Source: Acidobacteriota bacterium (lineage in GTDB: Bacteria; Acidobacteriota; Terriglobia; Terriglobales; Acidobacteriaceae). From it: a stretch of 64,000 bases of DNA. The notes beneath the pieces are model-generated. The model searched no databases and was not told where the DNA came from. It worked only from the letters and a program-made list of their open reading frames with translations. The position numbers and the translations under genes were made by a program. Location: positions 1 through 64,000 of the forward strand of contig JAJYVF010000014.1 of NCBI GenBank assembly GCA_021792135.1, written 5' to 3'. This document shows, piece after piece, positions 1-64,000 of this stretch; positions within the stretch are counted from its first letter, which is position 1, and each line of letters begins with the position of its first letter.

Positions 1-434
1 AAAAATCGTAACTTTTCCTTCATGACCGGCTCCCTTCCGCTTGTGGCTCTGAACTGTGCGTCCTTCTGAACTCACAGCCTAACCCACGATCAGCGCATCG
101 GTGCCGGTCACTCCATACTGACTGTTGGCAACAGTTGAGGCTGATCTGATCGCCATTGATGAACACGGGCGACACCTCGTTACGTCTCCCCACTCGCCTG
201 CAAAGCGGCAGGATGCGCTCGCCCCTCCGGCGATATCTACGTTCGCAACCGCCGCTTACAATACAAACTGCCGGCCCGAGAACCTCTTGGTGGAAGGCGG
301 GAAAACGAGGGCGTTCGTTGCCTGAAGGCGGCTATCAACCGTCTAGACGGCGCTCTGGTGGACTCGGTGAGTCATACACCGACCGGCACCAAGTTTATAA
401 AGGACAGATTGACTGAATCTCGGGGGGAGCGGAC
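1..434. other. No supported gene; left-edge intergenic stretch
   Basis: I see no convincing gene here. Two short overlapping open frames exist around 125-416, but neither has a ribosome binding site or a recognisable domain, and their composition is what random GC-rich DNA gives. The last 30 bases hold the purine-rich GGGGAG ribosome binding site of the Abi-C-like gene that begins at 435. An A/T-rich patch around 390-400 (TTTATAAAG) could be the -10 region of that gene's promoter, but no clear -35 accompanies it. Confidence 0.5.
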
Positions 435-1166
435 GTGATCAAATGGAACGCTGTTTTCACCCGCCTGATGAAATTGATGGATATCCCTGGCGACACTTAC
501 TACTCCGGTCCCCGCTTCATGCGCACGATCCGTCAGTTCAACGAGGATCTGATGAATTACGGCGATTTCATGGAATTCCGAAAGTCCACTGGAAAGAGCA
601 CCACACGTTCCTATTACTTCAAAGATCTTCTGATGGAGCTCGATGAAGGCACGCGCGTAAGAACTGTCTGTGCCTTTCTTGACGAAATAGAGACGGTAGA
701 AGGCATGGCATCGCCAGTCTCCGAGATCCGCAAGCTGCTTGGAGGTGGAACGCTAGCACCCCACGCCAATGTGCCGGCTGAAGTCTGGAACGGCGATCGT
801 CTCAATCAGTACTTGGCCTCGATCGATGCTGCAATCGCGCAGCCGAATTATGAACGCGCAGTCGGATTGTCGTACACGTGTCTGGAAGGATTCTTGGGAG
901 CGTTCCTTCGCGCAAAGGAAAAGCGCGAGTCGTACCCGAACGAGATTCTCGATTTGTCGAAAGAGGTGAAGGACATCCTGAAGCGGAGCCTGAGCGAGTT
1001 CCCAGACGAAGTACTCAACGGGGTCACGCAAGCTGCATACGCGGTGGATAGATCACGGAATCGATTCAGCGAAGCTCACTTTGCGAACGAAGCAGCATCT
1101 TGGCTCGCAACCTATATTCGAGATCTCGTTAACACGCAAATCAGACTCCTCCTTCATTTCATGTGA
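435..1166 (+). CDS. Abortive-infection C-terminal (Abi-C)-like protein
   Basis: The protein is 243 residues long, soluble, with no signal peptide or membrane segment. The C-terminal half (about residues 135-243) has the pattern of the Abi-C domain (abortive infection C-terminus): a helix containing LEGFLGAFL, a short linker, then a helical stretch with VTQAAYAVDRSRNRFSEAH and a final helix with LATYIRD. This arrangement is known from phage-exclusion proteins that arrest infected cells. The N-terminal half is not recognised. The start is GTG at 435, preceded by a GGGGAG ribosome binding site. It stands alone, with about 430 and 340 non-coding bases on either side, in an accessory-looking region that also contains a toxin-antitoxin pair 6 kb away. 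A role in phage defence is inferred from the domain; the family match is by eye and moderate. Confidence 0.5.
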   Translation: MIKWNAVFTRLMKLMDIPGDTYYSGPRFMRTIRQFNEDLMNYGDFMEFRKSTGKSTTRSYYFKDLLMELDEGTRVRTVCAFLDEIETVEGMASPVSEIRKLLGGGTLAPHANVPAEVWNGDRLNQYLASIDAAIAQPNYERAVGLSYTCLEGFLGAFLRAKEKRESYPNEILDLSKEVKDILKRSLSEFPDEVLNGVTQAAYAVDRSRNRFSEAHFANEAASWLATYIRDLVNTQIRLLLHFM

Positions 1167-1503
1167 TCGGATTCGTCCCGGTGAGCGGCCATCCGCCCTG
1201 GATACAACTGAACTTATGGAAAATCGCCGAATCACTCTTTGAGCTGGCGTTCCGGCCGTATCACCGGCAATCCGGACGTTTCGGGTGCAACGATCATCGC
1301 CCCGTGGCTCAGCAGACCCGCCTGCCGACGCCCGCCATCCGTTCAGCGCAATCGCGCTGCCTCTGCGATTTTCCGATTCTCCGGAAGCGCCGATGTCCGG
1401 GGCTCGCTGGACCATCGAGCGGCCCTTCGCCGCCCGAGGTAGCCCCCAGTGAGAATTGCGGAACCTCAGCGACGTCCCGAGCGTAAAGGATTGCGAGGAA
1501 GCG
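1167..1503. other. Intergenic region with a 26-bp motif shared with position 8165
   Basis: No gene is supported here. The bases 1255-1280 (beginning GCCGTATCACCGGCA) are closely repeated at 8165-8190, just downstream of the VapC-type toxin gene. The last bases, AGGAAG at about 1495-1500, form the ribosome binding site of the secreted protein starting at 1504. Confidence 0.4.
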
Positions 1504-2061
1504 ATGCATCGACCCACTTACGTCTTCGCACCGGCGATTGCCTTGATGGCCGCCCTTTCGCTGGCCGCTCCATGCTTCGCGCAAAATTCCGGCTTTAACC
1601 TGAACATGCATGCGAATTCGCATGCGACGGCGAAAGATATCGGGCTGCCGGTGTATCCAGGTGCGGCTCCCTTCAGGGAGAAGGACAGTGATTCGTCATC
1701 GGCGGATTTGGGCCTTGTGCTCAACAGCTTTCACTTCAACCTGCAGGTGGCGAGCTTTGTGACCACGGCTTCCCCGGAGCAGGTCCTTGCCTTTTACCGT
1801 AAGCCCCTGGCGAAATATGGCGAGGTGCTGGAGTGCAGGGATGGCAAGCCCGTTGGCTCCCTCACGGTGACCAGAAGCGGGCTCACCTGCGGCGATCACA
1901 AAAGCGGGCGGATGACGGTGAACGGAAGCGATATGGATCACGAACTGCGGGCCGGCACGCCCGAGCACTTCCGCATCGTCGGCATTGACAGCACCGGGCC
2001 GGGAAAAACGCAGTTTGGCCTGGTGGCGATGGTGCTTCCGAAAGAAGACGCCGGAAAGTAA
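1504..2061 (+). CDS. Secreted protein of unknown function
   Basis: This 185-residue protein has a clean Sec signal peptide: residues 1-27, a hydrophobic core ALMAALSLAA and a likely cleavage after CFA. I do not recognise the mature domain. It contains a segment with PVYPGAAPF followed by ASFVTTASPEQVLAFYRKPLAKYG, which is the style of a small periplasmic 'two-step' domain in which a short hydrophobic strand precedes a helix ending in a YRK-type motif; similar unannotated proteins are common in acidobacteria. The start was placed at ATG 1504 rather than an upstream TTG because AGGAAG lies 3-8 bases before it and the signal peptide begins there. It is monocistronic and convergent with the next gene. 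Confidence 0.6.
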   Translation: MHRPTYVFAPAIALMAALSLAAPCFAQNSGFNLNMHANSHATAKDIGLPVYPGAAPFREKDSDSSSADLGLVLNSFHFNLQVASFVTTASPEQVLAFYRKPLAKYGEVLECRDGKPVGSLTVTRSGLTCGDHKSGRMTVNGSDMDHELRAGTPEHFRIVGIDSTGPGKTQFGLVAMVLPKEDAGK

Positions 2062-2195
2062 TCAGGCTGCCTCGTTAGCGGGCGTATCCCCGGCTATCCG
2101 GAAGCATCGGTTCCAGGTACAGGATCCAGGCGATCAGGCGCCCGTAAATCCCGCACAGCAATTCTCGGCCCCCTGCTGCTCGCCAACACCCCTGA

Positions 2196-3755
2196 TCAGC
2201 GTGCGGAGCTCTCCACCACCAGCACCCAGTCCGCGCTGCCCGCGTGGTTGTTCCCCGGCGTGGTCAACGTCCGCGAACCGCGATTGGCCAAAGGACCGCC
2301 CGCGGCGTCGTGCCGCGTCCCATCCGTGGGATCGAACCAGTACACCCTCGACCTGCCCCGCATCTTCGCCAGGTTCACTGTCAGCGGAAAGTGATTCCCG
2401 CTCAGCCCTGGGTAGTAGACCACCCCCAGGCTTCCATCCCCGGTGACCGCCGCCGACACATAGGTCGGGTCATGCAGCGCAGGCTCGCCCTTCTGCGACG
2501 TCAGAAACGCGTGCCCATAATCCGGCGCCAGCCGCTCCCACGCACGCGAGGTAAAGAACGATTTGCACAAGGCAACATACTTGAGCGTCGGATCCTTCAG
2601 CGTCGTCATGGGATCGTTGACCGCGTCGTTGATGTTTCCGAGGATCCCAAAGCCGCTCCCGCCCCCCAGCGGCACCGACCACATCTCGCGCCGCAGCGCA
2701 TGATCGCCCTGCTTCATCACGATGTTGTCCGCCTGCCCCGTCCCCTCCCCGTTATCGGTGGGATACGACGTGTACTCCGACTCCACAATGAAGGTCGGCG
2801 CTGTCGGCACTCCCCATCGCCCCGCCTGCGAATCCATCAGCCACGTTACATGCTGATAGGTCCCCGTCTGCCCCATGGAGTTCGGCGTCTCCCACTCATA
2901 CCATCCCCAGAGATTGATCCATGTCGCGCCGCGGTCCTTGTACTGCCACCACGGATTGGGAATGTTGTCATGCATTCCCTTCGGGTCGTAGATCGCCTGA
3001 TCGATCGTGTACAGACGGTCCCCGAGCGAGTGCCGCAGTCCGGAGACGATCCAGTTGCTCTGCGGCTGAGGTACATCGTCTGTCCCCATCAGGATGTTCA
3101 CCCAGGGATACTTCGCGTAGCGATCCCCCCAGAACCGGCCCCACGCCACAGCATCCGCCTGCGTGTGCTTCGGCCACTCCATGCCCGGCTCATTCATGGG
3201 GTCCAGAAACAGATAGACCCCGTTCCGTCCCGCGGCCTTCACCATTTCGTCCACGGAATGCACGTACGCCATATTCAGATTCGGCGGCGCAAAGTTGATA
3301 TTCCTCGGGTCGAGTTTGATGGCATTGCCGGCGGCGTCGCGGACGTCGTCCTCGAGATCGTAGTTGCTGCTGCCGGGAAGGAATGGCGGCTTCCCGAAGT
3401 GGTTCCAGCCGGAGATCACCACCCAGGCGATGTTGAATCCCTGCTCGTGCCGCGCCTTGAAGTACGCGTTCATATCCGCGATCCGCACCTTCTGGATAAA
3501 GTTCTGCGGGCAGATCCCGGCCATGAAGAAAGCCTTGCCGTTCGCGTCCTCGATCAGATGATGCGCGTTCACCCCACTCGTGCGAATCCGCAGCTTCGGC
3601 ATTTCCCCAGCCTGCGCCCCCAGCGCCAGACTCACCACGGCCGCGCCCGCGATCAGGCTCAGTGCCTGCACCCATGAACCGCAGTCGGGCGCCCTGCCGT
3701 TGTCTGCATGCGAGTCGGTGCTGGCGTCGCCCGCCTGAGAATAACGAGAATTCAC
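2196..3755 (-). CDS. Secreted apiosidase-like glycoside hydrolase (DUF4038/collagen-binding-domain type)
   Basis: The 519-residue protein has a membrane-spanning signal segment at about residues 28-50 (LSLIAGAAVVSLALG). It then has a (beta/alpha)8 region of the DUF4038/GH140 apiosidase-like group, recognisable by the N-terminal pattern HHLIEDANGKAFFMAG, by FLDPMNEPGMEW, by WVNILMGTDDV, and by FIVESEYTSY as a probable acidic active-site strand. The last about 90 residues (YVSAAVTGDGSLGVVYYPG to WVLVVESS) match the small beta domain annotated as a putative collagen-binding domain that follows DUF4038. Such enzymes act on plant pectin side chains or other polysaccharides after export; the true substrate here is unknown. 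The start is GTG at 3755, chosen because GGAGGAG lies just upstream, whereas the ATG two bases earlier runs straight into a stop. It is monocistronic. Confidence 0.7.
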   Translation of the reverse strand: MNSRYSQAGDASTDSHADNGRAPDCGSWVQALSLIAGAAVVSLALGAQAGEMPKLRIRTSGVNAHHLIEDANGKAFFMAGICPQNFIQKVRIADMNAYFKARHEQGFNIAWVVISGWNHFGKPPFLPGSSNYDLEDDVRDAAGNAIKLDPRNINFAPPNLNMAYVHSVDEMVKAAGRNGVYLFLDPMNEPGMEWPKHTQADAVAWGRFWGDRYAKYPWVNILMGTDDVPQPQSNWIVSGLRHSLGDRLYTIDQAIYDPKGMHDNIPNPWWQYKDRGATWINLWGWYEWETPNSMGQTGTYQHVTWLMDSQAGRWGVPTAPTFIVESEYTSYPTDNGEGTGQADNIVMKQGDHALRREMWSVPLGGGSGFGILGNINDAVNDPMTTLKDPTLKYVALCKSFFTSRAWERLAPDYGHAFLTSQKGEPALHDPTYVSAAVTGDGSLGVVYYPGLSGNHFPLTVNLAKMRGRSRVYWFDPTDGTRHDAAGGPLANRGSRTLTTPGNNHAGSADWVLVVESSAR

Positions 3756-4164
3756 ATTCTCCTCCTGACCCCAAAGGTGGCTGATTCGCTGGAGCCTTTC
3801 TCCCTCCGATGGAAAGGCTGCATCGATTCGCCGAGTCTACTGGGCGGCCGGCGTCTTGTCTGTTGCATTACCTCTTTTTTTTGCCACAAAGAGACGGCCG
3901 CTGCGCCGTAGCCATCCCGATTCAGCCAGCGGAACTGCGCCTGTCGCAGCGCAGTGAACCTGGCGAACGTAGGGGAGTCGAACGGGCCGAGGGCCTGGTC
4001 AACCTCCGGCCGTCAGCCCACCAGCGCGAGGCAGACTCCTCAGTTGCAGTCCCCACTGCCACCAGCGGGTTGCTGCGCGAGTCTCTGAACTGTCTCTGAA
4101 CTTCGCCCACCGATGCCTGCCGTGCCTGGCGGCTTACCGCTTCCTTCCAGCTGTGTCTTCGGCC
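3756..4164. other. Intergenic region, nothing firm
   Basis: This stretch upstream of the glycoside hydrolase contains a T-run (about 3872-3880) but no hairpin that would make it a terminator. The minus strand between about 3961 and 3990 resembles the 3' end of a tRNA (TTCGACT followed by a terminal GCCA), but its T-stem does not pair, so I do not call a tRNA. No gene is supported. Confidence 0.4.
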
Positions 4165-4768
4165 TTACACGAAGGGATTGTTCCGCTTCCCCAGCAGCTT
4201 TTCCTTCTGCTCCACAAACTCCCGCGCCAGCCTCATGATGTAGTTCAGGTTCGGAATGCAGTCGGTCAGCTCCCTCAACTGCTGCGGTGTCATGTACGTC
4301 CCGCCTTTCAGCCGGTTCAGCCGCTCCTTCTCATCGTCGTTCCTGCTGCTTTTCGCCTGCAGTTGCTGGATCTCGTTATTGCGTGCCGTCTGATCGGTAT
4401 AGACAAGGTCCTTCTCGCCTTCGCGATCCAGGTGCAGCTGGAAACGGTATTTCGCCATCACGTTCATCACGGCCTTGAAGTTGTTCGCCACCACCAGGTT
4501 GATGTGATTCCCCTGGTAGAGCCCCTGCAGCTGGTCGGCTGTGCTCACCGCGTCCACCGAGTAGTACCAGGCCAGCCCCTTCGCAATATAGCTCGATCTT
4601 TTCCTCACAGGAACGGGGATCTAAGGCTCTTTCGGATCGTCCGCAATATACCGGATAGTCCGCCCCTTCCGCTACCGGGACGCGCCGCCTCTCAATCAGC
4701 GGTGAGGCGATAGCCGGAGCAGGTTTCAAAGCGGGGCCTGCTGCTTCCATGTTGTGGTGATTCGGCAC
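4165..4768 (-). pseudogene. Decayed ORF; 147-codon GTG-started remnant
   Basis: From GTG at 4608 to 4165 the minus strand encodes 147 residues that look like real protein: a helical, charged sequence with GLYQGNHINLVVANNFKAV, a long coiled-coil-like segment rich in K, E, Q and R, and a C-terminal helix. There is no start context. Reading upstream in the same frame gives a protein-like stretch (RYIADDPKEP, stop, IPVPVRKRSS) interrupted by TAG at about 4621-4623, then more stops. A second frame is open from ATG 4768 across the same region. This suggests either a frameshifted or a nonsense-mutated longer gene. I do not recognise the family. If the GTG is used, a 147-residue protein could still be made. 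Confidence 0.4.
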
Positions 4769-5203
4769 CGTCCCAATCAGGGTCCGGACTCTGTCATCCT
4801 GCCGCTGCCCCTGAGCCTGGCGTGGGCCAGGCGAAGGGGAAGCGCAAAGAGCCTGGCAGGAGCGAGCGGAGCCAGTCCCATGGCAGCCGCAGATTGTTCT
4901 TTGGCTTTCGCGTTGCCCGTTCCTTCACTGCGCTCATTTCTGAGCCTTCGCACATGATCGGGAGCGGACCGAGCCCAGCCATTTCCGGCCTTCTCGGTTT
5001 GATCGGGAGCGATGAAGCCAAAGGCAGCCGCTAAAGGGGTGGAGCACGTGATAACCCTGCTGCCGCGAGTGGCCCGCATCGCTGAATCGTGCATTGCGCG
5101 CAATCTGGTGGTACTTTCACAGATTGCAGGCTGCGGCATGCTCGCGCGCTAAACAAGTCCGGCGGCCTCTTCTCCGAAGGCAAACTGCGGGACGAGGGCT
5201 GTT
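4769..5203. other. Intergenic region with small inverted and direct repeats
   Basis: No gene is supported. The stretch contains an inverted repeat at about 4815-4832 (GCCTGG and CCAGGC arms) and a direct repeat TGATCGGGAGCG at about 4955 and 5000. The last bases contain GAGGG, a plausible ribosome binding site for the PAS protein at 5204. Confidence 0.35.
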
Positions 5204-6325
5204 ATGAACATCTCAGAACAGGAACTTGTTGATCTTTACGAACATGCGCCCTGCGGCTTTCACTCCCTTGACTCCAGCGGCGTGTTCATCCATGTCAATC
5301 AGACTGAGCTCCATTGGCTCGGCTATAACTATGACGAAATGGTCCGCCGCATGAAGCTGACCGATATTCTCACCCTGGAAGGCCGGCACACATTCGAACA
5401 AAATTTCCAGCGATTTAAGACGGCCCGTGCGGTTCGCGACCTGGAACTCGACTTTGTCCGAAGAGACGGTACTCTCCTCCCCGTCCTGGTGAGCGCAACC
5501 GCCGTGAGCGACCGCCAGGGGAGATACCTGATGAGCCGATCGGTAGTTTATAACCTCACGGATCGGCTGCGGTCTCACGTTTGGTTCAGGGCAATTCTCG
5601 ATGCGGCACCGGACGCTATGATCATCGCCAGTCGCTCCGGGGACATTCTCATGGCCAATGTGCAGGCCGAAAAGCTCTTCGGCTACCGGGCCGGCGAGCT
5701 GCGGGATCTGCAGGTCGAAATGCTCCTGCCGGAACAGGTCCGAGCGAGGCATGCCGGATATCGGGCCAGCTTCTTTGTCGAGCCGCGCGCCCGGCCTATG
5801 GGACTCGGATACGAAATGCGCGGCCTCAGAAAAGACGGAACCGAGTTTCCCATTGAAGTCAGCCTCAGTCCGCTGGAGTTCGACCGAATATTGGTGGCGG
5901 TGGCTGCAATCCGTGACCTCACAGAGCGGCTCAGCAACGAGGAAAGAGTGCGGCGGAGCCAGGCGCAGTACCGGCTGCTTGTTGAAAACAGCATGGACGG
6001 CATCCTTCTTACGTCACCTGATGGCGCCATCCTGGAAGCTAACCCAAGCGCTTGCCGCATTCTCGGTCGTACGCGGGAAGCCCTGCTGCAAGCCGGTCGC
6101 GATGGCGTTCTGGATACCTCCGACCCGGCCGTTGCCCGCTTCATCGAAGAGCGGAAGAGAACTGGCAGGGCCATGGGCGAACTGCGGGGGAGACGGGGAG
6201 ACGGAACGCTGTTTCCCCAGGAGGTTTCATCGGTCGTCTTCGAAGACGCCGACGGCAGAGAGTGTTCCTGCGTAATCTTTCGAGACATCACAGCCAGGAA
6301 GCAGGCCGAGGCGAAGCGCGATTAA
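5204..6325 (+). CDS. Three-PAS-domain sensor protein without output domain
   Basis: The protein has 373 residues and three consecutive PAS domains. PAS1 is about residues 5-120 (YEHAPCGFHSLDSSGVFIHVN, ending DLTDRL), PAS2 about 125-245 (DAAPDAMIIASRSGDILMAN, ending AIRDLTERL) and PAS3 about 250-370 (VENSMDGILLTSPDGAILEAN, ending VIFRDITARKQAE). Each carries the usual LF/LG-Y motif and a C-terminal RDGT..P segment. PAS domains bind small ligands or cofactors and normally signal to a linked kinase, cyclase or phosphodiesterase; none is present here, and the protein stops a few residues after the linker helix of PAS3, where a kinase dimerisation domain would normally begin. It is either a stand-alone sensor partner or the remnant of a truncated kinase. 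GAGGG lies about six bases before the ATG. Confidence 0.75.
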   Translation: MNISEQELVDLYEHAPCGFHSLDSSGVFIHVNQTELHWLGYNYDEMVRRMKLTDILTLEGRHTFEQNFQRFKTARAVRDLELDFVRRDGTLLPVLVSATAVSDRQGRYLMSRSVVYNLTDRLRSHVWFRAILDAAPDAMIIASRSGDILMANVQAEKLFGYRAGELRDLQVEMLLPEQVRARHAGYRASFFVEPRARPMGLGYEMRGLRKDGTEFPIEVSLSPLEFDRILVAVAAIRDLTERLSNEERVRRSQAQYRLLVENSMDGILLTSPDGAILEANPSACRILGRTREALLQAGRDGVLDTSDPAVARFIEERKRTGRAMGELRGRRGDGTLFPQEVSSVVFEDADGRECSCVIFRDITARKQAEAKRD

Positions 6326-6430
6326 CTGGCCGTTTGTCCATCGTCAAACTCGCCGAAATTTGCAGGCACCAGCCCGCGCCTTCTGCAATACTGACCCCAG
6401 GAGCGCCCGCCTCCCACAGGAGGTATGCTC

Positions 6431-6826
6431 ATGTCCATCTCTGTCGTTCGCCTGGGTTCGCCTCGTCAGCCCCAGGAAGGCCTCCGCATCGGCACCGTCC
6501 GCCGCCCCCCCCGCGGCGTGCCCAAATCCGAATTCGCCAGGCGCGACTTCTACGACGTCTGGCTGCCCGTCCTCTCCCCTGGCCCCGACCTGATCTCTTT
6601 CGCCCTCCACGCCCAGGCCACCGGCGACCCCAAATCCTGGAAGACCTTCGAACGCAAATTTATTGCCGAGATGAACCAGCCGGAAGCCGCCCGCCTCCTC
6701 GATCTCCTCTCCGCTCTCTCCCATCAGACCAGCTTCTCCATCGGCTGCTACTGCGACAACGAGGAACGCTGCCACCGTTCCATCCTCCGCAGGCTCCTCG
6801 CCCAGCGCGGAGCCGCCTTCGCCTGA
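6431..6826 (+). CDS. DUF488 family protein
   Basis: This is a small cytosolic protein of 131 residues. It belongs to DUF488: an N-terminal IRIGTVRR-like strand, a middle segment with DFYDVWLPVLSP, and the diagnostic C-terminal motif GCYCDNEERCHRSILRRLL containing the paired Cys and the CHR triad. The biochemical function of the family is not established. ATG 6431 was chosen over ATG 6425 because the perfect AGGAGG at 6418-6423 then sits seven bases from the start; an ATG directly abutting it could not be used. It is monocistronic, downstream of and close to the PAS-only gene. Confidence 0.75.
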   Translation: MSISVVRLGSPRQPQEGLRIGTVRRPPRGVPKSEFARRDFYDVWLPVLSPGPDLISFALHAQATGDPKSWKTFERKFIAEMNQPEAARLLDLLSALSHQTSFSIGCYCDNEERCHRSILRRLLAQRGAAFA

Positions 6827-6958
6827 AACCCGAAAAACTGTCAAGCTTTGGCCCCCATTACCAAAGTTCATCCCCATTGTTTTCAGCGCCTTGCGAAAAA
6901 TAATTGTTGGCCGACTAATTCTCCGCATTTGCTATCCTGAATATAGAGACGGAACAAG

Positions 6959-6986
6959 AAAGCTCGCCCCAGCCGGCGGGCTTTTC
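6959..6986 (+). terminator. Rho-independent-like terminator hairpin
   Basis: AAAGCTCGCC (6959-6968) pairs with GGCGGGCTTT (6975-6984) with one G-U wobble around a six-base loop, followed by a short T-run. It lies about 130 bases after the DUF488 stop codon, so it may end that transcript or a short untranslated transcript started in the A/T-rich stretch at about 6900-6945. Confidence 0.5.
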
Positions 6987-6999
6987 CGTTATCTGGGTG

Positions 7000-7125
7000 G
7001 CTCTTGTCGGCGGTGGCTCAGGGTGGCTTGTGCCAGGCTCTGCCTCTGGCGCTGCCTTTCTGTCAGGCCCTGCTTTGTTTCAGGTGCCGCTTCTGTCAGG
7101 CGCTGCTTGTGCCAGGGCACAACCC
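7000..7125. repeat. Short degenerate direct repeats
   Basis: Several imperfect copies of a roughly 20-base unit resembling TTCTGTCAGGCxCTGCTTGT occur here (clearest at about 7058-7078 and 7091-7112), along with GCCAGG(C/G) words. They are too diverged and irregular for a CRISPR array and show no open frame. Confidence 0.4.
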
Positions 7126-7303
7126 AAAGGACCATTCATTTTTTCGTAAGTTATTGATAACCGATTGTCCGAGATATCCAGTATTTCCAGCATTTACAAA
7201 GCGGTGACGCATGCGGCGCAAAAACGGCGGCCGAGAATACGGCGGCGATCGCCGGTCCGTCGAAAATCCCCACTCCTGATGCGCTGTCATCCTGAACGAA
7301 CGG

Positions 7304-7331
7304 ACCCCCGAACGTCTCTCAGTTCGGGGGT
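7304..7331. repeat. Perfect 10-bp inverted repeat
   Basis: ACCCCCGAAC (7304-7313) and GTTCGGGGGT (7322-7331) are exact reverse complements around an eight-base spacer. It is embedded in the phrase TGTCATCCTGAACGAA ... GAGCGAAGGATCTGCG. The hairpin has no T-run, so it is more likely part of a dispersed intergenic repeat than a terminator. Confidence 0.5.
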
Positions 7332-7443
7332 GGTGAGCGAAGGATCTGCGTTTGCTTTTCCATGCCTCTCCATGGCGCGAAACTTCCGGGATGCCGACAA
7401 ACCGCCCGCAACCCCAAAACGACCGGCCCCGACCTGATTCTTC

Positions 7444-7497
7444 TGTACATACATTGTTGCCATTTGTACATATAGTGCCTTATACTGCGAACAGGAG
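7444..7497 (+). promoter_or_regulatory. Toxin-antitoxin promoter with twin TGTACATA sites
   Basis: The octamer TGTACATA occurs at 7444-7451 and again at 7465-7472, exactly 21 bases apart, that is two helical turns, so both copies face the same side of the DNA. Each contains the palindrome TGTACA. A TATACT -10 box lies at 7481-7486 immediately downstream, and AGGAG (7493-7497) nine bases before the antitoxin ATG is the ribosome binding site. Type II antitoxins usually bind paired palindromes over their own promoter, so this is the likely autoregulatory operator. Confidence 0.6.
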
Positions 7498-7506
7498 TTC
7501 ACCGCC

Positions 7507-7734
7507 ATGGCTGCTACTCGAAGTCGTACCGTTCGCAAAAATTTCCGGCTTGATCCGGCGCAGATCGCCAGGGCCCGGAAGGTGCTCGGTGCCGCAACGG
7601 AAACGGAGACCATCATTCGCGCCCTCGACCAGGTCATCACCGAGGCAGAGCGTGATCGAATCACGGCGGCAGCGAATCAACGTTTCCTCAGGAGTGGCGT
7701 TGTCATCGACGACGCATTCGGAAGTCTGGCATAA
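7507..7734 (+). CDS. VapB-type antitoxin
   Basis: This 75-residue protein is placed directly before a PIN-domain toxin gene, with its stop two bases before the toxin ATG. The N-terminal segment (residues 5-45, VRKNFRLDPAQIARARKVLG followed by TETETIIRALDQVI) has the length and shape of a ribbon-helix-helix or similar small DNA-binding domain; the remainder, which ends in VVIDDAFGSL, is the usual toxin-neutralising tail. The expected role is to bind and block the toxin and, with it, repress the operon through the upstream twin TGTACATA sites. The subfamily is not certain. Confidence 0.7.
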   Translation: MAATRSRTVRKNFRLDPAQIARARKVLGAATETETIIRALDQVITEAERDRITAAANQRFLRSGVVIDDAFGSLA

Positions 7735-7736
7735 CC

Positions 7737-8162
7737 ATGCCCATTCTGTTCGACTCTTCCGTTTACATCGCAGCTTTGCGTCCGGGGGGAGATCCTTCAC
7801 TCCTTTCGAGCCGCTGGTCCGCGGAGGCGCCCCTGTGGTTGAGTTCTGTCGTGCTTGAGGAACTGTACGCAGGGTCTCGGCCGCATCGCCGTCGTGAGTT
7901 GGAGAAACTTGAGCGCGATTTCGATAAAGCCAGGCGCGTGCTCGTACCAAACCTCGATGACTGGACAAGCGCAGGCAGAATTCTCGCCGGCATCGCCGAG
8001 AAGCATGGGTACGAGAAGATCGGCCGGGCGCGGCTCACGAACGATGCCTTGATTGCAACCAGTGCTGCTCGCACAGGAATTCGCGTGCTCACCGTCAATG
8101 CACGGGATTATGCTCTGTTGGCCCGCTTCTGCCCGCTTCGGTGGGAGGCGAGATCGCTTTAG
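7737..8162 (+). CDS. PIN-domain ribonuclease toxin, VapC type
   Basis: The protein is 141 residues and a complete PIN domain. The acidic residues that bind the catalytic metal are visible at D6 (ILFDSSVY), E42 (VLEELYAG), D103 (LTNDALIATSA) and D124 (VNARDYALL), in the standard order and spacing. PIN toxins of type II systems cleave specific RNAs (often tRNA or rRNA) and stop growth when the labile antitoxin is lost. It is translationally close to the antitoxin gene (two-base gap) and both share the promoter at 7444-7497. No key residue is missing, so the toxin should be active. Confidence 0.85.
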   Translation: MPILFDSSVYIAALRPGGDPSLLSSRWSAEAPLWLSSVVLEELYAGSRPHRRRELEKLERDFDKARRVLVPNLDDWTSAGRILAGIAEKHGYEKIGRARLTNDALIATSAARTGIRVLTVNARDYALLARFCPLRWEARSL

Positions 8163-8232
8163 ACGCCGTATCACCGGCATTGCGGAACTTCCGAATACCT
8201 GGGAACCGTGCTCTTGTCCTCGGCAGTCGACC

Positions 8233-8532
8233 ATGACACAAAGCAACGGAATAGGGCTTCCGCCCCCCCGAACTAATCGGGAAGGTCTCGGCCGACTCTG
8301 CATCAATCTGGGCCAGGTTGATACAAGCTCGGCCGAGACCCCTGCAAACTCGGCCGGCCATGCCGCAATCTCGGCCGAATCGCAACTGATATTGTTTCAA
8401 TTACCTGCCTCGGCTTCGGCCGAACATGAAGCAAACTCGGCCGGCTTTGCCTCAAACTCGGCTGAGCCGCAACTCACCTGTTTCGAGACACATACCGGCG
8501 CGTCAATCTCCATATCCCCGCTAAGTCCCTGA
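8233..8532 (+). CDS. Possible small repeat protein, unsupported by homology
   Basis: A 99-codon frame starts at ATG 8233 and spans two consecutive 29-residue repeats with the consensus SAExxANSAGxAxxSAExQLxxF. The reading frame is open through both and the repeat length (87 bp) is a multiple of three, which is what a coding repeat would show. Against it, there is no ribosome binding site, no recognisable domain, and the partial upstream copy at 8288-8328 is out of frame. It could be a small secreted or surface-exposed low-complexity peptide, or simply a DNA repeat. Confidence 0.25.
   Translation: MTQSNGIGLPPPRTNREGLGRLCINLGQVDTSSAETPANSAGHAAISAESQLILFQLPASASAEHEANSAGFASNSAEPQLTCFETHTGASISISPLSP
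8288..8502. repeat. 87-bp tandem repeat with TCGGCCGA palindromes
   Basis: Two full units, 8329-8415 and 8416-8502, are aligned without gaps. A partial diverged unit precedes them at 8288-8328. Each unit carries the octamer TCGGCCGA or the near-variant TCGGCCGG, so the palindrome occurs at about 8288, 8329, 8350, 8371, 8416 and 8437. Confidence 0.7.
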
Positions 8533-8664
8533 AAACAGGACAGCGGGGCCCGGCGCCCCCTGAATTTTTTTTCAGATATCCTGGAGGGGTTGAAATCGCT
8601 TCAGCCCGCCCGGGTTGGACACCTGCGTAAGCCACATCGCTCCTGAGGAGTAGCTGCTCGTACC

Positions 8665-10119
8665 ATGAACCCGCCCCAGCCAGCCCAACCCGCGGCCCCC
8701 GCCGAAGCCCTGACCCCTTCGACGAAGAGCCTCCTCCCCTGGCTGGTCGCCGTCGCCTTCTTCATGGAGTCCCTCGACACCACCATCCTCAACACCGCCG
8801 TCCCGGTTGTCGCCAAAGCCCTCGACGTCACCCCGCTGGCCATGAAAGCGGTCCTGGCCAGCTATACCCTCGCGCTCGCCGTCTTCATCCCCATCAGCGG
8901 CTGGATGGCCGACCGCTTCGGCACCCGCCGCGTCTTCGCCTCCGCCATCGGCATCTTCATCCTCGGCTCCCTGCTCTGCGGCATCTCCACCAACATCCAC
9001 GAACTTGTCCTCTGCCGCGTCCTCCAGGGCTGCGGCGGCGCCATGATGGTCCCCGTCGGCCGCCTCACCCTGGTCCGCGCCTTCCCCAAACACGAGCTCG
9101 TCCGCGTCATGAGCTTCGTCTCCATCCCCGCTCTGGTCGGCCCCATGCTCGGCCCCATCGCCGGCGGCCTCATCGTCGACTACCTCCATTGGCGCGTCAT
9201 CTTCTTCCTCAACATCCCCATCGGCCTCCTCGGCCTGATCATGGTCTACCTGCACCTGCCCGACTACCGCGAGGAGCAGACTCCGCCCCTCGATCTCCTC
9301 GGCCTGATTCTCTTCGGCTCCGGAATCGCCCTGCTCTCCTATGTCCTCGAGGTCTTCGGCGACCACGCCCTCAGCGCCCGCGAGATCGTCGGCCTGCTCG
9401 CCATCTCCTGTGCCCTCCTTCTCGGCTACTGGATGCATGCGAAGGGCACGCCCTTTCCTCTGCTTCGGCTCTCGCTTTTCCGGATTCGCACCTTCCGCGC
9501 CGCGGTCGGCGGCGGATTCATCACCCGCCTGGGCATTGGTGGCGTGCCCTTTCTCCTGCCGCTGCTCTATCAGGTGGGTCTCGGCTACAGCCCGGTCCTG
9601 TCAGGCCTGCTCATCATGCCCCAGGCGCTCGCCGCCATGATCATGAACTCTGTCGTCACCCGGTTGCTGAACCGCCTCGGCTACCGCTGGATCCTCGTCT
9701 CGAACACCATCCTCATTGGCATCCTGCTGGTGCTCTTCACGCTCATCGGCCTGCACACGCCGCTCTGGCTGATCCTGCTCCTCGCCTTCCTCTATGGCGC
9801 CTTCAGCTCCCTGCAATTCACCAGCATGAACACCCTGGTCTACGCCGACGTCGTCGAGGAGGATACCAGCGCCGCCAGCTCCATCTTCGGCACCGTGCAG
9901 CAGATGGCCCTCAGCTTCGGCGTCGCTCTCGCCGGGTTGGCGACTTCTTTCTTCCTGCCTGAGCGCATCTGGTCGAATCCCGTGGTCTTCATCCACGGCA
10001 TCCACAAGGCGTTCATCGCTCTCGGCGTCCTGACGGTTGTCTCCACCGTGGTCTTCCGCAGCCTGCGCCGCCGCGACGGCCTCTCCATCAGCCGCCAGAA
10101 ACTGGTTCATGCCGGATGA
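8665..10119 (+). CDS. MFS multidrug exporter, DHA2 (EmrB/QacA) family
   Basis: The 484-residue protein has 13-14 hydrophobic segments, as expected for the 14-helix DHA2 drug:proton antiporters. Family motifs are present: LDTTILNTAVP in the first helix, the motif-A loop GWMADRFGTRRVF between helices 2 and 3, and the motif-C GPMLGPIAGGLI. It probably exports toxic or amphipathic compounds from the cytoplasm at the expense of the proton gradient; the substrate cannot be read from sequence. There is no membrane-fusion partner gene next to it, so it is probably not a three-part EmrAB-type pump. It ends three bases before the convergent alditol oxidase stop. Confidence 0.8.
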   Translation: MNPPQPAQPAAPAEALTPSTKSLLPWLVAVAFFMESLDTTILNTAVPVVAKALDVTPLAMKAVLASYTLALAVFIPISGWMADRFGTRRVFASAIGIFILGSLLCGISTNIHELVLCRVLQGCGGAMMVPVGRLTLVRAFPKHELVRVMSFVSIPALVGPMLGPIAGGLIVDYLHWRVIFFLNIPIGLLGLIMVYLHLPDYREEQTPPLDLLGLILFGSGIALLSYVLEVFGDHALSAREIVGLLAISCALLLGYWMHAKGTPFPLLRLSLFRIRTFRAAVGGGFITRLGIGGVPFLLPLLYQVGLGYSPVLSGLLIMPQALAAMIMNSVVTRLLNRLGYRWILVSNTILIGILLVLFTLIGLHTPLWLILLLAFLYGAFSSLQFTSMNTLVYADVVEEDTSAASSIFGTVQQMALSFGVALAGLATSFFLPERIWSNPVVFIHGIHKAFIALGVLTVVSTVVFRSLRRRDGLSISRQKLVHAG

Positions 10120-10122
10120 AGG

Positions 10123-11463
10123 CTATGCGCTGTATAGATTCGTCCGGAGGTACTGGTTCCGGAATTTGCCCTCCGGATCGTACTCCTTCGCCAGCGCCTT
10201 GAAGTCTCTCAGGCGCGCGTACTGCGCCTCGATGGCTTCAGGACTCACCGTGAACAGCTTCGCCCAGTGCGGGCGCGGCTGGAACGGCTTCAGCTTCGCC
10301 TCGATGTGAGGAAGAATCGTCTTCACCGCCGGCCACTCCGGTTTCCACGTGAAGTGAATCGCCATCGACCGTCGCTGATAGGCCGTGCTCATCCACAGCT
10401 CATCCGCGTCGATCGTGCGCAGCTCGGTGACAAACAGATGCGGCGTGATCTGGTCCCGCAGCGTCTCCACCGCGCGGATCGCCTCGTACCCGTGTTCCAG
10501 CGGAATCAGATACTCCGTCTGCAGCTCGTGCCCGCTCGAAGGCGTGAAGTTCATCCGGAAATGCGGCAGCCGCTCGTACCATGGCCCCGGAATCCCCATC
10601 TGCTCCGTGCAGGCCTCCGCATCGTGCCCCGTGATCGGGTGCATCTTCACCGTTGCCCTGCGCGCTCCGTAGAACTCCGCGCCCAGAGGCTCGTAGTGGC
10701 GGTCCATGCGCCGCTTGATCCACACCTGCGTCGCCTGGCTGTTCTGCCAGTCGGTGAAGAGGCTGACGCTGTACCCGCTCGCAAACACATCCTCGAGATG
10801 CTCCTCCAGCACTGCAAACGGCAACCCAAGATACACCGTCTGCGCCACTTGATAAGTCGGCTGCACGTCGAGCGTCACCCGCGTCATCACCCCCAGCGCC
10901 CCCAGGTGAACCGCCGCCCCCCGCAGCTTCTCGCCATCCGTGGCCTGCGAAAGGTGCCGGACCTTGCCGTCCGCCGACACGAACTCCAGCCCCGCAACCA
11001 CCGTCGCCAGATTCCCGTTGTGCAGACCCGATCCGTGCGTCGCCGTCGCAATCGCCCCCGCCACCGAGATATGCGGCAGCGAAGCCAGGTTGTGCAGCGC
11101 AAAACCCTTCGCATCGATCACCGGCGCCAGATCGCCATACCGGATCCCGGCGCCCACCGTAACCGTCTTCGCCGCCGCATCCACATCGATCACATGCAGC
11201 AGCGCGGCCACCTGATGGTGGCTGCTGTCCGCGATCCCGTTGAAGGAGTGCCGCGATCCCAGCGGCCGCAGGTGTGCGCACTCGCGCACCGCCGCCTGCA
11301 CCTCTTCCACGGTTCCCGGCTGGTAGACGCTGTTTGTCGAGTAGGTGTAATTCTCCGACCAGTTCGTTCGCGGCACACTCCCTCCCTGCGCATGCAGCAG
11401 GCGCGACAGCATGCTGCCCGTCAGTGCCGCGCCCGAGGCCTTCAGAAACTCTCGCTTATCCAT
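10123..11463 (-). CDS. FAD-dependent alditol oxidase (AldO/xylitol oxidase type)
   Basis: This protein of 446 residues has a VAO-type FAD-binding domain followed by the alditol/arabinono-lactone oxidase C-terminal domain. It follows the pattern of bacterial alditol oxidase over its whole length: NWSENYTYS at residue 34, the flavin-attachment motif LGSRHSFN with H72 as the covalent ligand, LASLPHISVAGAIATATHGSG, GALGVMTRVTLDV, SVSLFTDW, and the active-site-lining HWAKLFTV near the C-terminus. Alditol oxidases convert sugar alcohols such as xylitol or sorbitol to aldoses with production of hydrogen peroxide. An N-terminal segment MDKREFLKASGAALTGSML resembles a Tat-type signal with only one arginine at the twin position, so export is uncertain. 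The start is ATG 11463 with AGAGGAAG upstream. It lies 134 bases after the beta-galactosidase gene on the same strand. Confidence 0.85.
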   Translation of the reverse strand: MDKREFLKASGAALTGSMLSRLLHAQGGSVPRTNWSENYTYSTNSVYQPGTVEEVQAAVRECAHLRPLGSRHSFNGIADSSHHQVAALLHVIDVDAAAKTVTVGAGIRYGDLAPVIDAKGFALHNLASLPHISVAGAIATATHGSGLHNGNLATVVAGLEFVSADGKVRHLSQATDGEKLRGAAVHLGALGVMTRVTLDVQPTYQVAQTVYLGLPFAVLEEHLEDVFASGYSVSLFTDWQNSQATQVWIKRRMDRHYEPLGAEFYGARRATVKMHPITGHDAEACTEQMGIPGPWYERLPHFRMNFTPSSGHELQTEYLIPLEHGYEAIRAVETLRDQITPHLFVTELRTIDADELWMSTAYQRRSMAIHFTWKPEWPAVKTILPHIEAKLKPFQPRPHWAKLFTVSPEAIEAQYARLRDFKALAKEYDPEGKFRNQYLRTNLYSA

Positions 11464-11597
11464 CCGCTTCCTCTCGCATTCACCGGCAATCAGAGCGTCC
11501 CTGCATGTATAGCCCCTCCGGACGAATCGAAGCAAACCGCATCGGCCCCCGTGAACTTCCGCACGCGGGATTCGCTCTGCCTGGTCGTCAGAGCCGC

Positions 11598-14120
11598 TTA
11601 CGACACCGCCGGCCGCAGTTCCGCTTTCCGGGTCGCGATGGTGATCGTCGCCGCACGGACTCCGGTTGCCGAATCCTGCGGCTCGTGCGCCTCCACCGTG
11701 ATCGCGCCCGGCGTCTTTGTCCCCTGCACAATGACCTGCGCCAGCCCGTTAAAAAGTGACCGCGCTGGTTGCTTATCCGATTCCTGGCAGTTGGGGTCGC
11801 CGTTCCCCACGCCCAGCAGCGTCCCATCGCCGGTGATTCTGAAATGGAGCAGGTTGTCCGCCGTGGGCACCAGCCGCCCCTGTGCGTCGAGCGCCTCCAC
11901 GCGCAGAATGGCAATGTCCTCGCCGTCGGCATTGATCGTCGTCCTGTCCGCCGTCAGCCGGAGGCTCGCCGGTTGGCCGGTCGTCTCCCGCTTGTCCGTG
12001 AGGACGACGCTGCCATTCTTATACCCGCGCGCCTCCAGTGTCCCCGGCGCATACTTCACCGTCCACGCAAGATGCGTCAGCGGCTGGACCTTCTTCCGCC
12101 CCTGGCTCGCGCCGTTGAGGAGCACTTCCACCTCGTCCAGGTTCGAATGCACCCAGACCTGGATCGGCTCGCCCTCGCGCTGCTCCCAGTTCCAGTGCGG
12201 CAGCAGATGCAGGCACGGCTCCTTTCCCCACCAGGCTCGGTAGTAGTAGAAGTTATCTTTTGGGAAACCGCAGGTATCCACAATGCCAAACTGTGAGCTG
12301 ATCGACGGCCACCCGTAGGGAGTCGGCTCGCCGCGATAATCGAATCCCGTCCAGACAAACCCGCCGGGCAGGAATTCGCGCGTCGCATAGAACTTCCACC
12401 ATTCCTCGGCGAGTTCCCCCCACGGCGGGCGATTCAGGTCGTAGGCGCTCACCCAGTTGCGCAGCTTGTCGGTGATGTAAATGCCGCGTGTCGAGACGGT
12501 GCTCGCGGTCTCCGAGCCCACCAGCGGCTGCTGCGGCTGCTTGCGGTGGTAGTCGTCGATTGCGCCCAGGTTGTAGTTGATCCCTTCCACATCCAGTGCC
12601 TTCGAGATCCCCAGCCCGTAGCTGCCGTTCACCGCCGCCGTGCACAGCCGCGTCGGATCGAGTTCGTGCGAGCGCCGCACCATGTCGGCCATCACCCGCT
12701 CTCCCTGCTCGTCTTTCTGCAGCTCCCACTCCTCATTGCCCATGGACCACAGGATGACCGAAGGGCTGTTGCGATAGCGCCGGATCATTGTCTCCAGCTG
12801 CGCCAGCCCCTCCGGATTGGCGCTCATCATGCGCGTCTCGCACATCATCATCATGCCCATGCGGTCGCAGGCTTCCACCCACTCCGGTGTCGGCATGTTG
12901 TGTGAGGTGCGCACGGCATTGCCGCCCATGTCTTTCAGCACCGAAAGGCGATACACCTGCAACCGGTCCGGCAGCGCCGCGCCCACGCCGGCATGATCCT
13001 GGTGGTTACAGGTGCCCTGGATCAGAGTCCGCCTGCCGTTCAGGAAGAAGCCCTTGTCCGCATCGAAGGCGATGGTGCGCACGCCGAAGTCCACCCGCTC
13101 GGCATCCCGCACCTTGCCCTCTGACTCAACGGCCACCAGCGCGGAGTAGAGATGGGGCGTCTCCGGCGACCATAATGCGGGAGAAGGAATCCTCGCGGTC
13201 GCCGTGTAGGTGGCCGAGCCATCCACCGGAATGGCCTGCGCCGCACCCTCCGCGCTTGCTACCGTGCGCCCATCGGCATCGAGAATCTGCCACCGGACCT
13301 GGGGATTCTCGGTCTGGGTGCCCTGGTTCTTTACGACCGTCGCCAGCGCAAGCTGCGCCCCATTCCCCTGCACATCAGGGCGCACATAGCTCTCCCACTG
13401 GCCGAGGTGCAGCGGATCGGTCCTCGTCAGCCACACATGGCGGTAAATGCCCGCGCCCTCATAAAACCATCCGTCGCCGAAGCTGGCATCCATGCGCACC
13501 GTGATGGCATTCCGCCCACCATAGTTCAGGAAATCCGAGAGATCGAAGCTGAAGGGCACATAGCCGTTGTCGTTGCGCCCGATGAAGCAGCCGTTGACGA
13601 AGACCAGCGCGCTGCGAAAGGCCCCATCGAAGTCCACAGAGATCCGCCGCCCGGCATCTCCTTTCGGAATGTCGAAGACCCGCCGGTACCAGCCCACGCT
13701 GGTCGCCGGATACTTGCGGCCCAGAGGCTTGTAGCCGTGGCTCTTGAGATCCTCGTCCCACACGAAGGGCAGTTCCACCGCCCAGTCGTGCGGCAGATTC
13801 AGCGGCCGCCACTTCGAGTCGTCGAAATCGGCCATGGCGAACTTGAACTCGCCCGTCTTCGAGAAATCTCCCTGGTCCTTGCCGAAGTCCAGATCCTTTA
13901 CCGGATCGTCGGCATTCCCCTGAAAGAACTTCCAGTGGAAATCGAACAGCAGACGCTCCCGGGGAGCCACGGCGCCCGGCGCACTGCCCTCCGCGTGGGA
14001 CTGAACCCCGCTCAGAAGGGCTTCGGCAAGGCCGGAGTGCGAAACCACCCCGGCGGCAGACAGAGCAAGTCCCGACTGCAGAAGACTGCGGCGTGTTATC
14101 TGTGGCATGCGCCCCATCAT
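11598..14120 (-). CDS. Tat-exported GH2 beta-galactosidase-like glycoside hydrolase
   Basis: The 840-residue protein has a twin-arginine signal (ITRRSLLQSGLALSAAG) near its N-terminus. It then has the GH2 layout: sugar-binding jelly roll (about 55-240, WKFFQGN, LPHDWAVELPF, GWYRRVFDIP, GFIGRNDNGYVPF), immunoglobulin-like domain (about 240-350), TIM barrel (about 355-650), and C-terminal beta domains. The acid/base is E463 in SMGNEEWE and the probable nucleophile is E537 in VGSETAS. It hydrolyses beta-galactosides or related glycans outside the cytoplasm. No ribosome binding site stands out; ATG 14120 is chosen, but ATG 14108 (MPQITRRS) is equally possible. It is followed by the alditol oxidase gene, perhaps co-transcribed. 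Confidence 0.85.
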   Translation of the reverse strand: MMGRMPQITRRSLLQSGLALSAAGVVSHSGLAEALLSGVQSHAEGSAPGAVAPRERLLFDFHWKFFQGNADDPVKDLDFGKDQGDFSKTGEFKFAMADFDDSKWRPLNLPHDWAVELPFVWDEDLKSHGYKPLGRKYPATSVGWYRRVFDIPKGDAGRRISVDFDGAFRSALVFVNGCFIGRNDNGYVPFSFDLSDFLNYGGRNAITVRMDASFGDGWFYEGAGIYRHVWLTRTDPLHLGQWESYVRPDVQGNGAQLALATVVKNQGTQTENPQVRWQILDADGRTVASAEGAAQAIPVDGSATYTATARIPSPALWSPETPHLYSALVAVESEGKVRDAERVDFGVRTIAFDADKGFFLNGRRTLIQGTCNHQDHAGVGAALPDRLQVYRLSVLKDMGGNAVRTSHNMPTPEWVEACDRMGMMMMCETRMMSANPEGLAQLETMIRRYRNSPSVILWSMGNEEWELQKDEQGERVMADMVRRSHELDPTRLCTAAVNGSYGLGISKALDVEGINYNLGAIDDYHRKQPQQPLVGSETASTVSTRGIYITDKLRNWVSAYDLNRPPWGELAEEWWKFYATREFLPGGFVWTGFDYRGEPTPYGWPSISSQFGIVDTCGFPKDNFYYYRAWWGKEPCLHLLPHWNWEQREGEPIQVWVHSNLDEVEVLLNGASQGRKKVQPLTHLAWTVKYAPGTLEARGYKNGSVVLTDKRETTGQPASLRLTADRTTINADGEDIAILRVEALDAQGRLVPTADNLLHFRITGDGTLLGVGNGDPNCQESDKQPARSLFNGLAQVIVQGTKTPGAITVEAHEPQDSATGVRAATITIATRKAELRPAVS

Positions 14121-14341
14121 ATTGACCGGTTCGAAACACCGCAAACTACGAGCAGCAGTGCGGCGGGCACACCCGCCTGTTGCCAGATCTCCTTCCGCCG
14201 AGCCACCTCCGTAACTCTCCCCTCATCCAATCGCGAGCCTTTCCTGCAGCCCACCGTCCGGTTTCGGTATCATTCGCTGTACTGCTCCGTGGGCAACGGT
14301 GGAAAAGGCCAGGCCTCCTCAGCGCGTCTAAGAGAAATATC

Positions 14342-17300
14342 ATGATGGAATTCCACATTTCGCGTGAGGTCCGCGACCGCTACCAGGTCAGCGATACGCT
14401 GTTCAACTTCGTCGGCAATGTGATCTTCGGCGATCTCGGCTCCTGCCGGGAACTGGCGCACCGGATGAACGAAGTTCGCTCCGCCTCCGGCCAGACGGAG
14501 GTGATCAATCCCGGCGCCCTCTTCGCCATGGGCCTCATCGACGAGATCAGCCATGCCATCGTGGCCCGCTACCGGCAAAGCCGCGATCCTCAGGTCACCC
14601 AGGCCGCGCTCGAGTGGCTCACGGCCCGCATCGGCGAAGACCATGTCGAACATCTGCTCCGCGCCTTTGCCGGACAGTTCCCGAATGTACCTGTCTACCG
14701 CGGAGAGGTGAAGCTGAACGAGTGGCTCAACAATTCCAGCGAAGACCTGGCGCATCGCGAAGCTGTGCTTGAAGAGCTGATGCTCCTCTGGCTGGCGAAT
14801 GTGAACCCCGCCTTCCGCCCTTTCCGCGAGCTCTTCGACGATAAGGAACTGGCGCAGAATACCGCCTACCCGCAGGTCACGTCGCAGCTGGGCAGCTACT
14901 TCGCCACACGCCCGGAAACCGGCATGGGCCGCGGCAACCTCATCGACCTGCTGCGTGCGCCGATGGAAGCCGCCCCCGATTCTCTCTCCGCGCAGCTCGC
15001 CTGGATTCGCGAGAACTGGGCGGACTTGCTCGGTGAAAACCTGCGCAAGGTCCTGCTCGCGGTCGATGTCCTCAAAGAAGAAGAGCTGGCCATCTGGATG
15101 CGCTTTCATCCAGGCGCCCATCTCCGGGCACAGGGCGGCGTTACCTCCACCTCCGAGGTTCCCGATTTCCGCCGCCATCCCGGCGATCTCGAGTACGAAC
15201 GCTTCAGTGCCGATCAGGAGTGGATGCCCAACGTCGTCATGATCGCCAAGAGCACCTACGTGTGGCTCGCGCAGCTCTCGCGCCAGCACGGCCGCGCCAT
15301 CGAGCGCCTCGATCAGATCCCCGATGAAGAACTGGAGCAGCTTGCCAGCCGCGGCATGAATGCCTTGTGGCTGATCGGCGTGTGGGAGCGCAGCCGCGCC
15401 TCGCAGACCATCAAGCGCATGCGCGGCCAGCACGACGCCGTGGCCTCCGCCTATTCGCTCGACAGCTACCGCATCGCCGACGATCTCGGCGGAGATTATG
15501 CCTACCGCAACCTGCGCGAGCGCGCCGCCCGCTACGGCATTCGGCTCGCCAGCGATATGGTTCCGAACCACATGGGCATCGATTCGCCCTGGGTGGTCGA
15601 GCATCCCGAGTGGTTTCTCTCCCGCCCTGACCGTCCCTGGCCGGGCTACAGCTACAACGGCCCGGATCTTTCCCACGACGGCCGCGCCGAAATCAAAATC
15701 GAGGACCACTACTACGACCAGAGCGATGCCGCGGTCGTCTTCCAGCGCCGCGACAACGCCAGCGGCCACATCCAGTACATCTACCACGGCAATGACGGCA
15801 CCAGCTTCCCCTGGAACGACACCGCCCAGCTCAACTACCTGCGAGCCGATGTTCGGGAGCAGGTCATCCAGACGATCCTGCACGTCGCGCGCATGTTCCC
15901 CATCATCCGCTTTGATGCGGCCATGACGCTGGCCCGCCGCCACGTCCAGCGCCTGTGGTTTCCGCTGCCCGGCAGCGGCGGCTCCATCCCCTCGCGTGCC
16001 GAATGCGCCATGACGCAGGAGCAGTTCGACGCCGCTATGCCCCACGAGTTCTGGCGTGAAGTGGTCGACCGCGTCGCCGCCGAGGTTCCCGGCACCCTGC
16101 TGCTGGCCGAAGCTTTCTGGCTGCTCGAGGGCTACTTCGTCCGCACGCTGGGGATGCACCGCGTCTACAACAGCGCCTTCATGAACATGCTGCGCGACGA
16201 GGACAATGCCAAGTACCGCTCGGTCATCAAGAACACCATCGAGTTCGACCCCGACATCCTGAAGCGCTATGTCAACTTCATGAGCAATCCCGACGAGCGC
16301 ACCGCCATCGACCAGTTCGGCACCGGCGACAAATACTTCGGAGTCTGCACCATGATGGCGACGCTGCCGGGCCTGCCCATGTTCGGTCATGGCCAGATCG
16401 AGGCCTTCAGCGAAAAATACGGCATGGAGTACAAGCGCCCGCGCTACGAGGAGACGCCTAACTGGCACCTGGTGGAGCGCCATCAGCGGGAGATCGCTCC
16501 GCTGCTCAGGAACCGCCGCCTCTTCGCCGAAAGCGCCCACTTCGCCCTCTTCGATTTCTGGCGCGACGACGGTAAAGTCGACGAAAACGTCTTTGCGTGG
16601 TCCAACCGCCTCGGTGATCAGCGCGCCCTCGTCGTGTACCACAACAAATTCGCAAGCACCGCCGGAACCCTGCACCGCTCCTGCGCCCGCATCGACAAAG
16701 GCAGCGGGAGCCTCTTCCAGAACCAGCTCCACGAAGCTCTCGACCTCCATGGCAACGAAGGCCAGGTCCTCGCCTTTCAGGACAGTATCAGCGGCCTGCA
16801 TTACCTCCGCCGCCTGAGCGAGATCCGCGGCCAGGGCCTCTTCCTCGAGCTGCACGCATACCAGTGCCACGTCTTCCAGAACTGGCGCCCGATGCACAGC
16901 ACCGCCGAGTTTCCCTGGAACGCCTTGTGCACCGACCTCAACGGCTCCGGCGTCTGGAGCCTCGATGATGCGATGGCGAAGTTCAAACTGCGCCCGGTGC
17001 ACGAAGCTCTCCGCCGCGCCCTCGACGCCAACCTCATTCGCTGCTACTCCGACCTGGTGGAAGGCGAAGCGGTTCCTCACGCGGCGCACATCTCCCATGC
17101 CACCCAGGCGCCCTGCGGCCACGACGAGACCTTTGACGCGCTCATAAACAATGCCGAGGGGTTCTTCCTCGCCGCGCTTACCTCACTCGACGGCGTCCGC
17201 CAGTCCCGGCAACCCGAGCCGTCTGCCTCTCCGAACGGAACCGACGGGCCGGAACGCACAGTAGCCCCCGCTGATTCCAGCGGCTTCCAGCGGCCCCCGG

Positions 17301-17977
17301 CAACCCCCGCCGAACGCAGCCGCACCGCGCGCGATCGCTGCCACGCCCTGCTGCTGGCAGCCGCCAGGCTTCCGGAACTGGAAAGGGCGTTCGCCCGCGG
17401 CTGGCCTCCGCAGGCTCGCGTCGTGCTGCCCAGCCACAGCCCGCAGATCAATGCCGACGCGGTTTGGGCGCCTGTGATCGCCTGTTGCCTCACACGCGCG
17501 CTGGCCGGCGCGCTGGCCGAAGATCAGCACCCGGGTGAAGCCTTTGACCAGCTCTACCTCCGTTCCGCGCTGGCCGATGCCTTCTACGCGCTCGGCATCG
17601 AAAACGACGCCGGCTACGCTGCTGCGGCCCGCATCCGCATGCTCATCGCCCGGTCCGAAGGGGCCGCAGCCCTCGACTGGAACGATCCCGATGTCGCCTG
17701 GCTCACCGGCCTGCACGAGGCGCAGGGCCACCGCTGGTTCAACAAGGAAGCTCACGAGCAGATGCTCTGGTGGACCGCCCTGCCGAGCCTCATGGCGGTT
17801 GCCGAGGAAGACCCCGCATGCAGGACAGCGGCCAGCCGCAACGCCATTCGCGCCGTCGAAACAGAGGCGGAAACCGCAACCAGGGCCGCGGAACTCGCCG
17901 GCTACCGGCTCGACGCGATGCTGGCGAAAGAGCAGAAGATGACGGAGCCGGAGCCAGGCAAGTCGGTGCAGGAGTAG
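14342..17977 (+). CDS. Very large GH13 alpha-amylase-family protein
   Basis: The protein has 1,211 residues, far larger than usual GH13 enzymes. The first about 290 residues are helical and unassigned (FHISREVRDRYQVSDTLFN). A GH13 barrel follows: region I DMVPNHM with D405, region II IIRFDAAM with the nucleophile D525, region III LLLAEAFW with the acid E590, and region IV NPDER with D651 where NHD is usual. After residue about 780 come a beta domain and a long helical, Ala-rich tail of about 300 residues. There is no signal peptide, so it acts in the cytoplasm, probably on alpha-glucans or maltosides. It is divergent from the beta-galactosidase gene and precedes the 2-hydroxyacid dehydrogenase gene by 79 bases. 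Confidence 0.8.
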   Translation: MMEFHISREVRDRYQVSDTLFNFVGNVIFGDLGSCRELAHRMNEVRSASGQTEVINPGALFAMGLIDEISHAIVARYRQSRDPQVTQAALEWLTARIGEDHVEHLLRAFAGQFPNVPVYRGEVKLNEWLNNSSEDLAHREAVLEELMLLWLANVNPAFRPFRELFDDKELAQNTAYPQVTSQLGSYFATRPETGMGRGNLIDLLRAPMEAAPDSLSAQLAWIRENWADLLGENLRKVLLAVDVLKEEELAIWMRFHPGAHLRAQGGVTSTSEVPDFRRHPGDLEYERFSADQEWMPNVVMIAKSTYVWLAQLSRQHGRAIERLDQIPDEELEQLASRGMNALWLIGVWERSRASQTIKRMRGQHDAVASAYSLDSYRIADDLGGDYAYRNLRERAARYGIRLASDMVPNHMGIDSPWVVEHPEWFLSRPDRPWPGYSYNGPDLSHDGRAEIKIEDHYYDQSDAAVVFQRRDNASGHIQYIYHGNDGTSFPWNDTAQLNYLRADVREQVIQTILHVARMFPIIRFDAAMTLARRHVQRLWFPLPGSGGSIPSRAECAMTQEQFDAAMPHEFWREVVDRVAAEVPGTLLLAEAFWLLEGYFVRTLGMHRVYNSAFMNMLRDEDNAKYRSVIKNTIEFDPDILKRYVNFMSNPDERTAIDQFGTGDKYFGVCTMMATLPGLPMFGHGQIEAFSEKYGMEYKRPRYEETPNWHLVERHQREIAPLLRNRRLFAESAHFALFDFWRDDGKVDENVFAWSNRLGDQRALVVYHNKFASTAGTLHRSCARIDKGSGSLFQNQLHEALDLHGNEGQVLAFQDSISGLHYLRRLSEIRGQGLFLELHAYQCHVFQNWRPMHSTAEFPWNALCTDLNGSGVWSLDDAMAKFKLRPVHEALRRALDANLIRCYSDLVEGEAVPHAAHISHATQAPCGHDETFDALINNAEGFFLAALTSLDGVRQSRQPEPSASPNGTDGPERTVAPADSSGFQRPPATPAERSRTARDRCHALLLAAARLPELERAFARGWPPQARVVLPSHSPQINADAVWAPVIACCLTRALAGALAEDQHPGEAFDQLYLRSALADAFYALGIENDAGYAAAARIRMLIARSEGAAALDWNDPDVAWLTGLHEAQGHRWFNKEAHEQMLWWTALPSLMAVAEEDPACRTAASRNAIRAVETEAETATRAAELAGYRLDAMLAKEQKMTEPEPGKSVQE

Positions 17978-18056
17978 CGACCAACCCGGCCGGCGCAGCG
18001 GGCGGCGATCCGGCGCCCGCTGCGCTGTGGCCATTTCAACGAGGAGCCCCGCAGGC

Positions 18057-19013
18057 ATGACCCATCAGCCCATGGTGCTGGTGCTGGCCGGCACCAACGA
18101 CCCGCAGCTCAGCATGCTCGAATCCCTGCCTCACGTCGTCGGCAACAACGTTGCGGCCTTCGCCGAAGCCGCGAAAACAGCCTCGGCGATCTTCCACTGG
18201 TCCGCTCCCCGCGATCTGCTGCGCCAGGTCTTTCTTATGTCTCCCGGCATCCGCTGGGTCCACTCGCGCTCCGCCGGCCTCGACACCGTGCTCTTCCCGG
18301 AGCTTGTCGAGAGCCAGGTTCCCCTCACCAACGGCAGCGGTGTCTTCAGCCAGTCGCTCGGCGAATTCGCCCTCGCCGCCATTCTGTATTTCGCCAAGGA
18401 TCTCCGCCGCATGCTCCGCAATCAGCAGGCGCATCGCTGGGAGCAGTTCGACGTCGACGAGATTGCCGGGCAGACCGTTGGGATCGTGGGGTACGGAGAC
18501 ATTGGTCGAGCTGTCGCCCGCCGCGTTCATGCCATGGGCATGGAGGTCCTCGCGCTGAAGCGACATCCACCCCAGAAACACGATCCGCTGATCCGGCAGT
18601 TCTATCAACCGGAACGACTGGCGGAGATGCTCGCCCTCTGCGATTACATTGTGGTCGCCGCGCCGTTAACACAGGAGACCCGCCACATGCTGTCCGACGC
18701 GCAGTTTGCGGCCATGAAGCCTTCGGCCGTCGTCATCAATGTCGGCCGCGGCCCGGTGATCGATCAGATGGCCCTGGTGCACGCCCTCGCGCAGAAGAAA
18801 ATCCGCGGCGCCGGCCTCGATGTCTTCGAACAGGAACCGCTGCCCGCCGGCGATCCCATCTGGGATTTCGAGAACGTTCTCCTCTCGCCCCACACCGCCG
18901 ACCACACCCGCGACTGGCTCGATCAGGCCGTGCGCTTCTTCCTGCGCCAGTACCAGCGCTTCGAGAAAGGCGAGCGCCTCCAGAACATCGTGGACAAGAA
19001 GCTCGGATATTGA
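18057..19013 (+). CDS. D-2-hydroxyacid dehydrogenase (NAD-dependent)
   Basis: The protein is 318 residues. The Rossmann NAD motif is GYGDIGRAVARR at about residues 148-160, and the catalytic triad of the D-isomer-specific family is visible: R in NVGRGPVID, E in DVFEQEPLP and H in LSPHTAD. These enzymes reduce 2-keto acids (for example glyoxylate, hydroxypyruvate or phosphohydroxypyruvate relatives) to D-2-hydroxyacids; the substrate is not clear, and the protein lacks the C-terminal ACT domain of long phosphoglycerate dehydrogenases. The start is ATG 18057, not 18027, because GAGGAG lies 11-16 bases upstream and the true N-terminal strand (MVLVLAG) begins just after it. It may be co-transcribed with the GH13 gene. 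Confidence 0.8.
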   Translation: MTHQPMVLVLAGTNDPQLSMLESLPHVVGNNVAAFAEAAKTASAIFHWSAPRDLLRQVFLMSPGIRWVHSRSAGLDTVLFPELVESQVPLTNGSGVFSQSLGEFALAAILYFAKDLRRMLRNQQAHRWEQFDVDEIAGQTVGIVGYGDIGRAVARRVHAMGMEVLALKRHPPQKHDPLIRQFYQPERLAEMLALCDYIVVAAPLTQETRHMLSDAQFAAMKPSAVVINVGRGPVIDQMALVHALAQKKIRGAGLDVFEQEPLPAGDPIWDFENVLLSPHTADHTRDWLDQAVRFFLRQYQRFEKGERLQNIVDKKLGY

Positions 19014-19029
19014 GGAGGAGCGGCGCTCG

Positions 19030-20733
19030 TTAGGCCAGCTCCAGCTCGATTTTCCTGGCCTCGCGGTCGAGCTTCGCGATCCGGAAGCTCCGTACCTGCC
19101 CGGCCCGCACCGGCTCCGGCCCGCCCGTGGCAGCCTTCGCCTGACCCTTCCAGCGCGCCTGCAGCATCGAGGTCAGGGCAGACAGATCCGCCCTGCCTGC
19201 GGCGCCCGCGCCGACATCGGCGCTGGCCGACTCAGCGACCCGGCAGTTGGCGCGAATGCCCTCGCCCAGTTCCACAACCGCAGTGCCCCCGTTCGCTTCG
19301 ATCACGCGCCCGGACACCACGTCGCTCTCGTTGTGCTCGTCCAGGTACTCATCGAGACTCGTCGGCACCAGCTGCTTCATGCTCAGCCGCATCTGCCGCT
19401 TTTCGGTATCCACGCCCAGCACCTGCGCGCGCACCACCTGCCCCACCTTGAGCGCGTCCTGGGGATGATGCAGATGCCGCTCACCGGTGATCTCGCTGAT
19501 GTGCACCAGACCCTCGATACCCTCGGCCATCTGCACAAACGCTCCGAACTTCATCATCCGCGTCACGGGACCTTCCACCGCGGAGCCCACGGGATACTTC
19601 CGTGCCGCATCGGTCCACGGATCGCCCAGAGCCTGCTTCAGCCCCAGCCCGATCCGCCGCTCCGGCGGGTGCACCGTGAGCACCACCGCCTCGACCACGT
19701 CCCCCGGCTTCAGAATGTCGCTGGGCTTCCGCACCTTCTTCACCCACGACATCTCCGAGACGTGAATCATGCCCTCGATCCCCGGCTCCAGTTCCACGAA
19801 GGCGCCGAAGTCCATCAACCGCGTCACCGTTCCGGTCACCCGCTGTCCCGGCTTGTATTTCTCCGCAGCGGTATCCCAGGGCTCCGGCTGCAGCTGTTTC
19901 ATGCCCAGCGAAATGCGGCGGTTCTCGGGGTCAATCTTGAGAACCCTGACCTCGACTTCCTGTCCCACGGACAGCACATCCTCGGCCTTCTCCACGCGGC
20001 TCCAGGCAATGTCGCTCACATGCAGCAGACCATCGATGCCGCCGAGATCCACAAAGGCCCCGTAGCTCGCCAGGCTGCGCACCTTGCCCGTGACCACTTC
20101 GCCTTCGCTGAGGGCCGCAACCCGGTTCTGCCGATCGGCGAGCGCCTGCTCTTCGAGCACGGCCCGCCGGTCCACGACCACATCTTCATCGGCTATATCG
20201 AGCTTGATGATCCGGCAGGTGATCTCCTGGCCGACCAGGTCCTGCATCTCGCGCTCCTCGCGGGCGCCGCTGCGCGAAGCCGGCATGAAGGCGCGCACCC
20301 CCACATCCACGCTGAATCCGCCCTTGATCACGGCGGTCACCGTGCCGGGAATCGCTGCCTTTTGCGCAAAGGCCTGCTCCAGCGAAGTCCAGTCCGTCGG
20401 CTGCACCACCTTGAACCGGGACAGCTCGTAATACCCCTCGGCGTTGCGGCCCTTGATCGAAACCGGGAACTTGTCGCCCCGGGCCACGCCCTCGGCGTTG
20501 TCGCTGAATGCGCTGCGCGGCAAAACGCCTTCGCTCTTATATCCGACATCGAGAATCACCGCGTCGGCGGTGACCGAAACAACCGTTCCTTCCAGCTGTT
20601 TCGTGCCGGGTTCGTGCCGGTGGCTCTTCTCAAATTCCGAGAGAAGTTCCCCAAACGACTCGGTGGTTTCTGCGGGATTTTCAACAGTGGACGGGGCGGC
20701 AGCCTGCGCTTCCGGAGTGCTCTGGTTTTCCAT
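19030..20733 (-). CDS. rpsA: 30S ribosomal protein S1
   Basis: This 567-residue protein holds six S1 (OB-fold) motifs. The clearest are motif 1 (GTVVSVTADAVILDVGYKSEG, about residue 50), 3 (GKVRSLASYGAFVDLGGIDG), 4 (GTVTRLMDFGAFVELEPGIEG) and 5 (GPVTRMMKFGAFVQMAEGIEG). Motif 2 has the specialised VIKGGFSVDVGVRAFMPAS of the ribosome-binding domain, and motif 6 (GRVIEANGGTAVVELGEG) is degenerate. S1 bridges mRNA and the 30S subunit to start translation. Length and domain order match rpsA of other bacteria. An ATG at 20733 and a GTG at 20757 are both possible starts; the ATG is preferred. It is convergent with the dehydrogenase gene and divergent from ychF. Confidence 0.9.
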   Translation of the reverse strand: MENQSTPEAQAAAPSTVENPAETTESFGELLSEFEKSHRHEPGTKQLEGTVVSVTADAVILDVGYKSEGVLPRSAFSDNAEGVARGDKFPVSIKGRNAEGYYELSRFKVVQPTDWTSLEQAFAQKAAIPGTVTAVIKGGFSVDVGVRAFMPASRSGAREEREMQDLVGQEITCRIIKLDIADEDVVVDRRAVLEEQALADRQNRVAALSEGEVVTGKVRSLASYGAFVDLGGIDGLLHVSDIAWSRVEKAEDVLSVGQEVEVRVLKIDPENRRISLGMKQLQPEPWDTAAEKYKPGQRVTGTVTRLMDFGAFVELEPGIEGMIHVSEMSWVKKVRKPSDILKPGDVVEAVVLTVHPPERRIGLGLKQALGDPWTDAARKYPVGSAVEGPVTRMMKFGAFVQMAEGIEGLVHISEITGERHLHHPQDALKVGQVVRAQVLGVDTEKRQMRLSMKQLVPTSLDEYLDEHNESDVVSGRVIEANGGTAVVELGEGIRANCRVAESASADVGAGAAGRADLSALTSMLQARWKGQAKAATGGPEPVRAGQVRSFRIAKLDREARKIELELA

Positions 20734-20858
20734 GACGGCTTCTATCCATTGTGTCACGAGGCGTCTTTCCCGGTCCCGCTCCGGAGGCCCGGAAGAGCCC
20801 AGGCTTTATCATCGAGAGTTGGCGCCGCAGGGCGCGCAGCTTTCAACCAGGATCACCC

Positions 20859-21938
20859 ATGAAAACCGGCATCATCGGCCTGCCGCAGGTCGGCAAAACC
20901 TCGCTCTTCAAGATTCTCACCCGCGCGAAGCTCGAAGACCGCGGCTACACCCGCGAAGCCCACATCGGCATCGCCCGCGTGCCCGACGACCGCCTCGATC
21001 GCCTCGCCGCGCTCTTCAATCCCAGAAAGCTCATCCACGCCACGGTCGAATATGCCGACGTCGCCGCCATCGGCCAGGAAGCTCTGAAGGAGACCGCCTT
21101 CCTCGCCAGCCTGCGCAACGTCGACGCGCTCATCCACGTCCTGCGCGCCTTCGAGGAGCCCTCCATCCCCCACGTCGGCCCCATCGACCCGCTGCGCGAC
21201 GCCAAATCGGTCGAGTTCGACCTGATGCTCTCCGACCTCACCCAGGTGGAAAAGCGCCTCGAACGCCTCGAAAAAGATCTGAAGAAGATGCGGACGCCCG
21301 ATCTCGAAAAGGAGCAGGCGCTGCTGATCCGCTCCAAAGCGGCTCTCGAAGCCGAGCAGCCCCTGCGCGAGCTGGAGATGACCGCCGAGGAGAAGAAGCT
21401 GATCCGCGGCTTCATGTTCCTGTCGCAGAAACCCATCCTCTACGCCGTCAACGTCTCCGAGAGCCTGACCCTCGGCGCTGATCTGGAAGCTGCCGGACAG
21501 AAATACGGCCTCTCCGGCCTCGCTGCCCGCCCCAGCGCCGGCCTGACCGCCTTCTGCGGCAAGGTCGAAGCCGAACTCGCCGAAATGGACGAAGAGGAAG
21601 CCCAGGAATTCCTCGCCTCTTACGGCCTGCAGGAAAGCGGCCTGGTCCGCCTCATCCGCCGCAGCTATGAACTGCTCGGCCTGATCAGTTTCTTCACCGT
21701 CGGCGAAGACGAGTGCCGCGCCTGGACTATTCCCGCCAACTCCCGCGCCCAGGAGGCCGCGGGCGCCATCCACACCGATCTTGAAAAGCACTTCATCCGT
21801 GCAGAAACCATCCACTGGGACACGCTGCTGAACGCCGGCTCGGAAGCCGCAGCCCGCGCCCAGGGCACCCTCCGCCTCGAAGGTAAGGACTACCTCGTGC
21901 AGGATGGCGATGTCCTCCACATCCGCCACAGCGGGTAA
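20859..21938 (+). CDS. ychF: Redox-regulated ribosome-associated ATPase YchF/OLA1
   Basis: The protein has 359 residues, close to the usual 363. The N-terminal OBG-type domain begins with the Walker A GLPQVGKTSLF. Where GTPases have NKxD, YchF has NxxE, seen here as NVSES, which explains its preference for ATP. The C-terminus is the TGS domain (ISFFTVGEDECRAWTIP ... VQDGDVLHIR). YchF binds ribosomes and affects oxidative-stress responses and translation initiation. ATG 20859 is preceded by AGGA. Its stop is two bases before the ZIP transporter gene, suggesting one transcript. Confidence 0.92.
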   Translation: MKTGIIGLPQVGKTSLFKILTRAKLEDRGYTREAHIGIARVPDDRLDRLAALFNPRKLIHATVEYADVAAIGQEALKETAFLASLRNVDALIHVLRAFEEPSIPHVGPIDPLRDAKSVEFDLMLSDLTQVEKRLERLEKDLKKMRTPDLEKEQALLIRSKAALEAEQPLRELEMTAEEKKLIRGFMFLSQKPILYAVNVSESLTLGADLEAAGQKYGLSGLAARPSAGLTAFCGKVEAELAEMDEEEAQEFLASYGLQESGLVRLIRRSYELLGLISFFTVGEDECRAWTIPANSRAQEAAGAIHTDLEKHFIRAETIHWDTLLNAGSEAAARAQGTLRLEGKDYLVQDGDVLHIRHSG

Positions 21939-21940
21939 CG

Positions 21941-22660
21941 ATGGCGCTCGCACTCCTGCTCGGTTCCCTCGCTGCCGTGGCCGACGTCCTCGGCGGCGTT
22001 ATCCTGGTGCGCCGCAACTGGCCGCACCACTACCTGCGCTACTTCATCGCCCTCGGCGCGGGCTTCATGATGGCCGTCGCCATCCTCGACATGCTCCCGG
22101 AGAGCATTAAATTCTCCGCCATCTGGGCCCCGGCTCTGGTGCTGGCCGGCTACTGCACCATCCATCTGCTCGAGCACACCATCACGGGGCACTTCCACTA
22201 CGGCGAGGAGACCCATTCCCACGCATTCATCCACAGCCATACCGGATGGTCCGTGCTCGGCGGCCTCGCCGCCCACTCGTTTTTCGATGGCGTCGCCATC
22301 GCCTCCGGGTTTGTTCTGTCTCGTTCCCTCGGCTGGCTGATCTTTATCGCCATCTTCCTGCATAAGCTGCCGGAGGGTTTCACGATGGCTTCCGTGATGG
22401 TCGCCGCCGGACGCTCGCGCCGCGCCGCCGTGACCTCCGCCATCGCACTCGCGGCGGCCACCATTGCCGGGGTGCTGATCATCGGATTGCTTCCCCGCTG
22501 GGTACAGGCCGGCCTGCCGCTTTCGGCGGGTGTCGCCATCTACGTCGCTGCCACGGATCTGGTTCCCGAAGTCAACCGCGAGCCCGGCATTCGCATGCCG
22601 CTGATCTTTCTGCTGGGAGTCGCTATCTTCCTGGGCGTGCGGCTGCTCGCATCCTTGTAA
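21941..22660 (+). CDS. ZIP-family metal cation transporter
   Basis: This 239-residue inner-membrane protein has about eight hydrophobic helices and belongs to the ZIP family. The two conserved metal-binding helices are seen as HSFFDGVAIASGF (helix 4) and HKLPEGFTMAS (helix 5). A His-rich loop between helices 3 and 4 (HFHYGEETHSHAFIHSHTG) is a typical ZIP metal-binding loop. It imports zinc or another divalent cation into the cytoplasm. It starts two bases after the ychF stop and is probably translated from the same mRNA. It is convergent with the DUF1634 gene, with nine bases between them. Confidence 0.85.
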   Translation: MALALLLGSLAAVADVLGGVILVRRNWPHHYLRYFIALGAGFMMAVAILDMLPESIKFSAIWAPALVLAGYCTIHLLEHTITGHFHYGEETHSHAFIHSHTGWSVLGGLAAHSFFDGVAIASGFVLSRSLGWLIFIAIFLHKLPEGFTMASVMVAAGRSRRAAVTSAIALAAATIAGVLIIGLLPRWVQAGLPLSAGVAIYVAATDLVPEVNREPGIRMPLIFLLGVAIFLGVRLLASL

Positions 22661-22669
22661 CGGACACTG

Positions 22670-23044
22670 TTACTTATGGAAGAACAGGCTGTAGAGCAGG
22701 ATCACCAGCACCGCCGTGCTGACCACCACGTACATCCGGTCCCGTTCCAGCAGGAACCCGGCGATGCACATGCCCACCCGCGCCACCGGCGTGGCGATCA
22801 GGATCAGCAGCCCCAGCATGATCAGGCTGCGCGGCTCATGCAGGTTAACGTTATGCACCACCCCGCTGAGGCTCGTGTACTGCGCAGGCTCGCCCTGGAA
22901 GTGCCGGTAGTTGTTGCGCGGGGAAGGCCCGCGACCGGAAAGATACAGAACGCCGCCGATGAGCACGATCGCCGCCGCGATCATCACGCCGGTACGCAGC
23001 ATGATCCCCACCCACGTTTCTACTCGCTTGTCGTCCCAGGCCAT
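22670..23044 (-). CDS. DUF1634 membrane protein
   Basis: This 124-residue protein has three predicted membrane helices (about 15-35, 73-93 and 100-120) and matches DUF1634: RVETWVGIMLRTGVMIAA near the start and a second block LIMLGLLILIATPVARVGM. The family is nearly always encoded directly after TauE/SafE permeases, as here (three bases after the permease stop). The function is unknown; an accessory subunit of the permease is the likely role. Confidence 0.8.
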   Translation of the reverse strand: MAWDDKRVETWVGIMLRTGVMIAAAIVLIGGVLYLSGRGPSPRNNYRHFQGEPAQYTSLSGVVHNVNLHEPRSLIMLGLLILIATPVARVGMCIAGFLLERDRMYVVVSTAVLVILLYSLFFHK

Positions 23045-23047
23045 CTC

Positions 23048-23878
23048 TTACATCCCCTTCAGGCTGTTCACGATCATTTCCACGCCCATGGCGATAATCA
23101 GCAGCGAGAACACCACCTTAAGCGTGTGCACCCTCGCTCTCACCAGCAGCTTCGAGCCGGCCAGCGAGCCCGCCAGTACCCCCAGCATCACCGGCATCAC
23201 CAGCGCCGGCGCCAGATAGCCGCTGCGCAGATAAAGCCCCGCGCTGGCCGCCGCCGTTACCCCGATCATGAAGTTGCTGGTCGTGGTTGAAACCTTGAAG
23301 GGCAGCCGCATCGCCTGATCCATCGCGATCACCTTCACCGCGCCCGAGCCAATCCCCAGCAGCCCCGACAGCGCGCCCGCCAGCCACATCATCCCGAAGC
23401 CGACCGGCACCCGCTGCCCCACGTACTCCTGCATGCCGCCGCCGGAGGGAAAACTTCCCTTCAGTTTCAGCCGCATGGCCAGCCGATCGGGCTCCTGGGT
23501 AATATCCTCGTGCTGCTTCTTGAGCGAAACGTACGCCGAGTAGAGCAGTACCAGGCCGAAGACAAGGCCGATGGCAGAGGTCGGCACCTTTGTCGTCAGC
23601 CAGGCGCCCACCAGCGCCCCCAGCGTGGTGGCAATCTCCAAAAACATCCCGATGCGGATGTTGGAGAATCCCTCCCGCACGTAGGCGGCGGCCGCGCCCG
23701 ACGAAGTCGCAATCACCGAGACCAGCGACGCCCCGATGGCGTAATGAATATCAACATGGAAAACGATGGTCAGCAGCGGCACAATCACCACCCCGCCGCC
23801 CAGCCCGCTCAGTGCGCCCAGCAGCCCCGCACCGAGCGAACTGGCAAACAGAATTGCCGAAAACCAGGATTCGTTCAT
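23048..23878 (-). CDS. TauE/SafE-family permease
   Basis: The 276-residue protein has about eight hydrophobic helices and the TauE/SafE signatures LGALSGLGGGVVIVPLL in the first repeat and LSGLLGIGSGAVKVIAM in the second. The family exports or imports sulfonates, sulfite or other small organic acids; the substrate is unknown here. It starts 11 bases after the treZ stop and is followed by DUF1634, so it is the fourth gene of the SDR-GH15-treZ operon, an unusual setting for this family. Confidence 0.85.
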   Translation of the reverse strand: MNESWFSAILFASSLGAGLLGALSGLGGGVVIVPLLTIVFHVDIHYAIGASLVSVIATSSGAAAAYVREGFSNIRIGMFLEIATTLGALVGAWLTTKVPTSAIGLVFGLVLLYSAYVSLKKQHEDITQEPDRLAMRLKLKGSFPSGGGMQEYVGQRVPVGFGMMWLAGALSGLLGIGSGAVKVIAMDQAMRLPFKVSTTTSNFMIGVTAAASAGLYLRSGYLAPALVMPVMLGVLAGSLAGSKLLVRARVHTLKVVFSLLIIAMGVEMIVNSLKGM

Positions 23879-23889
23879 TCACTCTTACT

Positions 23890-25626
23890 CTATTCCTTCG
23901 AAGTTTGCAGGATAACGACAGAGTCCGGCGGCAGCGTGAGCCTGTTGTCCCGCAGCGCGATTTCCGCCGATGAACCCAGCACCACCGCGGCGCCTGACCC
24001 GGCCTCGAGCGTCACCGGCTTCTGCGCCAGCGAAAACGCCACCGTCCAGCGGCCCCGCTCCATCGCCAGCCACTGCTCCTCTTCGCTGAAGCGCACCTGC
24101 ACCCGCGCCAGATCCCCGTCCGCAATCTCCGGAGCCAGGCGCCGCAGCGCAATCAACTTCCGGTACCACGCCAGCATCTGCGCATGAGCTCCCTGCCCGC
24201 GCTCGTCCCAGTTCAGCTTCGAGCGCTCGAAGGTCTCGCGCGCCTGCGGATCGGGCACCTCCGCCGGATCCCACCCAAACGCCGCGAACTCCTTCTTCCG
24301 CCCCTCCGAAACCAGCTTGCCAAGCTCCGCATCATGATCCGTGAAGTACTGGAAGGGCGCGCTCGCCGCCCACTCTTCACCCTGAAAGATCATGGGGACA
24401 AACGGCGCCGTCAGCTCCAGCGCCGCCGCAATCTTCGCCCGGCCCGGGCTTACGAAATGCGCCAGCCGCTCACCCTTCGCGCGGTTCCCCACCTGATCGT
24501 GGTTCTGCGAATAGCCGAGGAAGCGCCAGCCCGGCAGCCCCCGCACCAGCCGCCCATGCACGCGCTTGCGGTATTGCGAGTAGCACCCGTCCACCACAAA
24601 GACCTCCCGCAGCGACTTCGCCAGATCCGCCAGCCTGCCAAAATCCGCGTAGTATCCGCTGCGATCCCCGCTCAGCGCCGTCACCAGCGCGTGATGAAAA
24701 TCGTCGCTCCACTGCGCATCCATCTCATAGCCGCCCGCCTCGCGCGCCGTCACCACCCGCGGATCGTTCAGATCGCTCTCCGCAATCACCACATAATGCC
24801 GCCCCGTCTGCGCCTCCAGCGCGTGCACCTCCGCCGCAATCTGCTCCATGAAGTGAAATGCCGAGCGGTCGATGTAGGCATGCACCGCGTCCAGGCGCAG
24901 TCCATCGAAGTGGTAATCGCGCAGCCACATCAGCGCGTTGTCGCAGAAGAAGCGCCGCACCTCATGGCTGCCGGCGCTCTCCAGATTCACCGCATCGCCC
25001 CACGGCGTATGGTGCGCATGCGTGAAGTACGGCCCAAACTTCCCGAGATAGTTCCCCGCCGGCCCCAGGTGGTTGTAGACCACGTCCAGCAGCACCGCCA
25101 GGCCCTTCGCATGGCAGGCATCCACGAAGCGCTTCAGCGCTTCCGGCCCTCCATACGGCTCATGCGGAGCAAACAGGTCCACCCCGTCATACCCCCATCC
25201 CCGGGTGCCGGGAAAGGACGCCACCGGCATCAGCTCCACATGCGTGATGCCCAACTCCCGCAGCGCATCCAGCCTCGCTTGCGCGGCATCGAAGGAGCCC
25301 TCCGGCGTGAAAGTGCCGATATGCAGTTCGTAGATCACCGCGCTCTTCAGCGACGGCGCCTGCCATCCTGCGTCGCTCCAGGCAAACGCCGCATGATCCA
25401 GCACTCGTGACGGCCCATGCACTCCGTGCGGCTGCCACAGCGAACGCGGATCCGGCAACGCCCGATCCTCATCGTTTACGAGATACGCATAGTCCGTGCC
25501 CGGACCGGCCGCGTCTGCATCCGCCTGCCACCAGCCGCCTTCGCGCCGTTCCAGTGGATGTTTCTTTCCGTCCACCTGAACGCGGGCCTTCTCCGCATTC
25601 GGCGCCCACAGCCGAAATCGATGCAT
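23890..25626 (-). CDS. treZ: Malto-oligosyltrehalose trehalohydrolase
   Basis: The 578-residue protein starts with an early-set beta domain (RFRLWAPNAEKARV, residues 3-16) and continues as a GH13 barrel of the TreZ type. Visible motifs are ELHIGTFTPEGSFDAA, LMPVASFPGTRGWGYDGV, DVVYNHLGPAGNY, nucleophile D246 in DGLRLDAVHAYID, acid E283 in VIAESDLNDPR, and SQNHDQVGN. TreZ releases trehalose from maltooligosyltrehalose made by TreY. No treY lies in the window, although the operon carries a GH15 enzyme upstream. It is the third gene of the minus-strand operon, 50 bases after GH15. Confidence 0.92.
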   Translation of the reverse strand: MHRFRLWAPNAEKARVQVDGKKHPLERREGGWWQADADAAGPGTDYAYLVNDEDRALPDPRSLWQPHGVHGPSRVLDHAAFAWSDAGWQAPSLKSAVIYELHIGTFTPEGSFDAAQARLDALRELGITHVELMPVASFPGTRGWGYDGVDLFAPHEPYGGPEALKRFVDACHAKGLAVLLDVVYNHLGPAGNYLGKFGPYFTHAHHTPWGDAVNLESAGSHEVRRFFCDNALMWLRDYHFDGLRLDAVHAYIDRSAFHFMEQIAAEVHALEAQTGRHYVVIAESDLNDPRVVTAREAGGYEMDAQWSDDFHHALVTALSGDRSGYYADFGRLADLAKSLREVFVVDGCYSQYRKRVHGRLVRGLPGWRFLGYSQNHDQVGNRAKGERLAHFVSPGRAKIAAALELTAPFVPMIFQGEEWAASAPFQYFTDHDAELGKLVSEGRKKEFAAFGWDPAEVPDPQARETFERSKLNWDERGQGAHAQMLAWYRKLIALRRLAPEIADGDLARVQVRFSEEEQWLAMERGRWTVAFSLAQKPVTLEAGSGAAVVLGSSAEIALRDNRLTLPPDSVVILQTSKE

Positions 25627-25676
25627 TCCGCCTTTCCCTCTTCCTGTATTTGTAGTCCTGGTCGTACAGACTGCGA

Positions 25677-27494
25677 TCAGCGCGCCGGCACTTCCTGAGC
25701 CCGCCCCTGCGGATGCGCCCGCCGCCGCGTCCCGTCCTGTCCCTCCAGATCGAACGCCGCATTCACCAGCGCGATGTGGGAGAAAGCCTGCGGGAAATTC
25801 CCCACCAGGCGTTTCCGGTCGACGTCGTACTCTTCCGAGAGCAGTCCCACGTCATTGCGCAGCCCCAGCAGCCGCTCGAAAAGCTTCCGCGCATCATCCT
25901 CGCGCCCGATGGCCTTGAGGCAGCTCACCATCCAGAAGCTGCATGCCAGGAATGCGCCCTCGCCCGGAGGCAGACCGTCTTCCACCCTCTCGGTCCTGTA
26001 GCGCATCACGAATCCTTCCCGCATCAGCTCCCGCTTCACCGCTTCCACCGTACCCCGCATGCGCGGATCCGTGGCCGGCAGGAATCCCACCAGCGGCATC
26101 AGCAGGACGGCCGCATCCAGCTCGTCCGACCCGTAGTACTGCACGAAGCTGTTCTTCTGCCGGTCGAATCCCATCCGGCAAATCTGCTCGTGGACGGCGT
26201 CGCGCAGTTCTTTCCACTTCTCCACCGGAGCATCGAAACCCAGGCGTTCCGCGATCAGCACCGCCCGGTCGAAGGCCACCCAGGCCATTACCTTCGAGTA
26301 GGTGAACTGCTTCCTGCCGCCCCGCGTTTCCCAGATGCCCTCATCGGGGTCCTTCCATATCGCCTCCAGATGCTCCAGCAGCAGGACCAGGACCTTGAAA
26401 TCGTCGATCGTATGCTGGTCCATGCCCTTCAGCGCGTGAAAGAAGGTGTCCAGCATCTCGCCATAGATATCCAGCTGCACCTGCGTCGAGGCCGCATTCC
26501 CGATCCTCACCGGCTTTGAGTTCTCGTACCCCGGCAGCCAGTCCGCTTCCCATTCCACCAGCGAGCGTTCGCCATTGAGCCCGTACATGATCTGCACCTG
26601 ATCGGGGCTGCCCGCCACTGCCCGCAGCAGCCAGTCCTGCCACTGGCAGGCCTCATCGAAATAGCCAGCCGTGGTCAAGGCCAGCAGGGTGAAGGTCGTA
26701 TCGCGCAGCCAGCAGTAGCGGTAATCCCAGTTGCGCGTCCCCCCCAGTTGTTCCGGCAGCGAGGTGGTCATCGCAGCCACGACCCCGCCCGTCGGGCGGA
26801 ACGTCATCGCCTTCAGGGCAATCAGCGACCGCTCCACCGCGTCGCGGTACGGCCCCTGGTACTTCAGCTTCGAAACCCAGCGCCGCCAGAATTTCTCCGT
26901 ATCCTCCAGCTCCTCCTTCGCATCGATCGGTTCCGGATCCGGAATCCAGGAGTCGCCATAGGTCAGCGTGAACCAGACCCACTCCCCCCGCCTCACAGAG
27001 AAATCCGCGTCCGTCCTCAGGTGCTCCCCGTGAACAGGAACCGAGCCGCGCAGCACGGCCACCGCCGGCCCCGCCACCGCGCGGATCCCGTCCTCGATGC
27101 GCGTCACCCAGGGTACCGTGCGCCCGTAATCGAAGCGCAGCGCCATCTCCATGCGCAGACTCACCTCGCCCCGCACACCCTCGATCATCCGCACCACATG
27201 CGAGTTCTTCCCGCGGACGGGCATGAGATCGATCAGCCGGACCGCTCCTTCTTCCGTCTCGAAGGTCGTCTCCAGGATCAGTGTGTGCTGCCGGTAGCGG
27301 CGGGTGGTCTTCCACCCGTTGCCCTTGGGGCGGATCCTCCAGAACCCGTTCGTTTCCGTCCCCAGCAGGGCCGCAAAGCAGGCCGGCGACGAAAAATCCG
27401 GCCAGCACAGCCAGTCGATGGAGCCCATTCTGTCCACCAGCGCCGCCGTTTCGCAGTCGCCGATCAGTGCGTAATCCTCGATTTCAGAAGTCAT
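25677..27494 (-). CDS. GH15 glucoamylase/trehalase-like hydrolase
   Basis: This 605-residue cytosolic enzyme of family GH15 has an N-terminal beta domain that starts IEDYALIGDCETAALVDRMGS and an (alpha/alpha)6 barrel with GTRNWDYRYCWLRDTTF, LNGERSLVEWEADWLPGY, and the acidic motif LPPGEGAFLACSFW (catalytic base region). Members are glucoamylases or, in actinobacteria and archaea, trehalases. The start motif (YALIGDCETAALV) is shared with the trehalase-type branch, and its neighbour is treZ, so hydrolysis of trehalose or maltooligosaccharides is likely. It starts nine bases after the SDR stop. Confidence 0.82.
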   Translation of the reverse strand: MTSEIEDYALIGDCETAALVDRMGSIDWLCWPDFSSPACFAALLGTETNGFWRIRPKGNGWKTTRRYRQHTLILETTFETEEGAVRLIDLMPVRGKNSHVVRMIEGVRGEVSLRMEMALRFDYGRTVPWVTRIEDGIRAVAGPAVAVLRGSVPVHGEHLRTDADFSVRRGEWVWFTLTYGDSWIPDPEPIDAKEELEDTEKFWRRWVSKLKYQGPYRDAVERSLIALKAMTFRPTGGVVAAMTTSLPEQLGGTRNWDYRYCWLRDTTFTLLALTTAGYFDEACQWQDWLLRAVAGSPDQVQIMYGLNGERSLVEWEADWLPGYENSKPVRIGNAASTQVQLDIYGEMLDTFFHALKGMDQHTIDDFKVLVLLLEHLEAIWKDPDEGIWETRGGRKQFTYSKVMAWVAFDRAVLIAERLGFDAPVEKWKELRDAVHEQICRMGFDRQKNSFVQYYGSDELDAAVLLMPLVGFLPATDPRMRGTVEAVKRELMREGFVMRYRTERVEDGLPPGEGAFLACSFWMVSCLKAIGREDDARKLFERLLGLRNDVGLLSEEYDVDRKRLVGNFPQAFSHIALVNAAFDLEGQDGTRRRAHPQGRAQEVPAR

Positions 27495-27503
27495 AGAGAA
27501 CTG

Positions 27504-28274
27504 TTACTGCTCGCGATAATTCCGCATCAGGCCGCCGTCGACAAGGAACGTCCCGCCCGTCACATACGATGCCTCATCCGAAGCAAGAAATGCTACCAGC
27601 CCCGCTACATCGCCGGGCGTGCCCAGCCGTCCCAGCGGAATATTGCCGAGCAGCGCGTTCAGCTTCGGCTTGTTTTCGAGCAGCGCCTTGTTAATCGGCG
27701 TCGAAACCGCCCCTGGCGCGACATTGTTGATGTTGATCCCCAGCGGTCCCAGCTCCACCGTCAGGTTCCGCATCATCATCCGCATCCCGCCCTTGCTGCA
27801 GCAGTAAGTCGTGAAGCCGGGGAACGCCATATCCTCGTGCACCGAGCTGATGTTGATGATCCGCCCCGGTCTCTTCGCCTCCCGCAGGCGCCGCACAAAG
27901 GCCTGGGTCAGGAAGAACGGACCCCGCAGATTCACCGCCATCACCCTGTCGTACTCTTCCTCGGAGGTATCCCAGAAGTCCGACCGGATCTCCATTCCCG
28001 CGTTGTTTACCAGAATGTCCGCGCTTCCCCAGCGCTCCCACGCCGTGTCCACCAGGCAGCGGACGTCGCTTAAGCTGGTCACATCCGCGCGAACAATTTC
28101 TCCGTGGCCGCCGCACTCTTCAATCTGCTGCTCCGTCTGTTCCGCGCCGGTCTCGCTGCCGACATAGTCGATGACCACTTTCGCGCCCTCACAACCAAGG
28201 CGCCTCGCGATCCCCTGTCCGATTCCTGAGCCACCGCCGGTCACGATGGCTACCTTTCCCTGCAAACTCTGCAT
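27504..28274 (-). CDS. Short-chain dehydrogenase, glucose 1-dehydrogenase-like
   Basis: The protein is 256 residues, a classical SDR. It shows TGGGSGIG (NAD(P) binding) near residue 14, NNAG, the catalytic Ser in INISSVHE and the Tyr/Lys pair in TYCCSKGG, and the C-terminal VTGGTFLVDGGL typical of the glucose 1-dehydrogenase group. It probably oxidises glucose or a related sugar with NAD(P), which would fit release of glucose by the neighbouring GH15 enzyme. ATG 28274 is chosen, with AGAGGT six to seven bases upstream. First gene of the operon; its promoter must lie in the 286 bases before the divergent PspC gene. Confidence 0.82.
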   Translation of the reverse strand: MQSLQGKVAIVTGGGSGIGQGIARRLGCEGAKVVIDYVGSETGAEQTEQQIEECGGHGEIVRADVTSLSDVRCLVDTAWERWGSADILVNNAGMEIRSDFWDTSEEEYDRVMAVNLRGPFFLTQAFVRRLREAKRPGRIINISSVHEDMAFPGFTTYCCSKGGMRMMMRNLTVELGPLGININNVAPGAVSTPINKALLENKPKLNALLGNIPLGRLGTPGDVAGLVAFLASDEASYVTGGTFLVDGGLMRNYREQ

Positions 28275-28560
28275 GGCGCACCTCTGCTCTGCCATCGGGC
28301 CTGTTCATCTGGTTGGATGCAGAAAATGCCTTGCCCCGCGCTCCCCAAGCCCTCGGGAACGCCCCGGTAACCGCCGTAATGAAAGCACCTCTGCCCTGCA
28401 CGGAACCCATGGCGGGTGGTACGCGTATCTGAACCATGTGCGCTGCTGTCGAGGCGCTCCGGCTTCATCAACCCAGCCGGAGGCGCTCCGAAACAGCGTT
28501 ATGCTGAGCTTTTGCATCGGAGCGGAAGTCGAATCACCGCTCCGAGGGGAGGATTGGGCA
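28275..28560. other. Divergent intergenic region
   Basis: About 286 bases separate the SDR operon (minus) from the PspC gene (plus). No -35/-10 pair stands out on either strand. GGGGAGGAT at about 28548-28555 is the ribosome binding site for the PspC gene. Confidence 0.4.
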
Positions 28561-28890
28561 ATGGCCATCTATTGCAGGAATTGCGGCAGACCGCTCGCCG
28601 ATGACGCCAGGTTCTGCCCGGGATGCGGGACCCCGGTTTATTCTCCCACGCCTTATCCCGCCTCCGTCTCGCGGCTGGTTCGCCCTCGCGCCGGACGCAT
28701 GATCGCCGGCGTCTGCCAGGGGCTGGCCAATGCCTATGCCTGGGATGTGGTCTGGGTGCGCGTCATCACCGTGCTGCTCGCCGTCTTCGGCGGCGGCGCC
28801 GGTCTGCTGGCGTATATCATCTTCTGGATCGTTATGCCCGAAGAGCCGCTGATGGTTCCTCCACCTGCCCCCTTCGAGCCACCCCGATAA
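28561..28890 (+). CDS. Zinc-ribbon and PspC-domain membrane protein
   Basis: The 109-residue protein begins with a zinc ribbon (CRNCG at residues 5-9 and CPGCG at 19-23). It then has a PspC domain (about 40-95): RMIAGVCQGLANAYAWDVVWVRVITVLLAV, with one hydrophobic helix and the closing FWIVMPEEP. PspC domains anchor phage-shock or envelope-stress regulators in the inner membrane; the zinc ribbon may mediate protein or nucleic-acid contact. GGGGAGGAT supports ATG 28561. It ends 20 bases before the alpha/beta hydrolase gene. Confidence 0.85.
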   Translation: MAIYCRNCGRPLADDARFCPGCGTPVYSPTPYPASVSRLVRPRAGRMIAGVCQGLANAYAWDVVWVRVITVLLAVFGGGAGLLAYIIFWIVMPEEPLMVPPPAPFEPPR

Positions 28891-28910
28891 CCCAGGAGGT
28901 TCCGCGGCCG

Positions 28911-29717
28911 ATGGACTTCTCCTCCGACGGCGCAAAGCTCTTTTTCACTACGCTCGGCTCCGGGCCGGATGTGGTGCTGCTCCATCCCACCCCGGTCGAC
29001 CATCGCTTCTGGCTGCCCGTCGCCGAGATCCTTTCCACCCGTTACCGCCTGATCCTCCCCGATCTCCGCGGCCACGGCCACTCCGAGGCAGGCGAAGGCC
29101 CCATCACCGTCGAAAAGCTCGCCGCCGACGCTGGCCGCCTCCTCGATCACCTCCGGATCAGCAAAACCATCTTCGCCGGCTGCTCCATCGGGGGCTACAC
29201 GCTCTTTGAAATCTGGCGGGCCCTGCCCGCCCGCGCCACCGCCCTGGCTTTCTGCTGCTCCCGTCCCCAGGCCGACAACGACACCGCCCGCGCCAAACGC
29301 CAGGAGAACATCGACAAGATCCGCCAGCGCGGCCCCGGAGAATTCATCGAAGGGCTCCTCGAAACCCTGATCGGCCCCACCGCCAGGCGCCGCTGGCCGC
29401 AAAAGATCGCCGAGGCCCGCGAGATGATGCAGGCCGTCTCGCCCGAGGCTCTCGTCGCGGTGCAGCAGGGTCTGGCCCAGCGCCCGGACTCCGTGGCCAC
29501 TGCCCGCACCCTCCGCGTACCCTGCTGTGTGATTGCCGGCGGCGAAGACGCCGGCAGCTCCCCCGCCGACATGCGCCTCCTCGCCGAGCAGATCCGCAAC
29601 GGCGGCTTCAGCGCCGAGTACCACGAAATCCCTGACGCCGGCCACTTTGCCCCCTTCGAGCAGCCCGAACTCGTCGCTCGAATCCTGCGCCGTTTCTTCG
29701 ATTCCGTGGGAGACTGA
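28911..29717 (+). CDS. Alpha/beta-fold hydrolase
   Basis: The 268-residue protein has the alpha/beta-hydrolase signs: oxyanion region LLHPTPVDHRFW, DLRGHGHSE, nucleophile S92 in AGCSIGGY, acid in the VPCCVIAGGEDAG strand, and histidine in IPDAGHFAPFEQPE. It resembles the 3-oxoadipate enol-lactonase/lipase-like branch, but the substrate cannot be assigned. The ATG at 28911 follows AGGAGG (28894-28899) by eleven bases. Confidence 0.75.
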   Translation: MDFSSDGAKLFFTTLGSGPDVVLLHPTPVDHRFWLPVAEILSTRYRLILPDLRGHGHSEAGEGPITVEKLAADAGRLLDHLRISKTIFAGCSIGGYTLFEIWRALPARATALAFCCSRPQADNDTARAKRQENIDKIRQRGPGEFIEGLLETLIGPTARRRWPQKIAEAREMMQAVSPEALVAVQQGLAQRPDSVATARTLRVPCCVIAGGEDAGSSPADMRLLAEQIRNGGFSAEYHEIPDAGHFAPFEQPELVARILRRFFDSVGD

Positions 29718-29834
29718 GCACAGGCAGGCACGGACGGGCGCAACTTCGGATGCGCATCCGTGTCCCATATGCTGAGCGCAGCCGGTTCCAGGACGCTCCG
29801 AACCATAGGGCCCCCAGGGGCTGATAGGAACATC

Positions 29835-31181
29835 ATGAAGGACTTGTCCGAGCTTTCTCCAACCCTTACCTCCTCCGAAATCCGCATGGGGATGCGCCGC
29901 CTCGCTCCCGTGTCGCTCGAACTGGCGAAGCGCGCCGTCGCGCTGTTGCTGGTCTGGCTCATGATTCCCCTCGGCATCGCCGACCTCCCGGCCTCCGGGC
30001 AGGAAATTCCGCCACCCCCACCGGACCAATCCGCGCCCCAGGAGCAGGGGCCTCCTCCCGGGGCAGATCAGGGTGCTCCACCCCAGCAATACAATCCTCT
30101 GAGCCCGGAGCAACTCAACCAGCTGGTCGCGCCCATTGCCCTCTACCCGGATGCCCTTGTCGCGCAGATCCTTGCCGCCGCCACCTACCCCACCCAGGTG
30201 GTGGACGCTGACCGCTTCGTGCGGGCCAACCAGGGCGTTCCTCCCGACCAGATGGCCCAGATGGCCAACAGCCAGCCGTGGGATCCCAGTGTGAAGGCCC
30301 TGGCCGCCTTCCCCTCCGTCCTCGCCAACATGGATCAGAACCTGGACTGGACGACCCAGCTCGGCAATGCCTACTACAACCAGCCGCAGGATGTCATGAA
30401 CGCAGTCCAGGCCATGCGCCAGCAGGCATACCAGGCAGGCCAGCTGCAGTCTACGCCGCAGCAGGCCGTCACCTACGAGCCGGATGACGTGGTCATCGAA
30501 CCCGCCAACCCCGCCGTCGTCTATGTGCCTTACTACAACCCCTGGGTCATCTGGGGATTCCGCCCCTGGTATGCCTGGTACGCGCCCCCGCCGCCTCCCG
30601 GACTGGTCTTCGGCACAGGCCTCGCTTTCGGCTTCGGTGTCGGTATGGTCGTCGGCCCCTGGTCGCGCTGGGGCTGGGGATGGGGCCGCTGGGGCTGCGC
30701 CTGGGGTCCACGTCCTTTCGTCGCCTATAACCACACCACCTACGTTTCGCGCAGCGTGACCGTCGTCAACCACGGCTACTACGGACGCTTCGACCGCAGT
30801 CCGGCCGCACGCGCCTGGAACATGCGCGCCGCCGCTCATGCTCGCGCAGTGGCCTACAACCGCGGCTACAATGCCGGCGCACGCGCCGGTTACAACCGTA
30901 GCGCCGTTACCGGGTACAACCGCGGCTACAACCGCGGGGCGGTCAATGGTAATCGCACGCCCTACGCTAACAACCGCAGCGCGATGAATACCTACAATCG
31001 CGGCATGCAGAGCCGGCCCGCGCAGAATTCTAACCGTACCCGGAACTATAGCCGCCCTGCTCAGCACTATAACCGTACCGCCGGTGGCGGGGGCGGTCAC
31101 CCCAGCGGTGGAGGTGGCCACCCCGGCGGCGGGGGCGGAGGAGGGCATGCCGGCGGTGGAGGTCACGGCCACGGCCGCTGA
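29835..31181 (+). CDS. DUF3300 secreted protein with YNRGYN-type repeat tail
   Basis: This 448-residue protein has an N-terminal signal or membrane anchor (residues 30-55, ALLLVWLMIPLG). A Pro-rich linker follows, then the DUF3300 domain: SPEQLNQLVAPIALYPDALVAQILAAATYP, which is diagnostic, WDPSVKALAAFPSVLANMD, and PANPAVVYVPYYNPWVIWG. The C-terminal third is low complexity, with tandem Y-N-R-G-Y-N units and then Gly/His-rich blocks. The family is secreted or envelope-associated and of unknown function. ATG 29835 is preceded by TAGGA. It is followed by a bidirectional terminator. Confidence 0.82.
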   Translation: MKDLSELSPTLTSSEIRMGMRRLAPVSLELAKRAVALLLVWLMIPLGIADLPASGQEIPPPPPDQSAPQEQGPPPGADQGAPPQQYNPLSPEQLNQLVAPIALYPDALVAQILAAATYPTQVVDADRFVRANQGVPPDQMAQMANSQPWDPSVKALAAFPSVLANMDQNLDWTTQLGNAYYNQPQDVMNAVQAMRQQAYQAGQLQSTPQQAVTYEPDDVVIEPANPAVVYVPYYNPWVIWGFRPWYAWYAPPPPPGLVFGTGLAFGFGVGMVVGPWSRWGWGWGRWGCAWGPRPFVAYNHTTYVSRSVTVVNHGYYGRFDRSPAARAWNMRAAAHARAVAYNRGYNAGARAGYNRSAVTGYNRGYNRGAVNGNRTPYANNRSAMNTYNRGMQSRPAQNSNRTRNYSRPAQHYNRTAGGGGGHPSGGGGHPGGGGGGGHAGGGGHGHGR

Positions 31182-31337
31182 TCGCATACCAGCTTCAGAT
31201 CGGCATAGGGGGGAGCGGATAGCCGCTCTCCCCTGCCACACCACCCGGCATGCGGGTCCGCAGCGGGCGGTTCAGGAAGTTGAGGTCAACCGAAACGGGG
31301 TATACCCAGCCTGTCCGCCCATGCCGGGCGCACACGA

Positions 31338-31370
31338 AAGCGGGCCGGGCGGCAATCGCCCGGCCCGCTT
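31338..31370. terminator. Bidirectional terminator between convergent genes
   Basis: AAGCGGGCCGGGCG (31338-31351) and CGCCCGGCCCGCTT (31357-31370) are perfect reverse complements around a five-base loop. It lies between the DUF3300 gene (plus) and the beta-barrel gene (minus), so it probably ends both transcripts. There is no long T-run on either side. Confidence 0.7.
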
Positions 31371-31388
31371 GTCATCCCGAACTGCCGC

Positions 31389-32015
31389 CTACTGACCCAG
31401 GATCCGGTACGACACGCCGACGCTGAATCCGTTCGGGGTCAGGCCGTTATTGTGCTGCACCAGCACTCCGGCGCTGTTGTAGCTCGGCGGACCGACGAAC
31501 GATGGCCATATCTGGTATTCGTAATCGCCGCGCAGCGAAAATCGCCGGGTGAAAGGGTATTCCACGCTCGCGCCCGGCACCATCGCGAAGTAGCTCCCCT
31601 TCAGCGTGCCTGCCTGGGGATAATTCGGCGTGGTGAACCATCCTCCGCCCAGCAGCATCTTCAGCCAGAAGTCCGTGCGCTGATACCGCCATACGCGGTA
31701 GTGCCCGCCCATAAGGTAGTTCGACATCTTCTCACCGCCGCTGCCGTGCCAGTCCAGCCAGCGCGCTTCGCCTTCCGCTCCCCATTTGGCGCGCGGGTCC
31801 AGATCGAAGAAGAGCGTCGGCCCCAGCAGCTGGTTACCGCCGCACTGGAACGGGGAAGCGTTGGGACAGCCATAGTCCGGGTTAAAAGTGGAGAATTCCC
31901 CGCCAGCCCGCAGTGAGCCCTCGCCTCCTGTTGCAGACTGAGGATTTTGTGCGATCAGGACTGTAGGCAAAAACAGCAAAGTGAAGTAAAGACCTATCCT
32001 CTTGAGCACATCCAT
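31389..32015 (-). CDS. Outer-membrane beta-barrel protein
   Basis: The protein has 208 residues. MDVLKRIGLYFTLLFLPTVLIA is a typical signal peptide. The remainder consists of alternating hydrophobic strands with Gly/Tyr/Trp-rich turns and ends with GVSYRILGQ, in the style of small OmpW/OmpA-like or 'PorT'-type barrels. ATG 32015 has only GGAG directly abutting it; a GTG at 32066 has a better AGGAAGG but would place 17 residues before the signal peptide, so the ATG is preferred. Function unknown. Confidence 0.65.
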   Translation of the reverse strand: MDVLKRIGLYFTLLFLPTVLIAQNPQSATGGEGSLRAGGEFSTFNPDYGCPNASPFQCGGNQLLGPTLFFDLDPRAKWGAEGEARWLDWHGSGGEKMSNYLMGGHYRVWRYQRTDFWLKMLLGGGWFTTPNYPQAGTLKGSYFAMVPGASVEYPFTRRFSLRGDYEYQIWPSFVGPPSYNSAGVLVQHNNGLTPNGFSVGVSYRILGQ

Positions 32016-32152
32016 CTCCGGTACCGCGTGGGAGCCTATGCGTTTTCCAGCGTGCAATCGGTTCACCCCTTCCTGAACCGCAAAGATGTGGCATGCGATT
32101 CCAAAAAACCGAATCGCATGCATACTAGCCCAATACCATTGTCGGATGCCGC

Positions 32153-33919
32153 TTACTGCGGTGCTGCCTGAGGTTGCGCCTGAGCGCTGTCAGCCGGCTG
32201 GGCATTTCCGGCACCGGCAGCAGGTGGCCCCGGCGCTGCCGCATTTGCCGGTGTGGCGGCCGGCACTGCCGCTGGCTGCTGGTACCGCTGCAACCGGAAG
32301 TAAACCGGCGTGATCTCCAGAGGCATCTTGTCCCGCGCGTTCAGCAGCGCTGCCGGGCTGACGTTCAGCTGAAACACCTTGTCGTCCCACGGGTCGATCT
32401 TCAGGTGGCTGTTCAGCGGCAGGGCCGCAACCTGCGTGAGGTTGTTCATATCGAGCCGGGGCGCCCCCTGCATGAGTCCTGAAAGCCAGGGCTGGCCATC
32501 CGGCCGCAGCAGCGAATCGCCCAGCCGCGGCGTCAGCAGCGCTGTCAGATTTTTCTGCCTGGCCAGCAGCTGCTCGAAGAACAAGCCAACCTCTCCGCTC
32601 TTGTCGTGGTACACGGAGTGGTTGAACAGGTCCACCGCCTTTTTGGCGGCTTCCTGGTTGTCAAGGGGGGTGTGATCCATCGTGATCTGCTGGAACGTGG
32701 CCGAATCCGGGAAGAGCAGCCGGTCATTGAAAGCGTAGCGCGTATCGATGTGGTGGCCCTCCACGATCTGCGCCAGCTGGAAACTGAGCACCGCGGCCAG
32801 ATCGGCCTCGGTTGGCAGCACGTCCACCAGTCCCTTGCTCAGCAGGATGGTATTGCCGATGGCCAGCGATTCCAGCGGCTCGGTAAGAATCACCCGGCAG
32901 TGAATGTCGCCCGGCAGCTGCAGGTTGTTTCCGATGATGATGTTGTTGGTGACCTGCTCCAGAACTTTGTCGAAATTGCTCGGCGGCGCCACCAGCCCGG
33001 CCTGCGTCAGCCGGTCGAGCACGTTTTGTTCCGCCTCGGAGACCCATTCCCGCTCGGCCTGCAGCGGGCTCATGTCGGTCGCGTTCTGGCTCTGGTCCTG
33101 GGCGTTCTCAATCTCCATCGACTCGGCATCGGTCTCGGTCGTCGGCAGCTTGAGCGAATAGCCCCAGAACGTCGTCTGCCCGCGGAAGCTCTGCGCGTGA
33201 TTCGGCCCGTCGCGCAATGTGTCCTCGATGTAGACCGAAGCCGGCGACCACACGCCCGGCTGAACGTTGATGCGCCAGCTGTCGAAATGGAAATAGTGCC
33301 CGACCTCGTCGTTGGGATTATTGAGGTAGGTGCCGTTGAAGCGCACCACGTTGCCGTCCTGATCCTCGATCCAGATCCGGCCAAGGAACCGGCCCGCCGA
33401 TTTCGCTCTCGGCTGCACGTCAAAAACCCAGGTGCGCACCGTTCCCAGAAATTCACGGCGGACGAACGTGAACTGGTAGTGCTGCTCGTCAAAGCTGGTT
33501 GGATCGATGAACATCATCGCCATGAAACCGGTCGGCGAGTTCTCCAGATGAAATGCCTTCGTCAAATCCGACACGAAGTGGAAGGATCCGGCGAAGAATC
33601 CGTGCGACTGGTTCCGCATCGCGTACTGATCGTTAACGAAGGCCTTGCCGAAATCCACGCGGCCGATCATGTATTGATCCGCCACCGGAATCTGATACAG
33701 CTGCGGATCCGGCCGCATGTCCTGGAGGTACGTCTGGACCACCGGCGTGCTCTTCCTGATCTGCTGAACGATGGCTTTCTCGTGTCCAATCGCCTCCCGC
33801 ACCAGCCGCTGCTGCTGCGGCGTCAGAGGAATCCGAGGGACCGGGCGCCGCACCTTCGCCTGAGACACAGACAGGCCCACCAGCACCGTCATGCTGAAAA
33901 TTGTGAGGCTACGAAACAT
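32153..33919 (-). CDS. Secreted M48-peptidase-like protein lacking the HExxH zinc motif
   Basis: The 588-residue protein has a signal peptide (residues 1-21). Its N-terminal half (about 70-270) resembles outer-membrane lipoprotein-sorting-like beta structure. The segment at about 345-400 matches the M48 (Ste24/HtpX-type) peptidase core: AIGNTILLSKGLVDVLPTEADLAAVLSFQLAQIVEGHH. In M48 enzymes the helix after EADLAAVL reads HELAH; here it is F380-Q381-L-A-Q384, so the zinc ligands and the glutamate base are gone. It is therefore probably a non-catalytic M48 relative. AGGAG lies eight bases before ATG 33919. Confidence 0.6.
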   Translation of the reverse strand: MFRSLTIFSMTVLVGLSVSQAKVRRPVPRIPLTPQQQRLVREAIGHEKAIVQQIRKSTPVVQTYLQDMRPDPQLYQIPVADQYMIGRVDFGKAFVNDQYAMRNQSHGFFAGSFHFVSDLTKAFHLENSPTGFMAMMFIDPTSFDEQHYQFTFVRREFLGTVRTWVFDVQPRAKSAGRFLGRIWIEDQDGNVVRFNGTYLNNPNDEVGHYFHFDSWRINVQPGVWSPASVYIEDTLRDGPNHAQSFRGQTTFWGYSLKLPTTETDAESMEIENAQDQSQNATDMSPLQAEREWVSEAEQNVLDRLTQAGLVAPPSNFDKVLEQVTNNIIIGNNLQLPGDIHCRVILTEPLESLAIGNTILLSKGLVDVLPTEADLAAVLSFQLAQIVEGHHIDTRYAFNDRLLFPDSATFQQITMDHTPLDNQEAAKKAVDLFNHSVYHDKSGEVGLFFEQLLARQKNLTALLTPRLGDSLLRPDGQPWLSGLMQGAPRLDMNNLTQVAALPLNSHLKIDPWDDKVFQLNVSPAALLNARDKMPLEITPVYFRLQRYQQPAAVPAATPANAAAPGPPAAGAGNAQPADSAQAQPQAAPQ

Positions 33920-33999
33920 TCTCTGAACTCCTGATTCTTTCTGACCCTGCTTTGCTGCGCGGGGACCTGTGCTCCATTCCAGCCTGCCCCTTCCGCACC

Positions 34000-35073
34000 T
34001 TATGCCATCTGGAATGTCACACGAATCACGCTGACTTCGTCGACGGGACGCCCGTCACGGGTCGCGGGCTTGAACCGGATGTGCTCTGCCGCGATCTTTG
34101 CCTGTTCATCCAGTCCATGCCCCAGTCCGCTGAGAACCTGCAGAACCCGCACCTGCCCGGTCGCCTCAAAACGGACCTGCAGGGTGACATCGCCCTGGAT
34201 CCTGAGCTGACGTGCCTCGGCAGTATACGACGGCAGCGGCTTGGAGAGCACCACGATCGGCGTCGTCTCCGCCTCCTGCCGCCGCACCGGCGCCGCCGAA
34301 GACGGGCCGAATTCGTTGCCGCCGAAGCCGCCCTGCGCCACGGTCCCGTGGCTGCCCGGCCTGCCGGTTCCGCCCAGCACCCCGTCGCTGAAACCCGCCG
34401 AGGCGATCGTGCCGCGGTCACGGCCCCCCGGCACGCCATGGGCCACGCCCGATCCAAAAGCCACTCCACGCACGGACCCCGCCCGCGCGGCTCCTGCCGC
34501 TGCTGGCCCAATCCCCGGCGTCCCGTTGAATGCCCCTACCGCGGCAAGGGTCTGCGGCCGATTCGCATTCGGATTCGGTCTCACGCCCTCCGGATCTCCA
34601 AATCCCCCCGTCTTTGGCGCCGGTGCAGCCATATTGTTAGCCACCGCCGTCGGCGTCGGGCTCTTGAACAGCCCCACCTTGGGTTGCGGTGGCGGCGCAA
34701 ACCGCTTGGGCGGCGCCGCCTCGATCTTCGGCATCACCGGAGTCGGCAGCTTCATCTCCGCGACCTTCGGCGGCTGGGCCACCGGCTTCGGCATTTCGAT
34801 CTTCGGCCGGTCGTGAATCACCGGCGGCGGTGGGAGCAGTTGCAGCTTCGGCGCGGGTGGCACATAGGGCTTGGGTTGCTCCACAGGGAAAATCAGCTGG
34901 GTCGTCTCATACTGACGAGTCTTTACCTGATGCACCTGCGCCAGAGTCAGAACCAGCAGAAGCGCAGCACCCGTAAGGTTGAGAATGGTCGCGGCTCCAA
35001 ACGAGCCCATTCGCCCCTCGGGTTCCGGGAGCAGTCCGAACGTTCCGCGCTGGAAGTTGTTCGTCGTCGCCAT
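34000..35073 (-). CDS. TonB-family energy-transducing protein
   Basis: The 357-residue protein has one N-terminal membrane helix (about 28-47, ATILNLTGAALLLVLTL). A long Pro/Lys-rich periplasmic linker (PKPYVPPAPKLQLLPPPP ...) follows, then a Gly-rich stretch and the C-terminal TonB domain: KPLPSYTAEARQLRIQGDVTLQVRFEATGQVRVLQVLSGLG and IRFKPATRDGRPVDEVSVIRVTF. It couples the proton gradient across the inner membrane to an outer-membrane receptor; no exbB/exbD or receptor is next to it. ATG 35073 has AGG nearby. Confidence 0.78.
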   Translation of the reverse strand: MATTNNFQRGTFGLLPEPEGRMGSFGAATILNLTGAALLLVLTLAQVHQVKTRQYETTQLIFPVEQPKPYVPPAPKLQLLPPPPVIHDRPKIEMPKPVAQPPKVAEMKLPTPVMPKIEAAPPKRFAPPPQPKVGLFKSPTPTAVANNMAAPAPKTGGFGDPEGVRPNPNANRPQTLAAVGAFNGTPGIGPAAAGAARAGSVRGVAFGSGVAHGVPGGRDRGTIASAGFSDGVLGGTGRPGSHGTVAQGGFGGNEFGPSSAAPVRRQEAETTPIVVLSKPLPSYTAEARQLRIQGDVTLQVRFEATGQVRVLQVLSGLGHGLDEQAKIAAEHIRFKPATRDGRPVDEVSVIRVTFQMA

Positions 35074-35671
35074 AGCCTGTCTTTGAAACCTGCCCTTTGA
35101 TGAAGAAGTTGCGACCCCGATAGATAAATTTTACGGATACCGGTCTGACTACAGGATTTACCATGCACTTGAGTGACCAAAAAGGAGGTTCTCAGATTGC
35201 CACCCCCCGCCCGGGAATTTGCTTCCGCCTCCCATGCTGAGCCCGGCTGCCTGACACGCCTCCCGTACGCTTTGAGTTACCTCAGCATATCGCTCAATCG
35301 CCTTTTGCCTCGCTCAGAAAGTTACTTTCAGCATACCCGGACACGTTACCCTCGGCACTTACACCATCGAGGGACCCCCATGCACGGTTTTGGGGATGCA
35401 TCTGTAATCGACGAGCCAACTGGCCCGTTCGTTTACCGCAATTCCCCTCGCAGCATCCTGCCGTATTCCCCACAGCAATTGCGGGCTGATTCGGGTCTCC
35501 GGAGTACGCCTGCGCAATCCCACCCTACGAACCCCGGGAACTTGTTGAATCCAAACGCCCGCGTGCCTCCGGCAGGCGCTTCGCCAACCCGCCGGCACTG
35601 CCGGATGCACGATGAGGATTCAGAACAAAGCAGGGGCTACATCTAACCATAATTAGCAGACCGGAGGCAAA
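35074..35671. other. 600-bp intergenic region, no supported gene
   Basis: A frame from about 35173 to 35646 is open and even has AGGAGG in front of an internal TTG, but the protein is Pro/Arg/Ser-rich, without domains or codon bias. The minus strand has TAAAAT around 35122-35130, a possible -10 of the TonB gene. GGAGG at 35664-35668 precedes galE. Confidence 0.4.
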
Positions 35672-36643
35672 TTGCCAGCCAAAATTCTGGTTACAGGCGG
35701 CGCGGGATATATCGGCGGCACCGTGGCTGAAGTCCTTGTGCGCCGAGGTCATTCTGTTGTCGTCTATGACAATCTCTCTCACGCCACCCGGAATATGGTT
35801 CCCCCGAAGGTGGAGTTCGTGCAGGGAGAAATTTCTGACCGCCACGCCCTCGAGAAATTGCTCTCCCAGGGCTTCGACGGCGTCATGCACTTCGCCGCCC
35901 TCATTGAGGCGGGAGAAAGCATGGTCAGGCCCGAGCTGTATTTCCGCAACAACAGCGCTTCCACCCTGAGCCTGCTGGAAGCCATGCTGTCGACGGGCGT
36001 TCGCCGCCTGGTCTTCTCCTCCACAGCAGCCGTCTACGGTGAACCGGAATCGACCCCCATCCGCGAAGATGCGCCGCTCCGCCCCACGAATCCGTACGGG
36101 GAGTCGAAACTGCTGGTGGAAAAGATGCTTGCCTGGTTCTATCGGATCCATGCATTCCCTTACGCGAGCCTTCGTTATTTCAACGTGGCGGGCGCCGTGG
36201 CCAAACGGGGGGAAGCCCACGAACCCGAGTCCCACCTCATACCTCTTGTCCTGGATGTCGCTTTGGGCCGCCGCGACAAGATCAAAATCTACGGCGACGA
36301 CTATCCGACACCCGATGGTACCTGCATCCGCGACTATATCCACGTCGAAGACCTGGCCGATGCCCATGTGCTCGCCTTCGAAGCCCTCGCCGGAGGCGGC
36401 CAGCTCGTCTACAACCTCGGCAATGGCCGCGGCTTTACCGTTCGCGAGGTCATTGAGGCCGCTCGCCGCGTCACCGGACATCCCATTCCCGTCGAACTCG
36501 TCCCCCGGCGACCCGGTGATCCGGCCGTGCTCATCGCCAGTTCTGAAAAGATAGGAAAGGAGTTAGGCTGGAAGCCCCGTCACAACGGCCTGGATACGAT
36601 CATAGCCAGCGCCTGGGAGTGGCACCAGATTCGCTACCGGTAA
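35672..36643 (+). CDS. galE: UDP-glucose 4-epimerase
   Basis: This 323-residue extended SDR starts with the NAD motif LVTGGAGYIGG (residues 6-16). Catalytic residues are S117/S118 in VFSSTAAVYGE and Y142/K146 in NPYGESK. Further family signs are NSASTLSLLEAM, LRYFNVAGA, DYPTPDGTCIRDYIHVEDLADAH and LGNGRGFTVREV. It interconverts UDP-glucose and UDP-galactose for sugar uptake or surface polysaccharides. The start is TTG at 35672, four to five bases after CCGGAGG; no ATG is available in a suitable place. It is the last plus-strand gene before the convergent DUF427 gene. Confidence 0.9.
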   Translation: MPAKILVTGGAGYIGGTVAEVLVRRGHSVVVYDNLSHATRNMVPPKVEFVQGEISDRHALEKLLSQGFDGVMHFAALIEAGESMVRPELYFRNNSASTLSLLEAMLSTGVRRLVFSSTAAVYGEPESTPIREDAPLRPTNPYGESKLLVEKMLAWFYRIHAFPYASLRYFNVAGAVAKRGEAHEPESHLIPLVLDVALGRRDKIKIYGDDYPTPDGTCIRDYIHVEDLADAHVLAFEALAGGGQLVYNLGNGRGFTVREVIEAARRVTGHPIPVELVPRRPGDPAVLIASSEKIGKELGWKPRHNGLDTIIASAWEWHQIRYR

Positions 36644-36683
36644 GCCTGGCCGGCGGTCTCGACCCGCGCGGGCCGCCGCCGAT

Positions 36684-36968
36684 TTACTTCTCGACATCCA
36701 CCCCGCGCCAGAAGGCGATATGGTTCTTCACGTTGCGCGCGGCCGGCTTGGGGTTGGGATAGTACCAGGCGGCATCCTGGTTCTCCTGCCCATCCACCAT
36801 CAGGCTGTAATATCGCGCCTGCCCCTTCCAGGGACACGTCGAGGTCGTCGAGCTGGGCCGCAGGTACTCGCGGTTCACCGCGCTCTCCGGAAAATAAACA
36901 TTTCCCTCGACGGTCTCGTAAGTATCACTTTCCGCAATGACTTTTCCGTTCCAGACTGCCTTTGCCAT
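36684..36968 (-). CDS. DUF427 protein
   Basis: The 94-residue protein is a typical small DUF427 protein: AKAVWNGKVIAESD at the start, YFPESAVNREYLRPS, the conserved TCPWKGQARYYSL and a Trp-rich end (WYYPNPKPAARNVKNHIAFW). Its function is unknown. It is convergent with galE (40 bases apart). Confidence 0.85.
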   Translation of the reverse strand: MAKAVWNGKVIAESDTYETVEGNVYFPESAVNREYLRPSSTTSTCPWKGQARYYSLMVDGQENQDAAWYYPNPKPAARNVKNHIAFWRGVDVEK

Positions 36969-37148
36969 CGTTCTGAGTTTCCCTCGGATAACTCACCACA
37001 TTAGCAGATGCGCGAGTCCCTGCAAATGTCGCAACATGTTGCAGCCAATGGCCGTGCGCACAGCAACCCGTAGCTCGCCAGGGCGGACGCCGTGCCCTGC
37101 CAAAGTGCTCGACCCGATCCGGCATTCTGTGGCGGACTGGAGCTCTTC

Positions 37149-37421
37149 ATGCCTGGCCGCGTCGACCGCCGCACCGTAGACCGGTCCGGCTATCCGGACC
37201 GGGTGGTGATCTGCCTGGACATGCGCGTCAACCGCCTCGCCGGCCTGAAGACACTGATGGGCTTCGGTCCCCGGATCGCTCGCTCTGTCGACTCCCATCC
37301 GGACGGCCTCCTGCGCCGCGAGAACTTCGCCTTCTCCCTGTTCCCGATGCATGCTGGAATGCGCCAGTACTGGCGCGATATGGACTCCCTGCTCGTCTCC
37401 GAGCAGGACCTCTACGGCTGA
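37149..37421 (+). pseudogene. DUF4188-like gene truncated at the 3' end
   Basis: The frame (90 residues) begins like DUF4188/monooxygenase-family proteins: SGYPDRVVICLDMRVNRLAGLKTLMGFGPRI and FSLFPMHAGMRQYWRDMDSL. The usual protein is about 150 residues and continues with a helix SLPHxxWW. Here the frame stops 16 residues after QYWRD with an unrelated ending (LLVSEQDLYG), so the C-terminal third is missing. GGAG precedes ATG 37149. The fold could be retained, but function is doubtful. Confidence 0.55.
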
Positions 37422-37451
37422 AATGCTGTCCGGACCGCTGAACGCCTCCAG

Positions 37452-38828
37452 CTACTGGCTACCCGCTTCTTCAAAGAACCGGATTACTGACTCGATTCCC
37501 CGATGAAAGTTCGCAATGTGGAACTTCTCGTTGGGCGCATGAAGTCCATCGTCCGGCAGTCCGAACCCCATCATCACCGACGGAATCTTCAGGTGCTTCT
37601 CAAAATCCCCGACGATGGGAATGGATCCACCGGACCGGATAAAGACCGTATCCTTCCCCCAAACCGTCTTCAACGCCCGCGTCGCCGCCCCGATATAGGG
37701 ATTATCGGTCCCCACCACAATCGGCTCGCCCGAGTGGATCAGCCGCACCCCCACCGTTACACCCGCCGGCCTGATCTTCTCCACATACTCCCTGTACTGC
37801 CGGAACGCCGTCTCCGGCGTCATATGGGGCACCAGCCGCATCGAGATCTTCGCCGTCGCCTTCGCCGGGATCACCGTCTTCGCCCCCGCGCCGGTAAAGC
37901 CGCCCGCGATCCCATGCACATCCAGCGTCGGCCGCGCCCAGGTCCGCTCCAGCACCGAATAGTCCTTCTCGCCCACCAGTTCCGGCGCACCCATCTCGGA
38001 TTTCCGGTACTCCTCCTCATCGAAGGGCAAACTCCGCCACGCCTTCAGCTCGTCGGCGCTCGGGACCTGCACGTCGTCGTAGAAGCCGGGAATCAGAATC
38101 TTTCCGTCGCGATCCTTCAGCCCCGCAATGATCTGCGCCAGCGCCACAAACGGATTCGGCGCCGCCCCGCCATATACCCCGGAGTGCAGATCGCTCTTCG
38201 CGCCCCGCACCTCCAGCTCCGTATAGATCATCCCTCGCAGCCCCACGCACAGCGTCGGCAGCTCCGGCGCAAACAGCTCCGTATCGCACACCAGCGCAAA
38301 GTCCGCCTCCAGCCTCTCCGGATGCTCGCGCACGAACTTCGCGATCTGCTCGCCGCCCACTTCCTCCTCGCCCTCGAAGAGGACCCGCACATTCAGCGGC
38401 AGCTTCCCGCCGTGCGACTTCAGCAGCGACTCCAGCGCCTTCACCTCGATATAAAGCTGTCCCTTATCGTCCACCGCTCCGCGCGCGTAGAGATTCCCGT
38501 TGCGCTCCGTGGGCTCAAACGGCGGCGATACCCACTCGTCCAGCGGATCCGGCGGCTGCACATCGTAGTGGGCATAGCAGAGCACCGTCGGCTTCCCCTC
38601 GGCATGCAGCCAGTCCGCATAGACCAGTGGATGACCGTCCCCATGGATGACCTCGACGTGCTTCATGCCGATTCGCCGCAGCTCATCGGCCACCCACTGC
38701 GCCGCCGCCTCCACATCGCGCTTGTGCTCCGGCAGCGTCGACACCGACGGAATCCGCAGCAGGTCCTTCAGCTCCTCCAGAAACCGCGCGGAATTCTCCC
38801 GCGCATATGCAACCGCATCTGCACTCAT
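37452..38828 (-). CDS. M20-family dipeptidase
   Basis: The 458-residue protein is a two-domain zinc peptidase of clan MH. Metal-site motifs are YAHYDVQPPDPL, GAVDDKGQLY, EGEEEVGGEQ with the catalytic Glu pair, CDTE, and the final histidine near GFGLPDDGLHAPNEKF. The lid domain lies at about 205-320 (SDLHSGVYGG). It cleaves dipeptides or N-acyl amino acids in the cytoplasm; the exact substrate is unknown. ATG 38828 has AGGTGAGGG in front. Confidence 0.85.
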   Translation of the reverse strand: MSADAVAYARENSARFLEELKDLLRIPSVSTLPEHKRDVEAAAQWVADELRRIGMKHVEVIHGDGHPLVYADWLHAEGKPTVLCYAHYDVQPPDPLDEWVSPPFEPTERNGNLYARGAVDDKGQLYIEVKALESLLKSHGGKLPLNVRVLFEGEEEVGGEQIAKFVREHPERLEADFALVCDTELFAPELPTLCVGLRGMIYTELEVRGAKSDLHSGVYGGAAPNPFVALAQIIAGLKDRDGKILIPGFYDDVQVPSADELKAWRSLPFDEEEYRKSEMGAPELVGEKDYSVLERTWARPTLDVHGIAGGFTGAGAKTVIPAKATAKISMRLVPHMTPETAFRQYREYVEKIRPAGVTVGVRLIHSGEPIVVGTDNPYIGAATRALKTVWGKDTVFIRSGGSIPIVGDFEKHLKIPSVMMGFGLPDDGLHAPNEKFHIANFHRGIESVIRFFEEAGSQ

Positions 38829-39003
38829 ACCCTCACCTCGCATCCTGGGCAAACGAATCAGTATACGGCGGGAGCGCCGCCCCACAGCGGCTCTCTTCCG
38901 CGGCGTTTCCGCCTCCCGGAAGTTCCCCGTCCCGTGTTACTGCCCCGGTGTTATGCATCCGAGGTGTTTAATAGTCCCCGGGGAAAATCCCGATCGGCCT
39001 CCC

Positions 39004-41247
39004 ATGTCCTGCAAGTTTCCGCGCGCGTTCCGCCACCCACAGACCCGACAGCCCGCCACCGCGCTCTTCCGACTCGTGCTGTTGTTGTGCCTTTCCCCGC
39101 TCGCCGCGGCCCAGGAGCCTTCGCCCCCCCAGCAGCCGCAGGGCCTGATCCGCCTTGACATAACCGTCACCAGTCCTTCCGGGCAGCCCGTCACCAGCCT
39201 TGTGCAGAGCGATTTCACCCTCCTCGATAACGGCAAGCCCGCCGCCATCCTCTCCTTTGCCCCGCCCCACCCGGACGAGCGGGTCACCGCCGTCATCCTT
39301 CTCGATACGCTCGACATGGACCAGCAGAACGCAGCCGCGGAGCGTGCCGCGGTGGAGGAGTTCCTGAGCGGCAACGGGGGCCATCTCCCCCTGCCCGTCG
39401 CCATCTACTCCCTGTCCGATTCAGACTTCTCGCTCACGGCCAGCGCTTCGCTCGACGGCAACGCGCTCGCTGCGGCCATCCGGCAAAACCAGACAGGCAG
39501 ACCCCTGCTCTACCCGCGGCTCATCCCGGGGACTGCCACCGGCACGCTCGATCACGACTATCTCTCCGCCCCGCCGTTCACCGGCCTGCGCGCCCTCGCC
39601 ATCCTGGGAGCCACCCTCCGGCAGATGCCCGGCCGCAAAGTGCTCCTGTGGCTCGGCCCGGGTCGCGGGACCGGCACCGGCGCCGTGATGCTGCCCGAAG
39701 AACGCTGGACTCAGATCTTCGAAACCAGGAACCGCAGCGGCTTCAGACTCACCGGACCAACCGCTGTCTTCTACATGATCGAATGGTTCTCTCTGCTGCT
39801 GCGCGACGCACGCACTTCGCTGTACACCCTCTCACAGCAACAAAGGATTGATTCCGGCATCGCCGGCCTCCTCGGCTTTTCCCTGAAGGATTTCCTGAAC
39901 GGAGTCCCATCGCCCGAAGACGCCCATCCGATGGACCTCTATAAAGACGTGCTCGCCGTCCAGAGCGGCGGCCTGGCACTGCAGGCTGCGGACCTGGCCC
40001 GGCAGATCGCCGCCTGCATCGAGGACGGCATCGACTCCTACACCCTTACCTTCAACCCTCCCCTCGCCGCGCATTCCGACGAGTACCACACGCTCCAGGC
40101 CCGGACCGACAAGCCGGATCTGGCGGCACGCACCCACACCGGCTATTACGATCAGCCGTTTTATACCGATCGTCCCGCTCCCGGCACCCAGGACCTTACT
40201 GTCGCCCAGTTACAGCAGCTGGTGGAGCGCCTGCGCAAAGCCCCCGACCGGGAGGCGGCTCAGCAGGTCTCGTTCGTTCATCTCACCGAGCGTCTCAGCG
40301 AAAGCCAGCTGGACGCACTGAGTTCCAGGCTGCGCGGGAAGAAGTCGCGCGAGGCGCTTCAGATCATTGCCGCCCCTTCGGCCTTTCTTGATCCGCCCCC
40401 GGCGGCCACCGGTTCCGGCCCGCCACCCACCCCGGCCGCGCAGCAGCAAATCCTCGCTGCGGTTGTCTCCTACCTCAACCACATCATTCCTCGCCTGCCC
40501 GATTTCTTTGCGACGCGCACCAGCCTTGCATTCTCGGAAACGCCTGCCTACTCCGCCGGACTCACCCGCATCGAGGCCGTTCCCCTGCATCTGGCGGAGC
40601 ACTTCAAAGGTCCCGTCCTGTACCGGCGCGGAGCCGAGATCGTCGCTGCCGCGCCCATCAGTCTTGAGGGGAACTCCTCGACCATGCAGGCCCACGGCAC
40701 CTTCGGGCCCCTTCTCAGCACCGTGCGCCAGGCGCTGGCCATTCCCAACGCAATGAGGTGGGGCTATTGGGAGCAGTCTTCCGGGCCCTCGCTCGCCGTC
40801 TTCCGCTTCGAAGTGCCCCCCAAATACTCCACCTTTCTGGTTGCGGGCTGCTGCCTTCCCGAGGGCTCAGGGAACAGTTCGTACGCCGCCCTGCCCGGCT
40901 ACCAGGGAGAGATCGCCGTCGATCCCGCCAGCGGCGCTATCTATCGCATCTCCGTCATCACCGATCTTCGCGACTTCGTACCCGATGACCGCGGCGAGAT
41001 GATGGTGAGCTACGGCCCGGTAACGATCGGCGCCCGCACCTTTATCCTGCCCCTGCGCAGCGTCAATCTTTCCCATATCCGTTTAGTGGAGAGCCCTTCC
41101 GAATGGGAACAAAGCTTCCGCACCTGGGGGCCGTACCTCACCATGATCACGGATTTCAGCTTCGAGGATTACCACATGTTCAGCGGGGAAGCGCACATCC
41201 TCCCGGGCACCTCCCATGCACCCGATACTGCCCTGCCTAAGCACTGA
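39004..41247 (+). CDS. Secreted VWFA-related protein, first of a tandem pair
   Basis: This 747-residue protein has a signal peptide (FRLVLLLCLSPLAAAQ, residues 22-37). A VWFA-related domain of the acidobacterial type follows (about 50-330): LIRLDITVTSPSGQPVTSLVQSDFTLLDNGKPAAI is the diagnostic N-terminal strand pattern, and VILLDTLDMD replaces the usual MIDAS DxSxS, so metal binding is probably lost. The C-terminal half is unassigned. No ribosome binding site is visible; the start was set to match the paralogue that follows. Confidence 0.7.
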   Translation: MSCKFPRAFRHPQTRQPATALFRLVLLLCLSPLAAAQEPSPPQQPQGLIRLDITVTSPSGQPVTSLVQSDFTLLDNGKPAAILSFAPPHPDERVTAVILLDTLDMDQQNAAAERAAVEEFLSGNGGHLPLPVAIYSLSDSDFSLTASASLDGNALAAAIRQNQTGRPLLYPRLIPGTATGTLDHDYLSAPPFTGLRALAILGATLRQMPGRKVLLWLGPGRGTGTGAVMLPEERWTQIFETRNRSGFRLTGPTAVFYMIEWFSLLLRDARTSLYTLSQQQRIDSGIAGLLGFSLKDFLNGVPSPEDAHPMDLYKDVLAVQSGGLALQAADLARQIAACIEDGIDSYTLTFNPPLAAHSDEYHTLQARTDKPDLAARTHTGYYDQPFYTDRPAPGTQDLTVAQLQQLVERLRKAPDREAAQQVSFVHLTERLSESQLDALSSRLRGKKSREALQIIAAPSAFLDPPPAATGSGPPPTPAAQQQILAAVVSYLNHIIPRLPDFFATRTSLAFSETPAYSAGLTRIEAVPLHLAEHFKGPVLYRRGAEIVAAAPISLEGNSSTMQAHGTFGPLLSTVRQALAIPNAMRWGYWEQSSGPSLAVFRFEVPPKYSTFLVAGCCLPEGSGNSSYAALPGYQGEIAVDPASGAIYRISVITDLRDFVPDDRGEMMVSYGPVTIGARTFILPLRSVNLSHIRLVESPSEWEQSFRTWGPYLTMITDFSFEDYHMFSGEAHILPGTSHAPDTALPKH

Positions 41248-41382
41248 GCCACGCCTGGGAGGCTGCCCGCCGAGCCCCGGCAGCCGCTCTCCTCCGCAGC
41301 TTTCCGCTTCCCGGAAATTCCCTGGCCTGCATTCCCGCCGCGGTGTTTAATGGTGCCCCTGGAAAATTCCGGACCCGGTCCC

Positions 41383-43638
41383 ATGCCCAGCAGCGCAATC
41401 CCGCACGCACCGCGGCTGGCAAAAGCCAGACAGCCCGGATGCGCAGCCGCGCGTTCCTGCGTTTGCCTCGCGCTGTTGCTATGCTTTACCGCGCTCGCCC
41501 CGGCTCAGGCGCCCGCGAACCCGCAGCAGCTCGAGGGTCTCATCCACCTCGATGCGACCGTAACCACCCCCTCCGGCCAGCCCGTCATCGGCCTCCATCG
41601 CAGCGATTTCACCCTCCTCGACAACGGGCAGCCACAGACCATCGTTTCCTTCGTGTCCCATCTTCAGGAGCCGGTCACCGTCATCATCCTTCTCGATGCG
41701 CTCAACATGGAAGGCGGGGCCGCAACCGTGGAGCGCCGGGCGGTCGAGCAGTTCCTGCGCCGGAATGGTGGTCATCTCGATGAGCCGGTCGGCATCTACG
41801 TTCTGGAAGACTGGGGCTTTGGGCTCCTCGCTCAGCCGTCCCTCGACGGCAATGCGCTGGCCTCCGCCATGGCCCACGAGAAACTCCAGGCTCTGCAGCT
41901 CCGTCCCCCGACCTCCCCCGCCGCGTTTTCCCCTACTCCCGGAGAGATTCCCGACTACCGGATCGACGCGCCGATCACCGGCCTGCGCGCCCTTGCCGTC
42001 ATCGCCACCAGCCTTCGCCAAAGCCCCGGACGGAAGCTCCTGCTGTGGGTCGGTCCCGGCCCTGGCAGCGGGACGGGCACCCTCATGCTGCCCGACGGTA
42101 ACTGGATTTCGGGTTTTCGCACCGGCGCCGCGGATGGTCGCGTCATCACCGGCCAGCGGGACATCTTCAACAAGATCTACTGGCTCTCCCTGCTGCTCCG
42201 TACAGCCCGCATCGACCTGTTCACCCTCTCGATGGGACAAGATCTTCCCCTGCCCGAAGGTCGTCTCGGCACCGGCTGGAGGGATTTCCTTAGCGGGGTT
42301 CCCTCAGCGCAGCAGGCCCATCCGATGGCCCTGTACAAAGATGTGCTCGCCATTCAGAGCGGTGGCGAGTCTCTGGTAGCCGACCACCTGGCGGACCAGC
42401 TCGCCGCCTGCATCCAGGCAGGCAGCCACTTCTACACGCTCAGCTTCAATCCCCCGGTGGCCGCGCGTCCCCACGAATTCCACACCCTGCAGCTCCGCCT
42501 CCGCGACCCCGGTCTCGCCGCTCGCACCAGTACCGGCTACTACGCTGAGCCCTGGTACACCGACCTGCCGCCTCCGGGCACCCAGGACTTCACCGTCGCC
42601 CGGCTGCAGCAGCTTGTCGCTCGCCTGCACGGCGCATCCGATGCGGAAGCGGCGCAGGAGCTTTCTCTCGTGCGCCTCACCGAGCGCCTCAGCCGGGAGC
42701 AGCTCGACTCGCTGGAAGCTCTGGTGCGCGGAAACAAGTCGCGTCGCGCCCTTGAAGTGGTTGCCGCTCCTTCAGCCTTTCTCGATCCGCCCCCGTCCTG
42801 CATCAGGCCCGATCCGCCGCCCGCCACCGCCGCCCAGCAGCAGATCCTCACCCTGGCTCTCGCCTACCTCAACCGCGCCATTCCCCGCCTGCCCAATTTC
42901 TTCGCCACCCGCGTGGCCGTTGAATACGGCGAAACACCCTCCTATGACGGAGGAGAAATCATCGTCCACCCTGTGCCCATCCACGTCATCGAGCATTCCA
43001 GGGGCACGGTGCTCTACCGGCAAGGGGCGGAGATCGTCGACGCGCACCCTGGTCGCCATCGTCGAGAGCATGGCAGCATTCGGGCCTATGGCACCTTCGG
43101 ACCTCTCCTCGCCACGGTGCGCGATGCCCTCAGACATCCCGATGCTCTCACCTGGAGTCACTGGGAACAGCTCGCCGGCGTCGAGACCGCCGTCTTTCGC
43201 TACCAGGTTCCCGCTGCGCAATCCCGCTTCCGCGTCACCGGATGCTGTCTTCCCCGGGGCAGGGGCGATCAGCCTTACACCGCCACACCTGCCTACCATG
43301 GCCAGATTACCCTCGACCCGGCCAGCGGCGCTCTCCTCCGCATCACGCTCATCGGCGATCTTGGCGACTTTATGCCCGAAGATCGCGCCGAGATGATGGT
43401 GAGCTATGGGCCGGTAACCATCGGCGGCCGGACCTTCATTGTGCCCCTGCGCAGCGTCACTCTGATGCGCGCCCGCGCCGTGGCGCGTCCTGCCGAATGG
43501 GAGCAGGACTTCCGCACCTGGGGACCCTATCTCACCATGATGACAAGCTTCGCCTTCGAGGACTACCACATGTTCCGCGGCGAAGTCCTCATCCTTCCCG
43601 GCGTAACGCGTGAACCCGCCGCCCCATCCCCGCAGTGA
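41383..43638 (+). CDS. Secreted VWFA-related protein, second of a tandem pair
   Basis: This 751-residue protein is alignable end to end with the preceding one. Shared blocks include the signal region, LDATVTTPSGQPVIGLHRSDFTLLDNGQP, VIILLDALNMEG (again lacking DxSxS), ITGLRALAVIATSLRQSPGRKLLLWVGPG, and the distinctive C-terminal GPVTIGGRTFIVPLRSVTL and TWGPYLTMMTSFAFEDYHMF. The segment before the start (GTGTTTAATGGT ... GGAAAAT) also repeats that before the first gene, so a whole gene with its leader was duplicated. Confidence 0.7.
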   Translation: MPSSAIPHAPRLAKARQPGCAAARSCVCLALLLCFTALAPAQAPANPQQLEGLIHLDATVTTPSGQPVIGLHRSDFTLLDNGQPQTIVSFVSHLQEPVTVIILLDALNMEGGAATVERRAVEQFLRRNGGHLDEPVGIYVLEDWGFGLLAQPSLDGNALASAMAHEKLQALQLRPPTSPAAFSPTPGEIPDYRIDAPITGLRALAVIATSLRQSPGRKLLLWVGPGPGSGTGTLMLPDGNWISGFRTGAADGRVITGQRDIFNKIYWLSLLLRTARIDLFTLSMGQDLPLPEGRLGTGWRDFLSGVPSAQQAHPMALYKDVLAIQSGGESLVADHLADQLAACIQAGSHFYTLSFNPPVAARPHEFHTLQLRLRDPGLAARTSTGYYAEPWYTDLPPPGTQDFTVARLQQLVARLHGASDAEAAQELSLVRLTERLSREQLDSLEALVRGNKSRRALEVVAAPSAFLDPPPSCIRPDPPPATAAQQQILTLALAYLNRAIPRLPNFFATRVAVEYGETPSYDGGEIIVHPVPIHVIEHSRGTVLYRQGAEIVDAHPGRHRREHGSIRAYGTFGPLLATVRDALRHPDALTWSHWEQLAGVETAVFRYQVPAAQSRFRVTGCCLPRGRGDQPYTATPAYHGQITLDPASGALLRITLIGDLGDFMPEDRAEMMVSYGPVTIGGRTFIVPLRSVTLMRARAVARPAEWEQDFRTWGPYLTMMTSFAFEDYHMFRGEVLILPGVTREPAAPSPQ

Positions 43639-43786
43639 GCCAGAAGGAAGAGCTGGCCGGCATTGTTCCAGATCGTCGAAGTCGACAACATTGCCAAGTG
43701 TTCATTCTAAAGGTTTCCGGGGACCATACCACCTCGGGTTCGGTCATTACGCCGCGCAGAATGCTTCGGGTACCGCCCACTCCCCT

Positions 43787-46231
43787 TCACTCATGCCGCA
43801 AGGCAGTCATCGGCTGTACCTTCGCGGCCCGCCACGCCGGAACATAGCAGGCGGCCAGCGCCACCGCGCAAAGCAGGAGGATGACCATAGAAAACGTCAG
43901 CAGGTCCGTGCTGCCCACGCCAAACAGTATCCCCCTCAGGAAGCGCGTCAGCAGCAGCGATGCCCCCACACCGACGACGATCCCGGCAACCGTGAGCCGC
44001 AGCCCCTGCCCCAGCACCTGCCGCACAATTGCCGTCTTCTCCGCGCCCAGCGCCATGCGGATCCCGATCTCGTGCGTCCGGTGACGGGTCGTGTACGCCA
44101 CCACTCCGTAAAGGCCCACCGTCGCCAGCAGCAGCGCCAGCACGCCGAACGAACCGGCCAGGCTCACCGCGATCCGCTCAAACATGTCCCCGATCTGCAG
44201 ATTCGCTCGCAGGGTCGTCTCGCTGAAGAGCGGCAGATCGCCATTCAGCCCGCTGACCGTGCGCTCTACCGCGGCCCGCACCCTGCGCGGATCGCCCGCC
44301 ACGCGGATGTGCAGCGTGGCATCGCTCCGGTAGCTCTGCCATAAGGGCAGCAGAACCAAAGGCGCCGGATCGTCAGCCAGCCGCCGGTATTTGGCGTTCG
44401 GGGCAACGCCCACCACGGTGCGCCAGCGTCCCCACATCGCCAGCCGCTTCCCGATCGCATCCCGCCCCGGCCAATAGCGATCCACAAAGGCCTGGTTGAC
44501 GATCGCCACCGGCTGCGCGGAGGCATTGTCGGCATCCGTGAAATCGCGTCCCGCCAGCAGCGGTGTCCGCATGGTCTCCAGATACCTCGGCCCCACATTG
44601 CCCCGGTCCGCCTCCACCGATTCGTGAACCCGGGGCACATACCCCTCCGGCTGCACGCCGTCGGAGTGGATGGTGAAGCTCAGCGGCGAGAAATCAGCGA
44701 GCGTCGCTGACCGGACCCCCGGCAGGGTCCGGATCCTCGCCAGCAATTCGCGGTCAAATGCGATGCCCCTCTCGCTGGAATACCCCAGCGGCGCCAGATC
44801 GTAGGAAGCCAGGAAGACATGCTCCGGATCGAAGCCCGGATTCGAAGCCCGGGCCCGGTCGAGGCTCCGCACAAACAGCCCCGCGCAGACCAGCAGCACC
44901 AGCGAGAGCGCCACCTGAGCCACAACGAATCCTGCCGTCAGCCGCGACTTCCCCAGCCCGCCGGACGTGCTCAGTCTCTCGTCCTTCAGGATCGAAGCCG
45001 GCGACAGCTGCGAGACACGCAGTGCCGGAATCACCCCTGCCGCCAGCGCCGTCACCACCGAAACGAGCGCCGTCGTCAGCAGCACCAGACCGTCCACCCG
45101 GCCGCTGATGGCGACCGGCAGGGCCATCGGAGGAAGAAAACCCTGGAGCCCGCGCGCCGTCCACAGTGTCACCAGCAGGGCCGTGCCCCCCGCCGCCACG
45201 GCCAGCAGCAGGCTCTCGATCATCAACTGGCGCACCAGCCGCGCCCGCCCCACCCCCAGCGAGAGGCGAATCGCAAGCTCCCGCCGCCGCGAAACCGACC
45301 GCACCAGCAGCAGGTTCGCCACATTGGCGCAGGCCAGCAGCAGCAGCACCGTCGCCAGCCCCAGCAAAATGGGCAAGGTCCCGGCCAGATACACATTCGC
45401 CCCAAAGGGCGAGCGCCAGAGCGGATCCGTCGACATCCGGTTATTGCCCTGGTGCGACGTCGCATAGTCCTCGGCGATGCGCTGCATCCGCCGGTTCAGT
45501 TCGTCGTCGGCCTGGCGGCGGCTCACGCCCGGCGCCAGCGTTGCCAGCACGTTCAGCCACGAGACCCCGCGATCCCTGACGAAATCGAAGCCCCAGACCT
45601 GCTTCGCCATCCCCAGCGGAACCCACAGATCCGTCCGCAAACCCGACTTGCACCCTTCAAAGCCCCGCGGAGCCACGCCCACGATCGTGTAAGGGTGCAG
45701 GTTGATCTCCACCGTCCTGCCAATCACTGCGGGATCCCCGCCAAAGCGCTGCCGCCACAGACCGTATCCCAGCACGACTTCCGCCTGTCCCGCCGGTTCT
45801 TTCGATTCCGAATCGAGCAGCGCCCGGCCCAGGATCGGCCGCACCCCCAGAATCCGGAAATAGTTCGCCGAAACCAAAGCCCCATAGAGGCGTTCCGGCT
45901 TGCCCGAGCCGGTGATCGCCACGTAATCGTCGTGGTAAGCGAGCAGTCCCGAAAAGCTCTTCGCCTGCCCACGCACATCGACATAATCCGGATAAGAGAG
46001 CGGCGGTAACGGATGCTCGTTTCTCTCCCCCCGCGTCACCGTCACCATGCGGCCGGTCCCTGCGACGCCGGGAATGGGATTGAGCAGCGTTGCGCTGATC
46101 CAGCTCAGGATGGTGCTGTTCGCGCCGATGCCCAGCGCCAGCGTCCCCGCTGCCACCAGCGTGAACCCGGGGCTCTTCCGCAACTGGCGCAGCGCGTATC
46201 GAGTTTCCTGAAGCACGTTCTGCAGCAGCAT
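43787..46231 (-). CDS. Duplicated orphan MacB/FtsX permease (ADOP type)
   Basis: The 814-residue protein has two copies of the MacB periplasmic core plus FtsX permease unit. Copy 1 starts ALRQLRKSPGFTLVAAGTLALGIGANST and has its permease helices at about 280-415 (VLLLLACANVANLLLVRSVSRRRELAIRLSLGVGRARLVRQ). Copy 2 repeats the pattern at about 430-805, ending ALLLATVGLYGVVAYTTRHRTHEIGIRMALGA and TALRHE. The family, expanded in Acidobacteria, lacks an adjacent ATPase. The function is not established; a role in export of peptides or lipids is inferred from MacB. Confidence 0.88.
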   Translation of the reverse strand: MLLQNVLQETRYALRQLRKSPGFTLVAAGTLALGIGANSTILSWISATLLNPIPGVAGTGRMVTVTRGERNEHPLPPLSYPDYVDVRGQAKSFSGLLAYHDDYVAITGSGKPERLYGALVSANYFRILGVRPILGRALLDSESKEPAGQAEVVLGYGLWRQRFGGDPAVIGRTVEINLHPYTIVGVAPRGFEGCKSGLRTDLWVPLGMAKQVWGFDFVRDRGVSWLNVLATLAPGVSRRQADDELNRRMQRIAEDYATSHQGNNRMSTDPLWRSPFGANVYLAGTLPILLGLATVLLLLACANVANLLLVRSVSRRRELAIRLSLGVGRARLVRQLMIESLLLAVAAGGTALLVTLWTARGLQGFLPPMALPVAISGRVDGLVLLTTALVSVVTALAAGVIPALRVSQLSPASILKDERLSTSGGLGKSRLTAGFVVAQVALSLVLLVCAGLFVRSLDRARASNPGFDPEHVFLASYDLAPLGYSSERGIAFDRELLARIRTLPGVRSATLADFSPLSFTIHSDGVQPEGYVPRVHESVEADRGNVGPRYLETMRTPLLAGRDFTDADNASAQPVAIVNQAFVDRYWPGRDAIGKRLAMWGRWRTVVGVAPNAKYRRLADDPAPLVLLPLWQSYRSDATLHIRVAGDPRRVRAAVERTVSGLNGDLPLFSETTLRANLQIGDMFERIAVSLAGSFGVLALLLATVGLYGVVAYTTRHRTHEIGIRMALGAEKTAIVRQVLGQGLRLTVAGIVVGVGASLLLTRFLRGILFGVGSTDLLTFSMVILLLCAVALAACYVPAWRAAKVQPMTALRHE

Positions 46232-46414
46232 TTTGGCCTGTCCGGCGAACAGATTGACCCTGCAACGACTACGGCCGGATCAGCCGGAGCACGTGTCGAG
46301 CCTCTTGTACTCCCATCCTGCCCACGGCGGCGTGATGCCCGTCACAGGTCCCGCGAGACCGCCCCATCGCAGGCAGCCGGAGCGGCAACCCCATTGCGCG
46401 GCGCGGACCCGGGG

Positions 46415-46936
46415 TCAGGCGTCAGTGCTGGCTGCAAATGGCGGTTCGCCGCCACCGCCCGCCAGTGGCCCCTTGCGGAAGAGCCCCATCGCGGCCAGCA
46501 GCATCAGATGCGCGGCCACGGCCCCGCAGAAGTCCAGCAGCACATCCCACGGCGAACTGGTGCGGCCCGGAAGAAGACTCTGGTGCCACTCGTCCCAGCT
46601 GGCCAGCGCCAGCGTACAGCCCAGCGCCAGGGCCGCAGCGCGACCGAAGCGTGCCCGCCACCCGGGCCAACGGCTCTCCAGCGCGACCCACCACCCGTCG
46701 AAGATGCCCAGGCTCACCGCCCCGTATCCGACAAAATGCCCGCTCTTGCGAATGTAATGGTGAATCACCGCCCATCGGGACAGGGAAATCGGACCAAACA
46801 GCCTGATCCAGAGGGGTAGCAGCCATCGGCTGGTATTTTCCGACGACATCGATGCGGTCGACTCGGTCAGAATCACAGCGATCCCCGCGAGTGCCGGTAT
46901 CCAGTGCAGAAACAGCCGCTTACGCCGAGCGCGCAT
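46415..46936 (-). CDS. VanZ-like membrane protein
   Basis: The 173-residue protein has three to four hydrophobic segments and the VanZ pattern: WIPALAGIAVILTEST in helix 1, HHYIRKSGHFVGYGAVSLGIF (the conserved K-x-x-H-F-x-x-Y motif), and ASWDEWHQSLLPGRTSSPWDVLLDFCGAVAAH (D-E-x-x-Q ... PGR-x-x). VanZ confers weak teicoplanin resistance in enterococci; relatives are common and of unknown function. ATG 46936 follows AGGGAAGG. It is divergent from the response regulator gene. Confidence 0.78.
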   Translation of the reverse strand: MRARRKRLFLHWIPALAGIAVILTESTASMSSENTSRWLLPLWIRLFGPISLSRWAVIHHYIRKSGHFVGYGAVSLGIFDGWWVALESRWPGWRARFGRAAALALGCTLALASWDEWHQSLLPGRTSSPWDVLLDFCGAVAAHLMLLAAMGLFRKGPLAGGGGEPPFAASTDA

Positions 46937-47091
46937 TGCCTTCCCTGACCTCACCGAAGCTTTGCCCCCAGCATACACAGGCGGCGTTTGGGGCCGAAAT
47001 GCGGCGCCTCGCCTGGTTCCGGCCCGCCCAACGTGATACAAAGGAAGGTTCCCCCCGATGTAACACCGTAGTTTCTCAATATGGACCTGCC

Positions 47092-48492
47092 ATGAGTATT
47101 CAGGAAAAGGTCCTCATCGTGGAAGACGAGCCGCATGCGCTTTCGGGCCTCGCCGAGCTTGTCTCCGGATGGGGTTACCGCACAGAGACCGCCCGCGACG
47201 GCGTGGAGGCTCTCGACAAAGTCACAGCCTGGCAGCCCGGCATCATCGTCTCCGACCTTAAAATGCCGCGCATGGATGGCCTCGAGCTTCTGTCCCGTCT
47301 GGGCGAGACGAGTGAAAAGGTTGCCGTCATCATGCTGACCGCCCAGGGCTCGATCGAAGCGGCGGTGGAAGCCATGAAGAGCGGCGCCTACGACTTCATC
47401 CAGAAGCCGGTCGATCCGACGCGTCTCCGCGCCATCCTCACCAACGCCACCCGCCAGCGCGACACCGAGCGGGAACTGGAAGTCACCCGCCGCAAGCTGC
47501 GCGAGACCGGCGTCCTCGGCTCGCTGGTCGGCTCCTCGAAGAAAATGCAGGAGATCTTTACCCTGATCGAGCGGGTCGCGCCCAGCAACGTCTCCGTGCT
47601 GATCACCGGCGAGAGCGGTACCGGCAAGGAGCTGGTGGCCCGCACCCTGCACGACCTCAGCCCGCGCCGCAGCAAGGCTTTCGTCGCGGTCAACTGCGCG
47701 GCCATTCCCGAGACCCTCATCGAAAGCGAGATCTTCGGGCACGAAAAGGGGGCCTTCACCGGCGCCATCGAGCGCCGCGCCGGCTGCTTCGAACTGGCCG
47801 AGGAGGGAACGCTGTTGCTCGACGAAATCGGCGAGATGCCGGTCGCCACCCAGGCCAAGCTGCTGCGCGTCCTGGAGGACCGCAAGCTGCGCCGCCTCGG
47901 CAGCAAGATCGAATCTCCGGTGGACGTGCGCGTTCTCGCCGCCACCAACAAGGACCCGGAGATGGCGGTCGCCGACGGGTACCTGCGCGGCGATCTCTTC
48001 TACCGCCTCAACGTCTTCAATATCCATCTGCCGCCCCTCCGCGAGCATAAGGAGGACATCCCGGCCATCGCCGACTCGATGATTGCCGACATGAACCAGA
48101 AACACCAGCGCCGCGTCACCAGCATCGACCATGAAATGCTGGCCCGCCTGATGGCGCACGACTGGCCCGGCAACGTCCGTGAGCTGCGCAACACCATCGA
48201 GCGAGCGGTCGTGCTCTGCGGCGAGGGCCAGCTGCAGCCCCGTCATCTTCCTCCTGGCTTCGGGATGCGGACCACGCGGCCTGCCGCCGAGATTCCCAGC
48301 AATGCCATCCAGCTCGAAGTGGGCGCCACGGTCGACGATGCCGAGCGGATGCTGATCTTCAAAACCCTCGAATCCACCCACAACAATAAGACCCGTGCTG
48401 CCGAAATCCTGGGCATCAGTCTCAAGACCCTGCACAACAAACTTAGGGAGTATGGCAACGCCGCAACGACAGCCGGGGCGCTGGAAGAATAG
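47092..48492 (+). CDS. Sigma-54-dependent NtrC-type response regulator
   Basis: This 466-residue protein has a receiver domain (about 7-118; phospho-acceptor D55 in VSDLKMP, K in FIQKPVDP), an AAA+ sigma-54 activator domain (about 140-370; Walker A GESGTGKE, GAFTGA loop as EKGAFTGAIERR, Walker B LLLDEIGEM, arginine-finger region), and a Fis-type helix-turn-helix C-terminus (NNKTRAAEILGISLKTLHNKL). It is activated by phosphorylation, probably by the kinase encoded next, and opens sigma-54 promoters. The genes are 76 bases apart. The start lacks a strong ribosome binding site. Confidence 0.92.
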   Translation: MSIQEKVLIVEDEPHALSGLAELVSGWGYRTETARDGVEALDKVTAWQPGIIVSDLKMPRMDGLELLSRLGETSEKVAVIMLTAQGSIEAAVEAMKSGAYDFIQKPVDPTRLRAILTNATRQRDTERELEVTRRKLRETGVLGSLVGSSKKMQEIFTLIERVAPSNVSVLITGESGTGKELVARTLHDLSPRRSKAFVAVNCAAIPETLIESEIFGHEKGAFTGAIERRAGCFELAEEGTLLLDEIGEMPVATQAKLLRVLEDRKLRRLGSKIESPVDVRVLAATNKDPEMAVADGYLRGDLFYRLNVFNIHLPPLREHKEDIPAIADSMIADMNQKHQRRVTSIDHEMLARLMAHDWPGNVRELRNTIERAVVLCGEGQLQPRHLPPGFGMRTTRPAAEIPSNAIQLEVGATVDDAERMLIFKTLESTHNNKTRAAEILGISLKTLHNKLREYGNAATTAGALEE

Positions 48493-48568
48493 AGTGATTT
48501 CATGCAGGGCTGCGAGGGTGGGCTGGCAGGCTCCGGTTTCCGACCTCTGAGCCCCGCCGCGTCGCCCC

Positions 48569-50587
48569 ATGCGCCTCAAGACCAAACTCGTCCTCGCCAT
48601 CACCGGGCTGGTCTTCACGGTCGTGGTTGTCTTCTCGTGGATCTGGCTGAGCCAGCTCCTCCAGCAGCACATTGAGCAGTCCTGGTCCGCCACCGATATC
48701 CTGGCCCACCAGGTCTCGTTTCAGGTCAACACCGCCCTCGATACCGGCCTCCGCCGCCGCCGTTTCGATGTCCGCGATCCCGCCGCCGTTCGCGCCGCCG
48801 TGGCCGCTTCGCTCCGCGAGGATCCTGGCCTCAACTCGCTGCTGAACTCCATCGTCGAGTACTCGCCCACCGTCCTCGACATTGCCGTCGCCGACCGCCA
48901 GGGCCGCGCACTTATTGCCGCGCCCGAGACCGTGCAGCCCGATCAGCCGCTGCCGAACCGCCCCAACTACGCGGTCCTGCGCCGCCAGTCGCTCATCCGC
49001 ACGCTCGAGATTGTTTTCGGCCCACCGCGCGTCTACGATGTGATCCTCGGCATCGGCCTCAATAACCAGCCGTTCCTCACCGTCCGCATCGGCATCAGCA
49101 CCACCTTTCTCAGTCACGCGTTCCGCCCCTGGCTCTTCGAGTCCTTCAGCTTCATGAGCTTCGCGATGATCATCTCGATCGTCGTCGCCGCCTTCGTGGC
49201 CAATCTCGCCCTGCGGCCCATCGAGGAAATCAGCCAGCGCCTCGACATTCTCGCCGCGCAGGAAGAACTGGCCGAGACTCTCCCCCGCGAGGAACCGCCG
49301 CGTGGCGCCCCGGAAGCGCTGCCCGGCCGCGTCGTCTCCGCTCTGCCGGAGCCGCTCCCGCGCCGCGGCGACGACACCGTCGCCCAGGTTTCCGGCAAGA
49401 TCGAGCGCCTCGGCCAGCGCATCCGCAACGTGGAGGAGGTCTTCTCCGCCCTGCGCGAGAACCTCGACCAGATCCTCTCCAATCTGCAGGACGGGGTGAT
49501 GCTCTTTACCCGCGATGCCCGGGCTGTGCTGGTCTCCAGCTCTGTCGAGCGTTTTCTGAATATCGGCCGGGAGGAGATCTTCGGCGCCGAAGTCCGCGAA
49601 ATCTTCGACCGCGGTACCCGCCTCGGCCGCACCGTCCGCGATGCCTTCGAGAGCGGCATGTCCATCGTGCAGGAGGAGGTCACCACCGAGACCGGGCGCA
49701 GAGTGGAAGTCTCTCTGGATTTCATCCACGACACGCATTTCCGTGGCGGCCACTCCCTGGGCGCGCTGCTGACCCTGCATGACCTTGAATCGGTCCGCGA
49801 AATCGAAACCGAGCTGGAAGTCTCGCGCCGCATGGCCGCCATTGGCCGCCTCACGGCCGGCGTCGGCCACGAGGTCAAGAATCCCATCAACGCCATCGTC
49901 GTCCACCTGGAGCTGCTCCGCAACAAGGTGCATGCCGGCGGCGATGCCCTGCGCCACCTGGACGTCATCCAGAGCGAAATCCACCGCCTCGATCGGGTCG
50001 TGCAGACGCTGGTCGACTTTTCCCGCCCGGTCGAGCTGCAGCTCCGCGATCAGGACCTGCGCAGCGTCGTATCGAGCGTGCTCACGCTGGCCTCGGCGGA
50101 GATGGAAACCCGGGGCATCCAGGTCAGCAGCCAGGCTCCGCTGCGGCCCGTAGTGTCCCGCGTCGACTCCGACCTGCTCAGACAGGCCCTGCTCAATATC
50201 GTGCTCAATGGCGCCCAGGCCATGACCGCCGGCGGGCTGCTCGAAGTGCGCATTCTCGAAGACAGCCGCTGGGCTTCCATTGTCATTCGCGATCATGGCG
50301 AAGGCATTTCCGACGAAATCCGCCCCCGCATCTTCGACCTTTATTTCACGACCAAGAAAGAGGGCAGCGGCATCGGGCTGGCCATGACTTATCGCATTGT
50401 GCAGATGCACCACGGTCAGATTGACGTAGAATCGAAGCTGGGGAGCGGGACCACCTTCGTCCTGCGGCTCCCTCTCACTTCTGCCGGTTCGGGACAGCGC
50501 CTCATTTCCGAGGCTCCGGAACACGTGCTACCCGGCGAGCTGGCTCGCCAGGGTGGAGAGGCCCAGCCAGAGAGGTCCGGATTATGA
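48569..50587 (+). CDS. Membrane sensor histidine kinase
   Basis: The 672-residue kinase has a signal-anchor helix (about 8-28), a periplasmic sensing domain (about 30-190), a second membrane helix (about 195-220), a PAS-like domain (about 300-410), and the HisKA/HATPase core. The phospho-acceptor is H434 in GVGHEVKNPINA, the N-box is LLNIVLNGAQAM, and the ATP-lid motifs are DHGEGIS and GSGIGLAM. It is the cognate kinase for the NtrC-type regulator upstream. Its last four bases overlap the lipoprotein start (ATGA). Confidence 0.9.
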   Translation: MRLKTKLVLAITGLVFTVVVVFSWIWLSQLLQQHIEQSWSATDILAHQVSFQVNTALDTGLRRRRFDVRDPAAVRAAVAASLREDPGLNSLLNSIVEYSPTVLDIAVADRQGRALIAAPETVQPDQPLPNRPNYAVLRRQSLIRTLEIVFGPPRVYDVILGIGLNNQPFLTVRIGISTTFLSHAFRPWLFESFSFMSFAMIISIVVAAFVANLALRPIEEISQRLDILAAQEELAETLPREEPPRGAPEALPGRVVSALPEPLPRRGDDTVAQVSGKIERLGQRIRNVEEVFSALRENLDQILSNLQDGVMLFTRDARAVLVSSSVERFLNIGREEIFGAEVREIFDRGTRLGRTVRDAFESGMSIVQEEVTTETGRRVEVSLDFIHDTHFRGGHSLGALLTLHDLESVREIETELEVSRRMAAIGRLTAGVGHEVKNPINAIVVHLELLRNKVHAGGDALRHLDVIQSEIHRLDRVVQTLVDFSRPVELQLRDQDLRSVVSSVLTLASAEMETRGIQVSSQAPLRPVVSRVDSDLLRQALLNIVLNGAQAMTAGGLLEVRILEDSRWASIVIRDHGEGISDEIRPRIFDLYFTTKKEGSGIGLAMTYRIVQMHHGQIDVESKLGSGTTFVLRLPLTSAGSGQRLISEAPEHVLPGELARQGGEAQPERSGL

Positions 50588-51231
50588 GCTCCGGCACAAG
50601 GACTGCAGCGCTGGCCCTGCTGCTCGCGTTGTTGGCGGGATGCGCGCATCGCCAAAAGGCCACGCCTCCCCCCCCGGTGGCGCAGGCGCCCATTCGTCCC
50701 CCTTCGGAGATGAGTTCTCTGGCCTCTCCCATGCCCCCGTCCGTGCCGGTCGACTCCGAACGTCCGCTGAAACTTGATGCGGCTCCGCCCCCGGAGCCAT
50801 CGCCATCCGAGGAGAGGCCCCCGAAGCGCCAGGTCCGCCACCATCCAAAACCTGCGGATCATGAAGGCGCCCAGGAGGCGCAGCATGCCGCCCCGAGCTC
50901 CTTACAGGATGCTGCTCCGAACAATCCTCCGCAGGACTCCAAGGTGGCTGCCAGCGACCAGCCGCCGGAAATGTCCCCGATCGGCCAGCTTTCAACCACC
51001 AATGACAGCGCCAATACTGCGGATCGCCACGATATCGCTTCGCAAATCGACCGGACCGAAATCGGCCTGAACACGATCAAGCGTGGGCTCAGCTCCGACG
51101 AACAGAAAACCGCGGCTCAGATCCGCACCTTCATCGCCCGGGCCCGCGACGCTCTCAAGGCCGATGACCTCGACGGTGCCCGCACGCTCTCCACCAAAGC
51201 GAGGCTGCTCCTGCAGGAATTGATGAAATAG
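50584..51231 (+). CDS. Lipoprotein co-expressed with a two-component system
   Basis: This 215-residue protein starts with a lipoprotein signal peptide ending in the lipobox LLAGC (C21). A long Pro/Ser-rich disordered region follows, then a C-terminal helical segment (about 140-212, ASQIDRTEIGLNTIKRGL ... QIRTFIARARDALKADDLDGARTLSTKARLLLQEL). The start overlaps the kinase stop by four bases. The function is unknown; the helical C-terminus resembles the short repeat-type domain of envelope proteins. A link to the signal sensed by the kinase is inferred from the operon only. Confidence 0.75.
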   Translation: MSSGTRTAALALLLALLAGCAHRQKATPPPPVAQAPIRPPSEMSSLASPMPPSVPVDSERPLKLDAAPPPEPSPSEERPPKRQVRHHPKPADHEGAQEAQHAAPSSLQDAAPNNPPQDSKVAASDQPPEMSPIGQLSTTNDSANTADRHDIASQIDRTEIGLNTIKRGLSSDEQKTAAQIRTFIARARDALKADDLDGARTLSTKARLLLQELMK

Positions 51232-51295
51232 CCGCTGCCCGGGGCTCAGGTCATCTGCCCGTCCGCGAGGCTCGGCCCGCTGCTTTCCGGAAGCT

Positions 51296-52153
51296 TTACC
51301 TCTCTCCCCACTTCAGCTTGGAACGTAGCAGATCGAAAAACCCGTTCTCTCCCAGCCGGACCAGCTTCACCGTGTAATCGGACCGGCGGCAGCGAAGCTC
51401 ATCGCCTACCCGCAGCGCAATCGCCTCCTGCCCGTCGACGGTCAGAAACGTCTGGTCGGGGACGCCCTCGATGCGCACGCAGATTCGCGACTCGCCCGGC
51501 ACCACCATGGGCCGAAGCGTAAGCTGATGCGGACAGATCGGCGTGACGATCAGCGCATCCACCCCGGGAATCAGTACCGGGCCGCCCGCGGCCAGTGAGT
51601 AGGCCGTCGATCCGGTCGGTGTCGACACAATGACACCGTCAGCACGAAACGATGCGGCCAGCTGTTCGTCGACTTCCACCCCGAACTCGCCCATGCGGGC
51701 GATGGCGCCCTTTGCCACGACCACGTCATTCAGAGCATCGTGCTCGCTGTGGAGGTTGCCGTCTCGCCAAAGCTCGCTGTGCAGCATGGAGCGAAGCTCC
51801 AGGCAGCAGGCCTTGCGCGTCCACGCCTCGAGATGGGTGTACAGGTCGGCAAGCCGGACTTCCGTCAGAAAACCCAGCGCCCCCAGATTGACGCTGAGAA
51901 TTGGAACCCCGGTGCGCGCAAATACGCGCGCCGCCGCCAGCAGGGTCCCGTCCCCCCCCAGCACAATCACCAGCTCCGGATTGACGGAAGCCATCTCCTG
52001 CCGGGGATGGACCGGCTCATCCGCGACGTAATTGCCGCTCACCGCGTCCAGCTCCGGCTCGAATCCGTGTGCCTTAAGCCACTGCACCAGCTCCGGCAGA
52101 ACCGGCCGGAGTTCCTCCTTCTGCGGCTTCGAGATGATCGCAACGCGCGGCAT
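51296..52153 (-). CDS. nadK: NAD kinase
   Basis: The 285-residue protein has all NAD-kinase motifs: the GGDGT box (residues 66-70), NLGALGFLTE, LNDVVV with N142 and D143, and the C-terminal TPTGSTAYSLAAGGP (about 178-192). The enzyme phosphorylates NAD to NADP with ATP in the cytoplasm, the only de novo route to NADP. It is convergent with the lipoprotein gene, 64 bases apart. Confidence 0.93.
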   Translation of the reverse strand: MPRVAIISKPQKEELRPVLPELVQWLKAHGFEPELDAVSGNYVADEPVHPRQEMASVNPELVIVLGGDGTLLAAARVFARTGVPILSVNLGALGFLTEVRLADLYTHLEAWTRKACCLELRSMLHSELWRDGNLHSEHDALNDVVVAKGAIARMGEFGVEVDEQLAASFRADGVIVSTPTGSTAYSLAAGGPVLIPGVDALIVTPICPHQLTLRPMVVPGESRICVRIEGVPDQTFLTVDGQEAIALRVGDELRCRRSDYTVKLVRLGENGFFDLLRSKLKWGER

Positions 52154-52229
52154 GAAGGCTTAGTGTACCGCCCGCGGACGGTGGGCTGAGGCTCGCCGTT
52201 CGGCATAAGCCTCAGCCGGCACCTGCGGA

Positions 52230-54719
52230 TTACGTTGTGGAGCGGCTCTTCACCGCCAGGAACTGCGCCGGCACCGGAGCGCCGGATCCATTGGTCAGCT
52301 TGGAATTGATCGTCTGCGTATCTGTCAGGCTCGTCGTGTCCACCACATGCACCAGGTTATCGCCGCTGGTGCTGACGAAGAAGAGCGAGCCGTCGGGGCT
52401 GAAGATGCCTGCGACCGGCGCCGCCCCGGAGGAAAGCTGAATGGTGCTCAGCGTTCCCAGCGTAGCCGACGTGGTCGTTGCGCCCACCGCCGCGGGAATG
52501 TAATAGGGCAGCAGACCGCTGGCTGTGGTGGCGTTATAGGTGACAAACGCCAGGTTCGAATACGGAGACGAAACCACCTGATCGATCTCCGTCGGAGTCA
52601 CCGGCAGCGCAGCTGTGGCCAGCGAGGTACCCAGCGTCAGCGGAGTTGGGCCGTTATAGCTCGGACATGCGCCCACCGGCACACCCGGCGGTCCTCCTGG
52701 GCTCGTAGCACTGGGCGCCGACTGCAGGAGCAGGATATCCGAGAAGGTCGCTCCGCCCGGTCCCACATCCGCACCGAGGATATGGTTTCCATCCGCCGTG
52801 GCTGTCAGCTGCGTGGTCGGCGTGCCCACATCCCCGGCCGGCGGATAATACGGCGGATTCGAGGTTGCGCTCGGGCAGAAGCTGTGTGCGGCCGTGGTGG
52901 TGCCGCTGAGGAAGGCCGCCACGCTGGGCACCGTAACCGTCAGCGCCGGACCGCAGAACGGATCCCATGCCTGGTTATAGGCCGGCACGGCGGCCGTTCC
53001 CGACGCCTCCAGCGGACAGCTGTACGTCGGCTGGTTCGTCAGCGAATATGTCGTCCATCCCGTATTGACGTTGTTGACGAACAGCGTGTTCTGACCCGTC
53101 GCCGGATCCTGGCCCACGATGTACACCGTAGAGCCGTTCGGCGAGTACTCAGCGCGGAAGGCGATGCCCGCAATGCTGGTCGTCGATCCATTGCCGGTCG
53201 TGTAGAGGTAAATCAGCTGCCGAAGCTGATCGTTGATCACCACCGTTTCGTTGGTGGGCGAGACGGCAAGCACCACCCCCGGCACGCTGGGCACTTCCTT
53301 CGTCAGCAGATTGCCCGCCGTATTGTAGATCATCATCTCGTGATAGCTGCCGAAGTAGAGCGAGTCGCCGCCCTGGTCCATCACCATCGAGTTCGGCGTG
53401 TAGGGCAGGCGCACCGGCGCGGCCACGCCGCCGGTCGTGAGGTCAACCTCGGAGAAATAGGGTGACTGCGAGGAAGCCATCCAGATCTGGTTGCTCACCC
53501 GGCCCGGGGAATCGATGGTGACGGTGTTGGCCGTCACCGGCATTCCGTTACCCAGGTTGCCAATCAGATTCACAGGCGCCGGATTGCAATCGGGCGGTTC
53601 GCACATCGCCGTCACCGTGGCATGGCTCGGAAATTTGGCCGTTACCAGACCCGCACTGGTGACACTCAGATTCTGGGGCTGGGTGGAGCCATAGTTGAGA
53701 GTCAGGCCGGTGATCTTCACGCCGTTGGTGTCGGTAATCGTCGACACCGCCGTCTGCGGCGAGCTGGGCGTGACCGTCGCGGTCGTATTCCCGTTAATCG
53801 CCAGCGAGATCGTTTTCGGCGGACACGTCGAGAAAAACCCTGCGGCCGAAGTCACCTGCGACACACTCGCGTTGATGACCGTCGAGCCGGGAAGATTGCC
53901 TGTGGCGATTCCGTTCGGATTCGGATTGGAGGTGGCCCCTCCGGTCACGGGGTTCGCGTTCGTTGGATTCGTCGTGTTGTTGATGTTCACCACGCTGTCG
54001 GTGACCGGCGAATAGTTGATCGTTCCCACATACGACGTCGCCTTGACGCACGACGTAGCCGTGACAGGGCAGGCCTTTCCGTCGGCCAGAGTGGTGCCGG
54101 GCGGGCAGCAGAGAATCGCCCCCCCGGGTCCCAGCGCCGTTGTCTCCGCCAGCAGAGAAGTGGGCAGCGTCTGCCCCTGGGAGACACACGCCGCCTGCGC
54201 CGGAATACTCATCGACGTTATGGGTGGATGGACATAGACATTCACCGGGTTGCTGGTCACCGCGCCTCCGGTCGCTGTGACCTGCGCGATCCCGCACGAA
54301 GTGCCTGTACACCCCGAAAATGCGGAAAGGGACGATCCCGAGGGCGGCGTGCAGATGGTGAAATTGTCCACCCCTCCGGGGCTGTTGCGGTTCCATGTCC
54401 CGCCGCAGATCAGCCCCGTCGGCGAAATGTCGGCGAGCAGCAGATTGCTGCTCGCAAAGGTGTAGTGCGACACACTGGCTGAATCCCCAAAGCAGTTGTA
54501 GGCCGTAGGTGCTCCCACCTGAGCGGTCTGTCCCCACGCCAGCGAGATTCCGGTGGTTTCCGGCTGCAGCGTGACGTACATCACCTGGTTGGTCGTAATG
54601 CCATAAGCGTGACCATTTCTGATGCAGTAATTATTGGGATTGCGACCACAGCCCGCGATCGAGAAACCAACCGGAACGGAGCAAGCAAATACAACTACAA
54701 AAGCCAGGAACCGCCGCAT
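52230..54719 (-). CDS. Cysteine-rich, Thr/Ser-rich lipoprotein with beta-propeller-like repeats
   Basis: The 829-residue protein has a lipoprotein signal with the lipobox SIAGC (about residues 20-25). The mature part is extremely rich in Thr, Ser, Gly and Asn, and unusually rich in cysteine for an exported bacterial protein (LCCPPG, GCTGTSCG, TCPPK, CEPPDC). The first half has Ig-like strands (ATVTAMCEPP, VTVPSVAAF), the second half YVN/YNAT-type repeats with SPDGSLFFVSTSGDNLVHVVDTT, as in seven-bladed YncE-type propellers. Acidobacterial outer-surface proteins of this style are unassigned; no function is proposed. Confidence 0.6.
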   Translation of the reverse strand: MRRFLAFVVVFACSVPVGFSIAGCGRNPNNYCIRNGHAYGITTNQVMYVTLQPETTGISLAWGQTAQVGAPTAYNCFGDSASVSHYTFASSNLLLADISPTGLICGGTWNRNSPGGVDNFTICTPPSGSSLSAFSGCTGTSCGIAQVTATGGAVTSNPVNVYVHPPITSMSIPAQAACVSQGQTLPTSLLAETTALGPGGAILCCPPGTTLADGKACPVTATSCVKATSYVGTINYSPVTDSVVNINNTTNPTNANPVTGGATSNPNPNGIATGNLPGSTVINASVSQVTSAAGFFSTCPPKTISLAINGNTTATVTPSSPQTAVSTITDTNGVKITGLTLNYGSTQPQNLSVTSAGLVTAKFPSHATVTAMCEPPDCNPAPVNLIGNLGNGMPVTANTVTIDSPGRVSNQIWMASSQSPYFSEVDLTTGGVAAPVRLPYTPNSMVMDQGGDSLYFGSYHEMMIYNTAGNLLTKEVPSVPGVVLAVSPTNETVVINDQLRQLIYLYTTGNGSTTSIAGIAFRAEYSPNGSTVYIVGQDPATGQNTLFVNNVNTGWTTYSLTNQPTYSCPLEASGTAAVPAYNQAWDPFCGPALTVTVPSVAAFLSGTTTAAHSFCPSATSNPPYYPPAGDVGTPTTQLTATADGNHILGADVGPGGATFSDILLLQSAPSATSPGGPPGVPVGACPSYNGPTPLTLGTSLATAALPVTPTEIDQVVSSPYSNLAFVTYNATTASGLLPYYIPAAVGATTTSATLGTLSTIQLSSGAAPVAGIFSPDGSLFFVSTSGDNLVHVVDTTSLTDTQTINSKLTNGSGAPVPAQFLAVKSRSTT

Positions 54720-54928
54720 GAAACCTCCCCGTCTGGGCAGTCGGGCCGCTCAGACGGTCGAAACGCCAGAAAAGTAACCGAGTGTGATTCAGGATAACAA
54801 AGGCGAGGCCGCGGAGCACGCGGCACCGCGCACACACCCCGTACCTGGCGGCTCACTCCTTCCGAGGCAACCCGCCGGGGCCATTCGCGATGGCTTCGGC
54901 CTCCGGTTCCGCCGGCCTGAATCGTGCC

Positions 54929-57013
54929 TCAGGGCATGTACTGCTCGAACCACCCCAGTGCCCGTTCCAGCACATCCCGCCGGTGCTCCGGGTTCACAAA
55001 TCCATGCCCCTCATTCGGATACACCACCAGTTCCGTGGGCACGCCCAGATCCCGCAGCGCATGCCAGAACTCAAAGGACTGCGGCGCCGGACACTCCCCG
55101 TCCCGGTCCCCCACGACCACCAGTGTCGGTGTCCTGACATTCCTGATGAAATTAATCGCCGAGCTCTTCGCATACACCGCTGGATCGTCGTACACCGAGG
55201 CGCCGAAGAACGGAATCATCCACTGGTCGATGGAGTTTTCCCCGTAATAGCTCAGCCAGTCGGAGATCCCCGCCCCGGCCACCGCCGCTTTAAAGCGGTG
55301 CGTCTGCGTCACGGCGAACATGCTCATGAACCCGCCGTAGCTCCAGCCCGTCAGCCCCACCCGCCTGTCGTCCACCGGGTACTGCTTCTCGACCGCATCC
55401 ACCCCAGCCAGAATGTCCCGCAGATCGCCATAGCCGAAATCCTTGCGGTTGGCCTGGGTAAACCTCTCGCCCTCGCCGTAGCTGCCCCGCGGGTTGGGCA
55501 TCAGCACAAAGTAGTCCAGCGCGGAGAAAGGCACCGGCCCATATCCGACCCAGGGCCAGCGAGGCAGAACTGCTGACGAAGGCCCGCCGTGTACCGACAC
55601 AATCAGCGGATACTTTTTCGCCGGATCGTAGTGCGCCGGCAACAGCAGCCAGCCCTGGACGTGGAAGCCCTCGTTGGTCCACTCCACCGATTTCGCCTGT
55701 CCCCACAACGGCTTCACGGAGTCATTCACATGGGTAATCTGCTGCAGATTCATCAGGTCCCCCGCCCAGACCTCCGGCGGATGTTCGAAGGATGAGCGGA
55801 TCATCGCCACGGTGTTCGCCTGCGACACCGACACACTCATCTCCAGGTCTTTCGCGAATACCGTATCCGGCAGGGTCAGATCGTAATCTGGGGATATGTC
55901 GTGACTGGCCACGTCATAGCCAAACAGATGTGTCGATCCGCCCTTGATCTCTGCCACCCCCATCTGATCGTCCTGCACCCACAGGAACCAGGCCACGGTT
56001 GCATCCCGGTCCGGCGTGACATCCTCCGGTTCGCCCCCCGTCGCCGGCATGATATAGAGGTCTCCGCCCGTGACGCCCTGATCCGACATCAGGCCGCCGA
56101 TGAACGCAATCTTCTCCCCGTCCGGCGACCAGCGCGGCACCGCGATCTGCAGTCCGTGCAGCGGCCCGGCAACCGTCTGCGGATCGAGAACGACCCGTGG
56201 CGGATGGCAGCCGCCCTGGGCTGCCTCCGGACAACTCCGAGCACCCGTCTCTCCGGGCTGCACGACCTCCTGCGTATACAGCTTCGCCACCCACCAGTTG
56301 TTCTCGCCCGGCGGCGGCGCGGCCACGTAGGCAATGTGCGCGGAGTCCGGCGAAAAATCGAATTCGTAGACATGCAGCCGGGCCGGCGTCAGGAACCCGA
56401 TCCGGCCGGAGTCAGCCGGCGAGCCGCTCGTGCTCACCGCCGCCACGCGCTGCACCTCGATTCCCTCCGCGCCGATGACGCCCGCCGGCGGCTTCATCGC
56501 CGCCAGTGCGCCCGAGGGCCGCGTCGCGCCTTCAACATAAAGAAACGCGACCGACTTCCCGTCCGGCGACCACTGCAGTTCTTTGGCATAGCCGTTCAGT
56601 ACCGCCAGCAGCTGCGGCGCCGAATTGCCGGGCGCATCGGCCAGGAAGATCCCCGTCCTCCCCGTGTCGGTGCAGTTCGAGAAGAAGGCGATACGGCGGG
56701 AGTCAGGCGAGAAAACGCCATCCGTCTCCACACCGGAAGCACCCTGGCGGCAGGCCGTCAGCCGCCGCGGCATGGAAGGATTCGACATGGAAGCCACTTC
56801 GAGGCCGGATCCGCCATTCGCATCCACATCCCACAGCAGGAGCTGGCCGTCCGGCGAGAGCTCCGTCTCGCGAATCGTCTTCACCTGCCCGAGCCGATCG
56901 AGCACCTGCCCGATCCTTGGGTCATGCGAGGAAGCAGCAGGTGCTGCCTGGGCGAAAACACTGATGGAGGCGCACAGCGCAAAAGCCGGTCCATACAACC
57001 GGAGGAATCTCAT
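54929..57013 (-). CDS. Secreted S9-family serine peptidase (prolyl oligopeptidase type)
   Basis: The 694-residue protein has a signal peptide (1-22) and a WD40/TolB-like propeller (about 40-420: FSPDSRRIAFFSNC, LQWSPDGKSVAFLY, FDFSPDSAHIAYV, RWSPDGEKIAFIG). The alpha/beta-hydrolase domain (about 445-694) follows: VSVHGGPSSAVLP, PNPRGSYGEGE, nucleophile S558 in GLTGWSYGGFM, the acid in VVVGDRDGECP, and H in YPNEGHGF. It releases dipeptides or short peptides. Its start is only 30 bases from the divergent GNAT start. Confidence 0.9.
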   Translation of the reverse strand: MRFLRLYGPAFALCASISVFAQAAPAASSHDPRIGQVLDRLGQVKTIRETELSPDGQLLLWDVDANGGSGLEVASMSNPSMPRRLTACRQGASGVETDGVFSPDSRRIAFFSNCTDTGRTGIFLADAPGNSAPQLLAVLNGYAKELQWSPDGKSVAFLYVEGATRPSGALAAMKPPAGVIGAEGIEVQRVAAVSTSGSPADSGRIGFLTPARLHVYEFDFSPDSAHIAYVAAPPPGENNWWVAKLYTQEVVQPGETGARSCPEAAQGGCHPPRVVLDPQTVAGPLHGLQIAVPRWSPDGEKIAFIGGLMSDQGVTGGDLYIMPATGGEPEDVTPDRDATVAWFLWVQDDQMGVAEIKGGSTHLFGYDVASHDISPDYDLTLPDTVFAKDLEMSVSVSQANTVAMIRSSFEHPPEVWAGDLMNLQQITHVNDSVKPLWGQAKSVEWTNEGFHVQGWLLLPAHYDPAKKYPLIVSVHGGPSSAVLPRWPWVGYGPVPFSALDYFVLMPNPRGSYGEGERFTQANRKDFGYGDLRDILAGVDAVEKQYPVDDRRVGLTGWSYGGFMSMFAVTQTHRFKAAVAGAGISDWLSYYGENSIDQWMIPFFGASVYDDPAVYAKSSAINFIRNVRTPTLVVVGDRDGECPAPQSFEFWHALRDLGVPTELVVYPNEGHGFVNPEHRRDVLERALGWFEQYMP

Positions 57014-57042
57014 GCGCGTTGTTATATCAGGCCGAGGACCGA

Positions 57043-57618
57043 ATGTGCCCGGCGGACAGTATCATTGCGGGTATGCGCTCCATCCGGGCGGCGAAGTTCA
57101 CTGCTGAAGAGAACGACGCTGCCCTCTGCCGCGAGCTGATGCGCGAATATGCGCTCCACCTGAATGCTTCGGTGGGCAGCCGGCACATCTGTGTCGAGGC
57201 CCTGGAGAATGAATTAGCCGCGCTGCCCGGCAGCTATGGCGAACCGGCCGGCGCTGTACTGCTGGCTTTCGTCGGCGAGCAGCCGGCCGGATGCGTCGCC
57301 CTCCAGCCCCTGAAGGCGAACCGCCCTGCCGTCCCCACGGAGCGCGCCTGCGAAATGAAGCGCCTCTGGATTCGTCCTGCCCATCAGGCGACCGGACTCG
57401 GCCGCGCTCTCGCCGAGGCCGTGATGGACGCGGCTCGCGAGCGTGGTTACACGGCGATGTACCTCGATACCCTGCCGGCCAGCATGCAGGCCGCGCATCG
57501 CCTGTATCTGTCGCTGGGGTTCCGGCCGGTTGAGCGCTACAACCAGAATCCGGTGCTTCGCTCCACGGCAGCACACACCGACACACCGCAAATCGCCTTT
57601 CTCCGGAGGAATCTCTGA
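57043..57618 (+). CDS. GNAT-family N-acetyltransferase
   Basis: The 191-residue protein has the GNAT fold: REYALHLNA and ELAALPGSYGEPAGAVLLAF, acetyl-CoA-binding RLWIRPAHQATGLGRALAEAVMDAARERGY with the Q/RxxGxG/A motif as HQATGLGRA, and LYLSLGFRPVERY. It transfers acetyl from acetyl-CoA to an amine, the substrate being unknown. ATG 57043 has GAGG five bases upstream; ATG 57073 (MRSIRAAKF) gives a more typical N-terminus but weaker ribosome binding. Its stop abuts the start of the next gene, so the two are translated together. Confidence 0.8.
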   Translation: MCPADSIIAGMRSIRAAKFTAEENDAALCRELMREYALHLNASVGSRHICVEALENELAALPGSYGEPAGAVLLAFVGEQPAGCVALQPLKANRPAVPTERACEMKRLWIRPAHQATGLGRALAEAVMDAARERGYTAMYLDTLPASMQAAHRLYLSLGFRPVERYNQNPVLRSTAAHTDTPQIAFLRRNL

Positions 57619-60618
57619 ATGAGCGTGGCGCTCCCTGTCCTGAACAACACGCATCCGCACGAAAACTTCAGCGCTGCCCGCGAACTGGAAACGAAGCTGC
57701 GCGCCGTGGTCCGCGGCGAGGTCCGCTTCGATGCGGCATCGCGCGCACTCTACGCCACGGACGCATCCAACTACCGCCAGACGCCCATCGGCATCGTGAT
57801 CCCCCGCGATGCCGCCGATGTGGAAGCCACAATCGCCGCCTGCCGCGAACTGGGGGCGGCCATCCTGCCCCGCGGCGGAGGCACCAGCCTCGCCGGCCAG
57901 TGCTGCAACGTCGCGGTCATTCTCGACTTCTCGAAATACATGCGGCGTCTCGTCAGCCTCGACCCGGAGAAGAAGCTCGCCATCGTCGAGCCCGGCATCG
58001 TGCTCGACCGCGTGCGCGAGGCCGCCGAGCAGTACCACCTCACCTTCGCCCCCGATCCCGCCACGCACAGCCGCTGCACCATCGGCGGCATGATCGGCAA
58101 CAACTCCTGCGGAACGCACAGCGTGATGGGCGGCCTGACCGCCAACAACATCCGTTCCCTCGACATCGTCCTCGCCGACGGCACGCGCATGACCGTTGGG
58201 GCCACCAGCGACCAGGAGTTCGCGGCCATCGTCGCCCGCGGCGGCCGCCCGGCGCAGATCTATGCCGGGATGCGCCGCATCCGCGACCAGTACGCCCATG
58301 AGATTCGCCGCCGCTTCCCGAAAATCCCTCGCCGCGTCTCCGGCTACAACCTCGACGAACTGCTCCCCGAGCGCGGCTTTCATGTCGCGCGCGCGCTGGT
58401 CGGCGCCGAAGGCACGCTGGCCACCGTCGTAAGCGCCACGCTGGATCTGATGCACAGTCCGCCCTGCCGCCGCCTCGTGGTGCTGGCCTTCCCCGACGCC
58501 TTCCTCGCCGCCGATGCTGTGCCCGAAATTGCCACCTATGGCCCCATTGGCCTCGAAGGCCTCGATTTCATGCTGATCGACTTCATGCGCCGCAAGGGGC
58601 TCGCAGCCGAGCACATCGGGCTCCTGCCGGAAGGCGGCGGCTTCCTGCTCTGCGAATTCGGGGCCGAAACCCCTGAAGCAGCCGAAGCCAAAGCCCAGGA
58701 ATTCCTGGCTGCTTCGTCCCGATTTTCCGTTGCGCCCATCAGCGGCCGCCTCTACTCAACAGCCGATGCCGCCCGCATCTGGTTCGTCCGCGAATCTGCT
58801 CTCGGTGCCATGGTCTTCGTCCCCGGCGAACCGCACGGCTGGGAAGGCTGGGAAGACGCCGCGGTGCCTCCCGAAAAGCTGGGCGCCTACCTGCGCCAGA
58901 TCACGGATCTCATGCGTGAATTCGGCTACCGCAGCCCGCTCTACGGCCATTTTGGCCAGGGCTGCGTCCACTCACGCGTCAATTTCGATCTGGAAAGTGA
59001 GCCCGGCATCCGCAAATTCCGCGAATTCCTGGACCGCGCCACCGACATCGTGATCGCCCTCGGTGGCTCCATCTCCGGCGAACACGGCGACGGCCAGGCG
59101 CGCGGCGCCCTGCTGCCGAAGATGTTCGGAAACGAGCTGATGCAGGCCTTCCGCGAATTCAAGGCGCTCTGGGATCCCGACAACCGCATGAACCCCGGCA
59201 AGATGATCGACCCGATCCGGGTCTATCAGCCGGAAGAAGATCTGCGCCTCGGAGCAGGTTACGTGCCCGCGCATCCCGATACCTTCTTCCGCTTCCCCGC
59301 CGAGCACGGCTCCTTTGCCGAGGCAACGCTGCGCTGTGTTGGCGTCGGCGCCTGCCGCAAAGCGGGCGCCGGCACCATGTGCCCCAGCTACATGGCCACG
59401 CACGAGGAGCAGCACTCCACGCGCGGCCGCGCCCACCTGCTCTGGGAACTGCTCGAAGGAAAAGTGGTGAGCCCCGACTGGCACAACGAAAGCGTTCATG
59501 AGGCGCTCGACCTCTGCCTCTCCTGCAAAGCCTGCAAGAGCGAATGCCCCGTCAACGTCGACCTCGCCACCTATAAGGCCGAGTTTCTGGCGCATTACTA
59601 CGGAGACCAGCTGCGCAGGCCGCAGCACTACGCCTTCGGATTCATGGACCGCCTGGCGCACTCGGCCTCTCTGATCCCCGGTGTCACGCCGCGGCTCGCG
59701 AATCTTTCCCTCTCCATACCCGGGATTTCGAGTGTCATCAAAGCCGCGCTGGGCATCGCACCGCAGCGCGATCTGCCGCAATTCGCCGCGCGCAGTTTCC
59801 AGAGTGAATGGCTGCCGGCGCATCGGCGACATGGGGTTTTGAAGGGGCGCGACTTTAGTCGTGCCCTAACCGGTCGCGAAAGGGATGGGGCTTCAGGCCC
59901 TGAGGGCCATTCTCTCCGGGCGGTCCTCTGGCCCGATACCTGGAACAACTACTACCACCCGCAGTCGCTCCACGCCGCCGCGCGTGCCCTCGCCTGTGCC
60001 GGATTCACTGTCGAGGTCCCGCGTAACCACGTCTGCTGCGGCCGACCTCTCTACGACTTCGGGTTCCTCCGCCAGGCCCGCGAATACCTGCTGAGTATCC
60101 TCCGCCAGTTCGCCCCGCAGATCGACGCCGGTCTTCCCTTCGTCTTCCTCGAACCGAGTTGCGCCAGCGTCTTTCGCGACGAACTGGTGAACTTCTTCCC
60201 CGAGGACGATCGCGCTCGCCGCCTGCGTGAGCAGACCCTCCTGCTCAGCGAATTCCTGGTTCGCCGCGCGCCGGATTTCCGGCCTCCCTCGCTCGCCGGG
60301 CGAAAGATCGTCCTCCACGGCCACTGCCACCACAAATCGCTGATGAAGATGACTGACGAGCTGGAGATCCTCCGCCGCACCGGCGCCGCAGTCGATCTTC
60401 TCGACTCCGGCTGCTGCGGCATGGCTGGCCCCTTCGGCTTCGAGCGCGAGAAATTCGAGGTCTCGCAGACGCTCGGCGAACGCGTTCTGCTGCCCGCGGT
60501 CCGCGCCGCCGCGCCGGATACGATCCTCGTCGCCGACGGCTTCAGCTGCCGCGAACAGATCGCCCAGAACAGCCCGCGCAGAGCGGTTCACTTTGCTGAA
60601 GTCATCGCGCCTGGCTAA
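57619..60618 (+). CDS. FAD-linked dehydrogenase fused to 4Fe-4S/CCG-domain oxidoreductase, carrying an in-frame repeat
   Basis: The 999-residue protein unites a VAO-type FAD domain (about 25-550: LPRGGGTSLAGQCCN, DPATHSRCTIGGMIGNNSCGTHS, GTLATVVSATL, GSISGEHGDGQARG) with two 4Fe-4S clusters (CVGVGACRKAGAGTMCP from about 573 and CLSCKACKSECP from about 632) and two CCG domains (HVCCGRP at about 805 and SGCCGMAGPFGFE at about 930). This is the YdiJ-like D-lactate/2-hydroxyglutarate dehydrogenase layout that passes electrons to quinones. Residues about 740-764 are encoded by a repeat element (59836-59905), between the Fe-S domain and the first CCG domain. Confidence 0.88.
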   Translation: MSVALPVLNNTHPHENFSAARELETKLRAVVRGEVRFDAASRALYATDASNYRQTPIGIVIPRDAADVEATIAACRELGAAILPRGGGTSLAGQCCNVAVILDFSKYMRRLVSLDPEKKLAIVEPGIVLDRVREAAEQYHLTFAPDPATHSRCTIGGMIGNNSCGTHSVMGGLTANNIRSLDIVLADGTRMTVGATSDQEFAAIVARGGRPAQIYAGMRRIRDQYAHEIRRRFPKIPRRVSGYNLDELLPERGFHVARALVGAEGTLATVVSATLDLMHSPPCRRLVVLAFPDAFLAADAVPEIATYGPIGLEGLDFMLIDFMRRKGLAAEHIGLLPEGGGFLLCEFGAETPEAAEAKAQEFLAASSRFSVAPISGRLYSTADAARIWFVRESALGAMVFVPGEPHGWEGWEDAAVPPEKLGAYLRQITDLMREFGYRSPLYGHFGQGCVHSRVNFDLESEPGIRKFREFLDRATDIVIALGGSISGEHGDGQARGALLPKMFGNELMQAFREFKALWDPDNRMNPGKMIDPIRVYQPEEDLRLGAGYVPAHPDTFFRFPAEHGSFAEATLRCVGVGACRKAGAGTMCPSYMATHEEQHSTRGRAHLLWELLEGKVVSPDWHNESVHEALDLCLSCKACKSECPVNVDLATYKAEFLAHYYGDQLRRPQHYAFGFMDRLAHSASLIPGVTPRLANLSLSIPGISSVIKAALGIAPQRDLPQFAARSFQSEWLPAHRRHGVLKGRDFSRALTGRERDGASGPEGHSLRAVLWPDTWNNYYHPQSLHAAARALACAGFTVEVPRNHVCCGRPLYDFGFLRQAREYLLSILRQFAPQIDAGLPFVFLEPSCASVFRDELVNFFPEDDRARRLREQTLLLSEFLVRRAPDFRPPSLAGRKIVLHGHCHHKSLMKMTDELEILRRTGAAVDLLDSGCCGMAGPFGFEREKFEVSQTLGERVLLPAVRAAAPDTILVADGFSCREQIAQNSPRRAVHFAEVIAPG
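59836..59905 (+). repeat. Coding palindromic element, copy 1 (inside the FAD/Fe-S gene)
   Basis: This 70-bp element aligns without gaps to 63798-63867, with 49 identical positions by my count. It holds a hairpin GGGCGCGAC (59845-59853) / GTCGTGCCC (59858-59866) with one G-U, and a second palindrome GGGGCTTCAGGCCC near its end. It is in frame and adds VLKGRDFSRALTGRERDGAS to the protein. Confidence 0.8.
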
Positions 60619-61018
60619 CGCGTCCGGGTTTCCGGACCCGGACCGCTTTGCTCTGTGCTTCTGCGGCGGCCTCTTCTGCCCTGAACTTTGCGATTCGTTC
60701 GATCAGCCTCACCGGAACCGGCTCGCCGAGCGGAACCTGGATCGTTCCTTTGCTCACTTTGTAGTTCTTCAGTTCGCCTGCAAAGGCTGCAACCAGGCGA
60801 TTGTTGCCTGGATAGAGAGAGAAGTGCTCCTTCCACCCGGCAAAGAAAAGGATCGTGCGGCCGTGCAGCTTATAAGCGGGCATGCCGTACGAGATCGTCT
60901 CCTCCGCGTCCGGCATCGAGCGGCGGATCACCTCCCTGACCTGCTCGAGCGTGTTTCTGGAGACTTCGGGTTGCGAGGCAATGTACTCGTCGACGGACGA
61001 GGGTGTGCTCCTGGCCAT
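60602..61018 (-). CDS. DUF1801 protein (YdhG/Fra1-like)
   Basis: The 138-residue protein is a DUF1801 protein: YIASQPEVSRNTLEQVREVIRRSMPDAEETISYGMPAY is the family signature, followed by FFAGWKEHFSLYPG and GTIQVPLGEPVP. One member is described as an iron chaperone; the function in general is uncertain. The C-terminus is basic. It overlaps the convergent FAD/Fe-S gene by 17 bases and is divergent from the his operon. Confidence 0.85.
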   Translation of the reverse strand: MARSTPSSVDEYIASQPEVSRNTLEQVREVIRRSMPDAEETISYGMPAYKLHGRTILFFAGWKEHFSLYPGNNRLVAAFAGELKNYKVSKGTIQVPLGEPVPVRLIERIAKFRAEEAAAEAQSKAVRVRKPGRVSQAR

Positions 61019-61089
61019 GGCTGCTCTTTTCTCCTGCTCGCTGCGGGCGACAACTATACCCGCCGGCGCAATCATTTGTCACCAGCCAG

Positions 61090-61117
61090 TTGACACCACG
61101 CCCTCTCAGCCCATAAG
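61090..61117 (+). promoter_or_regulatory. Candidate his operon promoter
   Basis: A perfect -35 box TTGACA (61090-61095) is followed after 16 bases by CATAAG (61112-61117), a weaker -10. Transcription would begin near 61124, at the front of the leader peptide coding sequence. Confidence 0.45.
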
Positions 61118-61127
61118 GTGAATGCAG

Positions 61128-61208
61128 ATGCAGGTTCGCGCCCATCGTCGTCATCACCACCATCATCACGTGACGAGCGTGCCGGCCAACTTCCGCATCC
61201 CAGGTTAG
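61128..61208 (+). CDS. hisL: his operon leader peptide (26 codons, run of His codons)
   Basis: A 26-codon frame from ATG 61128 to TAG 61208 reads M-Q-V-R-A-H-R-R followed by six consecutive histidines and then VTSVPANFRIPG. Seven of 26 codons are His, a composition seen only in histidine attenuator leaders. AAGGTG lies upstream (61116-61120); an alternative ATG at 61122 is too close to it. The peptide is not expected to have a function of its own: ribosome stalling at the His codons when charged histidyl-tRNA is scarce would favour the antiterminator. hisI begins 91 bases after its stop. Confidence 0.85.
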   Translation: MQVRAHRRHHHHHHVTSVPANFRIPG

Positions 61209-61268
61209 CAGAAAGCAAACCACCAGGATTGGAAAGCCCGCCGGCGCAGAGAGCGCTGGCGGGCTTTC
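61179..61268 (+). promoter_or_regulatory. his attenuator: antiterminator and terminator helices
   Basis: The terminator hairpin has a 16-bp stem, GAAAGCCCGCCGGCGC (61232-61247) pairing with GCGCTGGCGGGCTTTC (61253-61268) around AGAGA, with one G-U. The segment GTGCCGGC (61179-61186), which starts nine bases after the last His codon, can pair with GCCGGCGC (61240-61247), the top of the terminator's left arm. The two structures exclude each other, as attenuation requires. The bases after the hairpin (ATATTTC) are A/T-rich but not a strict T-run. Confidence 0.8.
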
Positions 61269-61299
61269 ATATTTCAGGAACAACATTCAAGGACGGAAC

Positions 61300-61641
61300 A
61301 TGACTGAACCGACAATCGATTTCGCCAAGATGGACGGACTGGTGCCGGGCATCGTGCAGGACGCGCGCACCGGCCAGGTGCTGATGCTGGGCTTTCTCAA
61401 TGAAACCAGCTGGCGCAAAACCAAGGAATCCGGCTTTGTCACCTTCTGGAGCCGCACCCGCCAGAAGCTGTGGATGAAGGGCGAGACCAGTGGCAACCGC
61501 CTGCGTCTCGTGGAAGTCTCCACCGACTGCGACCAGGACGCGCTGCTCTTCCGCGTCGAAGTTGAAGGCGATGGTCTTGTCTGTCATGAGGGCACCGTCA
61601 GCTGCTTCACGCGAGCGCTGAACAACGGGGTGCGCGCATGA
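61300..61641 (+). CDS. hisI: Phosphoribosyl-AMP cyclohydrolase
   Basis: The 113-residue enzyme opens the purine ring of phosphoribosyl-AMP in the third step of histidine synthesis. Motifs are [34 protein letters not shown], the metal site [11 protein letters not shown], and CHEGTVSCF. It lacks the C-terminal HisE domain that is fused in some bacteria. AAGGACG supports ATG 61300. The stop overlaps hisG by four bases (ATGA). Confidence 0.92.
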
Positions 61642-62513
61642 GTCAGAAACTCCGCCTCGGCATCCCCAAGGGCAGCCTGCAGGATGCAACGCTGGCCCTC
61701 TTCCGCCGCGCCGGCTGGAACATTTATGCCGATGGCCGTTCCTATTTCCCTTCCATCGACGACGGCGACATCGAGTGCATGCTGATCCGCGCCCAGGAGA
61801 TGGCCCGCTACGTCGATCACGGCGTGCTCGACGCCGGCCTCACCGGCATTGACTGGGTCGTGGAAAGCGGTCTCGACGTCCGGAGCATCACCAGCCTTGT
61901 CTATGCGAAGCAGAGCCGCCGACGCGTCCGCTGGGTCCTCGCCGTTCCCGAAGCGTCAGACTGGCAGAAGGCCGAGGATCTTGCCGGCAAAACCATCGCC
62001 ACCGAGCTCGTCGAAGTCACAAAGCGCTACTTCACCTCGAAGAACATCCCCGTCAAGGTCGAATTCAGCTGGGGCGCCACCGAAGTCAAGCCGCCGACGC
62101 TCGCCGATGCCATCGTCGAAGTCACCGAGACCGGCAGCTCGCTCCGCGCCAATCGCCTGCGCATCATCGACACCGTCATGGAAAGCGAGACGCACTTCAT
62201 CGCCAACAAGGGGGCCTGCGCCGATCCCTGGAAGAAGCAGAAGATCGACAACATCGCCCTCATGCTGCGCGGCGCTATTGACGCCCAGGGACAGGTGGGC
62301 CTCATGCTCAATGTCGAAAAGGAGAATCTCCCGACCGTCCTCGCAGTTCTCCCCGCGCTCCATTCCCCCACCGTCTCCGAGCTGAGCGATTCGAACTGGG
62401 TCGCCGTCAATACTATCCTCGAAGAGAGCACCGTGCGCGAGGTCATTCCCAAACTCAAAGCGGCCAGGGCAACGGGCATCGTCGAGTACCCTCTCAACAA
62501 GGTGGTGCTGTGA
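61638..62513 (+). CDS. hisG: ATP phosphoribosyltransferase, long form
   Basis: This 291-residue first enzyme of histidine synthesis is of the long (HisGL) type. Motifs are [46 protein letters not shown], and the C-terminal ACT-like regulatory domain that binds histidine (about 215-291, [30 protein letters not shown]). It is therefore independent of HisZ and is feedback-inhibited. Its stop overlaps hisD (GTGA). Confidence 0.93.
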
Positions 62514-63775
62514 GGATACTCCGCACATCTGGCCGGGGAACGCCGGTGGCTCTGGAAGCCATTGCCGGGCTCACCGACCGCCGCAACGCGAGCTACGAAT
62601 GCGTGCTGCCTCAGGCCCGGCGCATCGTCGACGCGGTGCGCCGCGGCGGCAATGCCGCGCTCCTGCGTCTCCGCGGCAAACTGGATGGGATTCCATCGCA
62701 GTCTCCATTACGAATTTCCGAAGAGGAGCTGCGGACCGCGTGGGATCGGACTCCCGAGCCTCTGCGTCAGGCTCTGAAAACCGCCGCGAAGAACATCCGC
62801 GGCTTCGCTACCCGCCAGTTGCCCCGCGACTTCGACCTCAAACCGGCGCGCGGCGCCGTCACCGGCCAGCGCGTGATCCCTGTCGCATCCGCAGGATGCT
62901 ACGTCCCCAGCGGCCGCTATCCGCTGCCTTCCACGCTGCTCATGACCGTGATTCCCGCTCAGGTCGCCGGGGTCGAACGCATCGTGGTGGTTTCGCCCAG
63001 GCCCGCAAAGGAAACCCTCGCCGCCGCGGCCCTGCTGGGCGTGAAGGAGTTCTACCGCATCGGCGGAGCCCACGCCGTCGCCGCTCTTGCGTATGGCACG
63101 GAGAGCATTCCGCGCGTCGACAAAATTGTTGGCCCCGGCAATGCCTGGGTGACGGCGGCCAAGAAACTCGTCGCCTTCGACTGCGCCATCGACATGCTCG
63201 CCGGCCCGACGGAGATCGTCGTCACCAGCGAAGACGGCGATCCGGCCGCCATCGCCGCTGACCTGGTCGCGCAGGCGGAGCACGACCCCGATGCCGTTGC
63301 CATTTTCATCACCAGCCAGGCGGCCCTCGCAAAGGCCGTTACCGCGGAAGTGAAGCAGCGCATGCGCGGGAACAAAGTTGCCAGACAGTCGATCACCCAT
63401 CGCGGCGCGGCCATCGTCACCCGCTCGGCCGACGAGGCCCGCGACCTGACCAACCGCATCGCGCCTGAACACCTGACCGTCGACAGTGCCGCCGATCTTG
63501 CCTGGGTCCGCAATGCCGGCTCGGTCTTCATCGGCCGCTGGTCGGCGCAGCCCCTCGGCGACTACGTCTCCGGCCCCAACCACACGCTGCCCACCAGCGG
63601 CCTGGCCCGCACCCGCGGCGGCCTCAGCGTTCTGGATTTTGTGAAACTCGTGACCATTCAGGAATACACCGAAGAAGGCATCCGGCGGCTTGGGCCCGCG
63701 GCCATTCGCCTCGCGAATGCCGAAGGCCTCGTCGGCCATGCGGAAGCGATCGGCGCACGAGGGACCCATGAATAA
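62510..63775 (+). CDS. hisD: Histidinol dehydrogenase
   Basis: The 421-residue enzyme oxidises histidinol to histidine with two NAD, using a zinc ion. Motifs are [74 protein letters not shown], and [17 protein letters not shown] with the conserved QAEH. The start is GTG at 62510, overlapping the hisG stop by four bases. It overlaps hisC by eight bases. Confidence 0.93.
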
Positions 63776-64000
63776 GCCAACCTTGCAGGATCGCGCTGTT
63801 TTGAAGGGGCACGGCTTCACCCGTGCCGAGGAACAGCCCGAAAGTTACCGGGCTTCAGCTCCTGAGGCTAACGCCGGCCCGGAGCCTTCCTCCACCAGCC
63901 CTCAACCGTCCGCTGCCGTCCGCCGCATGAAAGAGTACCACCCGCCGCTGGGCGACCGCAGCGGGTTGCGTCTCGATTTCAACGAGAACACCTTCGCCTG
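63768..64000 (+). CDS. hisC: Histidinol-phosphate aminotransferase, partial, with in-frame repeat at its N-terminus
   Basis: Only the first 77 codons are in the window. From about residue 54 the sequence is typical HisC (MKEYHPPLGDRSGLRLDFNENTF). Before it come about 50 unusual residues that start [20 protein letters not shown] and include the repeat element at 63798-63867, in the same frame as in the FAD/Fe-S gene. The ATG at 63768 overlaps the hisD stop by eight bases, favouring this start; the alternative ATG before KEYHPPLG at about 63927 would leave the element untranslated. The enzyme is PLP-dependent and makes histidinol phosphate. Confidence 0.85.
   Translation, partial: MNKPTLQDRAVLKGHGFTRAEEQPESYRASAPEANAGPEPSSTSPQPSAAVRRMKEYHPPLGDRSGLRLDFNENTFA
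63798..63867 (+). repeat. Coding palindromic element, copy 2 (N-terminus of hisC)
   Basis: This 70-bp copy has a perfect seven-pair hairpin GGCACGG (63808-63814) / CCGTGCC (63821-63827) in the same place as copy 1, with one compensated base pair (A-T in copy 1, G-C here). It encodes VLKGHGFTRA ... RASAPE, in the same frame as copy 1. Confidence 0.8.

Follow-up and report, generated by a model that had tools for sequence, protein, structure and literature searches.

Locus organization

The window, i.e., the whole 64,000-nt stretch of acidobacterial DNA analyzed here, includes the first genes of a histidine operon. Promoter-like boxes, a leader open reading frame (ORF), an antiterminator and a terminator all lie 5′ of hisI-G-D-C-B-H-F-A (Table 1). 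The hisI-hisG-hisD-hisC order proposed from inspection of the letters alone (hereafter, the sequence-only reading) is confirmed by family matches, and past the window (record L084) the operon runs on through hisC-B-H-F-A to an aminotransferase gene. The placement of the DNA in an acidobacterial-type genome by the same reading is likewise right. NCBIfam cut-offs are exceeded by hisB, hisH and hisF; hisC and hisA stay below theirs, with hisC, scanned only for the part beyond the window, scoring 259 bits vs the TIGR01141 cut-off of 277. HisA is divergent (L084:2947-3618; 154 bits vs a cut-off of 229), and the gene that follows it at the operon end (L084:3703-4872) encodes an aspartate-type aminotransferase.

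The leader ORF proposed by the same reading, 26 codons that include seven for His, six of these in a row, is read directly in the DNA: the isolated His codon is at 61143, the run precedes the stop TAG (61206-61208), and hisI follows. A second in-frame ATG, at 61122, is probably upstream of the transcription start. On the opposite strand, a DUF1801 gene (60602-61018, strand −) diverges from the leader, and a promoter-like site (61082-61053, strand −) stands back to back with the his promoter.

Table 1. Positions in the window of the his leader elements and of the first his genes.
Feature	Position	Strand	Basis
−35 box TTGACA	61090..61095	+	sequence; promoter recurs in relatives
−10 box TAAGGT (TANNNT type), spacer 18 nt, 8 nt 5′ of leader ATG	61114..61119	+	comparison of window copy (L001)
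Predicted transcription start, giving a 5′ UTR of 0-2 nt	61126..61128	+	usual −10 to +1 spacing
Leader peptide ORF, 26 codons + TAG, 7 His codons	61128..61208	+	read directly: MQVRAHRRHHHHHHVTSVPANFRIPG
Segment 1, partner of segment 2 (anti-antiterminator)	61128..61154	+	duplex test, 60 leaders
Six-His run, putative ribosome stall site, loop of 1:2 hairpin	61152..61169	+	sequence, duplex test
Segment 2, 3′ half of 1:2 hairpin; contains antiterminator 5′ strand	61170..61198	+	folding, duplex test
Antiterminator 5′ strand GTGCCGGC (2 of 2:3)	61179..61186	+	48-leader alignment
Antiterminator 3′ strand GCCGGCGC (3), common to terminator 5′ arm	61240..61247	+	sequence, alignment
Intrinsic terminator hairpin (3:4), 16-pair stem, loop AGAGA, weak U tract	61232..61268	+	folding −33.9 kcal/mol, alignment
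hisI, first structural gene of the operon	61300..61641	+	NCBIfam PRK00051.1, 128.6 bits, cut-off 126
hisG	61638..62513	+	TIGR00070 and TIGR03455, both above cut-off
hisD	62510..63775	+	TIGR00069, above cut-off
hisC, continues past window end	63768..64000	+	TIGR01141 best match; start inferred

It should be noted that HisE (PRA-PH, PF01503) is absent from the genome to which the window belongs (G000), in a search where all 14 controls were positive. Strong HisE matches (>70 bits) occur in only 6 of 61 genomes, of families f4, f9 and f10, and in each of the six HisE adjoins the HisI match within one open frame. Matches of 21-29 bits in other genomes may represent MazG instead. MazG is present in G000 and may, as a guess, fill the missing HisE step.

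Recurrence of the leader in relatives

A blind rule, requiring at least four His codons in seven and a stop codon 40-240 nt before hisI, was applied to related genomes. Of 120 genomes, counting that of the window, 97 gave a hisI match; the other 23, some of which are 99-100% complete (e.g., G033 and G055), possibly belong to histidine auxotrophs or carry a very divergent HisI. Eighty-three loci were read. The 14 hisI genomes left unread comprise 13 of families f4, f9 and f10, whose six tested members carry the HisI-HisE frame, and one fragment (G057). Two of the 83 loci had less than 240 nt of upstream DNA, leaving 81 loci of the class to be counted, and 77 of these have a His-rich leader ORF before hisI. 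The same rule gave 0/81 on the reverse strand, 5/1620 in shuffled sequences and 0/80 in downstream windows. All of 17 further genomes have the leader as well; most of them share one genus code, and one, Granulicella rosea, is also the named record L088.

Among named records with enough upstream DNA, the leader is present in 26 of 79: in 25 of the 28 labelled as Acidobacteriota or its groups and in 1 of the 51 others. The latter, a contig labelled Armatimonadetes (L117), has around positions 1060-1200 a GTG-started His-rich leader and a strong terminator, the leader starting 8 nt after a −10-like box, TAAAGT. Its label may result from mis-binning.

In the phylum outside the class, a His-rich leader precedes a his gene in 23 of 60 regions, and no His-rich short ORF was found on the reverse strands of these 60. 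Occurrence varies with gene order. Thus, the leader is present in all 13 regions with hisG directly after hisI and in 5 of the 14 showing hisI alone; according to the gene search it also stands before the hisG-first operons L207, L208, L230 and L240 and the hisD-first operon L195. Most hisI-last operons have no leader, within the limits of a search in which hisC was not a query and only leaders 20-320 nt ahead of a detected his gene were counted, those ahead of undetected first genes being missed.

Mutually exclusive helices

Duplex and ribosome tests were carried out on 60 leaders chosen by eye from the 83; of the other 23, 21 were tested by an automatic rule. Forty-eight of the 60 make up the alignment used for covariation. 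From the 26 named-record leaders, 24 entered the hairpin and duplex test, L100 and L114 being omitted as copies of L055 and L064.

The sequence-only reading had described an eight-pair antiterminator exclusive with the terminator. This holds: 61179-61186 pairs with 61240-61247 in eight pairs, one of them U-G, and the second strand is shared with the terminator. The 5′ strand starts nine nucleotides past the end of the last His codon, inside the leader ORF. Many relatives extend this helix by two pairs that are lacking from the window copy. In the 48 aligned leaders, 91.1% of the cells of this helix are paired, vs 27-42% with the partner slid, and covariation is 0.236 vs 0.172 (sd 0.011) in shuffles; such cell counts overstate independence, because the sequences are related. 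Changes on both sides occur at 5 of the 10 pairs, and the outermost pair counted is open in 19 of the 48. With one- and two-sided changes counted alike, a quick hisI tree shows at least nine changes of pair type in each of two pairs, and these thus do not go back to one inherited change.

Duplex energies agree with the alignment. Between the leader strand and the terminator arm the mean is −20.9 kcal/mol, vs −14.5 when shuffled, with p ≤ 0.05 in 42 of 60 leaders (the window copy alone reaches p 0.085). The same level is attained in 14 of the 17 further genomes and in 16 of the 24 named-record leaders, all 24 of which have the hairpin. Of the 21 testable loci outside the 60, 17 have leader and hairpin by the rule and only 6 reach duplex p ≤ 0.05.

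The terminator hairpin, announced as 16 bp, indeed has 16 pairs (61232-61247 with 61253-61268), including one G-U. Its U tract in the window, ATATTTC, is poor; because of this weakness, a strict terminator scan of the window does not call the hairpin. Folding of 61123-61299 gives z = −4.26, with none of 200 shuffles as good. In the aligned leaders, 86.4% of terminator cells are paired, vs 31-44% when slid, and covariation is 0.207 vs 0.137 in shuffles; two of the five measures do not rise above shuffles, namely pairs with two-sided changes (175/500) and further pair types (280/500). A T-tailed hairpin at least as stable as −14 kcal/mol is present in 60/60 chosen leaders and in 5/82 and 4/82 windows inside hisI; at −8 kcal/mol the finder is loose, 24/82 control windows being positive. 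Terminators are likewise found in 17/17 further genomes. In most relatives a U-rich tail directly follows the stem, partly by construction, as the finder demands a T-rich tail. Taken together, His codons, antiterminator, terminator and the close promoter described below are kept in relatives, and both helices have changed on two sides, which are the outcomes on which the earlier proposal had been made to depend.

That proposal had called the attenuator complete. Leader, terminator and antiterminator were in place, and the 1:2 helix, found here by duplex test, had been overlooked. In this helix the 5′ end of the leader pairs with bases just 3′ of the His run, so that the His codons form the loop. 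Over the 60 leaders the 1:2 duplex averages −21.6 kcal/mol, vs −15.0 for shuffled and −18.2 for non-cognate partners; p ≤ 0.05 is reached in 36/60, and the cognate partner beats the non-cognate in 48/60 (p 0.073 for the window copy alone). As predicted from these sequences, the 1:2 helix completes a classical 1:2 / 2:3 / 3:4 switch.

In 34 of the 60 leaders, the antiterminator duplex follows the final His codon of the run at a distance of 7-8 nt, which is about the reach, or footprint, of a ribosome waiting on that codon. When the RNA under an assumed footprint was masked and the remainder folded, the expected number of antiterminator pairs was 10.8 with the ribosome stalled on His, 7.4 with no ribosome and 3.3 with the ribosome at the stop codon. 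Under the same assumed footprints, stalled exceeded stop in 58/60 leaders and exceeded no ribosome in 46/60. In the genus to which the window belongs the effect is weak: the window copy (L001) gives 13.6, 13.4 and 7.4 pairs for stalled, no ribosome and stop, respectively, footprints again being assumed. More than half of the pairs thus stay possible with the ribosome at the stop, which in this genus lies ~28 nt past the duplex start, compared with 20-26 nt in many others. The 1:2 default is imperfect, since 7.4 antiterminator pairs form on average without a ribosome; fewer than three do so in only 15/60 leaders.

Promoter and predicted start of the leader RNA

Promoters were scored as a −35/−10 pair matching at least 9 of 12 positions within 50 nt before the start codon. 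Such a pair, with 6-15 nt between the −10 box and the start codon, precedes 75 of the 101 distinct leaders, and in 53 the gap is 8-10 nt; controls gave 0/101 at hisI starts and 16/1010 in shuffles. No promoter of this score is present in the 50 nt before the other 26 leaders. In other classes, 10 of 23 leaders have one, 9 of the 10 at gap 8-9 (one row, L252, is void), and among the 17 further genomes the gap is 8-10 in 15, with a score of at least 9 in 10. In the window itself, TAAGGT matches TATAAT at 3 of 6 positions, and a strict promoter scan of the + strand makes no call at the leader promoter because this −10 box is weak.

With a gap of 8 nt, the −10 element of the window is too near the start codon for a ribosome-binding site. 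By usual −10 spacing, the predicted 5′ UTR of the leader would be 0-4 nt, for which reason “nearly leaderless” is the strictly appropriate term. For comparison, parts of two articles give the −10 box of Corynebacterium his promoters at 7 ± 1 nt upstream, which we take as upstream of the start site (PMC3896937), and predict on average 13.3% leaderless genes in three acidobacterial genomes (PMC3160421). Given a promoter this close to the start codon in 75 of the 101 leaders, the transcript is probably (nearly) leaderless and would begin almost exactly at that codon. The idea that the leader is read from a nearly leaderless mRNA, raised earlier for this one copy, is thereby supported by a promoter geometry conserved in relatives, with starts that are predicted.

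Proposed mechanism and alternatives

The window copy by itself is only suggestive (duplex p 0.073-0.085, weak U tract). Comparison with the sequences of relatives puts the device far beyond chance, and the locus is very probably a ribosome-mediated his transcription attenuator. From what is read in the sequences (His codons, helices and their mutual exclusion, spacing, promoter geometry) we infer the RNA start site, termination at the hairpin, histidine as the signal, and the kinetics. RNA polymerase would start at the leader ATG or a few nucleotides from it, and a ribosome would load straight onto the (nearly) leaderless 5′ end. When His-tRNA is plentiful, this ribosome would pass the six His codons towards the stop, where segment 2 would be covered or folded back on segment 1; with segment 2 unavailable, the 3:4 terminator would form and transcription would end before hisI. 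With scarce His-tRNA, the ribosome would stall on the His codons, covering segment 1 and freeing segment 2, which would capture the terminator 5′ arm (2:3); no terminator would then form, and hisI-G-D-C-B-H-F-A would be transcribed. If the leader were untranslated, 1:2 would favor termination.

A stronger version, which we consider slightly favored on balance, is that of an ancient, phylum-wide acidobacterial his attenuator designed to work from a leaderless mRNA. Start codon and strand 1 of the switch would then coincide in the first transcribed bases, and a ribosome on the bare 5′ end would therefore set the switch from the first codon, making a ribosome-binding site unnecessary. If this is true, the geometry in L117 points to wider descent or transfer.

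Of the alternatives, the least improbable concerns the start of the RNA. The leader might not be leaderless, being transcribed from a promoter further upstream or preceded by a conventional 5′ UTR with a Shine-Dalgarno site. This view draws on the weak −10 box of the window (3/6), on a start site that is only predicted, and on the leaders in which no promoter scoring at least 9 was found, 26/101 in the main set and 13/23 in other classes (one void row). We nevertheless regard it as unlikely, given TTGACA-TANNNT close to the start codon in 75/101 leaders, 53 of them at gap 8-10, the clustering at gap 8-9 of 9 of the 10 close promoters (among 23 leaders) in other classes, and the predicted 13.3% average of leaderless genes in three acidobacterial genomes (PMC3160421, in part). 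Translational attenuation, in which the hairpin would hide the hisI start region with no ending of transcription, is very unlikely. It would account for the weak U tract of the window and the silence of the strict terminator scan, and, according to a part of PMC9413887, some attenuators do replace the terminator by a structure hiding the ribosome-binding site; against this, the AGGA at 61290-61293 lies ~20 nt beyond the end of the hairpin at 61268, and a U-rich tail, for which a sequestor has no use, follows the stem in most relatives (partly by construction).

Still less credible is the view that the product of the leader ORF is a small functional protein, His-rich and metal-binding, whose gene precedes hisI by coincidence, with the hairpin merely as its terminator. 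The same genome does have other His-rich frames, including a short one with a signal-like start and ten His codons (L264, see below). However, the length of the His run and its flanking residues vary among relatives while its position relative to the antiterminator is largely kept, the codons past the run covary with the terminator arm, and the ORF is tied to his operons that differ in gene order. The possibility that His codons and GC-rich complementarity came together by chance in a GC-rich genome, to which the marginal duplex tests of the window alone might be referred, carries virtually no weight in view of class-wide recurrence with controls near zero and of two-sided pair changes in the helices.

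Comparison with known attenuators

The attenuator proposed here resembles the enteric his attenuator (RF00514), whose mechanism is described for E. coli and Salmonella (parts of PMC3896937 and PMC9413887), in having a His-codon leader peptide, exclusive helices and an intrinsic terminator before a his operon. Compared by description, it differs in that its antiterminator strand lies inside the leader ORF and its promoter abuts the leader start codon. The first gene is hisI here and hisG in gamma-proteobacteria (PMC4833913, in part). An Rfam scan of the window gave sub-threshold matches only, RF00514 His_leader among them at 30.7 bits (E 0.0047), below the cut-off of 49, and 0 of 20 relatives reach the cut-off of any family. 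At its cut-off, the His_leader model thus misses a family found in most hisI loci examined in one class.

The sequence-only reading had regarded peptide-based his attenuation as classically enteric. It is known in Proteobacteria but has also been predicted in Firmicutes: His-leader attenuators in the Bacillus cereus group, Peptostreptococcaceae and Erysipelotrichales (PMC9413887) and hisZ/hisS* leaders of bacilli (PMC2965389), both sources being used in part. The Firmicutes leaders share with the present one a His-rich leader peptide, a terminator and an antiterminator outside Proteobacteria; by description, they differ in phylum and in having three to five His in a row (PMC9413887, in part). 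Leaderless leader peptides are likewise on record, judging from parts of the respective articles, for Sinorhizobium trpL (PMC7298713) and Streptomyces lividans leuL, trpL and ilvL (PMC8079986). There, too, an attenuator ORF has its transcript starting at the start codon; these leaders sense Trp, Leu or Ile/Val, belong to other phyla, and have starts read from transcripts, unlike the predicted ones here.

No earlier report of an acidobacterial his or ribosome-mediated attenuator was found among the best matches listed, in a search that had most subscription journals outside its range and took in part of the Lyubetsky and Seliverstov attenuation series (portions of PMC4833913 and PMC1262725); the word “Acidobacteria” is absent from the text of PMC9413887. 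Within the literature searched, the mechanism is thus known, and what appears new is its occurrence in Acidobacteriota, and a major soil phylum would thereby join those in which a leader peptide controls histidine synthesis. The conserved near-leaderless start, as predicted from promoter positions, is in our opinion the most unusual trait of the device. It offers a natural setting for testing whether leaderless translation has the speed that coupling to transcription demands in attenuation.

Other His-rich frames in the same genome

No Trp, Leu or Val/Ile leaders were seen near trpE-, leuA- or ilvB-type genes of the same genome, where gene starts were partly covered. A search of this genome for a second His leader, by runs of five His codons, gave 16 matches at 9 places. 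One of these is the operon leader; the other eight fall within open frames 55-487 aa long, including three short ones (55, 57 and 62 aa). Around position 1506 of L264, a short open frame with a signal-like start contains ten consecutive His codons; judged by its sequence, it looks more like a His-rich small protein than like a leader.
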